From Blastomonas sp. AAP53 (lineage in GTDB: Bacteria; Pseudomonadota; Alphaproteobacteria; Sphingomonadales; Sphingomonadaceae): DNA of 64,000 nt. Position 1 is the first letter of the stretch. Every line of letters begins with the position of its first letter. A program made the translations under genes and the position numbers. The notes below the pieces were generated by a model. The model saw nothing but the letters and a program-made list of their open reading frames with translations. It was not told the DNA's origin and made no database searches. This document shows positions 1 through 64,000 of this stretch, in pieces. The stretch covers positions 124,001-188,000 of the forward strand of contig NZ_ANFZ01000014.1 in the NCBI RefSeq assembly GCF_000331245.1, read 5' to 3'.

Positions 1-2
1 AT

Positions 3-170
3 TTCTGGGACATCTCGGGCGTTGCCGCGCTTGACAAGATCGTCGCCCGGCTGAGGCGTGACGGTCGCAATGTGGAAGTGGCGGGCTACAACCGTGCAAG
101 CGCGGACATCGTCGACAGGTTCGCGCTGCACGACAAGACCGGCTTCGAGCTGGGGGCGAGCCCGCACTGA
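3..170 (+). CDS. SulP-family anion transporter, C-terminal STAS domain (5' truncated by window edge)
   Basis: Only the last 55 codons are inside the window, open from the edge and ending in TGA at 168-170. The peptide starts FWDISGVAALDKIV and continues with RNVEVAGYN and DRFALHDK. This is the typical STAS end of SulP sulfate/bicarbonate permeases, where FWDIS.V.ALDK and the final LA.HDK are well conserved. The membrane part lies outside the window, so the substrate cannot be judged. Nothing in the next 470 bases looks coupled to it. Confidence 0.75.
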   Translation, partial: FWDISGVAALDKIVARLRRDGRNVEVAGYNRASADIVDRFALHDKTGFELGASPH

Positions 171-585
171 TGCAGTGATGGCAGCGGATGGACACCTGCG
201 GACAGGCAGTATCCAGGCAGACTGGCGCCAACGCGGACGTTGACGCATAATCCCTTCGGCAAGTCTGAAAGGATCGGTGCCGGGTCCCTGGCCGAGTGGC
301 GGGTGTCGAGCGGCGAGAAGCCAGATGCGCGCGTTCAATCTGCCAGTTGGCAATCGGCAACCGCAGCCCTCGACCTCGGGCAGGTCATTCCCTGCGGCAA
401 TTCGAGCAGCTTCGGACCTTCTGCCGCCACCGCAAGCCCTCGCTCACGGACCACAACAGGAGCATCGGCTCTGTGCCGCTGGGCTTTGGCGGTTGCCGAC
501 CACCCGCTGTTTGCGGAATGCCGGCATGAGGGCTGGCTCCTTGGGGTGGACGTCATGCGAGAAACAGAAACAGTCCGAATAATAA
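171..585. other. Intergenic stretch without a supportable gene
   Basis: Several short open frames exist here on both strands (the longest about 120 codons from 240), but their translations are low-complexity Arg/Ser/Ala-rich text with no family resemblance and no ribosome site. I see no RNA gene, insertion sequence or strong hairpin. The stretch leads into the Fur-like box of the next operon. Confidence 0.5.
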
Positions 586-602
586 ATGCGATTGACTCGC
601 AT
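586..602. promoter_or_regulatory. Fur/iron-response-type palindrome upstream of TonB receptor
   Basis: A perfect 6-bp inverted repeat, ATGCGA-N5-TCGCAT, sits 42 nt upstream of the receptor start. The form ATGCGA-N5-TCGCAT in front of siderophore receptors is familiar from sphingomonads and resembles alphaproteobacterial Fur boxes. Placement and the iron-uptake gene content support an iron-responsive operator; the identity of the regulator is inferred. Confidence 0.55.
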
Positions 603-644
603 TAGCGAGCCTGGTTAGGCGCTCCCTATCAACAGGGGAGTTCC

Positions 645-2900
645 ATGAAGTATTGCTTGTTTTTGTCCACCTCGGTCCTCGCCACGCTTGCGGCCCCCGC
701 GGTCGCAGCGGAAGACACCTCTTCGGATCAGCAGAACGAAATCATCGTCACGGGTGAAAAGGCGGCACGCAGTCTGCAGGAAACGACGGCATCCGTCAGT
801 GTGACGACGGATGAAAGGCTGGTCGAAGAAAATATCCTGACGATCCAGGACGTCTACAATCGCACCGCGAACGTCTCGGAAACCTATGGCGCGTCCGGTT
901 TTTCGATCCGTGGCATTGATCAGCGCGGCGTTTCGGGCGGCGGTGATGCGGCCACTGCGACGGTGTTCGTCGATGGCGCACCCGTGCCACAGGATGTGCT
1001 CTCGAATGGCCCGACCGACATGTGGGACGTGGCGCAGGTCGAGATCTTCCGCGGGCCGCAATCGACCATCCAGGGTCTCAACGCACTGGCAGGCGCCGTG
1101 CATATCCGCACGCAGGATCCGACGTTCGACTGGAGCCTCAAGGGCCGTGCCCTCGTTTCATCATTCGACACGACGCAATTCGCGGTCGCTGGTGGCGGCG
1201 CCATCGTGCCCGGCGAACTGGCGTTCCGCATATCGGCCGAAAAGCGCGATTCCGATGGGTACATCCGCAACATCACCCGCAACGCGCCGGAAAGCGGCGT
1301 GGATTCCACGTCGATCCGGGGCAAGCTGCTCTGGACGCCGTCTGCACTGGCCGGTTTCGAAGCGCGCCTTGGCTATCACCGTTTCGAGACAAAGGGCGGA
1401 TACCTCTTCCCCTATGTCGATCGATCGGTCGGGGATTATTTCGACAACCGGACCAACCCGTCCGATTATCCCAACAGCAGCGATGTCGACAACGACCAGG
1501 TGACGCTGGACCTGCGCTATGATCTGGGTGGCGGGCTGACGCTGAGCACGCTCGGGACATATACGGATACGGACTTCATCCGCCAATATGATGGCGATTC
1601 CTCGGCCGCCAGCGTGGCCTATAGCGACATCGCGGGCGGGGCTGAAACCTTCACCCAGGAATTGCGCCTCAACTACGAGAGCGATCGGTTGAGCGCCCTT
1701 GCCGGGCTTTTCTATTATCATCGCGACCAGTATCGCCGCTCGCATCAGGTGACGCTGGTGCCGACGCCCGGCCCGACCATAGCAAACCTGCTGGCAGGCG
1801 CGCTGGGCGCGCCGTTGGCGGCGCAGGTCGCCGCGCTCTACACCGCTGCGCTGCCCAACATCCCGGTCGATTACACATCGGACTTTCCGACGAGGGTCGA
1901 GACGATGGCAGCGTTCGCCGACGCGCGCTATCGCCTGACGGATCGGCTCTCGTTGCTCGGCGGTTTCCGCTACGACCGCGAACGCAACACGATTGGCGGC
2001 GAAGCCATCGCAACATTCGTCGGCACCCTGCCCGATCCTGCGGCGTATGGCCCGTTGGCGCCGGTGTTCGCCAGCGTCAATTCCGCAGTGCTGGGGTTTG
2101 TGACCGACGCGAATGGTTCGACACCGGCGGGGACGCGCACCTTCAACGCCTTTCTGCCCAAGGGCGGCGTGGAAATGGCATGGACACCCGATCTTGCCAC
2201 CGCCTTCGTCGTGCAGCGCGGCTATCGCTCGGGCGGCAGCAGCTTCAACACTGCCCGTTCGCAACTGTTCGCCTATGACCCCGAATTCACCTGGAACTAT
2301 GAACTCTCGCTGCGCTCGGCCTGGCTCGACGGTCGGCTGACGCTGAACGCGAACGCCTTCTACATCGACTGGACGGACCAGCAGACCAACGCCAATTTCG
2401 GCAACGGCACCTACGATACGCATACGGTGAATGCCGGCACGTCGCACGTCTACGGGTTCGAGCTGGAACTGGCCCACCGTGTTTCATCGGCCTTCGACTG
2501 GTATGCCAGCCTGGGGCACACGCGCACGAAGTTCGATGAATTCGTAACCGACGTCGGCTCCATCACCGACCTGTCCGGTCTGGAATTTCCGTATGCGCCC
2601 AAATGGACGCTGGCGGGCGGTGCCAATGTGCGGTTCGGTAGCGGCTTCAACGCCAACCTCAACGCCAGCTACCGCAGCGCGGTCATGACCGACGTGTCCA
2701 TCCCGCAATCCGCCAGCCGGGTTGGCGCGCGCACATTGGTCAACGCCCGGATCGGATACCAGGCCGATCACTGGAGCCTGTCGCTGTTCGCCAACAACCT
2801 GCTGGATGAAAAGTACGATCAATATATCAACGACTTCACCGATTTTGCGATCATCGGCGCGCCGCGTAGCGTCGGCGTGGTGCTGGAGGCAGGGTTTTGA
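645..2900 (+). CDS. TonB-dependent siderophore-type outer-membrane receptor
   Basis: A 751-residue outer-membrane receptor for energised uptake, probably of a ferric siderophore. A signal peptide (about residues 1-22, ending AVAAE) is followed by a TonB-box-like NEIIVTGE. The plug (about 45-165) contains VEIFRGPQST and GAVHIRT. A long 22-strand-type barrel ends in the aromatic-terminated strand VVLEAGF. A strong GGGGAG ribosome site precedes the ATG. The next two genes overlap by 4 bp each and encode membrane proteins of the kind that accompany siderophore receptors, and a Fur-like palindrome lies upstream, so iron is the likeliest substrate. The exact ligand cannot be read from the sequence. 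Confidence 0.9.
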   Translation: MKYCLFLSTSVLATLAAPAVAAEDTSSDQQNEIIVTGEKAARSLQETTASVSVTTDERLVEENILTIQDVYNRTANVSETYGASGFSIRGIDQRGVSGGGDAATATVFVDGAPVPQDVLSNGPTDMWDVAQVEIFRGPQSTIQGLNALAGAVHIRTQDPTFDWSLKGRALVSSFDTTQFAVAGGGAIVPGELAFRISAEKRDSDGYIRNITRNAPESGVDSTSIRGKLLWTPSALAGFEARLGYHRFETKGGYLFPYVDRSVGDYFDNRTNPSDYPNSSDVDNDQVTLDLRYDLGGGLTLSTLGTYTDTDFIRQYDGDSSAASVAYSDIAGGAETFTQELRLNYESDRLSALAGLFYYHRDQYRRSHQVTLVPTPGPTIANLLAGALGAPLAAQVAALYTAALPNIPVDYTSDFPTRVETMAAFADARYRLTDRLSLLGGFRYDRERNTIGGEAIATFVGTLPDPAAYGPLAPVFASVNSAVLGFVTDANGSTPAGTRTFNAFLPKGGVEMAWTPDLATAFVVQRGYRSGGSSFNTARSQLFAYDPEFTWNYELSLRSAWLDGRLTLNANAFYIDWTDQQTNANFGNGTYDTHTVNAGTSHVYGFELELAHRVSSAFDWYASLGHTRTKFDEFVTDVGSITDLSGLEFPYAPKWTLAGGANVRFGSGFNANLNASYRSAVMTDVSIPQSASRVGARTLVNARIGYQADHWSLSLFANNLLDEKYDQYINDFTDFAIIGAPRSVGVVLEAGF

Positions 2901-3475
2901 CCGGCACGGCCTTCCTGGGTGCGCTGGCGATCATGCTCGCCGGCGCTATCGCGGGAACCTCACTGCTGCGCCGCGCCTGGGCATTGAAAGCCGGCAAGTC
3001 ATTGTGGCGCAGGGGCGGCTTGGCTTTGCTGTGCATTACGCTCCTTTGGCCCGCATGGGTCTTGGGAGAGGCGCGCGGTCCCTTCATGGCGCTGACGCTC
3101 ATCTGCGTTGTTGCGCTCTGCGTCATCGCTTCGGGCTATACCTATAGACCGGCGAAGGCGAACAAGGCCATCCGGGAGGGACTTGCGCCCGAACCGGCAG
3201 AGCGCGCGTCGAGCGCGTGGCGGACCACGCTGCGCTGGTCGCTGGCAGGCCCCATCGGCATGGTCGCGGCGCTGGGGCTGGGGATCAGCTATGCCACCTG
3301 GGCACCCGGTGAAATTCAGACGCGGCTGCTGATCGGCGGACTGATCGTGCCGTTGGCGTGGGGCGGTGCGATGGCGTGGACGCTTGCGGACAGCCGCATT
3401 CTACGCGCAACCGCCGTGTTGGTGGGAACGGCCGTTATCGGCGTCGGCGCGGCCATGCTGAAGGGGTTGGCATGA
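2897..3475 (+). CDS. Small multi-pass inner-membrane protein of the siderophore operon
   Basis: A 192-residue protein with about five or six hydrophobic segments, near residues 5-22, 42-57, 63-80, 112-132, 141-160 and 168-188. A hydrophilic linker (about 82-105) divides it into two halves. It starts with TTG inside the stop of the receptor gene (TTGA overlap); no ATG fits the coupling as well. The two halves resemble, in size and helix layout, the separate DUF3325 and DUF3649 proteins found between siderophore receptors and PepSY proteins, so a fusion is possible. That is inference from layout, not from clear motifs. Function unknown, probably accessory to ferric-siderophore handling. Confidence 0.7.
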   Translation: MTGTAFLGALAIMLAGAIAGTSLLRRAWALKAGKSLWRRGGLALLCITLLWPAWVLGEARGPFMALTLICVVALCVIASGYTYRPAKANKAIREGLAPEPAERASSAWRTTLRWSLAGPIGMVAALGLGISYATWAPGEIQTRLLIGGLIVPLAWGGAMAWTLADSRILRATAVLVGTAVIGVGAAMLKGLA

Positions 3476-4968
3476 CGAAGACGGGAAAAAAAGGCGCAGG
3501 CTTCCTCTCATCCGATCTCGTGCGCGCTGTGCTCAAGGGACATAGCGGCCTGGGTCTTGCCTTCGCCGCGCTGCTGTATCTGGTGTGCCTGACCGGCACG
3601 ATCGCCGTTTTCACCCACGAACTTCAACGCTGGGAAAATCCCGGGGCTGAACCCATGGAAACGATGTCGGCAGACGCGGTTCAGGCCGCCTATCACGAGG
3701 CAATGGGGCGTGCCGACGGACCCGTCGAGCACGTGCTCATCCTGATGCCGAGCGAAGATCGCCCCTGGCCCAGCCTTCGGATCGATGCCGAGGACGGAAG
3801 CCAGACGACCTGGATCGCAGACAGCACTGGTCGCATTACCGGCAAGATGCGCGAGGGCTGGACCAAGTTCCTGACGCGCCTGCATATCAATCTGCACCTG
3901 CCGCAAAGCTGGGGCATCTTCATCGTCGGGCTGACCGGCGTCGCCCTGCTCTCGTCGCTGATCTCGGGCCTGCTCGCGCATCCGCGCATCTTCCGCGACG
4001 CCTTCCACCTGCGGCTCGGCGGATCACGGCGGCTGCAGGAGGCCGATCTGCACAATCGCATCGGCGTATGGGCCCTGCCCTTCCACATCACCGTATCGCT
4101 GACGGGTGCGCTGCTCGGCCTCAGTTCGATCATCATCGGCGCAATCGGTCTGGCCGTGTTTCAGGGCGATACGGCCAAGGTCTATGCCATCTTCACCCCG
4201 CCGCATCCGGCAGAAGACGCGCGGCCCGCACCCCCGCTCGACCTGCGGCCCCTGTTCGCCACCGTGGCCACGAAAACGCCGGGAGCGCGCATCAGCTATC
4301 TCGTTGTCGAACATCCCACCGAAATGGGCGCGGCCGCCGTCTTCGAGGTGGAGGACGGCTCCTCGCGCCTGGCCAATGCAGACAGCTTTGCGTTCGATCG
4401 CAGTGGCAGGCTCTACCATCAGCAAAAGGCTGAACGGAATAACGTCGGCCAACAGATTCTCGGCTCGCTGGGGCAGCTGCATTTCGGCTGGTTCGGCGGC
4501 GGCGTGGTCAAGATCGCGTATGCGCTGCTGGGCCTTGGCCTGACCTATCTCGCGGCGGGCGGCGTCAACATCTGGCTGGCACGGCGACGCGACAAGGGGC
4601 GACCGGCGCCAGGCTGGGAGCGTGTGTGGGCCGCTGCGGTCTGGGGACAGCCCGTCGCATTGGCGGGCGCCGCGTTCGCTGCGCTGTTCACGATGTCGGT
4701 CGCGCTGCTGATCTGGACGTGGGCCGCGATCAGCAGCGCGATGCTCGGCGCTGCGATATTCCTGCCGCCAGTCGCGATCTCGAGGGCTGGACGGACCGGA
4801 ACGGGCATGGTGCTGATCGCCCTTGCCGCGGCTCACCTGGGCTTCATGGGCACCGGCGATCGCATGGCCCTGATTGTCGATGGCGCTTTCGGTCTGATCG
4901 GTCTCGGCTTGCTTGCGACCGTTGTTGCGCAGGTTCCAATGCTCAGAAAAGCGTTGTTGCCCGCATGA
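3472..4968 (+). CDS. PepSY-associated TM-helix protein (siderophore reductase/PiuB-like)
   Basis: A 498-residue inner-membrane protein. TM1 is at about 25-45 (LGLAFAALLYLVCLTGTIAV). A periplasmic PepSY-like region carries the WTKFLTRLHINLHLPQSWG motif, followed by TM helices near 145-165, 205-230 and 350-370 and a C-terminal cluster from 395. The family includes FoxB/PiuB-type proteins, implicated in reductive iron release from siderophores at the inner membrane. The ATG at 3472 overlaps the upstream stop by 4 bp (ATGA); a longer frame reaching back to 3358 only reads through the upstream gene. It is the last gene of the operon. Confidence 0.85.
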   Translation: MTKTGKKGAGFLSSDLVRAVLKGHSGLGLAFAALLYLVCLTGTIAVFTHELQRWENPGAEPMETMSADAVQAAYHEAMGRADGPVEHVLILMPSEDRPWPSLRIDAEDGSQTTWIADSTGRITGKMREGWTKFLTRLHINLHLPQSWGIFIVGLTGVALLSSLISGLLAHPRIFRDAFHLRLGGSRRLQEADLHNRIGVWALPFHITVSLTGALLGLSSIIIGAIGLAVFQGDTAKVYAIFTPPHPAEDARPAPPLDLRPLFATVATKTPGARISYLVVEHPTEMGAAAVFEVEDGSSRLANADSFAFDRSGRLYHQQKAERNNVGQQILGSLGQLHFGWFGGGVVKIAYALLGLGLTYLAAGGVNIWLARRRDKGRPAPGWERVWAAAVWGQPVALAGAAFAALFTMSVALLIWTWAAISSAMLGAAIFLPPVAISRAGRTGTGMVLIALAAAHLGFMGTGDRMALIVDGAFGLIGLGLLATVVAQVPMLRKALLPA

Positions 4969-5072
4969 CCCAAAGCGCGGTCCGACAAGACACTCATTGA
5001 TGGCGGGGACAGCGAGGGATGCAATGGGCGTGGATCGATCGGATGCCCTTTCCGACAAGGGCTATTTCAAGC

Positions 5073-5099
5073 GTGAAGGCCGCCGGCGCAGGCCTTCAC
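5073..5099. terminator. Hairpin between converging iron operon and fghA
   Basis: A perfect 9-bp inverted repeat, GTGAAGGCC/GGCCTTCAC with a 9-nt loop, lies between the PepSY gene end (4968) and the fghA stop (5161). The two transcription units converge here, so it may end both. There is no T-run on either side, so rho-independent action is uncertain. Confidence 0.45.
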
Positions 5100-5160
5100 C
5101 TGCCGGTCTGGGCGAGCGGCAACGCCAGCGTCACCATCGCCCCCTGACGCCCGAGGTACT

Positions 5161-6012
5161 TCAGCCGTTCAGCCGTCCAGCATGCCAGCGCAGATGGTCC
5201 TCCATGAAGGTCGAGATGAAATAATAGCTGTGATCATAGCCCGGCTGCATGCGCAGCGTGAGGTCTATGCCTGCTTTCTCGCACGCCTGCGCCAGCAGCT
5301 CAGGCTTGAGCTGTTCGGCCAGGAAATTGTCCGCCTCGCCCTGATCGACCAGCAGTGCAGGCACGCGCGCGCCATCCTCGATCAGCGCGACGGCATCATG
5401 CTTGCGCCACGCCGCGCGGTCCTCGCCCAGATAGCCGGCCAACGCCTTCTGGCCCCAGGGCACCTGCGAGGGCGCGACGATCGGCGCGAAGGCCGATACC
5501 GCCCTGAATCGCTCGGCCAAGGTCAGCCCGATGGTCAGCGCGCCGTGGCCGCCCATCGAATGGCCCATGATCGACTGGCGATCCATGTCCGCAGGGAAGC
5601 AGTCGCCGATGATCTCGGGCAGTTCCTGCGTGATATAGCTCCACATCCTGTAATGCTGCGCGAACGGCTCCTGCGTCGCATCGACATAGAAGCCCGCACC
5701 CAGGCCGAAGTCATAGGCTGCGTCGGGATCGTCGGCGACACCCTCACCGCGCGGGCTGGTATCGGGCGCGACGAAGATCAGGCCCAGTTCGGCGCAGGCA
5801 CGACGAAAATCACCCTTTTCGGTGACATTGGCCTGCGTGCAGGTGAGGCCCGACAGATACCAGACCACCGGTAGCTTCGCGCCCTCGGCATGATCGGGCA
5901 CGAACACCGAAAAGGTCATGTCGGTGCCGGTCACTTCGGACGCATGGCGCAGCACCGCCTGCTCGCCCCCGAAGCTCTTGACGCTCGAGACGGTTTCGAC
6001 TGCGACCGGCAT
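5161..6012 (-). CDS. fghA: S-formylglutathione hydrolase
   Basis: A 283-residue cytosolic esterase (esterase D family) that hydrolyses S-formylglutathione to formate and glutathione, the second step of glutathione-dependent formaldehyde detoxification. The alpha/beta-hydrolase nucleophile motif GHSMGGHGAL is near residue 148. The acid lies in VDQGEADNF and the histidine in YDHSYYF; VVWYLSGLTCT is the family's oxyanion-region signature. Length is as expected. The start overlaps the frmA stop by one base (TAATG), so it is translationally coupled to the dehydrogenase that makes its substrate. Confidence 0.96.
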   Translation of the reverse strand: MPVAVETVSSVKSFGGEQAVLRHASEVTGTDMTFSVFVPDHAEGAKLPVVWYLSGLTCTQANVTEKGDFRRACAELGLIFVAPDTSPRGEGVADDPDAAYDFGLGAGFYVDATQEPFAQHYRMWSYITQELPEIIGDCFPADMDRQSIMGHSMGGHGALTIGLTLAERFRAVSAFAPIVAPSQVPWGQKALAGYLGEDRAAWRKHDAVALIEDGARVPALLVDQGEADNFLAEQLKPELLAQACEKAGIDLTLRMQPGYDHSYYFISTFMEDHLRWHAGRLNG

Positions 6013-7124
6013 TAGTAGACCACCACGGAACGGATCGACTTGCCCTCGTGCATCAGGTCGAACGCGGTGTTGATCTCTTCAAGGCCCATCACGTGGGTGA
6101 TCATCGAATCGATCTCGATCTTGCCGGTCATGTACATGTCGACGATCTCGGGCACGTCGGTGCGGCCCTTGGCGCCGCCGAACGCGGTACCGCGCCAGTT
6201 GCGCCCGGTGACCAATTGGAACGGACGGGTGCTGATTTCCTTGCCCGCTTCGGCCACGCCGATGATGATCGAGGTGCCCCAGCCGCGATGGCACGCCTCG
6301 AGCGCGGTGCGCATCACTTCAGTGTTGCCGGTGGCATCGAAGGTATAGTCCGCGCCGCCATCGGTCATCGCCACGATCTTCGCAACAATGTCTTCGCGGC
6401 TCATGCCGCGGGTGTTGAGAAAGTCGGTCATGCCGAACTTGCGGCCCCATTCCTCGCGATCCGGGTTGAGATCGACGCCGATGATGGTGTTCGCACCGGC
6501 CAGCTTGGCCCCCTGCAGCACATTGAGGCCGATGCCGCCCAGGCCGAACACCACGACATTGTCGCCAGGCTGGACCTTGGCGGTCTTGGTCACCGCGCCG
6601 ACACCGGTGGTGACGCCGCAGCCGATATAGCAGGCTGACTGGAACGGCGCATCTTCGCGGATCTTCGCCACGGCAATCTCGGGCAGCACGGTGAAATTGC
6701 TGAACGTCGAGCAGCCCATGTAATGATAGATCGGCTGGCCCTTGTAGCTGAACCGCGTGGTGCCATCGGGCATCAGCCCCTTGCCCTGCGTCGCGCGGAT
6801 CGCGGTGCACAGGTTCGACTTGCCCGAAAGGCAGGTTTTGCACTGGCCGCATTCGGGGGTGTAGAGCGGGATGACATGGTCGCCGGGCTTGACCGAGGTG
6901 ACGCCGGCGCCGACCTCGCGCACGATGCCTGCGCCCTCATGGCCCAGCACGCTGGGGAAAATGCCTTCCGAATCGAAGCCTTCGAGCGTGTAGGCATCGG
7001 TGTGGCAGATGCCGGTCGCCATGATCTCGACCAGAACCTCGCCCGCCTTGGGGCCTTCCAGATCGAGTTCGACGATTTCGAGCGGCTTCTTGGCTTCAAA
7101 GGCAACGGCGGCGCGGGTCTTCAT
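6012..7124 (-). CDS. frmA: S-(hydroxymethyl)glutathione dehydrogenase (class III alcohol dehydrogenase)
   Basis: A 370-residue zinc-dependent NAD enzyme that oxidises S-hydroxymethylglutathione to S-formylglutathione. Visible signatures are the catalytic-zinc region [26 protein letters not shown], the structural zinc cysteines in [15 protein letters not shown], and the Rossmann motif [14 protein letters not shown] with an acidic residue in GVDLNPD. The start is the ATG at 7124, preceded by GGGAGGA at good spacing; an upstream in-frame ATG at 7208 lies in the intergenic region and would add a non-homologous leader. The LysR gene at 7223 diverges from it and is the obvious candidate regulator. 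Confidence 0.96.
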
Positions 7125-7182
7125 GCTTATCCTCCCAACAGTCGCACAAGCCCTTACTATTGTTCCATCAGTGAGATAAAGA

Positions 7183-7214
7183 CCTGCTGTGGGATTTCTG
7201 TGTTGCACAGCAGG
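7183..7214. promoter_or_regulatory. 9-bp inverted repeat in the frmA/LysR divergent promoter region
   Basis: CCTGCTGTG and CACAGCAGG form a perfect inverted repeat with a 14-nt spacer. It lies between the divergent starts at 7124 and 7223 and ends 9 nt before the LysR ATG. LysR proteins usually bind dyads in such regions, so it is a candidate operator. It could also fold as a hairpin in the LysR leader RNA. Confidence 0.4.
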
Positions 7215-7222
7215 GATAATAG

Positions 7223-8101
7223 ATGGATCGCTGGCGCGGACTTGCTGAAATTGTTGCCATTGCCGACTGTGGCACCTTTGTGGGCGCAGCGAGCAAGCTG
7301 GGCGTGTCGACTTCGCATATCAGCCGGGCCATCGCAGATCTCGAGGCGAAGCTCGGCACTCGCCTGGTCGAACGTACCACCCGCTCCGTGAGATTGACCG
7401 ATTCTGGTCGGACGCTTGTGGAGCAGAGCCGTCGCATCCTCGCCGACTGCGACGAGGCGCTTCAACTGGTCAGCCATCAGGCAGACATGCAAGGCGAATT
7501 GCGGATAACCTGTTCGATAGCCTTGGGCGAAGCCTTCGTAGTACCCATCGTACGCCAATATCTGCTCGACAACCCCAGCATCTCCGTGACGCTGGAGCTG
7601 ACAAATCGCGTGATTGACTTGGTTGGGGAGTCATTTGACGTCGGCATACGGACCGGCCATCCCAATGACAGTCGCCTATCGGCCATGCAGATTGCCACCC
7701 GATCAATGGAGACCTGTGCCTCGCCAGCCTATCTTCAACGCGCGGGCGTTCCGGAACGGCCCGCTGATCTTGATCGGCACCAATGCCTGGTCGGGACCAA
7801 TCCGGTCTGGCACTTCAAGGAAATGGGCAAGCGCATCGCCTTTGTTCCCAAAGGACGGTGGCGATGCAACAGCGGCACGGCACTGGTCGATGCGGCACTG
7901 GCCGACATGGGCATCTGTCAGCTGCCGGCCTATTACGTTCAGGATCATGTAAGGGCTGGACGACTTGAGCGTGTTCTTGCCAGGTTCAACGATGACGCAG
8001 AGATTATCTGGGCAGCTTATCCCCAGCGCCGGTACCTCATTCCGAAGGTGCGTCGAATCGTCGACATGCTATCCGACAACTTGCCCGGTATGGTCCCATA
8101 G
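7223..8101 (+). CDS. LysR-family transcriptional regulator
   Basis: A 292-residue regulator. The N-terminal winged HTH (about residues 4-62) contains [20 protein letters not shown] and [16 protein letters not shown], typical of LysR proteins. A type-2 periplasmic-binding-like effector domain follows from about residue 88. It resembles the large group of LysR regulators next to dehydrogenase genes. Its divergence from frmA-fghA suggests it controls them, possibly in response to formaldehyde-related metabolites. Effector unknown. Confidence 0.9.
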
Positions 8102-8133
8102 GATGCACCCGAGGTGCTGAGGATTGATCGGAG

Positions 8134-8151
8134 CCCCGTCTTCCGGCGGGG
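8134..8151 (+). terminator. Terminator after LysR gene
   Basis: CCCCGTC-TTCC-GGCGGGG forms a 7-bp stem (one G-U pair) with a four-base loop, 32 nt after the LysR stop, followed by TAGTTT. The remaining 190 bases to the converging GntR stop hold nothing recognisable. Confidence 0.5.
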
Positions 8152-8341
8152 TAGTTTCCATTGCCTGGCGCGCTGCGCATCGACCTTCCAGCGTTGCATG
8201 CGCCATTGTCGTCAGGCCCTGCTGTTCTGAATCCGCAAGGCGCTCCCGGCGATAGCTGCGCAGGCTACTTCCGCGGGACCGCGCGGATGGCCGGGTCGGT
8301 GGGCGAAGGTGATCTGGCTCCCGGCCTACCGATCGGATGTT

Positions 8342-9124
8342 CTAAAGTTGAGCGGCGCGGGCATAGCGCTCGCGGGTCGTGGCAACATTGCGGCGGGCCG
8401 CCTCAACCGCCTCTTCCTCGGTTGCAAACAGCAGATGATCGATCACCGATGCCATGTGGCCGCGCATCGCGGTTCGGGCTGCCGCCGGGTCGCGCGCGCG
8501 CAAAGCGTCCAGCACGGCACGGTGCTCCTCAACGACCGGCTGGACATTGGCGGTGCGCGCCTTGTCCAGCAGCAATGCGCAGTTGGGCGAGGCCGATCGC
8601 AAACGCCACATTTCCTCGACCTGATTGCGGATCACCGCGTTGCGCGTGGCAGTCGCGATCATCATGTGAAAGGCATGATCGGCCTTGGTGCTGACCCCAG
8701 GCAGACGGTTCTCGTTGTCGATTTCCGCCACCAGCCGCTCAAGTTCGTCGAGTTCATCGTCATGGATGTGCACCGCCGCGAGCGCAGCAGCCTCGCCCTC
8801 GATCAGCAGGCGCGCTTCCATCAGCTCGAATGCCGTGACGGTGAATCCCGGCGAATCCGCTTCCGAAGGCAAGGCGCGGACATAGGCGCCCGAGCCAACC
8901 CGTACCTCGATCATCCCCTGGACTTCCAGCGCGATCATCGCCTCGCGAACCGCAGGGCGGCTCACATTATACTGGATTGAAAGCTCGCGCTCGGCTGGGA
9001 GCCGGTCACCGACTGCGTAATTGCCATTGGCAAGTTCGGTGAACAGCTGCCGCGCAAGTTTCTGGTACAGCCGCTCAGGACCATTTGCCAACTGGAGGGT
9101 GGCGTCTTTTCTGGGTCGTACCAT
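8342..9124 (-). CDS. GntR/FadR-subfamily transcriptional regulator
   Basis: A 260-residue regulator. The winged HTH (about 15-82) contains LPAERELSIQYNVSRPAVREAMIAL, followed by IEVRVGSGAYVR. The C-terminal all-helical FCD domain (about 95-235) has the expected Asp/His metal-ligand pattern, for example KADHAFHMMIA and EEHRAVLDALRARD. The start at 9124 has AGGAGAGG at good spacing; the much longer open frame upstream runs into the permease gene. It is the last gene of the leftward permease-GH3-GH2 run. A GGTCTTACCAAT site lies 24 nt upstream and recurs in front of the GH2 gene, so it probably represses itself and the saccharide genes until a sugar or uronate intermediate binds. Confidence 0.92.
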   Translation of the reverse strand: MVRPRKDATLQLANGPERLYQKLARQLFTELANGNYAVGDRLPAERELSIQYNVSRPAVREAMIALEVQGMIEVRVGSGAYVRALPSEADSPGFTVTAFELMEARLLIEGEAAALAAVHIHDDELDELERLVAEIDNENRLPGVSTKADHAFHMMIATATRNAVIRNQVEEMWRLRSASPNCALLLDKARTANVQPVVEEHRAVLDALRARDPAAARTAMRGHMASVIDHLLFATEEEAVEAARRNVATTRERYARAAQL

Positions 9125-9147
9125 CGCAAATTCCTCTCCTGATCCCA

Positions 9148-9160
9148 CGGGTCTTACCAA
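9148..9160. promoter_or_regulatory. Candidate GntR operator upstream of the GntR gene
   Basis: CGGGTCTTACCAA matches the FadR-type pattern with GGT-N3-ACC at its core. It shares the 12-mer GGTCTTACCAAT exactly with the site upstream of the GH2 gene (15509-15521, opposite orientation). It lies between the permease stop and the regulator start, suggesting autoregulation from an internal promoter. Confidence 0.55.
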
Positions 9161-9234
9161 TGACACCGGTTTCGGGAAACCTATCTGATCGGTCCATGTG
9201 GCTGGCCGTTTCAATTCGGACAAGCCTTCATGAA

Positions 9235-10521
9235 TTATCCACGCGGCAATCTGGATTGCCAGCCAAAGGCGGCAATTGCCAGATAACAGGCAACCGGTAT
9301 GGCCAGGGCCGACGCCAGCGTGGCGGAATCGGCCACGACGCCGCAGATCAGCGGAATGATGGCGCCACCGACAATACCCATGCACAGCAGGCCGGACCCC
9401 TGTGGAGTGCGGTCGCCCAACCCTTCGGTTCCCAGCGAGAAGATGGTCGGAAACATGATCGAGTTCATCAGCCCGACGGCCAGCAGCGCATAGCCAGCCA
9501 ACGCACCGCTGGTCAGCCCCGACATGGCTGCCAGCGATGCCGCACCCATCGCAACGCCAGCCAGCACCAGTCCGGGCGATGCCAGCCGCAACACAACCGC
9601 GCCGATGAAGCGACCGACCATCGCGCCGCCCCAATACAGCCCGATCAGCCCTGCGGCACCTTGTTCGCTGACGGCCAGGATTTGGGGCTGGGAGAGATAG
9701 TTGATCAGCATTGAGCCGATCGCAACCTCGGCACCGACATATAGAAACAGAGCAATCACGCCCCCGCGCAAGCGGGGCTGACGCAGCAGACCGAACGATC
9801 CTGCAAGCGAAATGGCCTCCTCGCGACCAGCCGGAAGCTGGGCACGGCGCAACCAGAAGAATACAGCCACCAGCACCAGAATGGCAGCAATCGCCAGATA
9901 GGCATTGCCGATGACGGCGCTTTCGCGGGCCAGGAATGCCGATCGTTCCAGCACCGGCAAAGTGGCAGGATCAACCGCTGCCATCGACCCCAGGATGATC
10001 GCCCCCCCGATCGGCGGGAAAATCGTGGTGCCCAGAGAATTGAACGCCTGCGCGAGGGTCAATCGGCTGGACGAGGTGGCGGCGCTGCCCATATTGGCGA
10101 TCAACGGGTTGGCCGCCACCTGCAGGATCGTAATGCCCGCGGCGAGCACGAACAGCGCGCCCAGAAAGGTCGCATAGACACCCGACGACGATGCCGGGAT
10201 GAACAGAAGGCACCCCACCGCCATCGTGCCCAACCCGATGACGATGCCGCTCAGATACCCGACCCGGGCGATGAGATTGCCTGCCGGCAGCGATACCAGA
10301 AAATACGCCATGAAAAAGGCGAACTGGGTCAGCATCGCTTCGGTGTAGCTGAGCGAGAACAGGCCCTTGAGCTTGGGGATCAGCACATCGTTGAGCGATG
10401 TCAGGCCGCCCCAGATGAAGAACAGCGCCACCACCGCCAGCACGAGCGCACGCGGTGCCTCGTGACCAGCGGTGGGGCCGGCGCTGCTGCGCTGCGCTGC
10501 GGGGATGGGTCCTGCTGCCAT
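9235..10521 (-). CDS. FucP/GluP-type sugar permease (MFS)
   Basis: A 428-residue, 12-helix proton-linked sugar transporter of the FucP/GluP branch. FFIWGGLTSLNDVLIPKLK, ANPLIANMGSAATSSSRLTLAQAFNSLGTTIFPP and the late PTIFSLGTEGLG are hallmarks of the branch (fucose, glucose/galactose and related hexoses). The ATG at 10521 lies 24 bp after the GH3 stop on the same strand, so it probably imports the monosaccharide that the GH2/GH3 enzymes release. Which sugar cannot be decided from the sequence. Confidence 0.9.
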   Translation of the reverse strand: MAAGPIPAAQRSSAGPTAGHEAPRALVLAVVALFFIWGGLTSLNDVLIPKLKGLFSLSYTEAMLTQFAFFMAYFLVSLPAGNLIARVGYLSGIVIGLGTMAVGCLLFIPASSSGVYATFLGALFVLAAGITILQVAANPLIANMGSAATSSSRLTLAQAFNSLGTTIFPPIGGAIILGSMAAVDPATLPVLERSAFLARESAVIGNAYLAIAAILVLVAVFFWLRRAQLPAGREEAISLAGSFGLLRQPRLRGGVIALFLYVGAEVAIGSMLINYLSQPQILAVSEQGAAGLIGLYWGGAMVGRFIGAVVLRLASPGLVLAGVAMGAASLAAMSGLTSGALAGYALLAVGLMNSIMFPTIFSLGTEGLGDRTPQGSGLLCMGIVGGAIIPLICGVVADSATLASALAIPVACYLAIAAFGWQSRLPRG

Positions 10522-10545
10522 GTTCGGGTTCCGCCGTCCTTGCGA

Positions 10546-12747
10546 TCAGGGCTTGATCTTGCGGGCGGGCAGTACCGCCTTGACCGGGGTGCCCAGTTGC
10601 TCGGCATTCTCGCCCAGCGCGAAGCTGTATGATCCCGGTGCGATTTCCCAGCCATTGCCGACATATTCCGCCACGATCCTGGGATCGATGCTGACGGTCA
10701 CCGTCTGGCTGGCACCGGGTTCAAGTTCGACCCGCTTGAAACCGGCAAGCCGCTGCTGCGGCCCCGCAGGGTTGGCGGTCATGTACAGCTGGGCGACCGT
10801 GGCGCCTTTGACCTTGCCCGAATTCTTCACGGTGAAGGTGGCGGACAGCCCCTTCATCTTCAGCTGCGAGGTTTCAAAGCGCGAATAGCTCAGGCCAAAG
10901 CCGAACGGGAACAGCGCCTTGTGACCCTGCCTCGCGTTCCAGCGATAGCCAAGGTCCGAACCCTCGATGTCGTAATTGGCGGTCAGCGGTGCGGCTCCGG
11001 CGGGTTTGCGACCGATGAAGTCGGGCTCCAGGCGATCGAAGCCATCGAGCACCGGGCGTGGCAGATCGGCTTCGCTCGCGGGGAAAGTGATCGGCAAATG
11101 GCCTGACGGATTGGTTTCACCAAACAGCACCGATGCAATCGCCTCGCCGCCGCGAATGCCGGGGTACCACGCCTGAACGACGGCTGCCGTGCTCTCGAGC
11201 CAGGGCATCAGCACCGGGCCGCCAGTCTGCAGCACGACGATCGTGTTGGGGTTGGCTGCCGCCACCGCTGCGATCAGCGCGTCCTGCCCTTCGGGCAAGG
11301 CCAGATCTGCCTGATCGAAGCCTTCGCCCGACCATTGATTGGCGAACACGATGACGACATCGGCGGTCTTGGCAGCAGCGGCGGCTTCGGACACCGAACG
11401 GCCCGTGCGGAAGCGCAGTTTGGCTTCGGGCGCCATCTTTTCCATCGCCGCGAACGGAGATGACCGGTGATAGGCGATGTTGGCAAAGCTTGCGAACGGG
11501 CCAGTCCCGCCGAGCGGGATCGACGCGGCGGGGCCGCCCTCCCCGATCACCTGGCTGGACCCTGCGCCCGACATCACCCCGGTGGTGGCAAGCCCGCCAA
11601 CAACCAGAATGTTCCTGGCCGTCTTGGCAAGCGGCAGCGCGTCGCGTTCGTTGCGCAGCAGGACGATGCCCTGGGCTGCGACCTCTTGCGCGACCTTCGC
11701 GTTCGCCTCGAAATCGATTCTACCGCCCGGCGCGACCGGGTTCTTGTCCAGCCCGGCAGCATAATAGGCCGTGAGGATGCGGGTGTTCATGTCATCAAGC
11801 CGCTTGGCCCAGGCCGGGTCCCTGGCAGCCGCAGCGGCCAGCTTGTCGCCGAAGAACACCTCGGTGTCGAGCTGCTCGCCCGATTGCTGGTCGAGCCCCT
11901 TCATCGCGGCGTTCAAATCGGGTACCGCGCCCCAATCGGACATGACAAAGCCCTTGAAACCCCAATCCTGCTTGAGCACCTTGTTCAGCAGCCAGTCGCT
12001 GGCGCACGCCTGCTCTCCGAGCACCCGGTTGTAGGCGCACATCACCGATCCCGGCTGGCCGATCTCGATGCCGATCTGGAAGGCGAGCAGATCGCTTTCG
12101 CGCGCATTGGCTTCGCTGATCTGGACATCAACGAAATGTCGTCCGGTTTCCTGACCGTTGAGTGCGATGTGCTTGATCGTCGAGATGATGTTGTTCGACT
12201 GCACGCCGCGAATGGCATGGCCGACCAGCGTTCCGGCGAGCAGCGGGTCTTCACCCAGATATTCGAAATTGCGGCCATTGCGTGGATCACGCATCAGGTT
12301 GACGCCGCCTGCCAGCATCACGTTGAACCCCTTGGCGCGCGCCTCGGAGCCGATCATGCGGCCCCCTTCCTCGATCAGCTGCGGGTTCCAGCTTGATGCC
12401 ATCGACAGGCCCGAAGGCAGCGCGGTGGAGTTGTCCTTGCGCAGCCCGGCCGCATAGGACACCCCAAGGCTGGCATCGGTTTCCTTCAGTGGCGCGATAC
12501 CCAGCCGGGCGATGCCGGGGATATAGCCCGCGCCGGGAACGGCGTCTTCCGGCATGACCATACCAGGCCCCAGCGGCAGCGCCATGATGCCGTGGGTCAG
12601 GACCGTCTTCTCCTCTGGCCGCATCGCTGCCACGGTTTCGCGAGCCCGCGCCTGCGCGGATCCATCATCGCCTGGCGATTGCGCCAGGACCGGCGATGTC
12701 GAACACAACAGGGCGGTCAACGTTGCAGACAGTGTGACGAATTTCAT
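10546..12747 (-). CDS. Glycoside hydrolase family 3, exported (beta-glucosidase/beta-xylosidase type)
   Basis: A 733-residue exported enzyme releasing terminal beta-linked sugars. The signal peptide is at residues 1-22 (ending SPVLAQ). The N-terminal TIM-barrel domain has KHIALNGQETGR and the nucleophile loop GFVMSDWGA, with Asp at about residue 271. A C-terminal alpha/beta sandwich follows, then a fibronectin-III-like domain (PFGFGLSYSRFE and onward). The start at 12747 was chosen for GAGGA spacing and the signal peptide; an in-frame ATG 12 codons upstream adds nothing. It sits between GH2 and the permease and is probably periplasmic. Specificity (Glc, Xyl or other) is open. Confidence 0.93.
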   Translation of the reverse strand: MKFVTLSATLTALLCSTSPVLAQSPGDDGSAQARARETVAAMRPEEKTVLTHGIMALPLGPGMVMPEDAVPGAGYIPGIARLGIAPLKETDASLGVSYAAGLRKDNSTALPSGLSMASSWNPQLIEEGGRMIGSEARAKGFNVMLAGGVNLMRDPRNGRNFEYLGEDPLLAGTLVGHAIRGVQSNNIISTIKHIALNGQETGRHFVDVQISEANARESDLLAFQIGIEIGQPGSVMCAYNRVLGEQACASDWLLNKVLKQDWGFKGFVMSDWGAVPDLNAAMKGLDQQSGEQLDTEVFFGDKLAAAAARDPAWAKRLDDMNTRILTAYYAAGLDKNPVAPGGRIDFEANAKVAQEVAAQGIVLLRNERDALPLAKTARNILVVGGLATTGVMSGAGSSQVIGEGGPAASIPLGGTGPFASFANIAYHRSSPFAAMEKMAPEAKLRFRTGRSVSEAAAAAKTADVVIVFANQWSGEGFDQADLALPEGQDALIAAVAAANPNTIVVLQTGGPVLMPWLESTAAVVQAWYPGIRGGEAIASVLFGETNPSGHLPITFPASEADLPRPVLDGFDRLEPDFIGRKPAGAAPLTANYDIEGSDLGYRWNARQGHKALFPFGFGLSYSRFETSQLKMKGLSATFTVKNSGKVKGATVAQLYMTANPAGPQQRLAGFKRVELEPGASQTVTVSIDPRIVAEYVGNGWEIAPGSYSFALGENAEQLGTPVKAVLPARKIKP

Positions 12748-12788
12748 TTTGATCCTCGATTCATCAGAAAATTGCGGTGACAAAGGGC

Positions 12789-15455
12789 TCAGGGTGTCTT
12801 GCTGATCTCGATCAGCGAGACTGTGGCCTTGTCCTGCTTTGACTGGAATTGCAGATCGATTGTGCCATTCGACCGCATGGTGGTTTCATGGCTCACCGCA
12901 ACCGCGCCTTCGCCAGCAGAGCCGTGCGTGATCTTGCGAAGCACCGGCTTGCCCGCCGCCAGAACATCGAACTGCCGCTCGTTCACGCCAGCAGGCAGGG
13001 TGAACCACAGCCGCACCTTGTAGCGGCCCTTGGGCATGGGGATGCGATAGGAAAAATCGCCTTCCCTGTAGGTCGCCAGCGCGTCGCGCGCGGGCGAACC
13101 CGATATGGGGGTCGGCTGGGCGGGCTTGCCGTAATCGGCTGGCTTGTCGATCGTGCGCGAAGTGCCGCCTGCGAAATAATGGTCCGACCCGATCGGCGAC
13201 CCATAATCCTGCGCCGCCAGAATGGTGCCGGTGTCGATCGCCAGCCGCTCCAACGCGTCTGCAGGAAGCTCCCAGGCGACCGCGTCCTCTACCTGCTTGC
13301 CATCGAACGCAGCTTGCGCGCTGATCGCGTTCCGCCCGGCAGCGAGCCGGACATCCTTCCAGACGCAGGTGTTCTGCGGACAAGCGGTCATCGCGCCAAG
13401 CGACACGCCGTTCAGCATCAATTCGGTCGATGCAGCGTTGCTATAGACCTTGATATCTGTCGTCGGGTAGGCCCGCTGAACATGCCGCCGGCCGGTGATA
13501 TGCACCGTGGGCTGATCTGACCAATTGGCCTTGTAGAGATAGAAGGCGTCCTTCTTGATCGACCTGTCATAGGTGACCAGCCCCTTGGTGTTGATGTCCT
13601 GCGCATCGCCCTCGGCACGGATTGTCGTCGCGAAATCGAACGAGTTCCACAGCCACGATGCGTACAGATACGGCCGGCTCTCGATCTGGGCCAGCGCGGT
13701 TTCGTGGATGTAGCTTGCATACTCTTCGGGCTGAGGCCGACCGCGCGAATCGATGGGACCGCCCAGCACGTTGTCGGTGTGCATCGATACGGCAGCACCC
13801 GCGCCATATTCGGTAACGCTCAGCGGCTGTTCGGGACGCTTGGCACGCAGGCTGTCCAAATGCGGCCCCAGATCGTCTGCGGTGCCGAAGTACCAGCCAA
13901 AATACCGGTTGGCTCCGCCCAGATCCGCCATATTGGACACTTCGGGGACAGACACATCGGCAGAAAAGAGCCGTCCTTCGCAACACGTGGCCAGCGCCGT
14001 CGGGCGCGAGGTGTCGGTCGCCTTGGCCAGCGCGTTGAGCTCTTCCAGCAATGGCAGCGGATCGGCATACGAGCCATCCTTGCGCCCGGTGATGAACGCG
14101 GGCAGCGAGTTGCCGAAGTCGACCTCGTTGGCGATGCCCCAGATCGCGACCGAAGGATGGTTCTGGTTCTGGCGGATCATTTCGAGCAGCTGCTGGCGTG
14201 CATTGGCGCGCAGCCCTTCGCTCGCTTCCAGCGATTCACCGACGGTCCAGGCGGAAACCAGCGGGATTTCATCCCACAGGATCATGCCGGTACGGTCGGC
14301 AATGTCGTGGATCGGCGTCCCATGCTGATAATGCGTGAGACGGATCGAGTTTGCTCCCATCTCGCGCAGCAGGGCGACGTCGGCTTCGGTGTCGGCAGGC
14401 GTGATCGCCCAGCCCTTGCCATCGCGATCCTGATGGTAGCCAACGCCGCGAAGCTTGTAAGGCTTGCCGTTAAGCAGGAAGCCGCGATCGGGATCGAACG
14501 CCATCTGGCGGATGCCGATGTTCTGTTCGACCGTATCGGTGGTCTGGCCACGCTGGTCCTGCACATCGACCACCAGCCGATAGAGATACGGGTCGATCGT
14601 GCCGTTCCACAGCCGGGGCCGCGCAACCGGAACCATCAGGCTGACCGACTGCGTTGCGCCCTGGGGCACATCGACCCGGGATTGCGACCGTCCGACTTCG
14701 GCGCCGCTGGCATCGAGCAGCCTGGCGATGACCACCGCATTGCGTGGCTTGGCGCTGCTGTTTGCGACGCGGACCTCGGCGGCGACCTCGGCACGATCGG
14801 CGGAGATTTTTGCAGTGTGCGACCGGATACCCGATCCGCCATGGTCCATCATGTCGACATGCAGGTCGCTGGTGGTGATCAGCTTGACCGGGCGGTACAG
14901 CCCGCCGTGCACGAAGAAATCGCCGGTCAGCGGCAGGACATCCGCAGTCGTGCTGCCTTCGACGGGCTTGGTGTTGTCAACCCTGACTGCAAGCAGGTTC
15001 TGCGCGCCGGGGCGGATTGCATTGGTCACATCCAGCCGAAACCGCGAAAAGCCACCCTGATGGGCACCGACCTTGACGCCATTGACCCAGATATCGGCGC
15101 TGCGGCTGGCGGCATCGAACTCCAGCCAGAGCCGCTTGCCCTTCATGTCGCCGGGCGCGGCAAAGGTCGTGCGATACCAGCCCTTGCCCATGTATTTGTC
15201 GACCGTCTCGGCGGTGTGCGTACCGCCCTTGCCGGTCAGGTAATAGCCGACCCGGTTCCAGCTGTGCGGCATGGTGACAGGTTGCCAGGCGGACACATCG
15301 GCCTGCTCTGCTTGTCCATCGGGAGCATCTGCCTGAACGAACAACCAGCCTGTCTCTAGAACTTGAGCGTCTCTCGCGGGCGCGGCCGCCAAGGGAGCAC
15401 TTGCGATGCAAGCCGCCGCAAAACCAATTAGCGTTGACGCGCCAGATACCTTCAT
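12789..15455 (-). CDS. Glycoside hydrolase family 2 with malectin domain, exported (beta-galactosidase or beta-glucuronidase type)
   Basis: An 888-residue exported exo-glycosidase. The signal peptide is at residues 1-24. A jelly-roll sugar-binding domain contains PHSWNRVGYYL and GKGWYRTTF, followed by an Ig-like domain. The TIM barrel has acid/base Glu444 in IANEVDFG and nucleophile Glu549 in VTEYGAGA. A DUF4982-like Ig domain and a C-terminal malectin-type carbohydrate-binding domain (from about residue 740) complete it. ATG 15455 is 6 nt from AGGAGG, whereas the in-frame ATG at 15461 abuts it. Hexuronate genes close by make a beta-glucuronidase reading attractive, but GH2 beta-galactosidases share this architecture. 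Confidence 0.92.
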   Translation of the reverse strand: MKVSGASTLIGFAAACIASAPLAAAPARDAQVLETGWLFVQADAPDGQAEQADVSAWQPVTMPHSWNRVGYYLTGKGGTHTAETVDKYMGKGWYRTTFAAPGDMKGKRLWLEFDAASRSADIWVNGVKVGAHQGGFSRFRLDVTNAIRPGAQNLLAVRVDNTKPVEGSTTADVLPLTGDFFVHGGLYRPVKLITTSDLHVDMMDHGGSGIRSHTAKISADRAEVAAEVRVANSSAKPRNAVVIARLLDASGAEVGRSQSRVDVPQGATQSVSLMVPVARPRLWNGTIDPYLYRLVVDVQDQRGQTTDTVEQNIGIRQMAFDPDRGFLLNGKPYKLRGVGYHQDRDGKGWAITPADTEADVALLREMGANSIRLTHYQHGTPIHDIADRTGMILWDEIPLVSAWTVGESLEASEGLRANARQQLLEMIRQNQNHPSVAIWGIANEVDFGNSLPAFITGRKDGSYADPLPLLEELNALAKATDTSRPTALATCCEGRLFSADVSVPEVSNMADLGGANRYFGWYFGTADDLGPHLDSLRAKRPEQPLSVTEYGAGAAVSMHTDNVLGGPIDSRGRPQPEEYASYIHETALAQIESRPYLYASWLWNSFDFATTIRAEGDAQDINTKGLVTYDRSIKKDAFYLYKANWSDQPTVHITGRRHVQRAYPTTDIKVYSNAASTELMLNGVSLGAMTACPQNTCVWKDVRLAAGRNAISAQAAFDGKQVEDAVAWELPADALERLAIDTGTILAAQDYGSPIGSDHYFAGGTSRTIDKPADYGKPAQPTPISGSPARDALATYREGDFSYRIPMPKGRYKVRLWFTLPAGVNERQFDVLAAGKPVLRKITHGSAGEGAVAVSHETTMRSNGTIDLQFQSKQDKATVSLIEISKTP

Positions 15456-15508
15456 CCTCATCCTCCTGCGGAACATTCTTGGCGACCTTGCTCGGTCACT
15501 TGCCCGTA

Positions 15509-15521
15509 TTGGTAAGACCTG
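15509..15521. promoter_or_regulatory. Candidate GntR operator upstream of GH2-GH3-permease operon
   Basis: TTGGTAAGACCTG has the GGT-N3-ACC core and lies 54 nt upstream of the GH2 start, in the divergent region with the TonB receptor. Its reverse complement shares GGTCTTACCAAT with the site in front of the GntR gene. A TTGACA element at 15678-15683 could be the -35 of the receptor gene, though no good -10 follows. Confidence 0.55.
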
Positions 15522-15749
15522 TTTGCACAATCGCCATCGCTTGGCAAGCCTGCGACCTTCACGGGCGGGAGCTATCGAATAGGCCCAACCCTTGGATTCT
15601 CGTCGATTTTCGATCAGGCCGCGCCCTAATCGAGGCAGCCCAGCATAAATAGGACTGGCCACTTGCATGAAATTGGATTGACATTTATGGCGATTGGCAA
15701 GATTCGGCATGACCACAACGAATCACCATAAACTTGCAGGGAGGGGACC

Positions 15750-18026
15750 ATGAAGTTTCCATTTTATTTGATGTCGGCCACAGCAGCGATCATCGTGCCC
15801 TATACGGCGCAAGCGCAGGACGTGCCGGTTGATGCCGACGGCGGCCTGACGGAAATCGTCGTTACCGCGCAAAAGCGCGAGCAGAACCTTCAGGACGTCC
15901 CCGTAGCGGTCACTGCGATCAGCGAAGAAACGCTGATCAGCCGCAATGTGAACACCGTTTCCGACCTGCCGCGTCTGGCGCCCAGCCTGACCGTGACGCA
16001 GGGCAACGTCCCCACCAACAACTCGATCAACCTTCGCGGCATCGGCACGACAGCGTTCAGCACCGGCATCGAGCCTTCAGTTGCGGTAATTGTTGATGAC
16101 GTCGCCCTGCTGCAGCAGGCGCAGGCTTTTTCGGGCCTTAGCGACATTTCGCGCATCGAGGTTCTGCGTGGACCGCAGGGTACGCTGTTCGGCAAGAACG
16201 CGTCGGCCGGCGCGATCAATATCGTCAGCAAGGGCGCAACCGAGGTGTTGTCCGGTTCGGTCATGGGCCGGATCACATCTGATGACGAATACCGCATCGA
16301 TGCCTCGATTGCCGGCCCGATCGGCGAAGGCATCGGCTTCCGGCTCAACGGCTTTTACGGCGATCGCAAGGGCCACATCCGCGAACTCAACAGCGGCGCT
16401 CGCCTCAACAACGACGAAAGCTATGGCATCCGCGCTCGCCTGGAGCTGGAGCCCGCCGATGGCATCAAGATCGACCTCACCGCCAGCCGTTCGGTATCCG
16501 AATCCAATGGCGCCGCCAGGACCTTCCGCTCGGTGCCCGCAGGCGCAGCCGTGTTCGGTGCTCCCCTCACCGCCAGCCTGGTCGGCATCCAGCCTGGCCC
16601 GGACAACTATTCGCTTCGGATCGATAAGCCGCTGTTCAACAAGAGCCGCCAGAACACCTTCGCTGGCCGCATCACGGTGGACCTCGGCTTTGCCGATCTG
16701 ATTTCCGTCACCAGCTATCAGGACTGGCGCTTCCGCTTTCTGGAAGATTTCGACCTGATCACCGGCCCGGTGCTTGGCCTGCCGACGGGTATCGTTGCCG
16801 AAAGCACGTTCCATGCGAAGCAGTTTGCACAGGAAGTCCGCATCGTATCGCCCTCCACCGGCGACTTCACCTATGTTCTGGGCGGCTTCTATCAGGACGG
16901 CACCACCGACCGCACGTTCGCGCGTGGTCCCTCGGGGCCGGTCGTGGCGAACTGGGCTTCGCAGAGTGGAACCGAAAGCTACGCCGCATTCGGCCAGTTC
17001 ACCTATGATCTGGCAGCCACCACGCACATTGATGTCGGCTTGCGCTGGAACCATGAGAAGGTCTCGGTCGAGTTCCTCAACAACGTGCGTCCGGCAACGC
17101 CGCCCGCCAACAACGCGACCTGCCTTGCCCTGTGCGCCGGGTCGGAGACTGACAGCGTCGTCACCGGCAAGGTCTCGCTGCGCCAGGATCTGTCCGACGC
17201 CGTCATGGCCTATGCCTCGTTCGCACGCGGCTACAAGGGCCAGGGCTATGACATCAGCAGCGGCTTCACCCCTGCGCGTATCGCCAACATCGTCCGGCCT
17301 GAAACCTCCGATGCGTATGAACTCGGCCTCAAGTCGCGCTTCTTCGACAACAAGGTGCAGCTGAACATTGCCGCGTTCCTCAGCAACTTCTCTGACTTCC
17401 AGGCGCAGTCGGGCATCCTTCTGCCGGACAACACCATCCAGCTGACGCTGAACAATGTCGGCAAGGTCCGCACCAAGGGCTTTGAAGTCGAGCTAAGCGC
17501 ACGGCCGATCCCCGAGCTGACCATCGACGGTGCCTTCAGCTATACCGACGCCAAGGTCATCCGCTTCCCCGGTGCGCAGTGCTATACCGGGCAGGTTGCT
17601 GGCTGCGTCGATCTGGATGGGGCCGGTCCCTCGACCGTCCGCGGTCAGGATCTGGCTGGCAAGCGGTTGGGCAACGCGCCAAAGGTGAAGTTCAACGTGG
17701 GTGCGACCTATGATGTGCTGTTGCCTTCGCTGCCCTTCGACGCCTTCGTTCAGGCTGATTTCGCCTATCAGAGCGGCGTGAACTTCGACCTGCTGCAGAA
17801 CCCGCTGACCGTCCAGGGCGCTTATGGCGTGTTCAACGGCAGCATCGGCATCGATCAGAACGAGCGTGGCGGCCTGCGCGTGGCCTTGTTCGTCAACAAC
17901 CTGTTCGACAAGAACTTCGCTTCGAACATCAGCATCGCATCGGGCGGCAATGCCGGCCTGCTCACCCAAAACCTCACCCGCGATTCCCGCCGCTATGTCG
18001 GCCTGCGGGTCGGTTACGAGTTCTGA
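15750..18026 (+). CDS. TonB-dependent receptor of the saccharide locus
   Basis: A 758-residue outer-membrane receptor. Signal peptide 1-22 (ending AQAQ) is followed by the TonB-box region LTEIVVTAQKREQNLQDVPV. The plug has RIEVLRGPQGTLFGKNASAGAINI and the barrel ends GLRVGYEF. A strong AGGGAGGGG precedes the ATG. It diverges from the GH2 operon and is followed by the hexuronate permease, so it probably imports an oligosaccharide that the GH2/GH3 enzymes process. No SusD-like partner is present, as is usual in Proteobacteria. The substrate is inferred from neighbours only. Confidence 0.92.
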   Translation: MKFPFYLMSATAAIIVPYTAQAQDVPVDADGGLTEIVVTAQKREQNLQDVPVAVTAISEETLISRNVNTVSDLPRLAPSLTVTQGNVPTNNSINLRGIGTTAFSTGIEPSVAVIVDDVALLQQAQAFSGLSDISRIEVLRGPQGTLFGKNASAGAINIVSKGATEVLSGSVMGRITSDDEYRIDASIAGPIGEGIGFRLNGFYGDRKGHIRELNSGARLNNDESYGIRARLELEPADGIKIDLTASRSVSESNGAARTFRSVPAGAAVFGAPLTASLVGIQPGPDNYSLRIDKPLFNKSRQNTFAGRITVDLGFADLISVTSYQDWRFRFLEDFDLITGPVLGLPTGIVAESTFHAKQFAQEVRIVSPSTGDFTYVLGGFYQDGTTDRTFARGPSGPVVANWASQSGTESYAAFGQFTYDLAATTHIDVGLRWNHEKVSVEFLNNVRPATPPANNATCLALCAGSETDSVVTGKVSLRQDLSDAVMAYASFARGYKGQGYDISSGFTPARIANIVRPETSDAYELGLKSRFFDNKVQLNIAAFLSNFSDFQAQSGILLPDNTIQLTLNNVGKVRTKGFEVELSARPIPELTIDGAFSYTDAKVIRFPGAQCYTGQVAGCVDLDGAGPSTVRGQDLAGKRLGNAPKVKFNVGATYDVLLPSLPFDAFVQADFAYQSGVNFDLLQNPLTVQGAYGVFNGSIGIDQNERGGLRVALFVNNLFDKNFASNISIASGGNAGLLTQNLTRDSRRYVGLRVGYEF

Positions 18027-18044
18027 CGCGACTGCAAGACAAAG

Positions 18045-18075
18045 CAGGCCATCGACCGAACAGGTTGATGGCCTG
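18045..18075 (+). terminator. Hairpin after TonB receptor gene
   Basis: CAGGCCATC and GATGGCCTG form a 9-bp stem with a 13-nt loop, 18 nt after the receptor stop. Outer CAAGAC/GTCTTG arms can extend it with a bulge. It probably attenuates or ends transcription before the permease gene. Confidence 0.5.
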
Positions 18076-18186
18076 TCTTGCTAGATAACATGTGAATTCC
18101 CGAGAGCTGATCATCGGCATCATCAGATGCGCCATGCGGAGACTGCAATTGCCTGTTGTTCCCTTTCTGGCTGGCGCTCTCGTCGC

Positions 18187-19449
18187 ATGAAACTCTCCGG
18201 ACCAAAGCTGCGCTGGTGGATCATCGCCCTGGTAACGCTGGGCACGATCCTCAACTATCTGGCGCGCTCGACCCTGTCGGTCGCCGCGCCTACGCTCAAG
18301 ACCGAATTTGCGATGACGACCGAGCAGTACAGCTGGGTCGTGCTGGCGTTCCAGGCGAGCTACACCGTCATGCAGACGGTCGCAGGATCGGTGCTCGATA
18401 CGCTCGGCACGCGGCTCGGCTTCTTCCTGTTCGCGCTGGGCTGGGCGTTTGCCAATATGGCGCATGCGTTTGCCACCGGCTGGCAGAGCCTCGCGTTTTT
18501 CCGCACACTGCTGGGCGCAACCGAGGCAGCGGCGATCCCCGCCGGGGTAAAGACCGTCGCGACCTGGTTTCCGCCGCGCGAACGATCGCTTGCCACCAGC
18601 CTGTTCCAGATGGGCACCAGCGTCGGCAACATGATCGCCCCGCCCCTGGTCGCCTTCTGCATCCTCGCTTGGAACTGGCAGGCCGCGTTCATCGTCACCG
18701 GCGCGCTCAGCGTGGTGTGGGCCGGCATGTGGTGGGTCGGTTACCGTGACCCCGAAGATCATCCGCGCCTCACCCAGCAAGAAGCCGACCTGATCGCCAG
18801 CGGACGCAAGGATGATGTCGCGCACAAGCCGGCGACCAAGAAGGACGTTCTCAAGAGCCGCTCGTTCTGGGCGATCGCGACGCCACGTTTCCTGTCCGAA
18901 CCCGCCTGGCAGACCTTCAACTTCTTCATCCCGCTCTATCTGGTTGCGGTCTGGAATCTCGACCTCAAGTCGATCGCCTTGTGGGCGTGGATGCCGTTTC
19001 TCGCGGCGGATTTCGGGAGCCTGGCGGCCGGCCTGCTGCCGACCTGGTTGATGAAGCGCGGCGCCTCGCTGCTCGCCTCTCGCAAGATCACGATGACGAT
19101 CGGCGCGCTGTGCATGATCGGCCCTGCGTGCATCGGCCTGGCGACGTCGCCCGCGATGGCGATCGCCCTGTTCTGCGTCGGCGGCTTTGCTCATCAGATG
19201 CTCAACGGCGCGCTGATCACCTTGTGCTCGGACGTGTTCGACCAGAGCACTGCGGGCACCGCCAGCGGCATGGCCGGGACCTCCGCCTGGATCGGGGGCA
19301 TGCTGTTCACGCTTCTGATCGGCCAGAGTGCGGACACGTTTGGCTACAACCCGCTGTTCGTGGCGCTGGCCGCGCTAGACCTGCTGGCCGCAGTCGTGCT
19401 GTGGAGCCTGCTCAGGGCGCCCGCGCCGGGATCGCGCCAGGTCGCATGA
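18187..19449 (+). CDS. exuT: ExuT-type hexuronate permease (MFS, anion:cation symporter family)
   Basis: A 420-residue, 12-helix transporter. The order of conserved segments follows Escherichia coli ExuT from memory: LRWWIIALVTLGTILNYLAR, YTVMQTVAGSVLDTLGT, GATEAAAIPAGVKTVATWFP, SIWNxxF-like helices, and LCVGGFAHQMLNGALITLCSD-type text in helix 10. It should import glucuronate or galacturonate. I chose ATG 18187 because the family starts there; ATG 18127 would add an unrelated 20-residue leader. Neither has a strong ribosome site. Its end overlaps the converging kinase gene by 38 bp. Confidence 0.88.
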   Translation: MKLSGPKLRWWIIALVTLGTILNYLARSTLSVAAPTLKTEFAMTTEQYSWVVLAFQASYTVMQTVAGSVLDTLGTRLGFFLFALGWAFANMAHAFATGWQSLAFFRTLLGATEAAAIPAGVKTVATWFPPRERSLATSLFQMGTSVGNMIAPPLVAFCILAWNWQAAFIVTGALSVVWAGMWWVGYRDPEDHPRLTQQEADLIASGRKDDVAHKPATKKDVLKSRSFWAIATPRFLSEPAWQTFNFFIPLYLVAVWNLDLKSIALWAWMPFLAADFGSLAAGLLPTWLMKRGASLLASRKITMTIGALCMIGPACIGLATSPAMAIALFCVGGFAHQMLNGALITLCSDVFDQSTAGTASGMAGTSAWIGGMLFTLLIGQSADTFGYNPLFVALAALDLLAAVVLWSLLRAPAPGSRQVA

Positions 19450-20285
19450 TCGTCCAGCCGGCGAGCGCGTGACCCGCGCGCGCTGCGTCGGCGCAATCCG
19501 CACCATCGATCCGCGCGGCCAGATAGCCCGCGTTGAAGGCATCGCCAGCGCCGCTGGTATCGACAGGCGCAAGCACTGCCGCAGGCGCAATCACGCGGCC
19601 ATCGGGCAAGCGGCATCCGCCCGCCCCCAATTTGACGACCGTTTCGGCGCACCCCATGCTTTGCCAATGCGCAGCGACGGCTCCGGCATCGCGATCGCCC
19701 GATAACGCGGTTTCGTCCTCGATCGTGGGCAGACCGATCGTCGCCACCGCGATGGCGGCATCGCGCACCTGCCGGGCTTCAGCGATATCGTTCCACAGGC
19801 GCGCGCGATAATTGCCATCGAACACCACCTGGCCGCCCCGATCGCGCCGTGGCGATCAGACGCGCGCGTGCATCGGGCGGCAGGATGGCCAGTGTGATCA
19901 GCGAAAAGCCCAGCACGTCGGCGTGGGCGGCCTGATCGAGCGCCTCATCGGATTGCGGCAGATCGAACATCGCGCGGGCAGCGCTGGTATCGCGCCAATA
20001 GGCAAAGCTTCGTTCACCGGCCGCATCGGTGGTGATCGCATACAGGCCGGAACTGCGCGAGGGATGCGCAAGCACCAGGCGAGTGTCGAGGCCCTCGGCC
20101 GCCCAGCGGGCCTTCATGTCGCCGCTCAGCGGATCGCTTCCGATCGCGGTCAGATAGGCTGTGTCATGCCCCAGCCGCGCAAGATGGATCGCGGTGTTGA
20201 GCGTATCGCCGCCATGGCCCAGCTGCCAGCCGGACCCGGCCCGCGCGAGTTCGAGCATCGCTTCCCCAATGAAGACCAGGCGCAC
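19412..20285 (-). pseudogene. kdgK: PfkB-family kinase, probably 2-keto-3-deoxygluconate kinase, frameshifted
   Basis: Two overlapping frames encode one kinase. The first (20285 to 19779, GTG start 3 nt after the manD stop) has GEAMLELA and GGDTLNTAIHLARLG. The second (readable from about 19844 down to 19412) has VVFDGNYRARLW and the PfkB catalytic signature DTSGAGDAFNAGYLA. The join falls at about 19838-19850, where a GGGG run precedes CGGCC, and needs one base removed (or two added). As given, the product stops before the active site. It would phosphorylate KDG, the product of ManD. A sequencing error is as likely as a real mutation; no recoding signal is evident. Confidence 0.8.
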
Positions 20286-20288
20286 CGG

Positions 20289-21497
20289 TCACCAGTTCCA
20301 CATGGTTCCGTCTTCAAGCCGCGCGACCGGCAGGTAGGCGGGCTTGTAGGGATATTTGGCCGCCAGAGCTTCATCGATATCGACGCCATGGCCCGGCGTC
20401 TCGCCGCAGAACAATTCGCCAGCCGCGAAGTGGTAATCGTGCGGGAACACCGCGTCGGTTTCCTCGGTGTGGCGCATATATTCCTGAATGCCGAAATTGG
20501 GCACCCAGGTGTCGAAATGCAGCGCGCAGCCCATGGTGACGGGCGACAGATCGGTCGCGCCGTGGCTGCCGGTGCGGATCTGGTACAGTGCAGCGAAATC
20601 GGCGATCCGGCGCATGTGCGTGATCCCGCCCGCGCCGACGATGGTGCAGCGGATGTAATCGATCAGCTGGTTCTGGATGAGATCCTTGGCATCCCAGATC
20701 GTGTTGAAAATCTCGCCCACCGCCAGCGGCGTGGTGGTGTGGTGGCGCACCAGCTTGAACGCCTCCTGATTTTCGGCAGGCGTGCAATCTTCCAGCCAGA
20801 ACAGCGAATAGGGCTCCAGCGCCTTGCCCAGTTGCGCCGCCTCCAGCGGGGTGTAGCGGTGGTGGCCATCGTGCAGCAGATGATGGTCGAAGCCATAGGT
20901 TTCGCGCAGCTTGTCGAACAATTTGGGTACGTAATTCAGCGCCTTGCGCGTATCCCAGCCGGTGACCGACGGCAGCTGCGCATCGGCAGGTTCGTAATAC
21001 AGCTTGCCGCGCCCGACGCCATACGCATCCTTGACGCCGGGAACCCCGGTCTGCGCGCGAATGGCCTTGTAGCCCATGTCGATATACTGGCCGACCGCAT
21101 CCACGGTCTCGGCAATATCGCTGCCATTGGCATGACCATAGACCATCACGCCATCGCGGCTGCGTCCGCCGAGCATCTGATACAGAGGCATATTGGCCAT
21201 CTTGGCCTTGATATCCCACAATGCCATGTCGACTGCGGCGATCGCGCGCATCGTTACCGGACCGCGCCGCCAATAGGCTCCGCGATAGAGGTACTGCCAG
21301 ATATCCTCGATCCGCCGCGGATCCATGCCGATCAGGCAAGGGATGACATGATCCTCGAGGTACGAAACCACCGATTTCTCGCGCCCGTTGAGCGTCGCGT
21401 CGCCGATACCGTAAACACCCTGATCGGTCATGATCTTGAGAGTGACAAAATTGCGACCCGGGCAGGTTACCAGCACTTTTGCAGCGGTGATCTTCAT
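20289..21497 (-). CDS. manD: D-mannonate dehydratase (enolase superfamily, ManD)
   Basis: A 402-residue enzyme dehydrating D-mannonate to 2-keto-3-deoxy-D-gluconate. Nearly every segment matches my memory of the Novosphingobium aromaticivorans enzyme, including the length: [103 protein letters not shown] and the terminal [10 protein letters not shown]. Metal-binding acidic residues sit in LHDGHH, LEDC and VGEIF. The start at 21497 has GGAGAG; the longer frame to 21548 is leader. Coupled to the downstream kinase and preceded by a GntR-type site. Confidence 0.96.
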
Positions 21498-21572
21498 TGT
21501 CTCTCTCCTGATAACCTGATCGCCATATCGCCCAACCGCAAATATCATATTCGGTCAACCATTTTTTGCAGA

Positions 21573-21585
21573 TTGGCTTTACCAA
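21573..21585. promoter_or_regulatory. Candidate GntR operator upstream of manD
   Basis: TTGGCTTTACCAA differs by one base from a perfect TTGGT-N3-ACCAA dyad and lies 76 nt upstream of the manD start. It is the most symmetric of the three related sites in this locus, and it suggests manD and kdgK share the GntR regulator encoded at 8342-9124. Confidence 0.55.
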
Positions 21586-22061
21586 AAAATTTGCCTGGTC
21601 GCATTCGGATATGACCGGAGAATGTACATGGCGGCTCAATGTTGCCCGCTTCACGCAATCTCAACGTGAACAACACGAACGGCCCAGCTGCCATCGCTGT
21701 GCGTGACCGCTCAGGTGAGCAGGTACACTTGGGACGCGAACTGGGATAAGCCGGTTCGCATGATGCTCACTGGTCAGATCAACCCGATTGCTGGCAGGTG
21801 GAGGCTGGCCACCGAATGCCGGGTTGCGGGCAACGGGACGCATCATGCCAAAAATTGGCGAACAACTTGACCGGAGCCTCAGCACGGGAGGCTCCGTCAA
21901 TTCGCTCGGGCCGATGGACTGGATTGGCCTATTGCCGTGGGACAGCCATCTGGCCGGGGCGTTCAGGAAGAAAGCCAAGATGTTGAACCAGCCCTTGTGC
22001 GGACGTCAGTCCGCCGGTCGCCTTGCCCATGTTCAAGATCTGCAGTTTTCGCACCAGCGCC
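21586..22061. other. Long intergenic stretch without a supportable gene
   Basis: Short open frames on both strands here lack ribosome sites and family resemblance. The only structure I see is the hairpin at 21872-21896. The stretch separates the hexuronate locus from the exported-protein operon. Confidence 0.5.
21872..21896. terminator. Hairpin downstream of exported-protein operon
   Basis: CGGAGCCT/AGGCTCCG forms an 8-bp stem with a 9-nt loop, and outer TTGA/TCAA can extend it with one bulged base. It lies 165 nt beyond the last stop (22062) of the leftward operon, a plausible end for that transcript. Confidence 0.4.
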
Positions 22062-22883
22062 TCAGCGCTGGTGGCGATGGGTCTTTACCGGTGCCGTTTC
22101 TTCAAATCGCACGCTGGCCACCTGCAGCGCGTTGCCACCCGGCATCTCGAAATCGACAAACGCAGTCCCCCCGGTCGCACAACAGCCGCCGTCGCCGGAT
22201 CGCTTGACCGGGGCGGCGACCAACATATGCCTGAAATCGAAATCCACTCCCGCGGCCATCCGGAAGCCAGGCGGCAGCATCGCCGATGCCTCATCCAGCA
22301 GGGCATTGACGTCGAATGTCGTCCAGCCCTGCTCGTGACGTGACAGGAGAATATCGGCATTTCCTCCGCCGCTGCCGCCATATCGACCGGCGGCGTGGAC
22401 AATCATCAGCGCGGCACTGTTTTGCACCAGTTCCGGCGGTGAGAACCAGCCATCAGTCTGGTGCGTCGACAGAATTATCCGGTCCAGTTGCTCGATACCT
22501 TCCACCAGTATCAGCATTTCGGTGCGCGGACCGTCCTTGGGATGCAGTGCCACGAGTTGCCAGGTCAGCGGCCGGCCCTGTTCGACCAGCTCGATCCGTC
22601 CAGTCGCCAGCGGCACGCACGGCGCCCTGCTGCGATACAGGCAGCGGATGGTGAGCGTCGCCGCCCAATCTTCTTCAACGACAATCGCGTTTTCGATACT
22701 CTCGCGGTCACAACCGCTTTGATATCCTCCGTCAGGGCACACCTGCACCTGTGGATTGGACGCTTCGGCCGGCTTGTCGAGATTGGCCGCTGTGGCTGGG
22801 AGCGTGGTCTGGGACGGCAGCAAGACTAACGCCAACGCTGATGCGATGGAGCGTCTGGCCCTGCCGATCCTGGCACTGATCAT
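22062..22883 (-). CDS. Exported protein of unknown function, last gene of envelope operon
   Basis: A 273-residue exported protein; I do not recognise the family. A basic N-terminus and hydrophobic stretch (about residues 8-32) form a signal peptide ending near ATAAN. The mature part has paired cysteines (CPDGGYQSGC, RCLYRSRAPC, GDGGCC), a likely beta-rich region with GRIELVEQGRPLTWQLVAL, and a Gly-rich GRYGGSGGGNAD. The start at 22883 overlaps the upstream stop by one base (TGATG). Disulfides suggest a periplasmic or surface location. Confidence 0.72.
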   Translation of the reverse strand: MISARIGRARRSIASALALVLLPSQTTLPATAANLDKPAEASNPQVQVCPDGGYQSGCDRESIENAIVVEEDWAATLTIRCLYRSRAPCVPLATGRIELVEQGRPLTWQLVALHPKDGPRTEMLILVEGIEQLDRIILSTHQTDGWFSPPELVQNSAALMIVHAAGRYGGSGGGNADILLSRHEQGWTTFDVNALLDEASAMLPPGFRMAAGVDFDFRHMLVAAPVKRSGDGGCCATGGTAFVDFEMPGGNALQVASVRFEETAPVKTHRHQR

Positions 22884-23332
22884 CACTTGCAGATTCCCAG
22901 CCATTCCATGACTCTCGCCATCGCACGCTCTTCGCTTTTCACATAGGCGGCATAGTGCCTGTCAGCATCGCTTGCAGCCTTGGCCTGCATCCGGTCGAAA
23001 TAGGCGGCATCGTCATCCTCACCCATTTCCCGCCGCGCCCGACGCTGCCAATAGGTCTTGCGTCGGCTGGCATTCGCCGCGCTCAGTTCACGCAGGAGCG
23101 ATCCTGTGAACCTGGGATCGCCTGCATTGCTCACCGTCTGGGTCCAGCGATCCCACATCGCACTGCATGTCAGCATTTCAGACAGGGTCTGCGGTGAAAG
23201 CCCGCTGCTGGCAGCGGCCTGATACGCCGCATTATGCGCCTGGGCGCTTGCCTCTGGCGCGTCGGCAGCGGCAGGACTGGACGCCAGTTCGATGAAGAGC
23301 AAGCCGGTGAGGATTTTGCGCAATACGGTCAT
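22883..23332 (-). CDS. Small exported helical protein of unknown function
   Basis: A 149-residue protein with a signal peptide (1-24, ending AAADA) and a mostly helical, Ala/Arg-rich body. It has one cysteine in MLTCSAMWDRW and one four residues from the end (LGICK in the last codons), which could pair. The start at 23332 overlaps the stop of the Sel1-like gene by 4 bp (ATGA). No family recognised; coupling and the shared export signal place it in the same envelope system. Confidence 0.7.
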   Translation of the reverse strand: MTVLRKILTGLLFIELASSPAAADAPEASAQAHNAAYQAAASSGLSPQTLSEMLTCSAMWDRWTQTVSNAGDPRFTGSLLRELSAANASRRKTYWQRRARREMGEDDDAAYFDRMQAKAASDADRHYAAYVKSEERAMARVMEWLGICK

Positions 23333-24438
23333 GCCCCAAGCCTCCCCGCTTCGGCGCAACCATCCTGAATGCCAAGCTTGCATCCCAGGCCGAAGAACCT
23401 CTTGGCGGCCGGGCGGTCTATCGTTCCGCCTTGACCATCGCGTGCCATCATGCCTGCGTTCATGCAGGCTCCTGCATTACCGGTATTGCACGCCTTGCCG
23501 AAGCTGACGCGGGCCCCCGCCTGATCAGGCGCCAGGCCTGCCCCTGTATATTGCGCCACACCGAATTCGAGGCATCCGTCCGATTTCCCTGCCTTGCACG
23601 ACAGATCGAACGATTTCGCTGCGCCTGCGGCATCGACAGCGCCGCCCTGGCCGTCGCGCTGCATCAGGGCCAGTGCATAACAGCCATCAGCGGCATAACC
23701 GGGGCACGATTTTGCCAGATACTGCCTTGCGAGTGCAAAGTCCGGTGCACGACCGACCTTGCCATAAAAATAGTTGGTGCCCAGATCATAACAGGACGTC
23801 GCAAGGTTTGCCTTGCAGGCGGTCGCCAACGGCGCAACCGACCCTGCATAATCCTGCAGACCACCGCTACCGGACTTGAGCATCGAACCGAACACTTCGC
23901 AGGATTTTGCCAGGCCGTTTGTACAGCCAAGCTGATAGGCCTTGCGCGCCAGCGCGAGATCCTTCGGACCGCCCTGCCCCTTGGTTGCCATCGAACCTAG
24001 GTTGTTGCAGCTTGCGCCTACGCCATCGGTGAAGCAGCCGAGCTGATATTTCGTGCGCGCAGTGGCAAGATCACCGGCATTGAACGCAGCCTGTCCCGCC
24101 AGAGCGTTGCCGCCCCCGCCTGGTTCGATGGCAACAACGTCCACCTTGGCGACTGCTGCCTGTTGGCTGTCTACTACCTTCTGCTCAGACCTTGGGTTGA
24201 GCGAGCATGGCTCATTCAAGCGCAGGGTCTTTTCGTGGTCGAGCGCCCAGCCGATCTCGTCATCGGTCACTTTGCGCCTGTTTGGCGCCGTGCTGTTGAT
24301 GTTGGCAAAAATGCTATCGTATTTTGCCTTGCAGGCGCGTTCCTGCGGCGAAGACCGGTCGACCTGGGCGCTGGCGTCGGCCGCCATCGGTCCAAGCATC
24401 ATTCCAAAGCCGAAAACGGCAGCCAATATGCGTTTCAT
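23329..24438 (-). CDS. Exported Sel1/Hcp-like cysteine-rich repeat protein
   Basis: A 369-residue protein with a signal peptide (1-24, ending ASAQ). From about residue 125 to the end it carries roughly seven Sel1-like repeats of 35-37 residues, each with a cysteine pair (for example GCFTDGVGASCNNLG, GCTNGLAKSCEVFG, ACKANLATSCYDLG, SCKAGKSDGCLEFG, GCKLGIQDGCAEAG). This disulfide-stapled pattern is that of Hcp proteins of Helicobacter, alpha/alpha solenoids that act outside the cytoplasm in protein or peptidoglycan binding. It lies 26 bp after the preceding gene. The partner is unknown. Confidence 0.82.
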   Translation of the reverse strand: MKRILAAVFGFGMMLGPMAADASAQVDRSSPQERACKAKYDSIFANINSTAPNRRKVTDDEIGWALDHEKTLRLNEPCSLNPRSEQKVVDSQQAAVAKVDVVAIEPGGGGNALAGQAAFNAGDLATARTKYQLGCFTDGVGASCNNLGSMATKGQGGPKDLALARKAYQLGCTNGLAKSCEVFGSMLKSGSGGLQDYAGSVAPLATACKANLATSCYDLGTNYFYGKVGRAPDFALARQYLAKSCPGYAADGCYALALMQRDGQGGAVDAAGAAKSFDLSCKAGKSDGCLEFGVAQYTGAGLAPDQAGARVSFGKACNTGNAGACMNAGMMARDGQGGTIDRPAAKRFFGLGCKLGIQDGCAEAGRLGA

Positions 24439-24464
24439 TGATCTGGTCCTGACTGGTTGGTGGA

Positions 24465-25628
24465 TCAGCGCCGACAGGTCGGGCTGCTGGAATTGACGGC
24501 ACCGCCGCAATGATATTGGCGATATTGATTGCGCACCTGCTGGCGAACGTCGGCGCTGCTGGGAACATAGGCCGGCAGGCTGGGCGTATAGCTTCTGCTC
24601 GACGCGCCCATGCCCGCACGGCCATTTTGCGCTTCCCAGCGGCGCGAGCTTGCACCGGGGGTGTTCGAGCAGTTGAATATCCCGCAGTCATCCGACCGCT
24701 TGCGGCTGGCGATTTGGGATGCTGCGATGTTGGCGACCGGGCCGGATCGAAACCAGAATTCCAGAACATGGAAATGATCGTCCGGAATGCTCTGCAAGGC
24801 ACCGGCGCGGGCCGCCGCCAGGGTTGCCGCCTCGGCCTGCGGTACGGAGCGGCTATGATACAGGGCGTAGTAGAGCGCCTTGTCATAATCGCGCTGCCCC
24901 ATCAGGCTGTTGAAGATCGCTTCTTTCTGCGCGCGGGCATCCAGCGCGGCCTGACGCTGCATCTGTTGCTGCGCTTCAATCTTGCGGCGCCGTTCCTGCA
25001 ATTGTCTGCCAAAGGCGCACACCTCGCGACTTTCGGGATCAGCGGGCTTGCAGGCCCCGAGTGCAACCTGCTCTGCGGGCAGATACTCGTTCAGCGTATA
25101 ATAGATATGGGCCAGGTCGATGCATGACCGGCGGTTGCCAAAATCGCAGTTGATCCTGCGATAGCGCATCGCCTTGGCGACATCGAATTGCGGGGAGTCG
25201 CCATTGGTGAACACCGCTTCAGCCACTTCGCAGCCATCCCGATCCTGCCCGGCGCAGGCGCGCGTCGCAAAATTGGCCGCGCTTGCCAGATCGCGTTCGA
25301 CATCGCCTTCGCCTGCGAAGAAAATCAGGGCGAGACGGCCGCAGGCCGCCGTCTCGTCGGCCGCGCAGGCCTGCTGCAGGAAGCGCAGGCTCATGAAGGC
25401 ATCATAAGCCGGATCGTTGGGATCGGACAGGGTCATACCCACAGCCCGGCAGGCGGATGGGTCGCCAGCGTCACACGCGGCTATCCGTGATGGGAGATCG
25501 CTTGTCATCGCCGCGTTGGTAGGATCATGGCCAAGCGAGACAATCCACAGCAGGAGCATGACCGCCATGGCGCAACGTTTGGCGCTGCTTGGTCCCGCTG
25601 AAGGGACCTGGTGCATGGCCGACTTCAT
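24465..25628 (-). CDS. Exported protein with Sel1-like cysteine repeats and coiled-coil linker
   Basis: A 387-residue protein. The signal peptide has a long n-region and ends near PTNAA (about residue 40). Several Sel1-like repeats with cysteine pairs follow (ACDAGDPSACRAVG, ACAADETAACGRLA, ACAGQDRDGCEVAE), then a Gln/Arg-rich coiled coil (LQERRRKIEAQQQMQRQAA). A low-complexity tail ends in a cysteine pair and CRR. The preceding gene product also ends in a paired cysteine and CRR, perhaps a shared terminal motif. The start at 25628 overlaps the upstream stop by 4 bp; the open frame running back to 25910 is a read-through. Confidence 0.78.
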   Translation of the reverse strand: MKSAMHQVPSAGPSSAKRCAMAVMLLLWIVSLGHDPTNAAMTSDLPSRIAACDAGDPSACRAVGMTLSDPNDPAYDAFMSLRFLQQACAADETAACGRLALIFFAGEGDVERDLASAANFATRACAGQDRDGCEVAEAVFTNGDSPQFDVAKAMRYRRINCDFGNRRSCIDLAHIYYTLNEYLPAEQVALGACKPADPESREVCAFGRQLQERRRKIEAQQQMQRQAALDARAQKEAIFNSLMGQRDYDKALYYALYHSRSVPQAEAATLAAARAGALQSIPDDHFHVLEFWFRSGPVANIAASQIASRKRSDDCGIFNCSNTPGASSRRWEAQNGRAGMGASSRSYTPSLPAYVPSSADVRQQVRNQYRQYHCGGAVNSSSPTCRR

Positions 25629-26467
25629 CGGCGGCACACCGAATAGGTTGCGGTCACGACCCCACGCTGATCGATCAATTTCCGGTTCTCGCACCCTCGC
25701 CCGATGGAGCCAACGGGCTGAGCTGTCGCCTGCCGCGCCTGTGCGGCGCGATCGTCGGCGGCGCGTTGTGCCCAGCGCTGGGCCTCTGCTTCGGTCTGCC
25801 GCTGCATCCGCATCCTGCGCTGATATTCGGCGAAAATCAGCCGGGTGGCGGGCGGATTGTACTGCCAGTAGAACTTGTTCGCGATCGCATATACCGCCTC
25901 GTCGCTCCATTTGCGCAGACCAGCGGCGCCCACCTCGACGATCAGCTTGCCCAGCAGGTCACCATCGGCATTGGCCTTGAACAGGTCTTTGCCATAGGGG
26001 TAATGAAACACAAGGTAATCGGCGACCGCGCCGTGATCGCCGGTGCGGTCTGCATAGCTGCGCAGGGCAGCAGCCGAGAGCGTGCCCATTGCATTCAGAT
26101 CGCCTTCCTGCTGCACGGCCTGCCCGGATTTTTCGACGTACAAGTCTGCACAATCCTCCGCGACGAGCAGGACATATTTGTCCAGTTCGCTGCCGCCGTT
26201 CTTCTTCTTGTAGTCGCGCCAACTTGCATCCACCAATTGCTGGGCCTGGCGGCGCTGGGCTGCATCGCCACCGGTGACCTCGGCAAAATGCGTGAACGCG
26301 CGGTCGCTGCTGATTGGCAACCTCACGCCTTTTCTTGCCGCAAAATCGAGTGCCAGCGCACATTCATAGATGAGCTCTGAGTCATCGGCATTTGCCAGCG
26401 CGGCAGGCGATGCGACCAGCAGGCAGATAGCTCCGGTGACGATTGCCGCGATGCGTGAAGGTGTCAT
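25625..26467 (-). CDS. Exported helical protein of unknown function with C-terminal Cys-CRR tail
   Basis: A 280-residue protein with a signal peptide (1-26, ending ALANAD). The mature part is mostly helical, with cysteines in YECALALDF and AEDCADLY. Near the C-terminus a Gln/Arg/Ala-rich segment leads to GRGCENRKL and a terminal VCRR. It has no recognised domain. The start at 26467 gives a proper signal peptide and lies 26 bp after the upstream stop. Same operon and export pattern as its neighbours. Confidence 0.7.
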   Translation of the reverse strand: MTPSRIAAIVTGAICLLVASPAALANADDSELIYECALALDFAARKGVRLPISSDRAFTHFAEVTGGDAAQRRQAQQLVDASWRDYKKKNGGSELDKYVLLVAEDCADLYVEKSGQAVQQEGDLNAMGTLSAAALRSYADRTGDHGAVADYLVFHYPYGKDLFKANADGDLLGKLIVEVGAAGLRKWSDEAVYAIANKFYWQYNPPATRLIFAEYQRRMRMQRQTEAEAQRWAQRAADDRAAQARQATAQPVGSIGRGCENRKLIDQRGVVTATYSVCRR

Positions 26468-26493
26468 GGCGTGAGTTCCCGGCACTGCAGCCA

Positions 26494-26850
26494 TCAGGAT
26501 TGGATGACGGCCATCTCGCGGTCGCAGTCCTTCGACCGTGACTTCATGTGCGACAGCGCCTCATCGGCACCCATTACCCGCGCGCGCTTGTTGTACTTCG
26601 CCTTGGCCAGCTTGAGCGATTGCTCGCCATCGAGCCCGGTAACCCGTTCGAGCTGGCGGATAACATTCATCCAGTCCGCCGACCCGTATCGCAGCTTGAC
26701 GTTGTTGCCCTCTGCGATGCTGACGACATAGGCACAGCCCGCTGCCATATCCATCAGCTTTTGCGGGCTGGGATCCTTGGCGCTGATTGGCACGATTGGG
26801 GTCGCGATCGCCACAATGGCCACACCAACCGCCAGCGAAATTGAACGCAT
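26494..26850 (-). CDS. Small exported protein under a system box
   Basis: A 118-residue protein: signal peptide 1-22 (ending PISAK), a Rap1a/Tai-like helical body of about 90 residues with two cysteines (AAGCAYVVS and SKDCDRE), and the segment GYSxW-like YGSADWMNVIRQLE. The Rap1a/Tai resemblance (small periplasmic immunity-type proteins) is weak. ATG 26850 is preceded by GGGAG. A full copy of the regulatory box ends 53 nt upstream, so it probably begins its own transcription unit in addition to reading from the gene above. Confidence 0.7.
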   Translation of the reverse strand: MRSISLAVGVAIVAIATPIVPISAKDPSPQKLMDMAAGCAYVVSIAEGNNVKLRYGSADWMNVIRQLERVTGLDGEQSLKLAKAKYNKRARVMGADEALSHMKSRSKDCDREMAVIQS

Positions 26851-26903
26851 GTCCTGTCTCCCCAAATGCAACAAGGAGAGCATGCAGCGCGGCCGCTCGA
26901 GTA

Positions 26904-26944
26904 GCCATGCACAAGGGCTGACATGAAAATGACAAACGCCGTTA
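26904..26944 (-). promoter_or_regulatory. Envelope-system box, copy B (upstream of the 118-residue protein)
   Basis: On the minus strand the box reads TAACG-N3-TTTGTCAT-N6-GTCA-N4-TTGT-N4-GGC. All elements and spacings equal those at 28016-28056 and 33871-33911, except that the copy at 33871 has CGCA for GTCA. TGTCA-like units recur at about 10-11 bp, as in OmpR/PhoB-family sites. The box ends 53 nt before the start at 26850. Confidence 0.75.
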
Positions 26945-27101
26945 GATTTCGCCTGCCCCTGACGAAAGCCGGACACGCAAGCGGCTGGATCACGGTCATC
27001 AGCGTTGCGCAACCAAGATCGGTTGCCCAGAGAAAAGGGTGCCAGCCTCGAAAGACTGACACCCCCCAGACAGTGAATTTGATCTGCGCTCGGGTCGCAA
27101 T

Positions 27102-27953
27102 CTAACGCAGGTCTTCCACTGAAACCCAACCTCTTGTCCCGCAAGTGTCGGCCAACTCGCCGAACATTCCGTCCTTCCTGCCCGTCGGGATCAGCGTCGT
27201 CGCAGCGCGCAGCGGGCGGACCGACCGGGCACCAGCTGTGGCGCAGGCCAACATCTTGGGGTCGACAGCAACGGTGTAATTGGCTGCTGGCGCGGCTGCG
27301 GTTGTCCCATTGATCGCAGCTCCCGGCGAGATCGCCTGTGATGCCAACATGTTATATGCCGCCATGAATGCGCTGGTGGCCATCTTGCCATCGGCGAATG
27401 TACCATATTGGCCGGGCTGGCCTTGGCTGGCAGCACCCCAGTCTGAGCTGCTGAGGATTTTGATCGTCGATTTCTGGCTCTGCCCGCTACCCGAGAGGAG
27501 CGTCTGGTCGTGAGCGGGGGTCACCAGCCGCAGGCCTGCGGTCATCGTTTTCTTTCTCCCGCCCAAGCCGCCCTGCATCTGCCCGCCGAAAGGTACTTTG
27601 GAGATGAGTGCACCTGCCGCTCCTGATTGTACCAGGCCAGACGTGGGTGCGCTTTTGGCTACGTTCACTGTCTGGTCGATTTCTTCCTGCGACCCGGCCA
27701 GGGCGGACAGCAGATGTTTGGCAGGCTCTCCTTGTACAATCGCCCCGAACATGGCCTGAGAGCTGTAGAGTCCCGGCTTGGTCCAGCCCTGCGGATCGCC
27801 ATCCGTGATTGCAGTGCTTGCATTAGGTACCGGGCAGGTCATCACCTCGACGTCGGCCGATCCCGGCTTTGCGCCCGCATAGGCAGGCGATCCAGCCATG
27901 GCCGCAACGGCGATGGCAGACAATGTCGCAGCAAACGGTTGTGTGCTGGTCAT
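27102..27953 (-). CDS. Exported protein of unknown function, first gene of leftward envelope operon
   Basis: A 283-residue exported protein, family not recognised. The signal peptide is at 1-27 (ending AYAGA). The mature part is Gly/Ala/Ser-rich with cysteines in VMTCPVP, KMLACATAG and ADTCGTRG, and a basic patch (GGLGGRKKTMTAGLRL). ATG 27953 has GAGGA upstream; the frame extending to 28220 is non-coding read-through of the divergent promoter. A full regulatory box ends 62 nt upstream. It is separated by 250 bp from the next gene, which has its own box. Confidence 0.75.
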   Translation of the reverse strand: MTSTQPFAATLSAIAVAAMAGSPAYAGAKPGSADVEVMTCPVPNASTAITDGDPQGWTKPGLYSSQAMFGAIVQGEPAKHLLSALAGSQEEIDQTVNVAKSAPTSGLVQSGAAGALISKVPFGGQMQGGLGGRKKTMTAGLRLVTPAHDQTLLSGSGQSQKSTIKILSSSDWGAASQGQPGQYGTFADGKMATSAFMAAYNMLASQAISPGAAINGTTAAAPAANYTVAVDPKMLACATAGARSVRPLRAATTLIPTGRKDGMFGELADTCGTRGWVSVEDLR

Positions 27954-28015
27954 GGCTGCATGTCCTCGTTGTGGTTGATTTGCAGCCTCAAGGCTAGGCG
28001 CGGACAGACCGAAAC

Positions 28016-28056
28016 GCCTGTTACAACCATTGACGGAAAGATGACAAAACGCGTTA
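28016..28056 (-). promoter_or_regulatory. Envelope-system box, copy A (upstream of leftward operon)
   Basis: Minus-strand TAACG-N3-TTTGTCAT-N6-GTCA-N4-TTGT-N4-GGC, ending 62 nt before the start at 27953. Viewed on the plus strand, TTAC/TGAC units begin at 28021, 28031, 28042 and 28054, roughly one helical turn apart. It lies in the divergent promoter region shared with the response-regulator gene, the natural candidate to bind it. Confidence 0.8.
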
Positions 28057-28112
28057 CCGCGGCGCCAGACGCAAACACGCTGGCAACACGACCGCGCGAT
28101 TGCGCTTGCGAC

Positions 28113-28128
28113 TAACGGAATTTGTAAC
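28113..28128 (+). promoter_or_regulatory. Half-box facing the response-regulator gene
   Basis: Plus-strand TAACG-N3-TTTGTAAC matches the first half of the 41-bp envelope-system box (TAACG-N3-TTTGTCAT) in 11 of 13 defined positions. The second half is missing. It points toward the response regulator start 116 nt downstream and could serve weak autoregulation. Confidence 0.4.
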
Positions 28129-28244
28129 AAGCATAATGTGCCAGCTTCGCTAAGGTCGTCTCGCCGACAGCTTGCCCTGCCCTTGTTGCTGCGGCAGTCT
28201 TTCGGGGCGGGAACCCACACGCGAATAGGACAGGCTCAACGACC

Positions 28245-28925
28245 ATGCTGAAAATCCTGTATGTCGAGGATGATCAACGCGCGGCGGGCGAAGTGCAAGA
28301 GCTTGCAGCAGAAAATGGTGATCAGCTCGTATGGGAATCCACCGGCGCAGGAGGCCTGTTACGCGCCGGGCTGGAGAAGTTCGATGTCATCATCCTTGAT
28401 CGGATGCTGGGTGATCTCGATGGCCTGACCATATTGCAGCGGCTTCGCGAAAGCGGGGTAGGCACACCCGTGCTGATGCTTTCGGCACTCGGCCGGACCA
28501 GCGATCGGTCCGAAGGACTGGAAGCTGGCGCGGATGATTATCTTGCCAAGCCTTTCGAAGCGCCCGAATTGATTGCCCGCATCCGGGCGCTCCACCGGCG
28601 GGCATCGGGACGCGAGCATAGCGCCGTCATCCTGTACGGCGCATTTGAGTGCCATGTGAAGGCGCGCACGGCGTTCCGCCAGAACCGCCACCTTTCGCTC
28701 AGCCCGCGAGAGTTCGAGCTGTTCCGCTATTTCATGGACAATGCCGGCGAGATCGTGACCCGAGAGATGTTGCTGCGCGACGTGTGGAACATGGCTTTTG
28801 ATCCGCAAACCAACGTTGTCGATGTCAATATCGGGCGGCTGCGGCGCAAGCTGGAAGACGGCTATGCCACCGCGGCGCTGGAGACGATCTGGGGATCGGG
28901 CTACAGGTTGCTAGACGGCACATGA
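28245..28925 (+). CDS. OmpR-family response regulator
   Basis: A 226-residue regulator. The receiver domain (1-115) has acidic pocket EDD, phospho-acceptor Asp52 in ILDRMLGDLDG, the conserved Ser/Ala step MLSALG and lysine in YLAKPF. The winged-helix DNA-binding domain (about 130-224) has LSPREFELFRYFMDNAGEIVTREMLLRDVW and NVVDVNIGRLRRKLE. It overlaps the kinase gene by 4 bp. It sits in the middle of the envelope locus, divergent from the exported-protein operon, so it is the presumed reader of the three 41-bp boxes. Confidence 0.95.
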   Translation: MLKILYVEDDQRAAGEVQELAAENGDQLVWESTGAGGLLRAGLEKFDVIILDRMLGDLDGLTILQRLRESGVGTPVLMLSALGRTSDRSEGLEAGADDYLAKPFEAPELIARIRALHRRASGREHSAVILYGAFECHVKARTAFRQNRHLSLSPREFELFRYFMDNAGEIVTREMLLRDVWNMAFDPQTNVVDVNIGRLRRKLEDGYATAALETIWGSGYRLLDGT

Positions 28926-30268
28926 TCTTCTCATCGCACCGTTCCATATTCACCCGCATCGTTGTCCTTGCCATCGCGCTGTCGGTGGTTCTGGTTGCCG
29001 GGCTGTGGTTGCTGACCGACCGCACGATTCGCGCTACGCTCGATGCATCGGCCCGCGAAGCGGTCGATGTTGATCTGGCCGGACTTGTCGACATTCACGC
29101 AAGCGGCGGGCAGCAGGAACTGGCCCGCCGCATCGGCGACCGCCTGATGATGAGGCCTGCCGATGGCAGCCTTCCTCACTACCTGCTCGCCGATGGTGCG
29201 GGACGGCGGATCGCCGGTGACATCAGCACATGGCCCGCCCTTGATGCGCGGGTTTCGGAAGGCGGCATGATCCGCATTGGCGAGGCAACCGACGCCTTCG
29301 CCCGGGCTACGCGATTGGGGCCTGATCTGCGGTTGGTGGTCGCCCATGAAGCGGCGGACGGACGACCGTTGCTGCAACGGGTTGCCCTCGTCTTTCTTGC
29401 AGGCGGTGGAGTGTTTGTCCTGACGGTCGGACTGTTCGGACGTACCGCCATCGGCCAGCTGCAACGCCGTATTGCAAGCATCAACCGCGCGTTTCGAGAT
29501 CTGGATGCGCGGCATATCCGCATGCTGGCGGAAGGACGGCGCACCGACGAGATCGACGAACTCGCCGGGCATAGCGCGGTCGCTCTGGCCCGGCTGCGCG
29601 ATTTGATGAAGGCCTATCGCGAAACCTCTGACCAGGTTGCGCACGAAATCCGCACGCCGGTGATGCACCTCGACCGGCGGTTGGCGAAGCTGCTTGCGGC
29701 CAAGCCCGACGCTGATACCGCCAATGCGCTTATCGCTGCCCGCACGGATATTCGCCATCTGGTCTCGACGCTGGAATCGCTGCTGGACATCGCGGCGAGC
29801 CGGGCACGGCGCGGCGACCGCATCGGCCTGAAACGCATTGATCTGTCCGCGCTGCTGGAGAGCATCTGCAACCTGTATGCCGACAGCTCGGAAGAATCGG
29901 GGCACCAGTTTGTCTGGACCATCGAACCAGGTGTGCATATCGATGGCGAGGAAACGCAACTGAGCAGGCTGATCACCAACCTGCTCGACAACGCCTTCAA
30001 ATATGTGCCCCAGGGAGGGAGCGTCACAGTAACGCTTGGCGCCGGTCCGGTCCTCACTGTCGAAGACGATGGGCCAGGAATCCCCGAAGCGGACCGAGCC
30101 CGCGTGTTCGATCAATTCTACCGGAGCGACAATGTCGCTCAACACCAGCCGGGCAGCGGTCTGGGGCTGGCGCTGGCCCGCGCGGTTGCCGAACGCCACG
30201 GCCTGACGCTCGATCTGGTCGACAGCACGCAGGGTGCCAGCTTCAAGCTATCAAGGGAAACTCAATGA
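28922..30268 (+). CDS. Membrane sensor histidine kinase
   Basis: A 448-residue kinase. TM1 is at about 12-32, a periplasmic sensor segment of about 115 residues follows, TM2 is at about 155-175, then a HAMP-like linker. The HisKA domain has His241 in DQVAHEIRTPVMHLDRRL. HATPase motifs are NLLDNAFKYVP (N box), VEDDGPGIPE (G1), VFDQFYR (F) and GSGLGLALAR (G2). The ATG overlaps the regulator stop (ATGA) and the lipoprotein gene overlaps its end by 4 bp, making a tight operon. The signal sensed is unknown, presumably an envelope condition. Confidence 0.95.
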   Translation: MIFSSHRSIFTRIVVLAIALSVVLVAGLWLLTDRTIRATLDASAREAVDVDLAGLVDIHASGGQQELARRIGDRLMMRPADGSLPHYLLADGAGRRIAGDISTWPALDARVSEGGMIRIGEATDAFARATRLGPDLRLVVAHEAADGRPLLQRVALVFLAGGGVFVLTVGLFGRTAIGQLQRRIASINRAFRDLDARHIRMLAEGRRTDEIDELAGHSAVALARLRDLMKAYRETSDQVAHEIRTPVMHLDRRLAKLLAAKPDADTANALIAARTDIRHLVSTLESLLDIAASRARRGDRIGLKRIDLSALLESICNLYADSSEESGHQFVWTIEPGVHIDGEETQLSRLITNLLDNAFKYVPQGGSVTVTLGAGPVLTVEDDGPGIPEADRARVFDQFYRSDNVAQHQPGSGLGLALARAVAERHGLTLDLVDSTQGASFKLSRETQ

Positions 30269-30846
30269 TGCGCTTGCCAGTGCTTCTTGCCGTTGCTGCG
30301 TTCGTACTGGCATCGTGTACCCATGCGGCGCCAACCGCCGCGCCATCACCTTCCAGCCCTGCGGGCAAGGGATCGAACGCTGAATTGCTTGCCGATGCGC
30401 TGGCGCAGGCAGACCGGGCTGCATCGGCTGGAGACGACACTGGCCTGGCACGCCCGCTTGCGATGATTGCCGCACTCGATGCCCGTCCCCTGGACGCCGA
30501 GGGGCAAGCCGGACTGGAGCGCTGGCGGCGCAGGAGCCCCGACACGACTGCACCTCTGCGCGGTCGCACGCTGGGGCCTGGATATCGTCACGGAACGCTG
30601 AATGCGGGAGGCGATCTGCGGATCGAACAGACCTTCCTTTCGGGGCAAAAGGCATCGATCGCGCTCTCCACGCCCGATGGGGCGAAGCTGCGCCTGCAGG
30701 TCGTCGATGGTGCTGCGCATCCGGTGTGCCAGTACGAGGCGGCAAGCCCAAGTTGCGAATGGATCCCCATCTACACGCAACGGCATGTCATACGCCTCAT
30801 CAATCCCGGCCGCCGGAAAACGCGTTTCTACCTTGTGATCGACTGA
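30265..30846 (+). CDS. Lipoprotein with PPC-like beta domain
   Basis: A 193-residue lipoprotein. The lipobox LASC places the lipidated cysteine at residue 18. A helical Ala-rich segment (about 38-85) precedes a beta-sandwich-like end (GDLRIEQTFLSGQKASIAL, LRLQVVDG, RHVIRLINPGRRKTRFYLVID) that resembles pre-peptidase C-terminal (PPC) domains. Two cysteines (HPVCQYEAASPSCEW) may pair. Overlap with the kinase gene and the downstream CHAT gene 37 bp away suggest it links sensing and effector, for example by holding the kinase or CHAT protein at the membrane; this is inference. Confidence 0.75.
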   Translation: MMRLPVLLAVAAFVLASCTHAAPTAAPSPSSPAGKGSNAELLADALAQADRAASAGDDTGLARPLAMIAALDARPLDAEGQAGLERWRRRSPDTTAPLRGRTLGPGYRHGTLNAGGDLRIEQTFLSGQKASIALSTPDGAKLRLQVVDGAAHPVCQYEAASPSCEWIPIYTQRHVIRLINPGRRKTRFYLVID

Positions 30847-30883
30847 TTGATCCCTAGTCTGCAAGAGACAGGGGGGAATTTGC

Positions 30884-33805
30884 ATGCGTGTTTCGGTTGG
30901 ACTGATGGCGCTTGGATCGTTTGTGCTCGCCGCGAGCGGGGCATCTGCATTGCAGGCACAGCAGCCTCCGCCGTCGCATCCAATTTCCAGCCCCGCCGCA
31001 TTGCGCAGCGCAGCCGAGGCGATCGATCCCTTGGGCAAGGCGGCCGAGGCGGAAGCGGCATGGCAGGCCTATCTGGAAGCACTGGAGATCACGGGCGGTC
31101 CGGTCGCAGATCAGGCCTTCGCACTCAACCGCATGGGCGATTCGCGCTACTATCAGCAGAATATGCAAGGCGGTCTCGATGCCTCGCTCGAAGCAAAGCG
31201 TCGGCTGGAGGCTGCCAACGAAGCCGAAGGCGAACCGATGGCTGATACGCTGGCCAATATCGCGACCTTCCGCGGTGCGCTGGGTCAGTCGGACCTGGAA
31301 CTTCCGCTGCAGGAGCAATCGCTGGCCATCCGCAAGCGCCTGTACGGCACGGATCCTACACGGCTACCTCCTGAACAGGCCAAGTCCTTGGGCCTGGGCT
31401 ATCTCAACTATGCCAACGCCTTGTATACCGCCGGACGGTTCAGCGAGGCGGCCGATCTGGTCAAGCCATCGATCGACGGAGTCGTGACAGGCGAATTGCG
31501 CGATGCAACGCTGTTCGTGGCGATGTCCAGCGGTGCCAACATGCTGATTGATGCCGGGCGCACCGCCGAGGCGCTGGAACTGGCGCAGCGCGGAGTGACC
31601 ACGGCGACTCAACTGCTGCCCGAGGAACATCCGTTTATCGGCTTTGCGCATGCAACGCTCGCCAAGGTTCTGTTGCAATCCGACCGGTTCGTCGAGGCGG
31701 AAGCGCCCGCGCGCCGGGCAGTCGATATCATGGTTGCCAAGCTGGGGCCGAACAATCGCAACACGATGACCGCCGTGCACAATCTGGGCGTCATTCTGGC
31801 GCGTCTGGGGCGGTTCGAGGAATCGATCGCCCTCACCATGGCCGGGCATGACGCAGTGCGCAAGATCGATCCCGGCAACAGCATCAACCAGCTGGTCAGC
31901 GCGTCCAACGCAGCGCACGAGGCAGGCAAACAGGACATGGCGCGGGACCTGGCGCAGCGCGCCGCCAGCGTTGCTGAAACCGTACCCGATGGCGACAGCC
32001 GGGCGGCGAAAGGGCTCACCGTGCTCGCGCTCCGGCAGGATGAGGCTGGCGATGCGAAAGCCGCGCTGCAAACGTTGGACAGCATCGTCGCCCGGCGTGC
32101 CAGAGCAGGCGTCGCGTCCAACGACACCGTGCTGGACCTCCAGCGCGGCCTTTTCCAGATCAAGGCAGGCGATCGCGAGGCGGGTTGGAAGCTCGCCTCA
32201 CGTGCTGCCACGGCAATCGAGGCTGACCTGATCGCCGACGCCGAACGCTTCGAACTGGGCGCCGATCTGGCGAGCTATTACGAAACCATCATGCATATGG
32301 TCGAGGCCGCGTTCGCGGCAGACCGGCCAGATGATGCGCTGCATGCGTTTGAACTCGCCGGATGGGGCGTCAATGCCCGCACCCGGCAGCTACTGGCACT
32401 CAAGACCAGCGTCGAGGATCAGCCCGCGCTGGCAGGAAAGGTCGAGGCTTTCGAAACCGGCAGCGCGCGCCTGCGCATCCTGTACCGGGAGCGCGCCGCA
32501 CTGCTGGCGAGCGACAAGACCGAGGCCGCAGCGGCGCGCGCAAGCGAGATTACCACGCTGGCGGATTCCCTTGCGCAGCTTCGCGCAGAACTTGTCACCG
32601 CAATCCCCGATTTTGGCCAGTGGGTCCGTCCGGCAACGCCAACGGTCCAGCAGGTGCAGGCACGGCTCAGCCCGGACGAGGCGATCCTGATTGCGATGCC
32701 CGGCAGAAGCCGTACGTTCACCATGGTCATCACCGCCAATGGGGCGGTCATGGCCTCAAGCGAGCAAGGTCGCCCGACTGTCCGCGCTCTGGTATCTGAT
32801 CTGCGGTTGACGCTTGATGGCAAGCGACCAAGCGAAGTCGCCGGATTTGCCCGGAATGCCGCTGCGCTGCACGATATCGTTCTGCCCGAACGCGCGGCCG
32901 CCGCGCTGGCGGGGCACAAGCGGGTTGCAGTGGTCACCAGCGATGCCCTGTCGCGGCTGCCGTTCAGCGTGCTGCTTCCTGCAGTCCCGTCAGTGGATCA
33001 GAAAGACTTCAAGGGCATGGACTGGATGGCTCGCCGCCATGCCTTTTCGATCGCCCTCACCCCATCGGCCGCTTTTGCCAAGCGCGATGACGGCGCAACG
33101 CGGTTCAGTTTCCTGGGCGTTGGGGCACCGACCTTAAGCGGCGTGGCAGACCCGGCAAACGGATCGGTGAACCTGTTTCGCGGCGGGTCTGCCGCGATTG
33201 AGGATGTGCGGTCGCTGCGCCCGCTGCCTGCATCGGCTGGAGAAATCGCGAAGGTGGCCGCGATCCGGCAATTTTCGACACGCCTTGCGCTCACCGGGGA
33301 TGATGCCACCGAACTGCGCGTAAGACAGGCGAGCGGGACAAACTACGCGGTGCTGTTGTTTGCTACCCATGGGTTGATGGATGGCGAAGTCGCAGGGCTG
33401 AACGAACCGGCGCTGGTGCTCACCCCGCCTGCCCAAGCAGGCAGCGCCGAGAATGACGGGCTGTTGCTGGCGAGCGAGATCGGGGCGCTGGGCCTCGGTG
33501 CCGATTTCGTGATCCTCTCTGCGTGCAACAGCGCCGCCGGTCGCAATGAGACAGCGCCCGCCTATACCGGACTGGCAAACGCTTTTCTGGGATCGGGTGC
33601 GCAGGGATTGCTGCTCTCGCACTGGCGGGTGCGGGATGATGCAGCGGCCTATCTCAGTACCCTCACCGTGGAGCGCGCGCTTGCCGGGACACCGCATGCA
33701 GAGGCTTTGCGTCAGACGCAGATCGCGCTGATCGACGGCAAGGCCGGCATAGCCGATAGCGCCAATCCCTCGATCTGGGCGCCGTTCGTCCTGGTGGAAC
33801 GATAA
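30884..33805 (+). CDS. Exported TPR-CHAT protein (caspase-like peptidase)
   Basis: A 973-residue protein with a signal peptide (1-25, ending ALQAQ). TPR-type helical repeats span about 40-500 (NYANALYTAGRFSEAADLV, HPFIGFAHATLAKVLLQSDRFVEAEAPARR, VHNLGVILARLGRFEESIAL). The C-terminal CHAT domain (about 610-970) has the catalytic dyad intact: His829 in LLFATHGLMDG and Cys881 in VILSACNSAAG. CHAT is a clan CD (caspase/separase) peptidase fold, and cytosolic members are proximity-activated effectors. Here the signal peptide implies action outside the cytoplasm. It is in line with the two-component operon. The substrate is unknown; the neighbouring surface protein is a candidate. Confidence 0.92.
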   Translation: MRVSVGLMALGSFVLAASGASALQAQQPPPSHPISSPAALRSAAEAIDPLGKAAEAEAAWQAYLEALEITGGPVADQAFALNRMGDSRYYQQNMQGGLDASLEAKRRLEAANEAEGEPMADTLANIATFRGALGQSDLELPLQEQSLAIRKRLYGTDPTRLPPEQAKSLGLGYLNYANALYTAGRFSEAADLVKPSIDGVVTGELRDATLFVAMSSGANMLIDAGRTAEALELAQRGVTTATQLLPEEHPFIGFAHATLAKVLLQSDRFVEAEAPARRAVDIMVAKLGPNNRNTMTAVHNLGVILARLGRFEESIALTMAGHDAVRKIDPGNSINQLVSASNAAHEAGKQDMARDLAQRAASVAETVPDGDSRAAKGLTVLALRQDEAGDAKAALQTLDSIVARRARAGVASNDTVLDLQRGLFQIKAGDREAGWKLASRAATAIEADLIADAERFELGADLASYYETIMHMVEAAFAADRPDDALHAFELAGWGVNARTRQLLALKTSVEDQPALAGKVEAFETGSARLRILYRERAALLASDKTEAAAARASEITTLADSLAQLRAELVTAIPDFGQWVRPATPTVQQVQARLSPDEAILIAMPGRSRTFTMVITANGAVMASSEQGRPTVRALVSDLRLTLDGKRPSEVAGFARNAAALHDIVLPERAAAALAGHKRVAVVTSDALSRLPFSVLLPAVPSVDQKDFKGMDWMARRHAFSIALTPSAAFAKRDDGATRFSFLGVGAPTLSGVADPANGSVNLFRGGSAAIEDVRSLRPLPASAGEIAKVAAIRQFSTRLALTGDDATELRVRQASGTNYAVLLFATHGLMDGEVAGLNEPALVLTPPAQAGSAENDGLLLASEIGALGLGADFVILSACNSAAGRNETAPAYTGLANAFLGSGAQGLLLSHWRVRDDAAAYLSTLTVERALAGTPHAEALRQTQIALIDGKAGIADSANPSIWAPFVLVER

Positions 33806-33825
33806 GCACAGCGGCAGTCGAAGCT

Positions 33826-33861
33826 GCAGCCGCAGCCGCAGGCGCAGGCGCAGGCGCAGGC
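33826..33861. repeat. Hexanucleotide repeat (6 units) next to regulatory box
   Basis: Six contiguous 6-bp units, two GCAGCC then four GCAGGC, start 21 bp after the CHAT stop. They end 9 bp before the 41-bp box of the Slam-like gene. The array is non-coding on the plus strand and prone to slippage, so length may vary between strains and shift upstream promoter spacing. Confidence 0.85.
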
Positions 33862-33870
33862 GACACGCCA

Positions 33871-33911
33871 TAACGCGGTTTGTCATGATTTGCGCAACGC
33901 TTGTCACGGGC
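33871..33911 (+). promoter_or_regulatory. Envelope-system box, copy C (upstream of Slam-like gene)
   Basis: Plus-strand TAACG-N3-TTTGTCAT-N6-CGCA-N4-TTGT-N4-GGC, differing from the other two copies only in CGCA for GTCA. TTGTCA occurs twice exactly 21 bp apart. The box ends 61 nt before the start at 33973, matching the 62 nt at the leftward operon. It makes the Slam-FecR-CHAT2 genes a second target of the same regulator. Confidence 0.8.
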
Positions 33912-33972
33912 CCGAACGGGCGCGCTGGCCTATCCCTTCGCTTGCAACCAAACGAGGAGCAAGGGGGCCATC

Positions 33973-35304
33973 ATGCGCATTTCCAATGTCATCACCGCAT
34001 CGGCAGTTGCACTCAATGTTCTGGCCTATGCCGCGTTGACACCTCCCGCAGCGGCGCAGAGCGAAAGCGACCTGCGCCAGGCGATGGAACAGCTCAAGGC
34101 CGGGCAGGCAGAAGCCGCATATGCGACGTTGAAGGGGCTGGAGGCTCAGGGTGCTGGCAACCAGGATTATGACCTTGCGCTGGGCCTGGCCGCGCTGGAA
34201 AGTGGCCGCCATGGCGAGGCAATCATCGCGTTTCAGCGGATCCTGGCGCAGAACCCCGGCAATGCGCGCGCCCAGGCCGAACTTGCGCGCACCTATGCCG
34301 CCGCTGGCGATATCGACACCGCACGCGCCGAGTTCGATACCGTGCGCGGAGACCCTTCGATCCCCGATCCGGTCCGCAACCGGATCGACGGGCTTGTCCG
34401 CAACATCGACCGCCAGATCGCGGGCGGCGCAGCCGAACTGACCGGCTATGTCGATTTCGAGGGTGGCCGCGACAGCAACATCAACACCGCCACCGACGCG
34501 ACATCGGTCACCTTGCCACTGTTCGCATTTCTGGGGCCGGCCAATCTGAACGGTGCCGCGCGGCAGCAGGATGCGGGATTCTACCAGATCCAGGCCGGGA
34601 TTTCCGGATCTCTGCCGCTCGGCCGCCAGACCCGGCTGTTTGCATCGGCACTTGGCAACTGGCGCGACAATATCGACAGCCGGTTCGTCGATCAGGCATC
34701 GGTCGTGGGCACGGTGGGCATCGCGCACAGCCTTGCCAACGGGGATGTCATCTCCGGTTCCGCGCAGGGCCAGCGCTTCTGGCTGGGCCGCAATGGCTTT
34801 CGCACCAGCACCGGCGGTGATTTGCGTTATACCAAAAAGCTGGCGTCCGATCGCGCGCTGTCGGTCAGCGGGCAATTCTTCCGGCTGAATTTTGACGGCA
34901 ATCCACTGCTCGATGCGGATCGGTTCTCCGGCAGCATCACCTATGCCGACAAGGCTGTCTTCGGCGGCATTGGTGGCGGCAAGGAAGAGACGCGGCGTGC
35001 AGGAGCCGATCAATTCAGCTTTGCCTTTGTCAACGCCCAGCTGGGTGGCGAACTCGATCTGGCAGACAAGGCAGCCCTGATCGGCGGGGTCAGCATTGAG
35101 CATCGCGACTATGACGCCCGCGACCCACTGTTCCTCACGGGCAGACGCGACACGCAATACGATGTGTCGCTGGGCGTGCGCTACCGGTTCACCGAGACAT
35201 TGAGCGTCCGTCCGCGCGTCACCTACACCCGCAACGACAGCAATCTGGCGCTCTACGATTATGACCGCTGGACCGCCTCGATAGGCGCCCGCTTCAGCTT
35301 TTGA
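33973..35304 (+). CDS. Slam-like TPR/outer-membrane beta-barrel protein
   Basis: A 443-residue protein. The signal peptide is at 1-28 (ending AAAQ). N-terminal TPR helices (about 30-145) include HGEAIIAFQRILAQNPGNARAQAELARTYAAAGD. A C-terminal barrel (about 155-443) opens with GYVDFEGGRDSNINTATD and ends WTASIGARFSF. This is the layout of surface lipoprotein assembly modifiers (Slam), outer-membrane proteins that move TbpB-like substrates to the cell surface. The next gene encodes just such TbpB-like barrels, which strengthens the assignment. ATG 33973 has a GAGGAGC ribosome site. First gene of the operon behind box C. Confidence 0.85.
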   Translation: MRISNVITASAVALNVLAYAALTPPAAAQSESDLRQAMEQLKAGQAEAAYATLKGLEAQGAGNQDYDLALGLAALESGRHGEAIIAFQRILAQNPGNARAQAELARTYAAAGDIDTARAEFDTVRGDPSIPDPVRNRIDGLVRNIDRQIAGGAAELTGYVDFEGGRDSNINTATDATSVTLPLFAFLGPANLNGAARQQDAGFYQIQAGISGSLPLGRQTRLFASALGNWRDNIDSRFVDQASVVGTVGIAHSLANGDVISGSAQGQRFWLGRNGFRTSTGGDLRYTKKLASDRALSVSGQFFRLNFDGNPLLDADRFSGSITYADKAVFGGIGGGKEETRRAGADQFSFAFVNAQLGGELDLADKAALIGGVSIEHRDYDARDPLFLTGRRDTQYDVSLGVRYRFTETLSVRPRVTYTRNDSNLALYDYDRWTASIGARFSF

Positions 35305-35307
35305 ACC

Positions 35308-35337
35308 TTGACCGACCAGCTTTTGACCGACCAGCTT
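35308..35337. repeat. 15-bp tandem duplication at the Slam/FecR gene junction
   Basis: Two exact tandem copies of TTGACCGACCAGCTT directly follow the stop of the Slam-like gene, and a third TTG begins before the ribosome site of the next gene. CAGCTTTTGA in the last codons of the upstream gene shows where the unit came from. It sets the 47-bp spacing between the two coupled genes. Confidence 0.85.
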
Positions 35338-35351
35338 TTGGGAGACCACGC

Positions 35352-38147
35352 ATGACCCGGACCCGCCACCGCAACACCTCTGTCATGACCGATGTGAAAC
35401 TGGCCACCGCAAGCGCTCTGGCGACGACTGTGGTCATCTTGCTGGCGCACGCGACACCTGCCTTCGGCGCGGACCGGGTTTTCGCATCGGCAGGCGCAGG
35501 CAGTCCGTCTGCCGCCAATGGCGCGGGCGAACAGCAGATCGCATCGGGGACAGTGCAGCTCCGGCTTGATGACGGGACCTTGATCAGCATTGTCGGCCCG
35601 GCGCGCTATGCGATCGATGCCGGCGGGCAGATCAGGGTTCTCAGCGGCAGCTTCACCGCCGCTGCACCCCAGGGCAGTTTACCAAGACCCATTGTTGCCG
35701 GCAGCGGCAGTCAGGTGACGCTGAGCTCCGGCGGCAGCACGAGTGGCAAGATTGGTGCAGATGGCGGATTTTCAGGCTTTGCCCTGACCGGATCGATGCA
35801 GATCGCCAGCGGAGGAAAAACGCGAGGCTTCTCCGCGGGTAACGCCTTCCGGGCCGGTGCAGGCTCACCTCCGTCGGCGGCAATAACCGCCGGGGCGCAA
35901 CCCAATCGCAGCGGTGGCCAAACCGCGCTGCAGCAAGTGTATCAGGCGCAGGCGGCGGCTGCGCAATATCTGGCCAACCCCAGCCAGACCACGCCTGCGG
36001 CACTTGGCTTTGCCGGGGTGTCGCAGACGCAAACGTTGGTTCCCGGTACGCTGCAAGCAGCGACAACGCCTGCGCAATTTCAGTCGTTGGTGCAGGCGCA
36101 AACCGGTCAGCTTGATCCCGACATCGCGTTGCGGTTCATCACCGAAATTCTGACGGCCGCCAGAAGCGGGACGCTGGGGTCCTATTCCGGTCTGACGCCG
36201 ACGCAGATTCAGGCGTTGCTGTTCAACCTCCAGACCTTTGGTGCCCCCGCCAGCCTTTCGCAGACGCAACTGGAAGAGTTTCTGCGCGCACTCGGCGCGG
36301 CAGGCTATGCCATCTCCGGCATCAGCGGACAGGGGCCAAGCTTCGGGTCTATCGCCGATCTGCTGGCGCTGGTCGCGTCAGGCGGAACAATCCCGCCAGG
36401 CGATCCGACGGTGCAGGCTCTGGTCGACCTGCTGTTTTCGGGCCTGTTCCCTCCCGGCCTCGATCCCAATGAACTGGCGCGGCTTTTCCGTCTGGCAGGC
36501 TATACTGTCCCGCCGCAGTTCGGTGGCGGTTCGGGTGGTGGCACCGGAGGAGCGCCAACACCCACTCCAACGCCAACGCCCACGCCGCCCCCTCCCCCGG
36601 TGCTCACCGCATCCGATGGCATGCGGCCCGATGGAACGCGCAGCGATATCAACCTGGCCTTTGCGATCCTGACAGAAACCGGACAGGCATCCCCCGTCAC
36701 GCTTCTGTTCGACAATGGGGCGTTCGTGGGCTTCCGTCGACCAAGCGGGTTCGAGCAGCTGTTCACGGGTCGAACCGAGGCAGAGAAGGGCGGCGACAAG
36801 GGCGTGATCGGATGGACCCGCCTCACTGGCGGGACACGCGCGCTGGGAGCCGTGCGTGGCCCCAATAGCGGCGATCATTTCATCTTCGGCGTGCCAATCT
36901 CCAATGCCCCGACAGGCGGGCTAATCAGTTATGACTTGATCGGGTATACCAGCCCCACGCTGCGAGATGACAGTTCGGCGCCAGGCTCGTTCAACGGCAA
37001 GTTTTCCGTGAGCTTTGGCGGGGCGCAGACACTGGCAGGGCTGGAGGCGACGATATCGCTCGCGGATTCGGTGTATAACGTCATGTCGTCGGGGGGTGTT
37101 CTGGCGCCCAGCGTGCCGGTTCTCGGGCGCGAGGGCAGATTCAACGGAACCATCGATCTGCCCGATGGCCTGGGCATTGCCTGCAACACCGGCAAGTGCC
37201 GCTTCGTCTTCAACGGCTTTCTGGCAGGTGACGGGGCCAGCCATGCAGGCTTTGCCTATACCATTCGCGACGATGCGCTGAATGTTTTCAAATGGATCGA
37301 CGGCACTGCGGCCTTCGCCCGCGCCGCCAATACTGGCGGGCCCGCCAACCCGATCACCAAGACCTTCCGCGGGGTCAAGGTCGACGGGTCCTTCACCCAG
37401 CCAGGCATGGGCAACTTCGCCTCGGCGCTGGATGTTTCGAGCAACTTCCTGACTCGAGGTGAAATCCAGGCAGACGAAGGCCGCGCCATCCGCATTGCCG
37501 GCTATGCCGATGGGCCGGCCGGAAACCTCTCGGCACTGTCTGCAGTCACCGTCGATGCTGGCATCGGCAATGCGCAACGCACCATCGGGACCGCGCGCAA
37601 TGCGGACAATGGCGCGATCGGCAATGTGCTGGGCTGGACCCGCTGGACCGACGGGGAATTTGCCAACACCAAGGGTGGCAAGCGTGTCCTTTCGGGCAGT
37701 GAATCGATCCATTACATTTACGGTTCGCGCGCCACGGGCACCTTGCCTGCAGGCCGCGCCGAATATGCCGTGGCCGGCGGCACCCGCCCTACCCGCGTCG
37801 ATGGGATGGGCAGTCCGGGAACCTTCCAGGGGGGAATCGCAATCGACTTTGCGACATTGAAAATGGGATGGGACACGATCATCGGCATGGGAGATGACCG
37901 GTTCAACTTCCTCTCGAGCGGCGGGCTGCAAAACCTGTCTGTCAATGTCAGCAATCTCGGCAATGGCAGAGTGAGTTTCGCCGGCGATGGCACGGTGATC
38001 TCGGAAAAAGGCCGCTGCCAAGGCTGCACCGGAACAGCCAGCGGCTTTGTCAGTGGTCCAGATGGCCGCTTTGTCGGCTTTTCCTACCAGATTGGAACGG
38101 TCGACTTTGGCTCGCTCCACGGCGTTGCAGGATTTACCCGGCAATAG
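35352..38147 (+). CDS. Exported FecR-domain protein with two TbpB-like barrel repeats (putative Slam substrate)
   Basis: A 931-residue protein. The signal peptide is at about 1-40 (ending TPAFGA); it has no lipobox, unlike most Slam substrates. A FecR-like domain (about 60-130: SGTVQLRLDDGTLISIVGPARYAI) precedes a Gln/Ala-rich helical region (about 190-390) and a Gly then Pro-Thr linker (about 390-415). Two homologous barrels of about 200 residues follow (about 447-653 and 733-931). Both run from IGWTR/LGWTR through SFNGKFSVSFGG or TFQGGIAIDFAT, a G-C-C motif (CNTGKCRF or CQGCTGTA) and GFAYTIRD or GFSYQIG. Start ATG 35352 has GGGAG; a TTG at 35301 is also in frame. Confidence 0.82.
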   Translation: MTRTRHRNTSVMTDVKLATASALATTVVILLAHATPAFGADRVFASAGAGSPSAANGAGEQQIASGTVQLRLDDGTLISIVGPARYAIDAGGQIRVLSGSFTAAAPQGSLPRPIVAGSGSQVTLSSGGSTSGKIGADGGFSGFALTGSMQIASGGKTRGFSAGNAFRAGAGSPPSAAITAGAQPNRSGGQTALQQVYQAQAAAAQYLANPSQTTPAALGFAGVSQTQTLVPGTLQAATTPAQFQSLVQAQTGQLDPDIALRFITEILTAARSGTLGSYSGLTPTQIQALLFNLQTFGAPASLSQTQLEEFLRALGAAGYAISGISGQGPSFGSIADLLALVASGGTIPPGDPTVQALVDLLFSGLFPPGLDPNELARLFRLAGYTVPPQFGGGSGGGTGGAPTPTPTPTPTPPPPPVLTASDGMRPDGTRSDINLAFAILTETGQASPVTLLFDNGAFVGFRRPSGFEQLFTGRTEAEKGGDKGVIGWTRLTGGTRALGAVRGPNSGDHFIFGVPISNAPTGGLISYDLIGYTSPTLRDDSSAPGSFNGKFSVSFGGAQTLAGLEATISLADSVYNVMSSGGVLAPSVPVLGREGRFNGTIDLPDGLGIACNTGKCRFVFNGFLAGDGASHAGFAYTIRDDALNVFKWIDGTAAFARAANTGGPANPITKTFRGVKVDGSFTQPGMGNFASALDVSSNFLTRGEIQADEGRAIRIAGYADGPAGNLSALSAVTVDAGIGNAQRTIGTARNADNGAIGNVLGWTRWTDGEFANTKGGKRVLSGSESIHYIYGSRATGTLPAGRAEYAVAGGTRPTRVDGMGSPGTFQGGIAIDFATLKMGWDTIIGMGDDRFNFLSSGGLQNLSVNVSNLGNGRVSFAGDGTVISEKGRCQGCTGTASGFVSGPDGRFVGFSYQIGTVDFGSLHGVAGFTRQ

Positions 38148-38251
38148 GCTGACGGCTTCCATCACAGGCGCCATGCTGCCCCTGCGGATCAGATTTACGC
38201 GCCCCCCTAGCAATGATAGCCCAGTAATGGGGCAAGGGGGAGATGCCGATC

Positions 38252-39574
38252 ATGCATTCCATATTCACAAGCGCTGCGATTTTCAGGTGGTTGCTGCCAT
38301 TCACGGCATTGGCGATGACCAGCATCGGGGCACCGCTCAACGCTCGTACCGCCGATTGCGATGTTGCTGCACAGCAGCAACAGCGAGCCAGAGCGCGTGT
38401 GGGGGCCGTTCGTGGAATGCCGGCCCCCGCCAGCAACGCGGGGCAGACATCCACGACACAGCTCGCAAAGCGGCTTGAACGTCAGATCGAAGAGGGAGGG
38501 CTGCCGCCGACAACCGCACTTCTGTTCTACACCCGAGCCGCTGACGGCAGCCTCAATGTGTGCCTGGTCAACCGCAATGGGCTGGCGGCATCAGCGCTAT
38601 CCGAAACCGATGAAAGTTCGCTTCTCAAATCGGTGCAGGCGCTTCGCTGGGCCTATGGCGTTGAAGAGCTGCAGCAGGTCCGTGCCGCGCGGCGATCGGC
38701 CGACCCATTGCCGCCCCCTCCGGACGTTCTGCTTGCACCCGAAACAGCCGAAACCGATCTGACCCGCGTGCTGCTGCCACCATCCATTGCGTCGATGCTG
38801 GCGGGCGTGGAACATCTCATCATTGTACCTGCAGGCTCGATTGGGACAGTACCGTTTCCGGCACTGAAGCCGTTCGGCAATACCGATGCTCTTGTCGATC
38901 GCACGTCGATCACCATCGCGCCAAGTCTGGCCGAGTTTGAAAACAGCGGCAGCACATGGGCAGCCTCTGCGGCCTTCGCGCGTCCGCTCGTGGTTGGCGA
39001 CCCCAGCCTGCCTGTCAGCGATGAATGGGTGATTCCGCCATTGCCGGGCGCTCGGGCCGAGGCAAGAGGCGTGGCAAGACGCCTGAAGAGCAGAGCTCTT
39101 TCCGGCGACAAGGCGGTCCGCTCTGCGGTCGTCGAGCGTGCACCGGGGGCAAGCGTGATCTACGTCGCTGCCCATGGCGCGTCCGACCCGGCACGCCCAC
39201 TGGACGGCGGCTTCCTCATGCTTTCCGGGCCGACCCTGGAAGCCGGGTGGTGGACTGCGCGCGAAATCCAAGGCAGCAAGCTTCCAGCAGAACTGGCGGT
39301 CTTGAGCGCATGCCAGACGGGGCTGGGCCAGGTCCACGATGGTGGCATGATCGGTTTGGCGCGGGCGTTCCAGCTGGCCGGAACACATCGGGTCATCATG
39401 AGCCTCTGGAATGTGGATGACGCAGCGACACAGGTGCTGATGACGCGCCTGATCACATATGCCGAAGCGCACCCTCCTGCAGAGGCACTGCGCCTGGCCA
39501 TGATCGACACGAGGAAGGATTATCCCGATCCCGCGCTTTGGGCATCGTTCCTGATGTTCGGATCGGCCCGCTAG
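38252..39574 (+). CDS. Second exported CHAT-domain protein (caspase-like)
   Basis: A 440-residue protein with an N-terminal signal/anchor (about 1-30) and a short Gln/Arg linker with one cysteine. The CHAT domain (about 75-440) has His308 in VIYVAAHGASD and Cys354 in LAVLSACQTGLG, both catalytic positions present. It ends in the family's WASFLMFGSAR. Unlike the first CHAT protein it lacks TPR repeats. ATG 38252 sits 9 nt after GGGGGAG; the in-frame ATG at 38243 abuts that site. It follows the FecR/TbpB-like gene by 104 bp in the same direction, probably one operon. Substrate unknown. Confidence 0.9.
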   Translation: MHSIFTSAAIFRWLLPFTALAMTSIGAPLNARTADCDVAAQQQQRARARVGAVRGMPAPASNAGQTSTTQLAKRLERQIEEGGLPPTTALLFYTRAADGSLNVCLVNRNGLAASALSETDESSLLKSVQALRWAYGVEELQQVRAARRSADPLPPPPDVLLAPETAETDLTRVLLPPSIASMLAGVEHLIIVPAGSIGTVPFPALKPFGNTDALVDRTSITIAPSLAEFENSGSTWAASAAFARPLVVGDPSLPVSDEWVIPPLPGARAEARGVARRLKSRALSGDKAVRSAVVERAPGASVIYVAAHGASDPARPLDGGFLMLSGPTLEAGWWTAREIQGSKLPAELAVLSACQTGLGQVHDGGMIGLARAFQLAGTHRVIMSLWNVDDAATQVLMTRLITYAEAHPPAEALRLAMIDTRKDYPDPALWASFLMFGSAR

Positions 39575-39742
39575 GGCCGTGCGGTCTTGAGCTTGCCCGG
39601 CCTGTAGCTCCAGCCAGATGTGGCGTATGAATGCGCGTCACCTCGTCCAAAATGCCAGACTGTAGGTTCACGCGCACTGGACCGGGGCGTCCGCATGGGG
39701 CAGGCGCAATGCAACGAGAATGACCTGTGGAGCAAATTGATC

Positions 39743-40882
39743 ATGCCCGTTGAGATCGACCCTTTTCACGCCATCACGATCAGCCGCACGGCGCATCGCA
39801 TGGGGGCCGAAGGGCGGTCTGTGATTCACATGGAGTTCGGCCAGCCTTCGACGGGTGCTCCCGCAGCGGCGATACAGGCCGCGCATCGCATTCTCGATGC
39901 CGATGGCATGGGCTATTGGGAAAGCCCGGAGCTGAAGGCTCGCATCGCGGCGCACTACGCGGAAATGTATGGCGTTGCCGTGGATCCGGAACGGATCATT
40001 CTCACCTGCGGTGCGTCCCCGGCCTTCGTGCTGGCGTTGTCCTGTCTGTTTTCGCCGGGCGCCAGGGTTGCGCTCGCCCGCCCGGGCTATGTCGCCTATC
40101 GCAATACTTTGAAGGCGCTCCATCTGATACCGGTCGAACTGCCCTGCGGCGAGGCGGAACGCTACCAGATCACGGCCGCCGCCATCGAGCGGTTGGAACC
40201 GGCGCCGGAAGGGTTGATCATCGCGAGCCCTGCCAACCCCACGGGCACGATCATTCCACCCGATGAGCTAGCGGCCATCGCCGCGGTGTGTCGCAGGCGG
40301 GGGATCGCATTGGTCTCTGACGAGATTTACCATGGCCTGAGCTACATAAGTCCGGCAGATTCCATGCTGCAGCATGCGCCAGACGCGCTGATCGTCAACA
40401 GTTTCTCCAAATATTTCAGCATGGCCGGATGGCGCCTTGGCTGGCTGGTGGTGCCCGACCATCTCGTTGACGCAGCCCGCGCCCGCATGGGCAATCTGTT
40501 TCTGACGCCCCCCTCGCTGGCCCAGCACGCCGGGCTGATCGCGTTTGACTGCCGCGACGAGCTGGAGGGCCATATCCAAACGTATGCCCGCAATCGCGAT
40601 CGCCTGCTTCAAGCGCTCCCGCAAATGGGCCTTGGGCGGATCGCGCCGCCCGATGGAGCTTTTTATATCTACGCCGATGTCGGTCACCTGACAAACGATA
40701 GCCTGTCGTTCTGCGAGGCCCTGTTGCACGATACCGGGGTTGCGCTTGCTCCCGGGCTGGACTTTGATCCGGTCGATGGCAATGGTTTCATCCGCTTCAG
40801 CTTCGCCGTTTCCACCGATCTGATCGCAGAAGCGGTCCGGCGGATTGAACCCTGGTTCGCTGCGAGACAGGGTTCTGGTTGA
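39743..40882 (+). CDS. PLP-dependent aminotransferase, class I/II
   Basis: A 379-residue aspartate-aminotransferase-fold enzyme. Signatures include SRTAHRMGAEGRSVIHMEFGQPSTGAP, the Asn-Pro-Thr-Gly segment SPANPTGTIIP, SDEIYHGLSY, the PLP-lysine segment NSFSKYFSMAGWRLGW, and arginine in GFIRFSFA. It transaminates an amino acid or keto acid; the exact substrate (aspartate, tyrosine or other) is not readable. I chose ATG 39743 because the conserved part begins there, but ATGs at 39695 and 39620 are in frame. It stands alone. Confidence 0.9.
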   Translation: MPVEIDPFHAITISRTAHRMGAEGRSVIHMEFGQPSTGAPAAAIQAAHRILDADGMGYWESPELKARIAAHYAEMYGVAVDPERIILTCGASPAFVLALSCLFSPGARVALARPGYVAYRNTLKALHLIPVELPCGEAERYQITAAAIERLEPAPEGLIIASPANPTGTIIPPDELAAIAAVCRRRGIALVSDEIYHGLSYISPADSMLQHAPDALIVNSFSKYFSMAGWRLGWLVVPDHLVDAARARMGNLFLTPPSLAQHAGLIAFDCRDELEGHIQTYARNRDRLLQALPQMGLGRIAPPDGAFYIYADVGHLTNDSLSFCEALLHDTGVALAPGLDFDPVDGNGFIRFSFAVSTDLIAEAVRRIEPWFAARQGSG

Positions 40883-41043
40883 TATCTCGAAGGGGTTGGC
40901 ATCGCGCCCAGGGCTGTTGATCGGAGCGAATGACGGCACCTGCCCGGGGCCGATTGATCGACCGTCCGCGCTCTCATCAAATCGCAGCCCTGCACGTTTG
41001 CAGATTGCCAAGGTCGCAGGTGCGCGGCATGATTGGCGGGCAA

Positions 41044-41946
41044 ATGGACGCACCCGTCACCGTCGCCTTTCGTGCCCCCCGGCCTGAGCTGGCCCCCTAT
41101 ATCTCAAGCTATTACGAGCTCACCGTGCAGGGTGACACACAGGTGGAGGATTACCTTCACCCGGAATGGGGCAACATCCGCATTGCACTCGGCAATCCCT
41201 GGATCATCGGGAGCGATGCAAACGGTGCTGGCCGATATTCGGGAGACCCGTCCATTCTGCATGGGTGCACCAGCAAGCCGACCTATCTCAGGGGCTGTGG
41301 CAGAAGCTTCGGGATCGGCATTCTGCCACTGGGCTGGAACCGACTGTTCAAGGTGGATGCCAGCAGCCTGGCCGACCGGATCGTTCCGCTGGCATCCGTG
41401 CTGCAAGACAAGCAGGGCGCGAGCTTCATCGAGGATATGCACGGCGCGCGCGATCTCGATGCCCGCAAGGCGGTTGCCGACCAGTTCTTGTGGGACCGGA
41501 TCAGCGCCAGCCGGCCCGATCGCAGCTCGCGCCTGATTCCCGGACTGCTGGCCTTGCTCGCCGATCCCGACAATGCCACCGTCGAGCATCTGACCGTGCC
41601 GCTGGGCATTAACCAGGTGCAACTGGCGCGGCTGTCCAAACGGACGCTGGGCTTTACGCCCAAATTGTTGCTGCGGCGCCAGCGTTTCCTTCGGATGCTG
41701 GGCATCATGTACGGGCGGCCCTATGCGGAGTGGCGCGACTTCATCGACCCGCAATATTCGGATCAAAGCCACCTGGTGCGCGACTTCCAGTATTTCGTCG
41801 GCATGAGCCCGAGGGCCTATTTCAACATGCCCAGACCCATCCTGACTGCGGCGGCCGCAGCGCGAGCGGCCATGTTTGGCCAGCCGCTGCAGGGACTGCA
41901 CGGCGCGCCGGACGCGAAAACATGGATTTCGTCCAAGACCAGCTGA
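41044..41946 (+). CDS. AraC-family transcriptional regulator
   Basis: A 300-residue protein. The N-terminal sensor region opens with a DUF6597-like segment (RPELAPYISSYYELTV) and HPEWGNIRIALG. The C-terminal double HTH (about 185-285) has VPLGINQVQLARLSKRTLGFTPKLLLRRQRFLRML and DQSHLVRDFQYFVGMSPRAYF. The second of these is the recognisable AraC signature. ATG 41044 was chosen because homology begins just after it; ATG 41029 is an alternative. Target unknown; the aminotransferase gene 160 bp upstream runs in the same direction. Confidence 0.88.
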   Translation: MDAPVTVAFRAPRPELAPYISSYYELTVQGDTQVEDYLHPEWGNIRIALGNPWIIGSDANGAGRYSGDPSILHGCTSKPTYLRGCGRSFGIGILPLGWNRLFKVDASSLADRIVPLASVLQDKQGASFIEDMHGARDLDARKAVADQFLWDRISASRPDRSSRLIPGLLALLADPDNATVEHLTVPLGINQVQLARLSKRTLGFTPKLLLRRQRFLRMLGIMYGRPYAEWRDFIDPQYSDQSHLVRDFQYFVGMSPRAYFNMPRPILTAAAAARAAMFGQPLQGLHGAPDAKTWISSKTS

Positions 41947-42044
41947 CAACGCCTCGATAGCCTGTGTCCATTGGATCGCGGGACAGGCCCCCTTCCCGCT
42001 CCAGACCGACGAAGCTCAGCTGGGGGGCAGCGCGAGGAGCCAAC

Positions 42045-42161
42045 ATGCGGGTTGCGGCGATGATCCTGGCGACCGCCATCGCAACGGTCAGTCTGGCGCA
42101 AGCCTCCATCAGCGAGATGGGTGCCCGCGATGGTGGGTCGCCCCCCCGCACCAACGGATAG
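42045..42161 (+). CDS. Possible small secreted peptide (38 residues)
   Basis: An ORF of 38 codons with GAGGAG at ideal spacing before the ATG. The first 20 residues form a clear signal peptide (MRVAAMILATAIATVSLAQA), leaving an 18-residue mature peptide rich in Gly, Ser and Pro. It is followed 50 bp later by a strong hairpin, so it has the parts of a small independent gene. No homologue is recalled; it could also be chance. Confidence 0.4.
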   Translation: MRVAAMILATAIATVSLAQASISEMGARDGGSPPRTNG

Positions 42162-42211
42162 ACGGATATTGAAGGCCCTGCATCGTTGCGACCCGTGCAG
42201 TGTCATCAATG

Positions 42212-42239
42212 GGGAGCGCGGCCCAACCGCCGCGCTCCC
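42212..42239 (+). terminator. Strong hairpin after small-peptide ORF
   Basis: GGGAGCGCGG/CCGCGCTCCC forms a perfect 10-bp GC stem with an 8-nt loop. No T-tract follows. It could end transcription of the AraC gene and the small ORF. Confidence 0.5.
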
Positions 42240-42609
42240 GCACAGCACGGCGCTGCGGGCCGGTGCCCCTGCGCAAACAGCATCGACACCGGATCAGTTC
42301 TGACGGGCAGGAGCGCGCGCATAACCATGCAGACAGGCGTAAACGCGCACGCGCGGCGGACGCATATCTGAGCCAGGGCTAGTCCAGGGCTTCGGGCAGG
42401 CGATGCTCAAAACTCGCGACGACACAGGCACCGACAGCGATGGCGAAACCTGCGCTCGCCCCGATGCATCAGCCGCATGCATCGACGCTGGCTTGCAGGT
42501 CACGCAAGACCCGCATGCCCTGCGTCCCTCTTGCCGCCATCCGGCAGCCGTGCGACAGGCGCGACCCTGCGATGCACCCGCTGCACATTCAACGGACACA
42601 GGACGCACC
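42240..42609. other. Intergenic stretch without a supportable gene
   Basis: An open frame runs in phase with the downstream Hsp70-like gene from 42403, but its composition and lack of homology mark it as leader. No repeat or RNA gene seen. Confidence 0.5.
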
Positions 42610-43911
42610 ATGAACAGCAAATTGCCGCCAAAGGCGTTGGGCATCGATTTTGGCACGACCAACACCGTCGCGGCAGTCTCTGCACCGGATGGCGACACGC
42701 AGCTTGTCCCATTCGGCACGGACGCATCGGCCAGCGCCGTCTTCAGATCGGCCTTGTGCTTCTGGGAGGACGAGCGGGCATGGCAAGGCGTGGCCCATGA
42801 GGCCGGGCCGTGGGCGATCGAAGAATATCTCCAGTCGCCGCTCGACTGCAGGTTCATCCAGTCGTTCAAAAGCGTGGCGGCAAGCCCGCTGTTCGAACGC
42901 GCGATGATCTACAACCGGCCCTATCGGTTCGAGGACCTGGGCCGCACCTTCCTAGACCATCTGGTCTCGCACGCCCAGGGCGCGCTGGATGCCCGGCCCG
43001 CCAGGGTGATCGTCGGTCGGCCGGTCGAATATGCCGGCGCCAGGGCGGATGCGCAGCTGGCGCGGCAGCGCTACGACCTGATGTTCGAAGCGCTGGGCGC
43101 GCAGCCCTTGTATGTCTTCGAACCGCTGGGCGCAGCGCACAGCTATGCGACGAGGCTCGACAAGCCCGCCACGATACTGGTTGCGGACTTTGGCGGCGGC
43201 ACCACCGACTTTTCGGTGGTCACGATTGCCGAACCCGGCGCTGCCCGGCGTTGCGTACCACTAGCATCGGCAGGCATTGCCATTGCCGGCGACCATTTTG
43301 ACTATCGCATCGTCGATCACCTGGTGCTGCCGCTGCTGGGAAAGGGCAGCCAGTACCGGTCGTTTGGCAAAGTCCTCGACATTCCCGGCGGCCACTTTTC
43401 TGACTTTGGCAACTGGTCGCGCCTCGCGATGATGCGCAACCGCCGCACGCTCGACGAGCTGCGGCGGTTGCAGCGCGATGCGCTCTTCCCGGACCAGATT
43501 GGCCAGATGATCGCGCTGATCGAGAATGAACAGGGGTTTGCCCTGTATGACGCCATCGGCAAACTGAAGCGCGCGCTCTCTGAAAGCGAGACAGCGCGGT
43601 TTGCGTTTGCCGGGGGCGGGGTCGAGATCGAGGCTGAGGTACTGCGCAGTCAGTTCGAGCAGTGGATTGCCGGCGACCTGCAGCGCATCGAAGCGGCGAT
43701 GGACACGGCGCTCGAACGGGCACGCACAACCACCGGTGCCATCGACCGCGTGTTCCTGACCGGAGGCTCGTCGCTGATCCCGGCTATCCGCGCACTGTTC
43801 GAACGCCGGTTCGGTTCGGATCGCATCGCCACAGGCGGCGAACTGACGTCGATCGCGCATGGCCTGGCGCTCATCGGCATGGAGGACGATCCTGCCCAAT
43901 GGGGCGAATGA
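42610..43911 (+). CDS. Hsp70-like protein, YegD type
   Basis: A 433-residue actin/Hsp70-fold ATPase. The nucleotide phosphate-1 loop is GIDFGTTNTVAA; phosphate-2 and adenosine motifs are LVADFGGGTTDFSVV and VFLTGGSSLIPAIR. It lacks the substrate-binding C-terminal domain of DnaK, as YegD proteins do. YegD is a non-canonical chaperone-like protein of poorly known role. Start ATG 42610 has AGGAC upstream. No co-chaperone gene is adjacent, so it stands alone. Confidence 0.9.
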   Translation: MNSKLPPKALGIDFGTTNTVAAVSAPDGDTQLVPFGTDASASAVFRSALCFWEDERAWQGVAHEAGPWAIEEYLQSPLDCRFIQSFKSVAASPLFERAMIYNRPYRFEDLGRTFLDHLVSHAQGALDARPARVIVGRPVEYAGARADAQLARQRYDLMFEALGAQPLYVFEPLGAAHSYATRLDKPATILVADFGGGTTDFSVVTIAEPGAARRCVPLASAGIAIAGDHFDYRIVDHLVLPLLGKGSQYRSFGKVLDIPGGHFSDFGNWSRLAMMRNRRTLDELRRLQRDALFPDQIGQMIALIENEQGFALYDAIGKLKRALSESETARFAFAGGGVEIEAEVLRSQFEQWIAGDLQRIEAAMDTALERARTTTGAIDRVFLTGGSSLIPAIRALFERRFGSDRIATGGELTSIAHGLALIGMEDDPAQWGE

Positions 43912-43941
43912 CGCGGGCCGAACATGACCGGATCGGCATAA

Positions 43942-44877
43942 TCAGCGCCACTCGGGTCCTGCAACAGCAAAGCCGCGTGCCTCAAGCTGGTCGAGCACAC
44001 CCTGCTTTTCGGCGAGCACCCCGAGCGGGACGACGGCCATCGTCACCCCCTGGGTGCTGGCAGCCTCGGTGATCATCCGGGTCCACTGATCGCGGATTTC
44101 TCCGCCCAGGTCTTCATCGGCCCAAGGCCAGCAGGTGTTGAGAGCGATTTCGAGCGGATTGGCCATCACCGCCGGGATGTCGAACCTGCGCCAGTCATTG
44201 CCGCGCGCCTCGATAATCGGCTTGCCCGCTTCGGCCGCCGTCATCGCGGCCTCCAGACAGGGAATGTGGCTGGCAGGCGGTGCTGCAGCCAGATTGTCCA
44301 GCAGGTCTTCACCGCGAAACCGCTCTGGCCGGACGATGACTATACCCGCCTTTTTGGCGGCCTTCTGCACGATGTCGGTTGCATCGTCGGTGGTATCGTC
44401 CGCGAAATCGAGCCGGCGCGCCAGCAGATCGAAGGCGGACATCAGAAAGCTGCCCCGGTCATAGTCCGCCTTGTAGCGGGTCTCCAGTTCGGCCAGTCGC
44501 GCGCGCTGGCGAACAGTCAGATAATCCGCCGCCACGCGTTTATCGGGCAGCTTGGTGAAGCTGCCCCCGCGAAAGATCAGGCGCAGGACATCGCCCGGCG
44601 AAAATTTGGGGGCCGCACGCAGGATGACCCGGCCTGCCTCGGCAGTGGCATCGCGCAATCGCTCGGGCTCCCATGGCGTGCTCTTGGGCACCGCGCGGAT
44701 TTCGCCAACGAGCAGGATGGTGCCGCTGGGCGTGTCGATCGTCCACATCGGCGCGCCTGAGCGCTTTGCGCTGACCACGATTTCGTTTTCGGTGGGTGCT
44801 GTGGACGCAGTTTGCGCCTGCACAGGCATAGCGCAAATGCCCATGGTTGCAGCGATTGTCAGACACGTTGCTTTCAT
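43942..44877 (-). CDS. TraB/GumN-family protein with lost catalytic motifs
   Basis: A 311-residue exported protein; signal peptide 1-22 (ending VQAQ). The body follows the TraB/GumN (Tiki-like) pattern with the opening APMWTIDTPSGTILLVGEI. The family's first GxxH motif (usually GTIH) reads GEIR here. The acidic segment usually ending in Glu reads VILRAAP. The second GxxH, expected near the C-terminus before the final LxxRGF, reads PLGV. All three predicted metal-peptidase elements are therefore absent, suggesting a pseudo-enzyme with a binding role. Converges on the YegD-like gene. Confidence 0.75.
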   Translation of the reverse strand: MKATCLTIAATMGICAMPVQAQTASTAPTENEIVVSAKRSGAPMWTIDTPSGTILLVGEIRAVPKSTPWEPERLRDATAEAGRVILRAAPKFSPGDVLRLIFRGGSFTKLPDKRVAADYLTVRQRARLAELETRYKADYDRGSFLMSAFDLLARRLDFADDTTDDATDIVQKAAKKAGIVIVRPERFRGEDLLDNLAAAPPASHIPCLEAAMTAAEAGKPIIEARGNDWRRFDIPAVMANPLEIALNTCWPWADEDLGGEIRDQWTRMITEAASTQGVTMAVVPLGVLAEKQGVLDQLEARGFAVAGPEWR

Positions 44878-45077
44878 CGCCCTGGCTTAGCGACGCGCGG
44901 ATGGATGGTCCATGAACCGTCTGACGCCAGATCGGCACCGGCGATTGTCGCACAAGCAGCCCTGCCCATCGGGATCCTCGAACGTACCGCAATACCGGCG
45001 GGTTTGGCTAGCAACGGCTTAAGTCGCACCACGCTGTGCTGCCATCGGGCGAATGCTGCAAACCGCGCAATCCGGCT

Positions 45078-45521
45078 TCAACCGGCACTCGCCAGACGCG
45101 GTTGCGGCTTCCGGGCGACATATGGCTGGAACCGATAGCTCGGTCGCGCCAGCACCGTCCGGGGTGGGTATGCGCCGTTCAGTTTGGATCCGCGCTTCGA
45201 CCCGGGCCTTGCCACCCAGCTTCCTGCGGCAATGCCAGCGTTCGCGGTTCCCTCGTTCAACGTCCAGCCACGGCTGGCCAGCAGAGCGGGGCCTGCGGCA
45301 AGATCGAATATCGTGAATGACGTGAAGTCCGGGGGAGCGGCCGGCACAAATGTTTGAACTGGACGGATCGCAACGACCACCGAGCGACCCTTGGCAAAAG
45401 CATGATCTTTCTCACGCAATGTCGCGATCGCGCCAGCGTGGCCAGCAAGTGACCGCCAAATCACGAACGCAGAAAATGCTGCAGCGCAGGAGAAAACCAT
45501 AGCGTACATGGTTGTAAGCAT
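45078..45521 (-). CDS. Small membrane-anchored protein of unknown function
   Basis: A 147-residue protein with one N-terminal TM helix (about 5-24, MYAMVFSCAAAFSAFVIW). A short charged segment (TLREKDHAF) and a low-complexity Pro/Arg-rich tail follow. Sphingomonads commonly encode short proteins of this layout without known function. ATG 45521 has ACGGAG upstream. A very good promoter (TTGGAC-N17-TTATAC) lies 48-77 nt upstream, which supports a real gene. Confidence 0.6.
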   Translation of the reverse strand: MLTTMYAMVFSCAAAFSAFVIWRSLAGHAGAIATLREKDHAFAKGRSVVVAIRPVQTFVPAAPPDFTSFTIFDLAAGPALLASRGWTLNEGTANAGIAAGSWVARPGSKRGSKLNGAYPPRTVLARPSYRFQPYVARKPQPRLASAG

Positions 45522-45569
45522 AGCAAAATTCTCCGTAATGAGGCAGGTCGTTCCCTCGCCTCAACTTGT

Positions 45570-45598
45570 GTATAACATTGTGGACAACTACTGTCCAA
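45570..45598 (-). promoter_or_regulatory. Sigma-70-type promoter with operator-like palindrome
   Basis: On the minus strand TTGGAC, a 17-bp spacer and TTATAC form a near-consensus housekeeping promoter for the gene starting at 45521. Overlapping its -35, TGGACA-N5-TGTCCA (45581-45597) is a perfect 6-bp dyad, a likely repressor site. Confidence 0.6.
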
Positions 45599-45976
45599 TT
45601 AATTAGACACGCGAAGTTATAAATGCTGAATTTGGCTGCAATTTGGCCATGGGCAGCGTGGACTTTACGGCAATTTGGTCGTGACCAGCGGTGGAGCCTG
45701 CGATCAGCGTCCCCCCTCCTGCCCGCACAAGTGCAGCCATCCGCGAGCCTGCCAAGAGGCGGCCCATGACGGCATGTTTCACGATTGGTTGAGCGATCTG
45801 GCTCACCGGCAAACCGGGAGTGTCGATGCCCCAGCGCAGCAGCGCCGCGTGTTCCGAAAGGCCCTGACCGGACCATGGATCGGCAACTTTGCCGTTCTTC
45901 CGAACTCAGCCGGTACCGCCCGGATCGAGCCTGACGCCGCAGACGTCGCGGCATAGACATTCGGCCCGGGCACCCA
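45599..45976. other. Intergenic stretch without a supportable gene
   Basis: Short frames on both strands have no ribosome site or family resemblance, and the longest (minus, to 46053) is a shadow of the GGDEF-EAL gene end. I see nothing else. Confidence 0.5.
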
Positions 45977-48331
45977 TCACGCCACTCGGCGGGCTGCCTC
46001 CGCAGCGGCGACCTGGGCCCTGGGCTCCTGCTGCTCATAGCGCATGTCGGCAATCAGGGCGTCGACCAGCTCTATGGCCACCGGGCGACTGAAGAAATAG
46101 CCCTGGATGTTGGTGCAGCCCTGCGATCGCAGCGCTTCGAGCTGGTCGCAATCTTCCACGCCCTCGGCAATCGTTTCCATGCCCAGCGCCCCGGCCAGCG
46201 TGGTAATCGCCCCGATGATGGCGCGGGCGCTCTGGTCGGTTGCGAGATCGTTGACGAAGCTCTTGTCGATCTTGATCTTGTCGAACGGAAACGAGCGCAG
46301 ATAGTTGAGCGAGCTGTAGCCGGTGCCGAAATCGTCCAGCGCGATGCGAATTCCGCACTCCCGCAGGGCGTTGAGCATCGTTGTGGTGCGTTCGACATTA
46401 TCGATGAACAGGGATTCGGTGACTTCCAGTTCCAGGCGGTTGGGCGAAAGACCCGCCGCGTTGAGCGCCTGCATCACCATGAGGGGAAGGCTGGCGTTCT
46501 TGAACAGAACCGGCGACAAGTTGACCGCAATCCGCACGTCCTCGGGCCAGTGGCGGGCACGCTGACAGGCCTCGTTGATCACCCATTCGCTGATCGGAAG
46601 GATCATGCCGGTATCTTCGGCCAGCGGAATGAAATCGGCGGGTGAGACCAGCCCGTGTTTCGGGTGCTGCCACCGGATCAGCGCTTCGAAACCGACGACG
46701 CGGTTCTTGTCCAGGCTGAACAAGGGCTGGTAGTTCAGATGGAACTGCCCCTCGCGGACCGCCTCGCGCATGTCGATTTCCATCTGGTGCCGCTTGCGCG
46801 CTTCCAGATCCATCGTCTGCTCGAAAAAGCACGAGCAGTTGCGCCCCTCGTTCTTGGCCCGATAGAGCGCAAGGTCGGCATTCTTGATCAGTTCGTCCGG
46901 GCAGCTGCCATCGCCGGGGGCCACGGCGATACCGATGCTCGAGCTCGTCTCGAGCGTGTGATCGGAGAGCAGGAACGGGGTGTGAAAGACCGAGATGACC
47001 TGATCTGCCAGCAGCGCCAGATTGGCACCGGGCTTGATCTGATCGACCAGTATTGCAAATTCGTCACCGCCCTGACGGCTGATCAGCGCTCCGCCAACGG
47101 TCTCCCGCAACCTGTCGGCGACCGCCTTGAGCAGCTCGTCGCCCACCGGGTGGCCCAGGGTGTCGTTGACCGCCTTGAAGTTGTCGAGGTCGAAATACAT
47201 CACCACGATCCGCTCGTCACGGGCGCGGCGTGCGAGCGCAAACTCCAGCTGCTCGCCAAACAGCTTGCGATTGGGCAGGCCGGTCAGCTCGTCATGCAGC
47301 GCTATGTGGGTGATCCGCTCCTCGCGTTCGGTGATTGAATCGACCATCGAGTTGAAGCTGCTGGCCAATCGTCCCACCTCGTCGGATGAGGTGATCGCAA
47401 CCTTGCCGCGCGATCCGTCGCTGATCGCCCGCGCTGCCCGTTCGAGCGTGGCGATCGGCCGCGTGATGCCGCGTGCGACAAACGCACCGATAGCGGTCGA
47501 AATCAGAAGGCCCAGCCCGCTCAGCGCGATCAGCAGATATTTGATCGGCGCATATTGTTCCAGCGCTGGGCCCAAAGCGTAGCGCAGCACCAGACGCGGG
47601 CTGCTTTTCTGGTCGAAAGAGGCAAGGCGACGGGACCAGTACAAAGTGGGCTCGCCCTTGATTTCAACCGTCACGGGAGATTTGCCACTGGCCTGCGCGA
47701 GGCTTACGCCTCCTGCCAGCGTGCCGCCTGCACGAATGCTGGCGGACATGCCCTCGGGGGCCAGCTTGGCCATCTGGCGCATCGCTGCTCTGTCGAGCGG
47801 GCGCGCGAGGACGAGCCAGCCTGCAAGGTCCGGTATCATGATGGGAGCTGCAGCCGCGTTGTAATAGCGTCCGCCAACCTGGAACACACCACGATCGGCA
47901 CCGGAATCCACCGCGCTCCATAGCGCGTCGTGTTCGGCAGGCAGCAAGGTGGTGCCGGTGCTGATGATGTCCCCCTGCAGCGGGATCATGATCGCCACAG
48001 AGGCGCCTGCGCGTTGGCGCAGGCTGTCAAGCGCGCTCGCGATCGTCGGCTCGTCGGCGATCGCAAAGGCCTCGCGAAAGCCGAAATCGGCCGCCAGCAC
48101 ATCGGCCGACGTCCGCATCTGCGTTGCTTCCAGCTCAAGGATCTTGTCGAATGTCGCACCATTGGCCGCCATTTCGCCGGTGGCGACGCCCTTGGCATAG
48201 CGCTCGACCCCACCGGTCGCGACGACAATGAAGGCGCCAAATGTCGCAGCTATCACCACGGCGTACCACATGGTGATCCGCGTCGAGAGGGACCGAAACC
48301 GACCCTTTGGAGAATGGACTGTGACTGTCAT
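45977..48331 (-). CDS. Membrane dCache-HAMP-GGDEF-EAL protein (c-di-GMP turnover)
   Basis: A 784-residue signalling protein. TM1 is at about 20-42, a periplasmic dCache-like sensor at about 45-275, TM2 at about 280-300 and a HAMP domain at about 300-355. The GGDEF domain has DLDNFKAVNDTLGHPVGDELL and an intact RQGGDEFA. The EAL domain has GFEALIRWQHP, the metal-site ALDDFGTGYSSL, and IAEGVEDCDQ. Both cyclase and phosphodiesterase sites look complete, so net activity is open. It follows the cupredoxin-like gene by 6 bp on the same strand, so the sensed cue may be redox or copper related (inference). Confidence 0.94.
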   Translation of the reverse strand: MTVTVHSPKGRFRSLSTRITMWYAVVIAATFGAFIVVATGGVERYAKGVATGEMAANGATFDKILELEATQMRTSADVLAADFGFREAFAIADEPTIASALDSLRQRAGASVAIMIPLQGDIISTGTTLLPAEHDALWSAVDSGADRGVFQVGGRYYNAAAAPIMIPDLAGWLVLARPLDRAAMRQMAKLAPEGMSASIRAGGTLAGGVSLAQASGKSPVTVEIKGEPTLYWSRRLASFDQKSSPRLVLRYALGPALEQYAPIKYLLIALSGLGLLISTAIGAFVARGITRPIATLERAARAISDGSRGKVAITSSDEVGRLASSFNSMVDSITEREERITHIALHDELTGLPNRKLFGEQLEFALARRARDERIVVMYFDLDNFKAVNDTLGHPVGDELLKAVADRLRETVGGALISRQGGDEFAILVDQIKPGANLALLADQVISVFHTPFLLSDHTLETSSSIGIAVAPGDGSCPDELIKNADLALYRAKNEGRNCSCFFEQTMDLEARKRHQMEIDMREAVREGQFHLNYQPLFSLDKNRVVGFEALIRWQHPKHGLVSPADFIPLAEDTGMILPISEWVINEACQRARHWPEDVRIAVNLSPVLFKNASLPLMVMQALNAAGLSPNRLELEVTESLFIDNVERTTTMLNALRECGIRIALDDFGTGYSSLNYLRSFPFDKIKIDKSFVNDLATDQSARAIIGAITTLAGALGMETIAEGVEDCDQLEALRSQGCTNIQGYFFSRPVAIELVDALIADMRYEQQEPRAQVAAAEAARRVA

Positions 48332-48337
48332 CTGGGG

Positions 48338-48982
48338 TTACTTGGTCGCGCGCAGTTCGATCGTGATGGCGCGCGATGCCGCCTGCCCTGCAGCCAGCGT
48401 CACCGCCTCCTGATGCTCGCCGGTGCGGCTCCGCAAGGCGGGGTGCCACAGCTTGACCGTCGCAGCTCCCCCAGGCAGCTGGGCGAGCCTCACCTGGCCA
48501 TTGTGATCGGTCTTGGCGGCATAGGGCGTATCGACCACCTTGATGTAGCCGCGCATGGCATCGTGGATCTTGCAACCCAGCGCAACGCTGCCGGGAACGG
48601 CAAAGGTGTGCGTCCGGGTCTCGTCACGCCCGTACAGCTGGATGTCGATCTTGGCGGATTTCGAAAAGCTGTAGATGCTGTGCCGGACCTTGTCGAGATT
48701 GGGGAAGCGCACCGTTGCGCCGACTGGGACGATCAGCGTCCCCGGCGCGAACGCGATTTTCGACTGGGCCATCTCGGGTTTCCAGCCGAATCGAATCGGG
48801 CCGGAGGCGGCTCCCGCCTTGGGGTAGACCATCACCACCGCGTCCTTAACCGGCAAGCCATTGGCCTGCTTGACGGTGACTGCGAGCGTTGCGGGCCCGG
48901 CAGCCTGCGACGATGGGATGGCAAACAGCGCAGCCGCCAATGCGCAGGCCGTAAGCGGGAACGAAGATCGCGTATTCAACAT
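48338..48982 (-). CDS. Exported cupredoxin-like (methylamine-utilisation-type) protein
   Basis: A 214-residue protein with a signal peptide (1-27, ending SSQA). A short beta domain carries a plastocyanin-like copper site: His in KVRHSIYSFS, Cys in ALGCKIHD, then His and Met in IHDAMRGYI. A second Ig-like beta domain follows (DHNGQVRLAQLPGGAATVKLWHP). Such proteins are annotated as methylamine utilisation proteins but usually lie apart from methylamine genes. It is coupled to the c-di-GMP gene and diverges from DUF3034, an arrangement I recall from other Proteobacteria. A periplasmic redox role is likely. Confidence 0.85.
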   Translation of the reverse strand: MLNTRSSFPLTACALAAALFAIPSSQAAGPATLAVTVKQANGLPVKDAVVMVYPKAGAASGPIRFGWKPEMAQSKIAFAPGTLIVPVGATVRFPNLDKVRHSIYSFSKSAKIDIQLYGRDETRTHTFAVPGSVALGCKIHDAMRGYIKVVDTPYAAKTDHNGQVRLAQLPGGAATVKLWHPALRSRTGEHQEAVTLAAGQAASRAITIELRATK

Positions 48983-49000
48983 GCGGCATTGGCTAGCGCG

Positions 49001-49021
49001 AACTAGTTAAAAAACGTTTTT
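49001..49021. promoter_or_regulatory. Double palindrome in the cupredoxin/DUF3034 divergent region
   Basis: AACTAGTT (49001-49008) and AAAAACGTTTTT (49010-49021) are two perfect palindromes separated by one base, 19 nt upstream of the cupredoxin-like start and in the region shared with DUF3034. They are unusually AT-rich for this genome. A regulator site is plausible; nothing identifies the protein. Confidence 0.35.
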
Positions 49022-49121
49022 CCAATCAATGTCAGCTGCCGCGGTGGTATATGCCCCTCGTCATACGCGCGAAGAAGCATGGTTAACGGTTGATTAGGGC
49101 ATTTGCGCTACGCCCGCAGGC

Positions 49122-50006
49122 ATGAATAGACTGATCGATCCAGTACGCATCGCCTGCATTCTTGTGCTGTCTGCGTCCACACTCGCCACCTCCCACGCCC
49201 AGGATCTCCGCAATGGCGGCAAATTGCTGCTGACCAATGGGGTCAGTACCATCGAAGGTTCCGGCGGAGGCGGGCTTGCCACCTGGAGCACGATTGCCGG
49301 CAACGCTACGCAAGAAGGCATTGGTGCGCAGGCCCATGGCACCGTGATCGAACTGCCAGACTACAACTGGACCAGCTACGGCATCGCGCTCGGCTTTTTC
49401 GACCGGGTGGAACTGAGCTATGCGCGGCAGAACCTCGATACCATCGACATCGGCACGGCATTGGGGCTGGGCCGGGGCTATACGCTCAACCAGGATATCT
49501 TCGGCGCGAAGGTCAGGCTGGCCGGCGATGCGGTCTATGGCGACAGCATGATGCCGCAGATCGCCGTCGGCGTTCAGCACAAGCGCTCCAGCGACGATGC
49601 CGTCGTCGCAGCGGTCGGCGGGGCCTCGCCCAACGGCACCGATTTCTATGTCAGCGCGACCAAGCTGTTCCTGTCGCACAGCGTCCTGGCCAACGCGACG
49701 GTGCGCTTCACCAAGGCGAACCAGACCGGCCTGCTGGGCTTTGGCAGCGCGACCGACACCAGCCACAAGCCCCAGTTCGAAGGGTCGATCGCCTATCAGC
49801 TTTCCCGCCGGTTCGTGGTTGGCGGCGAATATCGCACCAAGCCCGATAATCTGGCCATCGCGCGCGAGGACGACTGGGTCGACCTGTTTGCAGCCTATGC
49901 GCTGACCCGCAACGTCACGGTCACCGCCGCCTATGTCGATCTTGGCAGCATCGCCACGGCTGACAAGCAGCGCGGTGCGCTGCTGTCGCTGCAAGCCGCC
50001 TTTTGA
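49122..50006 (+). CDS. DUF3034-family exported beta-barrel protein
   Basis: A 294-residue protein. The signal peptide is at 1-26 (ending SHAQ), followed by the family's NGGKLLLTNGVSTIEGSGGGGLATWSTIAG opening. Alternating amphipathic strands suggest an outer-membrane barrel (FFDRVELSYARQNLDT, FYVSATKLFLSHSVLANATVRFT, VTAAYVDLGSI), with a C-terminal phenylalanine. Function unknown. It is divergent from the cupredoxin-like gene and is followed after 22 bp by the globin gene, so these probably work together. Confidence 0.85.
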   Translation: MNRLIDPVRIACILVLSASTLATSHAQDLRNGGKLLLTNGVSTIEGSGGGGLATWSTIAGNATQEGIGAQAHGTVIELPDYNWTSYGIALGFFDRVELSYARQNLDTIDIGTALGLGRGYTLNQDIFGAKVRLAGDAVYGDSMMPQIAVGVQHKRSSDDAVVAAVGGASPNGTDFYVSATKLFLSHSVLANATVRFTKANQTGLLGFGSATDTSHKPQFEGSIAYQLSRRFVVGGEYRTKPDNLAIAREDDWVDLFAAYALTRNVTVTAAYVDLGSIATADKQRGALLSLQAAF

Positions 50007-50028
50007 ATTTCCGGACGGGAACACGACC

Positions 50029-50577
50029 ATGATCAGCCTCATTCTCGCCCTTGCGTTCGCCGGCATGCAGGACATGCCCGATACGGATTCGGCACAAGCC
50101 GTCAGCGAAGCCGCGCCGGAACAGCCCGCGCCCGAGCCCCAGCGCGATCCAGTAACCGGTGAACTGCCGGTCGATCCTTACGAAATGTCGGACGCCCATG
50201 CCGGCGCGACCCCGTTTGCGGGCACCGGAATGCGCGATGCCTTCCACGGACAGGACGGCATCCGCCGCGTCGTCAACACGATGGTCGACCGCGCCACCAA
50301 TGACCCCAGGATTTCGGAGATCTTCGTCTCGCACGATCTGGTCAGGCTGCGCCGCACCCTGTTCGAGCAGTTCTGCTACATTCTCAACGCAGGCTGCACC
50401 TACACCGGGCGCGACATGGCCTCGTCGCACCGCGACATCGGGCTGCAGATCGATGATCTCAATATTCTGGTCGAAAACCTGCAAGCAGCGATGGCGCAGG
50501 AGAAGATTAGCTTTTCCGCACAAAACCGCTTCCTCTCCAAACTGGCGCCGATGAAGCGGGACGTGGTGACGCGGTAA
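50029..50577 (+). CDS. Group 1 truncated haemoglobin with possible export signal
   Basis: A 182-residue protein. The globin part (about 70-182) has the truncated-haemoglobin pattern DAFHGQDGIRRVVNTMVDR, DPRISEIFVSHDLVRLRRTLFEQFCYILNAGCTYTGRDM and the proximal histidine in SSHRDIGLQIDDL. Before it lies a short hydrophobic start (MISLILALAFAG) and an acidic, Pro-rich linker of about 45 residues, which suggests export or membrane anchoring. That is unusual for this family. ATG 50029 follows a GACGGGAA ribosome site 22 nt after DUF3034. Likely ligands are O2 or NO. Confidence 0.85.
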   Translation: MISLILALAFAGMQDMPDTDSAQAVSEAAPEQPAPEPQRDPVTGELPVDPYEMSDAHAGATPFAGTGMRDAFHGQDGIRRVVNTMVDRATNDPRISEIFVSHDLVRLRRTLFEQFCYILNAGCTYTGRDMASSHRDIGLQIDDLNILVENLQAAMAQEKISFSAQNRFLSKLAPMKRDVVTR

Positions 50578-50606
50578 GACCAGGTGAGCGCGCCCGGCCT
50601 TTGAGA

Positions 50607-50627
50607 CCTGTGCCGTTCAGGCACGGG
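50607..50627. terminator. Hairpin at the end of the converging globin and MFS genes
   Basis: CCTGTGCC/GGCACGGG with a 5-nt loop (one G-U pair) lies 29 nt after the globin stop and overlaps the last codons of the converging MFS gene. It may end the rightward transcript. Confidence 0.4.
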
Positions 50628-51756
50628 CCGCGGGTCTGGCCAGCACCGTCACGCTGGCCAGCAGAAGGAAAATCGCTGCGCTGAAGATCAGTGCGGCATC
50701 GACGGAAAACCTGCCGACAGCAATCGCCGCGGCCGATGGCAACAGGGCCGCGCCGCCCAGCTGGAATGCGGTGAGGTACAGCACCGCTCGCCGCCCCGGG
50801 TCGATCTCGATCAACCACCCGGCAAAAAAGGGCAAGGTGAACAGCCAGACAAAGCCGAAGGCCATGCTCACCGCCAGGATGGCAGCGGCATGGCCGCGTC
50901 CCAGGAAGAAGGCCGCGACCAGCAGTGCGCCGGCGATTGCGCACACACGAATGGTCTGGCGATTGGGCAGACGCTCGCCCCATCGCGCCGCAGTCAACGC
51001 GCCGACCACCTGAGCCACCAGGCACAGGGCGATCGCGGTGCCTTCAAAGGTCGGCGGATAGCCGTAATGGACCAGCCACAGCCCGAAATAGCTCCACACC
51101 GAAACGATAGCGCCCAGAAACAGTCCCGCTCCCAGCAATGCGGTCAGGCTGGCCAAGATCAGCGCGCCATGCTCGCTGTCGGGTGCGGCGGGCTGGAGCG
51201 CGTTCGGCAGCAGCATCGCGGTACAGGCCGCGACTGCGGCCGCGCCCGCCAGCGCCAGCAGCGCTGTGTCGGTGCGCGGCATGCCGATGACCACGAAGGG
51301 CAAGGTTGCCGCCACGCTCGCCTGCATCAGCGTTTGCACTGCCAGAAAGATGGCACTGGCCCGCTCGACGCGCGCGACGCGGGAAATGGCCACCAGTGCG
51401 CAGGCGACCATCACGCCCTCGCTCAGCCCCGCCATGGCGCGAAACGCCAACAGGGCGCCGATCCCCGCCTGGCCGGTCATGCCCAGATTCATGGCAGTGA
51501 CGACAAGCCCTGCCCCGCCGATGACGAAGCGCGCGCCCATCCTGCGGAGCAGCGCTATCCCTGCCAGGGACCCCAGAACCATCGCCAGCATCTCGATTGT
51601 CACGAGATTGCCGACCCGCGCCTCGGCAATGCGGCCCTCCTGGACCATCGCGCCGAGCAGCACGGGCTGCACGCCCAGTACCAGCAGGGCGCAGGAACCG
51701 ATCAGCAGCGCGGTCGCGAGCGTACGACCGGACACCGGCGGCAGCGCGGTGGTCAA
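50617..51756 (-). CDS. MFS transporter
   Basis: A 379-residue, 12-helix transporter of the major facilitator superfamily. The helix-2/3 loop has LLRRMGARFVIGG, and LAFRAMAGLSEGVMVACALVAISR marks helices 4-5. Specificity is not recognisable. It starts with TTG inside the TetR stop (TTGA, 4-bp overlap), the same coupling as in the siderophore operon; the next ATG lies too far inside. With TetR it is divergent from a TonB receptor/catabolic operon and may move its substrate or product across the inner membrane. Confidence 0.85.
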   Translation of the reverse strand: MTTALPPVSGRTLATALLIGSCALLVLGVQPVLLGAMVQEGRIAEARVGNLVTIEMLAMVLGSLAGIALLRRMGARFVIGGAGLVVTAMNLGMTGQAGIGALLAFRAMAGLSEGVMVACALVAISRVARVERASAIFLAVQTLMQASVAATLPFVVIGMPRTDTALLALAGAAAVAACTAMLLPNALQPAAPDSEHGALILASLTALLGAGLFLGAIVSVWSYFGLWLVHYGYPPTFEGTAIALCLVAQVVGALTAARWGERLPNRQTIRVCAIAGALLVAAFFLGRGHAAAILAVSMAFGFVWLFTLPFFAGWLIEIDPGRRAVLYLTAFQLGGAALLPSAAAIAVGRFSVDAALIFSAAIFLLLASVTVLARPAARA

Positions 51757-52415
51757 GGCACCGTCTTCCCGTCGGTGCGCAACGGCAGATATTCGGGCAG
51801 GAATGTGCGCGAATAGGCAATCCGCGCGCGCCGCGCCTGCTCCTCCATCTCGTCGGTGATCAGGCCATGGCGGTAGATCGACAGCGACCAGATCGCATCG
51901 TTGATCACGATCACCTCCACCAGCCGGTCGTGCAGGTCGGGAATTTCCGGCATCACGAACATCTGCGTCAGCAATTCGATGCTGCGTCCTGCGGTGACGA
52001 AGTTGCTATCCAGGTCTTGCAGGCGGATTTCCGAAGACCAGGCCGGGCCTTCGAGCAGAACCTGCCTGGCAGCAGGATGTTCGTTGAACCATTTCTGGCC
52101 GGCGCGATACTGGGCCGTCTGCAGGTCCTGCCAGCTTTCGATACCTTGCGGCACCTCGGTCAGCACGCTGGCTTCGAACCGCTGCAGATAGCGCTCGGCC
52201 AGTGCGCTGAACACCAGATGCGGCTCGGGAAAGAAATGATAGATCGATGGCGGCGAAATGCCGACTTCGGCAGCGATGCCATGAATGCTGATGGCCGAAG
52301 CAGGCAGGGTCTCCAGCAGCCGCTCGGTCCCATCGAGGATCGCCTCGAACCGCGCCCGGCTGCGCTTTTGCGCGGGGCGTCGGATCTCTGCGCGCGTTGT
52401 TTCAGCTGTTGTCAT
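51753..52415 (-). CDS. TetR-family transcriptional regulator
   Basis: A 220-residue regulator. The N-terminal HTH (about 14-65) has SRARFEAILDGTERLLETLPASAISIHGIAAEVGISPPSIYHFFPE, the classic TetR layout. A helical ligand domain follows. ATG 52415 lies just before the conserved part. A perfect TTTTATC-N2-GATAAAA palindrome lies in the divergent region and is its probable operator, so it likely controls both itself with the MFS gene and the receptor operon. Confidence 0.9.
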   Translation of the reverse strand: MTTAETTRAEIRRPAQKRSRARFEAILDGTERLLETLPASAISIHGIAAEVGISPPSIYHFFPEPHLVFSALAERYLQRFEASVLTEVPQGIESWQDLQTAQYRAGQKWFNEHPAARQVLLEGPAWSSEIRLQDLDSNFVTAGRSIELLTQMFVMPEIPDLHDRLVEVIVINDAIWSLSIYRHGLITDEMEEQARRARIAYSRTFLPEYLPLRTDGKTVP

Positions 52416-52467
52416 GCGGGCTCCGTCATCGACCCCTGCATCACCGATGGCATAGCACAAATCAACC

Positions 52468-52483
52468 TTTTATCGGGATAAAA
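52468..52483. promoter_or_regulatory. Palindrome, candidate TetR operator
   Basis: TTTTATCGGGATAAAA has perfect 7-bp arms around GG, between the divergent TetR start (52415) and receptor start (52572). A TTGACT element 20 bp further (52504-52509), 17 bp before TCTCTA, could be the receptor promoter -35. Confidence 0.55.
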
Positions 52484-52571
52484 ATAGCAAATTTGAAATA
52501 TTCTTGACTTCTGAGCTCCGCCTTGCTCTCTAAACCAGACAAATATCCGAAAATGGAAAAAGGGGAAGTCG

Positions 52572-54809
52572 ATGATCCGCCGCTTCGCAATGATCTCGGT
52601 CTCGGTGCTGGCCATGATGCCCACGGCCCTGGCGGCACAGGACACCAGCGACGAACCCCCGGCAGCAGCGAGCGCTGAGCGTAGCGGGATCGGCGAAATC
52701 GTCGTCACCGCCCAGCGCCGCTCGCAGAACATCCAGGACGTGCCGATCAGCATCACCGCGATCAGTGGCGACTCGCTCGCCCAGGTTGGCATCCGCGATC
52801 CGCGCGACCTTTCCATTCTTGTCCCCGGCCTGTCGTCGCAGGCCGGGACGTCGGCGACGACCACATCGCTGTTCCTGCGCGGTGTCGGCATCGGCGATTT
52901 CAATTCGAACACCACCGGCGCAGTCGGCGTCTATGTCGATGACGTGTTTCTCGGCGCGAATGCCGGCAAGCTGTTCAACGTGTTCGACAGCGAAGGGATC
53001 GAGGTGCTGAAGGGTCCGCAAGGAACGCTGTACGGACGCAATACCACGGCAGGCGCGATCCGCTTTTCCTCGCGCAAGCCGACCGAAGAATTCGGTGCCA
53101 ACGGGTCGGTCTCCTATGGCCGTTTCAACGAGGTCCAGATCGAAGGCGGGGTCGGCGGTCCGATCATCAGCGATGTGCTCAAGGCGCGCGTCGCCGGCAC
53201 CTATCTGCGCCGCGACGGCTGGCTGCTCAACCGCGTGACCGGCAACAAGCTCAACGACCTCGACATGTGGGCGGGCCGCGCGATTGTCGACTTCACCCCG
53301 AGTTCGGACGTGCTGGTCCGTGCCATCGTGCACGGCGGCCAGAATCGCGGCGGCGCGCGCCAGTTCCAGCACCGGGGCGCAGGGGTCGACTTCGGCGGCA
53401 ATCCCAATTTCGTCGATGGCGTGCCGCTGGACGGGCTCGGCTATGCCGATACCGATGGCGATCTCAATGCAGGGGACTATGACGTCGAAGGTCAGGAGCG
53501 GGTGAATGTCTTCGGCGCCTCGCTCACCGCAAACATCGCCTTCGGCGGAGTCACGCTGACGTCGATCAGCGCCTATGAGCAGGTGCGTCGCAGCACGTTG
53601 GAAGACACCGACGCCAGCCCCAACAACGTGCTGACCGCGACCTATGTCGACCGCCCGGAGCAATACAGCCAGGAACTGCGACTTCAGTCGCGCGATGGTG
53701 GGGCGATCAACTGGATCGTCGGCGGCTATTATTTCAACGACAAGCTGGTCACCGCCAGCGCCTTCGACATCCTGCGCGTCTTCCGTGACCCCGCTGATCT
53801 GCTCGGAACGCTCGATCCGGTCAATTCGATCGGCAACTTCGCCTATCCCTATACGCAGAAGACCGAAAGCTGGGCCGCCTTTGCCCAGGCCGATATCAAG
53901 CTGACCGATCGGCTGACGCTGACCGGGGGCCTGCGCTATTCGACCGACAGCATCGACTTCAACTTCCAGAGCTTTTTCGACGATGTCGTTGTCGTGCCGA
54001 TCCTCGACTTTACCGGTTCGCGGACCTTCAGGGACCTGTCATGGCGTGCCGCGCTGTCATTCCAGGCGACCGACGATCTGCTGTTCTACGCGTCATCATC
54101 AAAGGGCTACAACAGCGGCGGTTTTGCCGGCGGCTCCTCCAGCGATCCGGCACAGCTCCAGCCCTTCCGCTCCGAAAAGCTCTATGCCTATGAGGCGGGC
54201 TTCAAGAGCGATCTGCTGGGACGCGCACTGCGTTTCAATGCAGCGGCTTTCTATTACGATTATCGCGACCTGCAGGTGTTCGTGTTCGACACCTCGGGCG
54301 TGCTCCCGGTGCAGCGCAAGCTCAATGCAGGCAATGCAGAGCTGTACGGCGCAGAGATCGAACTGCAGGCGCAGCCGTCACGCAACTTCAATGCGTTCAT
54401 CAACGCGAGCTTCCTGCACGCGCGCTACAAGGATTTCACCGCGCTTGCGGCAGCCGACTATACCGGCAACCGGCTGGTCAACGCGCCCGAGTTCGCGATT
54501 TCCGCAGGCTTCACGCTCAGCCAGCCGCTGCCCGGTGACAGTGCGCTGCGCCTGCGCGTCGATGGAAGCCTCCAGTCCGAGACCTTCCTCACGCCCGATA
54601 ATGCGGAAGCCAACCGCGTGAAATCATACGGCACGGCGAACGTCCGGCTTTCGTGGCTGTCGCCCGACGAACGCCTGGAATTCGCGCTCTGGGGCAAGAA
54701 TGTCACCGGAACGCGGTTTATCACCTATGTGTCGCCTGTCATCACCATGGACCAGATCAACTATAACGATCCGGCCACCTATGGCGTTCAGGCCGTTCTG
54801 AAATTCTGA
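52572..54809 (+). CDS. TonB-dependent receptor of the aminotransferase-kinase-aldolase operon
   Basis: A 745-residue outer-membrane receptor: signal peptide 1-22 (ending ALAAQ), TonB-box region IGEIVVTAQRRSQNIQDVPI, plug with GIEVLKGPQGTLYGRNTTAGAIRF, barrel ending YGVQAVLKF. AAAGGGGAAG precedes the ATG. The aminotransferase gene begins 12 bp after its stop, so the receptor probably imports the compound that the following three enzymes degrade. The ligand is unknown. Confidence 0.92.
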   Translation: MIRRFAMISVSVLAMMPTALAAQDTSDEPPAAASAERSGIGEIVVTAQRRSQNIQDVPISITAISGDSLAQVGIRDPRDLSILVPGLSSQAGTSATTTSLFLRGVGIGDFNSNTTGAVGVYVDDVFLGANAGKLFNVFDSEGIEVLKGPQGTLYGRNTTAGAIRFSSRKPTEEFGANGSVSYGRFNEVQIEGGVGGPIISDVLKARVAGTYLRRDGWLLNRVTGNKLNDLDMWAGRAIVDFTPSSDVLVRAIVHGGQNRGGARQFQHRGAGVDFGGNPNFVDGVPLDGLGYADTDGDLNAGDYDVEGQERVNVFGASLTANIAFGGVTLTSISAYEQVRRSTLEDTDASPNNVLTATYVDRPEQYSQELRLQSRDGGAINWIVGGYYFNDKLVTASAFDILRVFRDPADLLGTLDPVNSIGNFAYPYTQKTESWAAFAQADIKLTDRLTLTGGLRYSTDSIDFNFQSFFDDVVVVPILDFTGSRTFRDLSWRAALSFQATDDLLFYASSSKGYNSGGFAGGSSSDPAQLQPFRSEKLYAYEAGFKSDLLGRALRFNAAAFYYDYRDLQVFVFDTSGVLPVQRKLNAGNAELYGAEIELQAQPSRNFNAFINASFLHARYKDFTALAAADYTGNRLVNAPEFAISAGFTLSQPLPGDSALRLRVDGSLQSETFLTPDNAEANRVKSYGTANVRLSWLSPDERLEFALWGKNVTGTRFITYVSPVITMDQINYNDPATYGVQAVLKF

Positions 54810-54821
54810 CCAGCAAGCGAG

Positions 54822-56102
54822 ATGGACATGAACCGAGACAAGGACAACGCGCTGCGCGCGCGGGCACTGCAAGTGATCCCCAATGGCATGTACGGCCACG
54901 AATCCGTGCGATTGCTGCCCGAATGTTTCCCGCAGTTCTTCAGCAAGGCGCAGGGCGCGTATATCTGGGACGCCGACGGCAATCGCTACCTGGATTTCAT
55001 GTGCGCCTATGGCCCCAGCCTGCTGGGCTATCGCGACGAGCGCGTCGATGCCGCCGCCCAGGCGCAGGCATTGCTGGGGGACACGCTCACCGGTCCCTCG
55101 CCACTGATGGTCGAGCTTGCCGAGACGCTGGTCGAGATGGTCGACCATGCCGATTGGGCGATGTTCTGCAAGAACGGCACCGACGCCACGACCATGGCGA
55201 TGAGCAGCGCGCGCGCCCAGACCGGCAAGCGGGTCGTTCTGGTCGCGATGGGGGCCTATCATGGGGCCGCCCCCTGGTGCACCCCGATCCCGGCTGGCAC
55301 GCTCGCCGAAGATCGCGCGCACATCCGCACCTATGCCTATAACGATGTCGCCAGCCTTGAAGCGGCCGTCACTGAAGCCGGGGATGACCTCGCCGCGATC
55401 TTCGCCTCGCCATTTCGGCATGATGCGTTCATCGATCAGGAACTGCCGCAGCCGGCCTATGCCAGGGCAGCAAGGGAACTGTGCGACCGCAGCGGCGCGA
55501 TGCTGATCATCGACGAGGTCCGCGCCGGCTTCCGCCTGGCGCGCGGCAGCAGCTGGACGGCGCTGGGCGTCCAGCCAGACCTCAGCGCCTGGGGCAAGTG
55601 CTTTGCCAACGGTCACCCCATCTCCGTCCTGCTGGGATCGGACAGCTGCCGCGAAGGCGCCGGATCGATCTATGCCACCGGATCGTTCTGGCTGTCGGCC
55701 GTGCCCATGGCGGCAGCGCTCGAGACGCTGCGGATCATCCGCGAAAGCGATTATCTGGAGCATTCGGTGCGTCTGGGCGAGCGGCTGCGCGCCGGGCTTG
55801 ATGCCGTCGCCGGCCAGCACGGCTTCACCTTGCGCCAGTCCGGGCCGGTCCAGATGCCGCAGATCATGTTCGCCGACGACCCCGACTTCCGCATCGGCTA
55901 CGGCTGGGCAGAAGAGATGCTGTCGCGCGGCATCTACATGCATCCCTGGCACAACATGTTTCTGTGTGCGGCGATGACTGAGGCGGATATCGACATGACG
56001 ATCGCCGCCGCCGACGAGGCGTTTGCCGCGCTCGCGGCGCGCCGCGCAGCGCTGGAGCCGCATCCGGTGCTGGTCGCGCTGGCCAGCGCCATGGCCCACT
56101 GA
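54822..56102 (+). CDS. Class III aminotransferase (glutamate-1-semialdehyde aminomutase-like)
   Basis: A 426-residue PLP enzyme of fold type I. It has GAYIWDADGNRYLDFMCAYG, the Gly-Thr-Asp-Ala segment CKNGTDATTMAMSSARAQTGK, the aspartate in LIIDEVRAGFRL, and the PLP-lysine in SAWGKCFANGHPIS. It resembles glutamate-1-semialdehyde aminomutase-like transaminases that act on amines or amino-sugar-like substrates. Haem synthesis is unlikely given the context of receptor, sugar-type kinase and aldolase. An alternative ATG lies 6 bp downstream. First enzyme of the proposed pathway. Confidence 0.88.
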   Translation: MDMNRDKDNALRARALQVIPNGMYGHESVRLLPECFPQFFSKAQGAYIWDADGNRYLDFMCAYGPSLLGYRDERVDAAAQAQALLGDTLTGPSPLMVELAETLVEMVDHADWAMFCKNGTDATTMAMSSARAQTGKRVVLVAMGAYHGAAPWCTPIPAGTLAEDRAHIRTYAYNDVASLEAAVTEAGDDLAAIFASPFRHDAFIDQELPQPAYARAARELCDRSGAMLIIDEVRAGFRLARGSSWTALGVQPDLSAWGKCFANGHPISVLLGSDSCREGAGSIYATGSFWLSAVPMAAALETLRIIRESDYLEHSVRLGERLRAGLDAVAGQHGFTLRQSGPVQMPQIMFADDPDFRIGYGWAEEMLSRGIYMHPWHNMFLCAAMTEADIDMTIAAADEAFAALAARRAALEPHPVLVALASAMAH

Positions 56103-56105
56103 CCG

Positions 56106-57047
56106 ATGCGGTTCGATCTGCTGGCCATCGGTCTCACGACCATCGACATCACGGTCTATCCCGTGGCTTCGCTGCCCGAGGACGAGGCGGGGCAGATTGT
56201 CGAGAGGATCGCCTTCTCCCCGGCGGGTACTGCGGGCGGAACCGCCCTGGTTGCGCAGAGGCTGGGCCTACGCACCGCCATTGCCTCTGCGGTCGGCCAG
56301 GATCCGCAAGGGCAGATGATCCGCTCGATGTTCGAGGCAGCAGGCGTCGATACCAGCCTGCTCGATACCGATCCGCAGTGGCCGACATCGACCACCGTGC
56401 TGCCCATTCGCCCCAATGGCGATCGCCCGAACTGGCACATGATGGGGGCCAGCATCTTTGCCCCCGTCACCGATGCCGTGATGGCCGCGCTGGCCGACAC
56501 CGCCGCTGTCCATTGGGCCTGTGTCGGCTTTCCCGGCGTGGCCGGGCAAGGCGCCGATGCATTGCGCGCAGCGCGGTCGCGCGGCGTTTTCATATCGTGC
56601 GACCTGATTGCACCGACCGATGCGGCGCAGAGCGACCTCGACACGTTGCTGCCGCATATCGACGTGTTCATGCCCAGCCTGGCCGAGGTGCGCGCGCTGG
56701 CCGGCACAGACGATCCGGTCGAAGGTGCGCGTGCGTTCATGATGCGCGGAGCAGGCAGCTGCCTGGTCAAGCTGGGCGCCAGAGGGGCGATGCTCGTGCT
56801 GCCCGACCGGCAGTTCCATGTCCCGGCCTATGCGATCGACCCTGTTGATACCACAAGCTGCGGCGACAGCCTGTGCGCCGGCTACATTGCCGGGCGTGCA
56901 CGCGGCCTGGAGGCGGAAGACGCGCTGCGCTTTGGCGTCGCCACCGCAGCGCAGGTCTCTCTGGGCGTGGGGACCCTGGGCAGGCTGGAAAGCTATGATG
57001 CCACGCTTGCGTTCATGCGCGATACGCCGGTGAAGGACGAGAAATGA
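56106..57047 (+). CDS. PfkB/ribokinase-family carbohydrate kinase
   Basis: A 313-residue kinase. The opening is FDLLAIGLTTIDITVYPV; the substrate-lid region is AGGTALVAQRLGLRTAIASAVGQDPQGQMI. The signature DTTSCGDSLCAGYIAG supplies the catalytic Asp and anion hole, with Ser-Cys replacing the usual Gly-Ala. Three bases separate it from the aminotransferase and it overlaps the aldolase by 4 bp. It probably phosphorylates the deaminated polyhydroxy product before aldol cleavage. Confidence 0.9.
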   Translation: MRFDLLAIGLTTIDITVYPVASLPEDEAGQIVERIAFSPAGTAGGTALVAQRLGLRTAIASAVGQDPQGQMIRSMFEAAGVDTSLLDTDPQWPTSTTVLPIRPNGDRPNWHMMGASIFAPVTDAVMAALADTAAVHWACVGFPGVAGQGADALRAARSRGVFISCDLIAPTDAAQSDLDTLLPHIDVFMPSLAEVRALAGTDDPVEGARAFMMRGAGSCLVKLGARGAMLVLPDRQFHVPAYAIDPVDTTSCGDSLCAGYIAGRARGLEAEDALRFGVATAAQVSLGVGTLGRLESYDATLAFMRDTPVKDEK

Positions 57048-57697
57048 TGACCGAAGACGAAGCCCGTCAGCAGCTGACCGATGCGATGCGCGCGCTGGAT
57101 GCACGCGGTCTCAATCGCGGGACATCGGGCAATATCTCGGTGCGGTTCGCAACGGGGATGTTCGTGACGCCTTCCGGAGTCACGCCCGATCGGCTCACTC
57201 CGGACCAGATGGTGTTCGTCGATGGCGACGGACGGGTAGCGGACGGATCATCGCGGCCGTCGAGCGAATGGCGGATGCACATGGGGCTGTACCAGCGACG
57301 CGCCGATGTGAACGCAGTGGTTCACTGCCACGCGCGCTACTCCACCATCCTGGCCTGTGCGCATCGGGAAATTCCGCCGTTGCATTACATGGTCGCGGTC
57401 AGTGGCGGGGCCAGCGTGCCTGTTGCCCCCTATGCGACATTCGGCAGCGAGGAGCTGGCAGCGGGTGTCGTGCAGACGCTCGACGGACGCCTCGCCTGCC
57501 TGATGGCGAATCATGGCCTCATCGCTCTGGGCCCAGGGCTGCACGTCGCGATGGCGATTGCCGAGGAAATCGAGGAACAGGCCGCGGTTTTTTGCGGGAG
57601 CCTGGCGATCGGCGGGCCCCAGCTGCTCGACCTGGACGAGATGAACCGTATCATCGGTGCGTTCAGGCAATATGGGCAGGCCAAAACGCAAGGCTGA
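57044..57697 (+). CDS. Class II aldolase/adducin-family protein (fuculose-phosphate aldolase-like)
   Basis: A 217-residue zinc enzyme of the FucA/RhaD fold. The phosphate-binding loop is LNRGTSGNISVR, followed by TPSG and SSEWRMHMGLY. Zinc ligands include VVHCHARYST (His-x-His) and the C-terminal ANHGLIALG. It cleaves a 1-phosphorylated ketose or aldose into DHAP-type and aldehyde products; the real substrate depends on the upstream kinase. The start overlaps the kinase stop (ATGA). Last gene of the operon. Confidence 0.92.
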   Translation: MMTEDEARQQLTDAMRALDARGLNRGTSGNISVRFATGMFVTPSGVTPDRLTPDQMVFVDGDGRVADGSSRPSSEWRMHMGLYQRRADVNAVVHCHARYSTILACAHREIPPLHYMVAVSGGASVPVAPYATFGSEELAAGVVQTLDGRLACLMANHGLIALGPGLHVAMAIAEEIEEQAAVFCGSLAIGGPQLLDLDEMNRIIGAFRQYGQAKTQG

Positions 57698-57900
57698 CAT
57701 TCTCGGCCAAGGCGGCAAGGCCACCGGTTTGAGCCATTTTGCCCAACAGGGTCACCGCATGTTGTGCCGGTGGCGCGCGGTGCCTGCCGACCGTGGAAGG
57801 GCCGTCTGGCAAGATGGGGCGCGCCGGCCCATGGAGCTGCAGGGCGAGGCGATACGCGATCACCGAGGTGCAGCAGCATCAATTTAACCCATAAATCCTC

Positions 57901-57925
57901 GACAGCATCTGCACTTTATGCTGTC
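57901..57925. promoter_or_regulatory. Inverted repeat upstream of AerR-like gene
   Basis: GACAGCAT/ATGCTGTC is a perfect 8-bp dyad with a 9-nt spacer, 44 nt upstream of the start. It may be an operator or a leader hairpin. The other 200 bases of this gap hold nothing I recognise. Confidence 0.4.
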
Positions 57926-57969
57926 TACGCGCCACGGACTGCAAGGCACAAAAGAAACAGGAGACACCC

Positions 57970-58890
57970 ATGGGACGAGCCGCGTCAGCAGCCATCCCCG
58001 TGATCGACCGGCGCAGCCTGCGCCAACTGGAAGCCCATTTCATCGCTCCCGAAATCTACCAGCGCAAAGACCTTGCCATTCGCCAGGGCAAGCTGGCTCA
58101 ACTCATATCGAACAGGGTCATTCCCCAGTTGTTACGTCTGCACACCGAACTCGTACCTGACGCGCCGCCCATTGATGTGCTGGTCAAGACCCTCGCACCG
58201 GGTCGCGACGACATTTCAGGGCTTGCGGATATCATCCTGGGCACCGACCTGGAAGCGGCGGTCAGCTATGTCATGGTCCTGCGCGAACGCGGCCTCTCGA
58301 TGGACACGCTGTTCATCGAACTTCTGGAGCCCACCGCGCGCCATCTGGGGGAGATGTGGGATCACGATGAATGCGATTTCGTCGATGTCACCCTGGGTGT
58401 GTCCCGGCTGCAGAAGCTGCTCGCCGTGTTCAACAATTCGCACACCCAGCCCGCCCTCGACAGCCGCCGCCATGTCCTTATGGCCATGACCCCTGGCGAT
58501 CAGCACTTTTTCGGCGTGACGATGGTCGAACGGTTCTTGCTGGCATCGGGCTGGAAAGTGCGGACCGAAACATCGGGTACGGCGGAAGAGATTGCAGCAC
58601 TCGCGAAGGACACCTGGTTTGCGGTTGCCGGGCTGACGGCAGGGTCCAAACAGACACTCGACAGCCTGAGGAGCACGATCGGGCTGATCCGGCAGCAGTC
58701 AGCCAACCCGCAGATCGGCATCATGGTTGGCGGGCCGCTGTTCACCGCCAATCCTGCGATGGCAGCGCAAGTGGGTGCTGATGCGACCGCTCCCAATGCG
58801 CCTGCAGCCGTGCTGGTGGCACAGAAGCTGTATGATGTAGCCACTGCCGAGTGCAGCAATGACCGCGCCGCTGCTCAGCTCACGGGATAG
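57970..58890 (+). CDS. B12-binding-domain regulator, AerR/PpaA-like
   Basis: A 306-residue protein. A helical region (about 75-160) has SxLxxxLxExGLSMDTLFIELLEPTARHLGEMWDHDECDFVDVTLGVSRLQKLL. A B12-binding Rossmann-like domain (about 165-290) has the histidine in MTPGDQHFFGVTMVERFLLASGW. This matches AerR/PpaA (SCHIC) antirepressors that act with the photosynthesis repressor PpsR/CrtJ. Here no photosynthesis genes are adjacent, so its partner is elsewhere or it has another role. AGGAG precedes the ATG. Its end overlaps the converging GH130 gene by 16 bp. Confidence 0.8.
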   Translation: MGRAASAAIPVIDRRSLRQLEAHFIAPEIYQRKDLAIRQGKLAQLISNRVIPQLLRLHTELVPDAPPIDVLVKTLAPGRDDISGLADIILGTDLEAAVSYVMVLRERGLSMDTLFIELLEPTARHLGEMWDHDECDFVDVTLGVSRLQKLLAVFNNSHTQPALDSRRHVLMAMTPGDQHFFGVTMVERFLLASGWKVRTETSGTAEEIAALAKDTWFAVAGLTAGSKQTLDSLRSTIGLIRQQSANPQIGIMVGGPLFTANPAMAAQVGADATAPNAPAAVLVAQKLYDVATAECSNDRAAAQLTG

Positions 58891-60167
58891 TCCATCGCAG
58901 CCAGCACGTCGGCGATGGCCACGAAGGCAAAACACACCGAACTGTCGGCCACGCCATAGGGGAGGAAAATGTCTTCCCCCACCCTGATCGCGCCGCAGGT
59001 GTAGACGACATTGGGCACATAGCCTTCGCGGTCCTCGTCTGCGGCTGACAGAATGGGGTTGCTGGTCCGTGCCAAAACGATAGACGGGTTCTGCTTGTCG
59101 AGCAGCATCGCGCCCACGGCATATTTGCGCATGGCGCCCACGCCGTGGGTCAGCACCAGCCAGCCCTCGTCCAATTCGATCGGCGCGCCGCAATTGCCGA
59201 TCTGCACCAGCTCCCAGGGGTAGCGCGGTTCGAGCAGCAGCTCGCCGCCCTCCCAATGGTCGATCGTGTCAGATCGCAACAGGTACAGGTTCTTGCCATC
59301 CTGCCGCCCGATCATGCAGAACTGGCCGTCGATCTTGCGCGAAAACAGCGCCATGCCCTTGTTGCGCCCCGCACCACCCTTGATCGGCGTCAGGGTGAAA
59401 TCCTTGAAATCATCGGTCTGCAGCAGCTCAGAACGGATATCGCGACCGCTATAGGCGGTATAGGTGCCGATCCATTCACGGCTGCCATCTTCGCCTTCGA
59501 ATTCCACCAGCCGCAGATCTTCAAGACCGTTGCGTTGCGCCTCGGTGATCGGAAAGATGACCGTGCCGGAGAGGCTGCTGTCACTCTGACGATGCAAGGT
59601 GACGGTGTCGTCGGTCACAGGGTTGACCGCCGACCCTGCCATTGCCGCCGTGGCAAAGGTCGGTTGCGGCGTCAGGTACATCTCGCGGCTGGCGGTGATG
59701 ACCCCTTCGCGAAAGGCGATGGTGGAGATATGCCCCTCGCCCACCGCGCGCAGCGAAAGCAGGATGCGAATGCTTCCAGGCTCCAGCCCGCTCTGGTCGG
59801 GGTGACGCACCACGCTGGGGTTCATCACGGCGGCGGCGGCATAGCTGTATTCGTGGCAGAAATACGCGCCGATCAGCAACTGGGTCTCGCGACGCAGCGG
59901 CGTGGTCAATCCTAGGCACGGCTCGATCTCGTCGAACCGGTCCTGGAAGACGCGCTCGATCTGCCGGTGGCGGTCCGCAAAATCGCGCAGCACCACCGCC
60001 AGTTCTGCCCGAACCGTCCGCGGGTCCAACGCAATGATCTCACGCGCGAGCCTTTGCACGCGCTCCAGGTCGGGCCCGGAGGCCTGCCAGGCGAGATGGA
60101 AGGGCCGCACGACGACACGCGTCGGGTCGGCATGCAACCTCAGTTCATGCTGGGCAATGCGGGTCAC
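58875..60167 (-). CDS. GH130-family beta-mannoside phosphorylase/mannosidase-like protein
   Basis: A 430-residue five-bladed beta-propeller enzyme. The pattern NPSVVRHPDQSG, FEGEDGSREWIGTYTAYSG, KDFTLTPIKGGAGRNKGMALFSRKIDGQFCMIGR, NCGAPIELDEGWLVLTHGVGAMRKYAVGAMLLD and YVPNVVYTCGAIRVGEDIFLPYGVAD is the GH130 course. GH130 members phosphorolyse or hydrolyse beta-linked mannosides. It starts with GTG overlapping the GT4 stop (GTGA). Pairing with a glycosyltransferase suggests turnover or trimming of the glycan that GT4 makes. Confidence 0.85.
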   Translation of the reverse strand: MTRIAQHELRLHADPTRVVVRPFHLAWQASGPDLERVQRLAREIIALDPRTVRAELAVVLRDFADRHRQIERVFQDRFDEIEPCLGLTTPLRRETQLLIGAYFCHEYSYAAAAVMNPSVVRHPDQSGLEPGSIRILLSLRAVGEGHISTIAFREGVITASREMYLTPQPTFATAAMAGSAVNPVTDDTVTLHRQSDSSLSGTVIFPITEAQRNGLEDLRLVEFEGEDGSREWIGTYTAYSGRDIRSELLQTDDFKDFTLTPIKGGAGRNKGMALFSRKIDGQFCMIGRQDGKNLYLLRSDTIDHWEGGELLLEPRYPWELVQIGNCGAPIELDEGWLVLTHGVGAMRKYAVGAMLLDKQNPSIVLARTSNPILSAADEDREGYVPNVVYTCGAIRVGEDIFLPYGVADSSVCFAFVAIADVLAAMDYPVS

Positions 60168-62440
60168 CAGCGACGCACCCCCACCTTGGCCATCAGGGCC
60201 TGGAGCGCATAAAAGGAATGCTGATAGGCCAGCACCGATTCTGCGCCCTCATTCAGATTGGGTCCGCGCGGGTTGATGCCGTCCATGCTCGTGCCCGTCA
60301 GCGGATCGCCGATGATCACGCTGCGGTCATTGTGCCCGTCGAACCAATCATACGCGCGGCGCGCGTGGATCAGCCAATGGGGGTCGCGGGTGACATCCCA
60401 GGCTGCGGCCACCGCATCGATCGTCGCCCAGATTTCCACCGGCTGCTGGTCGAAGACCTTGGGCCGGGCATAGCTCTGGCCAAAGCTGTTGGAGCCTACC
60501 GGGCGGAAATGGCCCTGCGGCGCGGTCTGCACGCCCATCATCCATTCCAGGGTTTCCAGGCCACAGGCGATCATCGCGTCGTTGCCCAGATGGACGCCGG
60601 CGCGCAGCATGGCTTCGGACAGGCGGCAATTGTCATACGCCAGCACATCTTCAAACCAGTTCCACCCCGGCCGGGCGACCGCTGCATGCAGCGCCTGCAG
60701 ACGCTCGGCTCCCTGCTGCACGATGGCATCGGCCAGCACATGCTTGGGCTGTGCCTGGGCAAGGCTGGCTGCACCCAGCATCGCAAAGGCGATCGCGCGC
60801 GGCGACTGAAATCCCAGCGCCGATTCAGCGGTATTGGCAAACAGTTCGCATGCCCAGCGGCGCATTCCTGCATCGCGTGCGTGGCGGGCCGTGATGCCGA
60901 TGGCCCACAGGGTACGACCGCAGCTGTCCTCTGACCCGACCGCCTCCAGCCAGTTGCGTTCAAACCCCATGAAGTTGCGGAACTCGCGCCTGTCAGGATT
61001 CCACGCATGCTGGACGAACGATGCGAACACCGTGGTCAGATGCCCGCATTCGCGCAACACCGCGCCATCCAGCCGGTGCATCAGCATCAGCGCGCGCGCA
61101 TTGTCATCGACGCAATAGCCGTGCCGCCGGTCGGGAATGCCGTGGATGCTGTGCTGTAGAATCCCGGTGCTGTCGCACATCCGCATCAGCCCCCGGATGC
61201 CGATCCGCTCCGGCGCGCTATCCTTGGCCGCAACGACACGGGTCGCCTCGATCAGGTCCAGTGTCTGCCGGGCAAAACGCGGCCAGATCATGTCCCGCCC
61301 ACGGCCGTAGGCTTGCTGCTGCAGACCGTGGAGACACTCAGGATCTGCCAGCAGCTGGCTGATTTCGCTGGCCATCGCGTCGCTGTCACCAAAGGGAACC
61401 AGACGGCCATGGCCATCCGCCAGCAGCTCGGCAGCATGGGCATAAGGGGTCGACACGATCGCCTTGCCCAGCGCCATGGCATAGGACAGCGTTCCCGACG
61501 TCGATTGCTGCGCACCGATATAGGGCGTGACGAACACATCCGCTGCCTCGATCAGGTCGAGCAGCTCAGGCGTATCCAGAAACGCGTCGATCCAGTGGAT
61601 ATGGCCCTCGACGCCATGCGCGCGAGCGAGCGCCTGCAGGCTTTCGCGATAGGCCTCGCCTTCATGCGCGACCAGATTGGGATGGGTCGCCCCGGCAATG
61701 CAATACAGCGCATCGGGATTGCGCGACACGATCTGCGGCAGCGCCTGGATCATGACCTCTATGCCCTTGCCCTGCGACAAAAGGCCGAACGTGAGGATCA
61801 CCTTCTTGCCCGAGAAGCCGAAGCGGTCCTTGAACTGGGCAGACCGGCCGAACGGGCGATCGGGTACGCCGTGGCCGATCAGGGCGATCTGCGCCTCGTC
61901 TGCGCCATAGGCTTCCATCAGCAGCGAGCGCGACAAATCGGACATCACGACCAGCTTGCTGGCCCGCGCAATCAGCCTGTTCATCACCCGCAGCTGATCC
62001 GGATCGGGCTGGGCCAGAACCGTATGCAGCGTGATGATGACGGGCGCGCCCGCATTATCGAGCAGGTCGAGGATCATGTCACCGGCAGGACCGCCGAAAA
62101 GGCCAAATTCATGCTGCAGCCAGATGACATCGGCCCCGCTCGCCTCGATCTGCTGCGCCGCCGCCAGGAACGCTTCGGGTTCGCTGTCGGATATCGTGCT
62201 GCACACCTGTGCGTCGAACTGATCGGTCGCCCCGGCCGGCGCCATCGCATAGACATCGATCGCCATCTCGGGGGCCAGCATGCGCAATGCGGCATGCATA
62301 TCGGTCGTGAACGTGGCGATACCGCAGCGCCGGGGAAGAAATCCGCCAATCAGCGCCAGCCTGCCGCACTGGTCCAGCTCTGGCTGTTCAGAGCTTTCAT
62401 GGCTGTCATCGGCAACGAGCGCGGGGAAAATCTCGTACAT
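60164..62440 (-). CDS. GT4 glycosyltransferase fused to a six-hairpin (alpha/alpha) domain
   Basis: A 758-residue two-part protein. The GT-B part (about 25-400) has LIGGFLPRRCGIATFTTDMH, the acceptor-side WLQHEFGLFGG, the donor-binding LTFGLLSQGKGIEVMI and the E-x7-E-like segment FVTPYIGAQQSTSGTLSYAMALGKAIVSTP. The C-terminal part (about 430-755) is helical with PDRRHGYCVDDNARAL, GSEDSCGRTLWAIG, NWFEDVLAYDNCRLSEAML and FDQQPVEIWATIDA, the look of an (alpha/alpha)6 glycosidase-type barrel. Such fusions commonly sit beside GH130 genes. Sugar specificity is probably mannose (inference). Confidence 0.88.
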   Translation of the reverse strand: MYEIFPALVADDSHESSEQPELDQCGRLALIGGFLPRRCGIATFTTDMHAALRMLAPEMAIDVYAMAPAGATDQFDAQVCSTISDSEPEAFLAAAQQIEASGADVIWLQHEFGLFGGPAGDMILDLLDNAGAPVIITLHTVLAQPDPDQLRVMNRLIARASKLVVMSDLSRSLLMEAYGADEAQIALIGHGVPDRPFGRSAQFKDRFGFSGKKVILTFGLLSQGKGIEVMIQALPQIVSRNPDALYCIAGATHPNLVAHEGEAYRESLQALARAHGVEGHIHWIDAFLDTPELLDLIEAADVFVTPYIGAQQSTSGTLSYAMALGKAIVSTPYAHAAELLADGHGRLVPFGDSDAMASEISQLLADPECLHGLQQQAYGRGRDMIWPRFARQTLDLIEATRVVAAKDSAPERIGIRGLMRMCDSTGILQHSIHGIPDRRHGYCVDDNARALMLMHRLDGAVLRECGHLTTVFASFVQHAWNPDRREFRNFMGFERNWLEAVGSEDSCGRTLWAIGITARHARDAGMRRWACELFANTAESALGFQSPRAIAFAMLGAASLAQAQPKHVLADAIVQQGAERLQALHAAVARPGWNWFEDVLAYDNCRLSEAMLRAGVHLGNDAMIACGLETLEWMMGVQTAPQGHFRPVGSNSFGQSYARPKVFDQQPVEIWATIDAVAAAWDVTRDPHWLIHARRAYDWFDGHNDRSVIIGDPLTGTSMDGINPRGPNLNEGAESVLAYQHSFYALQALMAKVGVRRW

Positions 62441-62626
62441 CTTGGGCGTCCTTCCGGAATGATGCGACAGAACGATCAGGGCAAGTGGTGACGGCGTGGC
62501 ATGACGACGCGGGACAGGACTGCTCCCAAGGCACGGTCATAAGGGTTACACCGCACTGCGGCATTCGTTCCGGTGTTCCGACGATGGGAATTTGGTGCGG
62601 CAGCAGCCCCGCTTGATGGGTGGCTG

Positions 62627-63979
62627 CTAGCCTAGCGGCAGGGCATCCGCCCTGGCTCTGTCGGTCGCCGTCATGCGCAGGCACAGGATGACCAGCGCGC
62701 ACAGCGCGATCGTCGATTCAAACACCGCGAAATAGCCCGATCCGATCAGGCCGAACTTGTGGAGCGCCAGCGGCAGCAGCGGCAGGGCAATGACGCTGGA
62801 GACAATATTCGCGCTCATCGACCATCCGGCATATCCCAGCGCAATCAGGGCGGAACTGAGCTGCGGCGCCGCCAGCATGATCAGGCGCCCTGCGAGCAGC
62901 CAGATTGCCAGCGCTGCAGCACCGGCAAAGGCCTCGCCGCCCAGCAGCACGACGATCTCGCGCGAGAACATCGCGATCAGCACGACAAACGGCAACGCGG
63001 CCAGCATCGATACGCCGATGCTGCCGAACAGCGCCCGGCGCAGCGGGGCCCCTCGCCCGCCGCTGGCAATGAGGTGCGCAAATTCGGTATAGGCCGCCTG
63101 CGCCAGCACCTGCGCCGGCTGCGCGATGATCACCGTGGCGCGCTGGGCGATCGAAAACAGCCCCGCCGCCGTCGGCCCCAGCATCCAGCCCACCGCCAGC
63201 AGCGCGATGCGCGGCGACAGCTCGGCAAAGGTGGTGTCGGCATTGGCGAAGATCATGAACCGGAATAGCCCGGGGTTTTCGGCGCGAATGCCGGGTGCGT
63301 CGGGGCTGTTGGCCTGGAACAGGCGGGCGTCCGGATCGTGCCTTCGCGCCACCCACCAGCCCATGATCCACATCGAGACGGACTCGGCGATCGATGACAC
63401 CAGCCAGACGACGATGAAGCCCGTCAGCCCAAAGCCGAGCGCGGTCACGATGATCGCGCCGATCAGGCGGCACGCAGGCATGACTGCGTGGTGCAGACCC
63501 AGCAGCTTGAACTCCCGCAACAGCTGCAGATAGCCCGCAGGCGTTGTCCGCACCGTCATCAGGATCGCCACGCTATAGGGCACGACATAATGCTGCGCAT
63601 CGCCGGTGATCCCCAGCCGCGGTGCGATCACCGGTGCCAGCACCATGCCCACCGCGACCGCGAGCAGGCCTGCCCCAAGCTCCAGCAGCGCGGTAAAGCG
63701 CATCAGCCGCCAGAGCCGCGCGCGGTCGCCTTCGGCCAGCGCCGGGGCGCCATAGCGAACGATGGCATGCCAGCCGGGGAAGCTGATGATGCCCCCCACC
63801 GCCAGCGCGTAACCGTGCACCAGAATAAGGATGCCGTAGTCGGTAGGGCCCAGCACCCGCGCGGCGATGATCAGATAAGCCAGGCTGAAGATGCCCGCGA
63901 TGGCCTTGCCGCCCAGCAGAAAGCTCAAGTTGGCGTAGATCCGCCCGATCACGCCGCGGGGGCGTGCCTCGCCCGTCAT
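62627..63979 (-). CDS. Polysaccharide/lipid-linked oligosaccharide flippase (MOP superfamily)
   Basis: A 450-residue membrane protein with 12-14 helices. The N-terminal signature FLLGGKAIAGIFSLAYLIIAARVLGPTDYGIL is that of Wzx-type exporters, and late helices include SALIALGYAGWSMSANIVSS. It would move a lipid-linked glycan across the inner membrane. It lies 186 bp upstream of the GT4-GH130 pair on the same strand; its own upstream neighbours lie beyond the window. The 186-bp gap contains no gene I can see. Confidence 0.88.
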   Translation of the reverse strand: MTGEARPRGVIGRIYANLSFLLGGKAIAGIFSLAYLIIAARVLGPTDYGILILVHGYALAVGGIISFPGWHAIVRYGAPALAEGDRARLWRLMRFTALLELGAGLLAVAVGMVLAPVIAPRLGITGDAQHYVVPYSVAILMTVRTTPAGYLQLLREFKLLGLHHAVMPACRLIGAIIVTALGFGLTGFIVVWLVSSIAESVSMWIMGWWVARRHDPDARLFQANSPDAPGIRAENPGLFRFMIFANADTTFAELSPRIALLAVGWMLGPTAAGLFSIAQRATVIIAQPAQVLAQAAYTEFAHLIASGGRGAPLRRALFGSIGVSMLAALPFVVLIAMFSREIVVLLGGEAFAGAAALAIWLLAGRLIMLAAPQLSSALIALGYAGWSMSANIVSSVIALPLLPLALHKFGLIGSGYFAVFESTIALCALVILCLRMTATDRARADALPLG

Positions 63980-64000
63980 GCGTACAGGGCCGTGATGGCA

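Follow-up and report, generated by a model that had tools for sequence, protein, structure and literature searches.

A two-unit promoter box that very probably marks a small private two-component regulon in Blastomonas sp. AAP53

Three copies of a 41-bp promoter box in Blastomonas sp. AAP53 flank the genes of a response regulator and a sensor kinase. Does the box mark a small private gene set run by this neighboring pair, and if so, how would the regulator act on it? A sequence-only reading of the window (the whole stretch of 64,000 nucleotides analyzed, positions 124,001 to 188,000 of contig NZ_ANFZ01000014.1) had proposed such a regulon. Here, we report a computational follow-up of that proposal in this genome and in related genomes of the Sphingomonadaceae. 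Judged from sequence, the box very probably does mark such a gene set, and we give a probability of about 0.82 to the reading in which the response regulator encoded between the boxes acts on them as operators, by activation, through two units at effector genes and one unit at its own promoter.

Boxes and genes in the window

All three boxes were confirmed on the strands and at the positions first proposed. Box 1 (26904..26944, minus strand, before the gene P118) and box 2 (28016..28056, minus strand, before P283) matched the 41-bp pattern exactly, and box 3 (33871..33911, plus strand, before a Slam-like gene) matched it with 2 mismatches. Distances from box to start codon were likewise as claimed (53 nt for P118, 62 nt for P283, and 61 nt for the Slam-like gene, each box facing its gene), measured to the start codons of the sequence-only reading; the mechanical open reading frames of P118 and P283 extend further upstream, and a P118 homologue in genome G281 starts at the same Met as the P118 start used here. 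The pattern at up to 3 mismatches found no further place in the window, and none of 100 dinucleotide shuffles gave a match (all other shuffles reported here were mononucleotide). Across the 3.6-Mb genome (28 contigs), the pattern at up to 3 mismatches found boxes 1 to 3 only, and a reversed-pattern control had 0 matches. A profile from 32 boxes (150 of 749 first-look candidates scored) recovered the same three (genome-wide E values of 5.9e-7, 6.2e-5, and 0.001 for boxes 1, 2, and 3); the next best match was nonsignificant (E, 0.47). Wide spread over unrelated promoters, which would speak against a private regulon, was looked for in the genome and not seen, with three profile matches only, and the operator is confined to a few promoters, as in a private regulon. 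Directly between box 3 and the preceding TPR-CHAT gene lies a GCAGGC hexamer array (6.2 copies, 33826-33862).

An OmpR-family regulator and its kinase are indeed encoded between the boxes. The response regulator (RR; 28245..28925, plus strand), the proposed box-binding protein, has a receiver and a winged-helix domain (PF00072 and PF00486), and its gene adjoins that of a sensor histidine kinase (HK; 28922..30268, plus strand; PF02518), the composition expected of an OmpR-family two-component private regulon. The best NCBIfam match of the RR was TIGR01387 (cztR_silR_copR), with a score of 194 bits, clearly below the cut-off of 279.2. The third gene of the signaling operon (30265..30846, plus strand), which overlaps the HK gene by 4 nt, encodes P193, a lipoprotein-like protein with no Pfam match and no usable match in a PDB profile search. 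Its lipobox-like Cys18 is present in at least 90% of 30 homologues, and Cys155 and Cys164 are invariant; being encoded together with the kinase, P193 is a candidate accessory sensor.

The gene that follows (30884..33805, plus strand) encodes a TPR-CHAT protein (CHAT1; PF12770, E value of 1.1e-41, with TPRs) whose N terminus is, by eye, signal peptide-like. Downstream of box 3 lie three genes. The Slam-like protein (33973..35304, plus strand) was assigned to the Slam/type XI secretion outer-membrane proteins (PF04575 SlipAM, 36.1 bits, cut-off of 22), with TPR_16 and TPR_19 above their cut-offs and TPR_Slam at 19.5 bits, below its own cut-off of 35.2. It is followed by a 948-amino acid (aa) protein (35301..38147, plus strand) with a proline-threonine stretch, a signal peptide-like start by eye, no Pfam match, and nothing of the TbpB type in either Pfam or the PDB profile search; two PDB matches of its profile (positions 268 to 354) were set aside and taken as the proline-threonine stretch. 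This protein is the probable cargo of the Slam-like protein, given its position after Slam and its likeness to the "Sphingomonas surface protein" architecture described in PMC12282271. Next comes a second CHAT protein (38243..39574, plus strand; PF12770, E value of 3.7e-54).

On the minus strand, P283 (27102..27953) is an exported-looking protein whose homologues have a C-terminal SH3 domain. Of 25 aligned members, 24 match PF08239 SH3_3 and 2 match PF03783 CsgG; the only one without SH3_3 is the P283 of the window, which had no family match at an E value of ≤0.1 and gave no usable match in a PDB profile search. P118 (26494..26850, no Pfam match) is the first gene of the second boxed operon and is followed, with a one-base overlap, by P289 (25625..26494, minus strand, no Pfam match), which has a homologue beside P118 in four operons on other contigs.

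Box anatomy and the regulator promoter

The box consists of two 16-bp units spaced at 21 bp: over 31 effector boxes, columns 1 to 16 and 22 to 37 correlate at 0.81, versus ≤0.21 at every other shift from 8 to 25. The proposal that TGTCA-like elements recur every 10 to 11 bp was ruled out by this column shift test (0.16 at 11 bp) and is replaced by the 16-bp unit, an imperfect palindrome of about CTRACNG-N3-TTGTCAT. Counted from the gene-proximal TTGT, an A at +31 was present in 29 of 31 effector promoters and a T at +35 in 20 of 31, which points to a −10 element of the form TAnnnT at a constant distance, common to the Slam, P283, and P118 promoters; the gene-proximal unit ends 23 bp upstream of this −10-like element. 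Conservation covers the letters of the box and the −10-like position; flanks and linkers are low in information. In the window, the putative −10-like elements at +30 to +35, placed with the profile of 31 promoters, are CATGCT for P118 (26879..26884, minus strand), TAGCCT for P283 (27991..27996, minus strand), and TATCCC for Slam (33931..33936, plus strand).

The half-box claimed to face the RR gene is present as a single unit (TAACGGAATTTGTAAC; 28113..28128, plus strand), and 0 of 500 shuffles reached its score with a unit profile built from effector boxes only. Its putative −10-like element, TAAGGT (28151..28156, plus strand), lies by eye at +29 from the TTGT of the unit. With the unit profile from effector promoters only, a unit reached by ≤5 of 500 shuffles was found in 33 of 47 RR promoters in the family (in one of them, L092, it sits inside P283); in 8 of the remaining 14, the RR gene lies downstream of P283 in the same direction, behind the P283 double box. 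Sorted by hand, the 47 RR promoters have one unit in 21 (13 genera, this genome's included; L120, L121, and L122 assigned by hand), two units in 14 (4 genera; 9 in genus g36, degenerate), a position behind a P283 double box in the same direction in 9, and nothing clear in 3. Since 14 of 47 have two units, a single unit is no rule for the regulator gene, and the occurrence of two-unit RR promoters in four genera weakens the idea of a dose code.

Co-occurrence of box and regulator in the family

RR orthologues (E value of ≤1e-85) were found in 46 of 397 family genomes (18 of 96 genera), and a search of 289 genomes sampled across the class, at an E value of ≤1e-75, found the RR in just one, that of the window. 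Named records with a near RR were Novosphingobium silvae (82%) and Sphingobium sp. Ant17 (63%), so that the family of the genomes compared is presumably the Sphingomonadaceae; at the other loci among 80 kept around OmpR-family RRs, RR identity was ≤49%. Among the 20 of 64 records listed, a plasmid search gave short matches in the RR gene. The 47 RR loci (window included; stretches of ≤20 kb, window part of 27 kb) hold homologues of HK in 47, P193 in 36, CHAT1 in 19, P283 in 15, Slam in 10, and P118 in 8, the HK homologue lying in the same stretch every time.

Scanning this and related genomes, the check that the sequence-only reading had proposed, gave the three sites in this genome and a box that tracks the RR orthologue in the family. 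The 41-bp pattern itself (up to 3 mismatches) was absent from 148 other family genomes and was too narrow, since a degenerate form of the box emerged on reading the promoters of P283, Slam, and RR homologues. In a profile scan of 77 genomes, 39 of 39 matches at an E value of ≤0.005 fell in genomes with the RR (26 of 34 such genomes, the other 8 having no double-box match at this threshold) and 0 in 43 genomes without it, G040 among these; many of the RR-linked matches are also in the training set of the profile, and the stricter filters applied to a scan of over 40 genomes lose weak matches. At an E value of ≤0.1, the 43 genomes without the RR had 4 matches, versus about 4.3 expected by chance.

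Homologues were also collected by protein and their upstream regions scored with profiles trained without the tested RR-bearing genus, the sites having been gathered over all genera before removal. The box was found upstream of the Slam-like gene in 11 of 12 genomes with the RR versus 2 of 10 without (score of ≥14; Fisher P = 0.0015); the Slam gene itself occurs in 22 of 397 genomes. For P283, counts were 7 of 10 versus 0 of 8; the window was left out of these, and one of the eight had only about 100 nt of upstream sequence (31 genomes matched; 19 at an E value of ≤1.2e-43 were kept, 18 plus the window, and 12 weaker partial matches dropped). For P118, they were 11 of 14 versus 0 of 2, and 14 of the 16 genomes with a P118 homologue have the RR (hypergeometric P = 1e-12). 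At the 47 RR loci, with the tested genus removed from the profile, the two-unit box was present at P283 in 15 of 15, at P118 in 7 of 8, and at Slam in 9 of 10 (window included; four P118 cases are near-identical, and the missing Slam case has no upstream sequence in its stretch), and for none of these 31 locus boxes was the score equaled in 100 shuffles. Among the 80 background OmpR-family RR loci, which span 1.4 Mb and take in the two named near RRs, a score of ≥15 was seen in four (best, 20.9), and the two named loci (82% and 63%) had no double box scoring ≥15 within 20 kb. In 4 genomes of one genus, the P118 operon is boxed on a contig other than that of the RR. Many promoters come from close relatives, and the counts are thus not independent. 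Operator and RR co-occur across genomes as in a private regulon, with exceptions, and together with the rarity of the box in the genome this supports the regulon first proposed, in which binding by the RR remains a prediction.

The exceptions are of several kinds. P118 lies far from the RR in six RR-bearing genomes (on another contig in five, about 790 kb away in G119), and the two such cases that belong to genus g36, G119 and the other-contig case G178, have no box. G342, which has the RR with two copies, has no box at its Slam gene, and three other RR-bearing genomes (G165, G124, and G135) have no double box at P283, with a single unit by eye in G124. G040, a boxed Slam exception scored as lacking the RR, encodes a 57% identical RR on the same contig. 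Four genomes scored as lacking the RR have matches at 45 to 50% identity, which we tentatively take to be other regulators. In G099, Slam, a cargo-like protein, and P283 stand beside an unrelated two-component system (RR, 33% identical), with no box. In G131 (L275), the other boxed Slam exception scored as lacking the RR, a single unit stands before a partial Slam gene, and the RR was absent at an E value of ≤1e-55.

Unboxed Slam genes in four genera have another palindrome, CCATCCC-N-CGCGGGATGG-like, starting 59 to 73 nt before the Slam start (L261, L262, L264, and L259, from G161, G342, G102, and G245, respectively; weaker in G245). G342, the lone Slam exception among RR-bearing genomes, belongs to this group, and the palindrome suggests a regulator swap; a looser form of the pattern also matches the boxed G338, at 251 nt. 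A third motif, TGTCAGGAAACGTCAG, begins 61 to 67 nt before the Slam start in L257, L258, L260, and L263, four genomes of genus g31 in which the RR is absent at an E value of ≤1e-85. Patterns for these alternative motifs were written after the sequences were seen and serve as a lead only.

Further candidate members were sought around 17 match regions, 7 of which (L164, L165, and L169 to L173) had no convincing target; L164 has a partial match before a PEP-CTERM-like protein, and in L171 (5000-5036), from G157, which belongs to the same genus and lacks the RR, a weak box-like site (E value of 0.044) resembles the window boxes and is either chance or a relic. In G065 (L158:4853-4888), a box on a contig other than that of the RR precedes a 334-aa exported-looking protein without homology to 13 window proteins tested. 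In G312 (L157:5278-5318), the box precedes a stretch that aligns with the 948-aa protein over its residues 17 to 65 only (61%) and may be what is left of a Slam operon since lost. In G338 (L159:5257-5296), the box has a P283 homologue on one side and an AraC-like gene on the other; by eye, the latter resembles the window gene at 40930-41946. Near the RR loci of G281 (L168:1867-1906) and G354 (L167:1494-1528), boxes precede, by eye, Sel1-type repeat proteins, which are unboxed in the window. The site is precise enough to flag regulon candidates off the main locus, among them P118 operons, Sel1-type proteins, and the 334-aa protein.

Competing readings, proposed mechanism, and known systems

It is very improbable that the box core is a Pho box bound by PhoB and not by the neighboring RR. 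The E. coli Pho box, CTGTCAT-N4-CTGTCAT, is an 11-bp repeat (PMC3465305) to which the middle of box 1 (TTGTCATTTTCATGTCAG) bears a resemblance. The boxes here, however, lack a direct repeat at 11 bp (column correlation of 0.16 versus 0.81 at 21 bp), and the single-unit RR promoters are, by eye, without a second TGTCA at that distance. PhoB is expected in nearly all of these genomes, yet the 43 without the RR have no box above chance. Repression, with the RR bound at the boxes and the envelope genes silenced until the kinase is switched, is unlikely on the present evidence. Position alone does not fix the sign of regulation, but the proximal unit is placed as for activators, ahead of the expected −35 and at a constant distance from the −10-like element. 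Sites that block the polymerase more often overlap or follow the core promoter. A precedent for repression is E. coli CusR, which is described in PMC8249747 as repressing its target without metal.

We give next to no credence to the box being nonfunctional sequence that travels with the promoters of a mobile gene block when these are duplicated or transferred. The distribution of the genes is patchy (RR in 46 and Slam in 22 of 397 genomes), and the block is rearranged between genomes. Against this, the flanks and linkers around the conserved box letters and −10-like position have little information content. Boxes precede three gene families that are unrelated to each other, in four genomes on separate contigs, and are rare upstream of homologues in genomes without the RR.

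The best reading of these sequences is that a CusR/CopR-like OmpR-family RR controls the Slam operon, the CsgG-SH3 protein, the P118 operon, and itself. Activation is preferred over repression because of the position of the unit upstream of the expected −35. The 21-bp unit repeat, equal to two helical turns, could allow two RR dimers to sit next to each other on the same face of the helix, and the proximal unit, just upstream of a poor −35, would help RNA polymerase. Double units would serve the effector operons (Slam/type XI and its probable cargo, the P118 operon, and the CsgG-SH3 protein). At the regulator's own promoter, the single unit seen here and in about half of the related genomes would make autoregulation weaker. 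An envelope or surface signal may be sensed by the kinase, perhaps aided by the lipoprotein P193.

Among known systems, CusRS, HprRS, and CopRS are similar in having an OmpR-family RR (that found here is nearest to TIGR01387), a palindromic TGACA...TTGTCA-type unit (PMC11195947), and a very small regulon beside the regulator (PMC11195947 and PMC8249747); palindromic sites are reported for E. coli CusR and Pseudomonas aeruginosa CopR (PMC11195947), and the regulons of CusR and HprR are very small and adjacent (PMC8249747). The present system differs from them in that its RR scores 85 bits under the family cut-off, two tandem units at 21 bp precede the effectors instead of a single palindrome, and the targets are surface and envelope genes rather than metal efflux; by eye, the palindrome has one more internal base than that of CusR. 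PhoB and the Pho box share the OmpR-family fold and TGTCA elements, but the Pho box consists of 11-bp direct repeats (PMC3465305), in contrast to 16-bp units at 21 bp. Type XI (Slam/DUF560) loci are alike in having, after a PF04575 protein, a large one that contains a proline-threonine stretch (PMC12282271), but CHAT, FecR, and two-component have 0 occurrences in the main texts of PMC12282271 and PMC8406197. A literature search, which covered only a minority of subscription papers, showed no description of the regulon among the papers listed. Private two-component regulons are a known kind; in the literature searched, neither this example nor its tandem operator nor its connection with type XI secretion appears to have been described.

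More tentatively, a family-wide module (RR, kinase, lipoprotein, and often an exported CHAT protein) might run a surface-protein program by a promoter dose code, with two units at effectors and one unit at the regulator in many genera; where the module is missing, type XI operons would stand under other regulators and palindromes, and masters would be changed by swapping one box. We consider this wider scheme possible but doubtful. For the genes of the boxed operons, the regulon would provide a regulator together with its operator, in one form for effectors and another for autoregulation. Type XI secretion and exported CHAT proteins would also be tied to a two-component system, a wiring of secretion that is directly testable.
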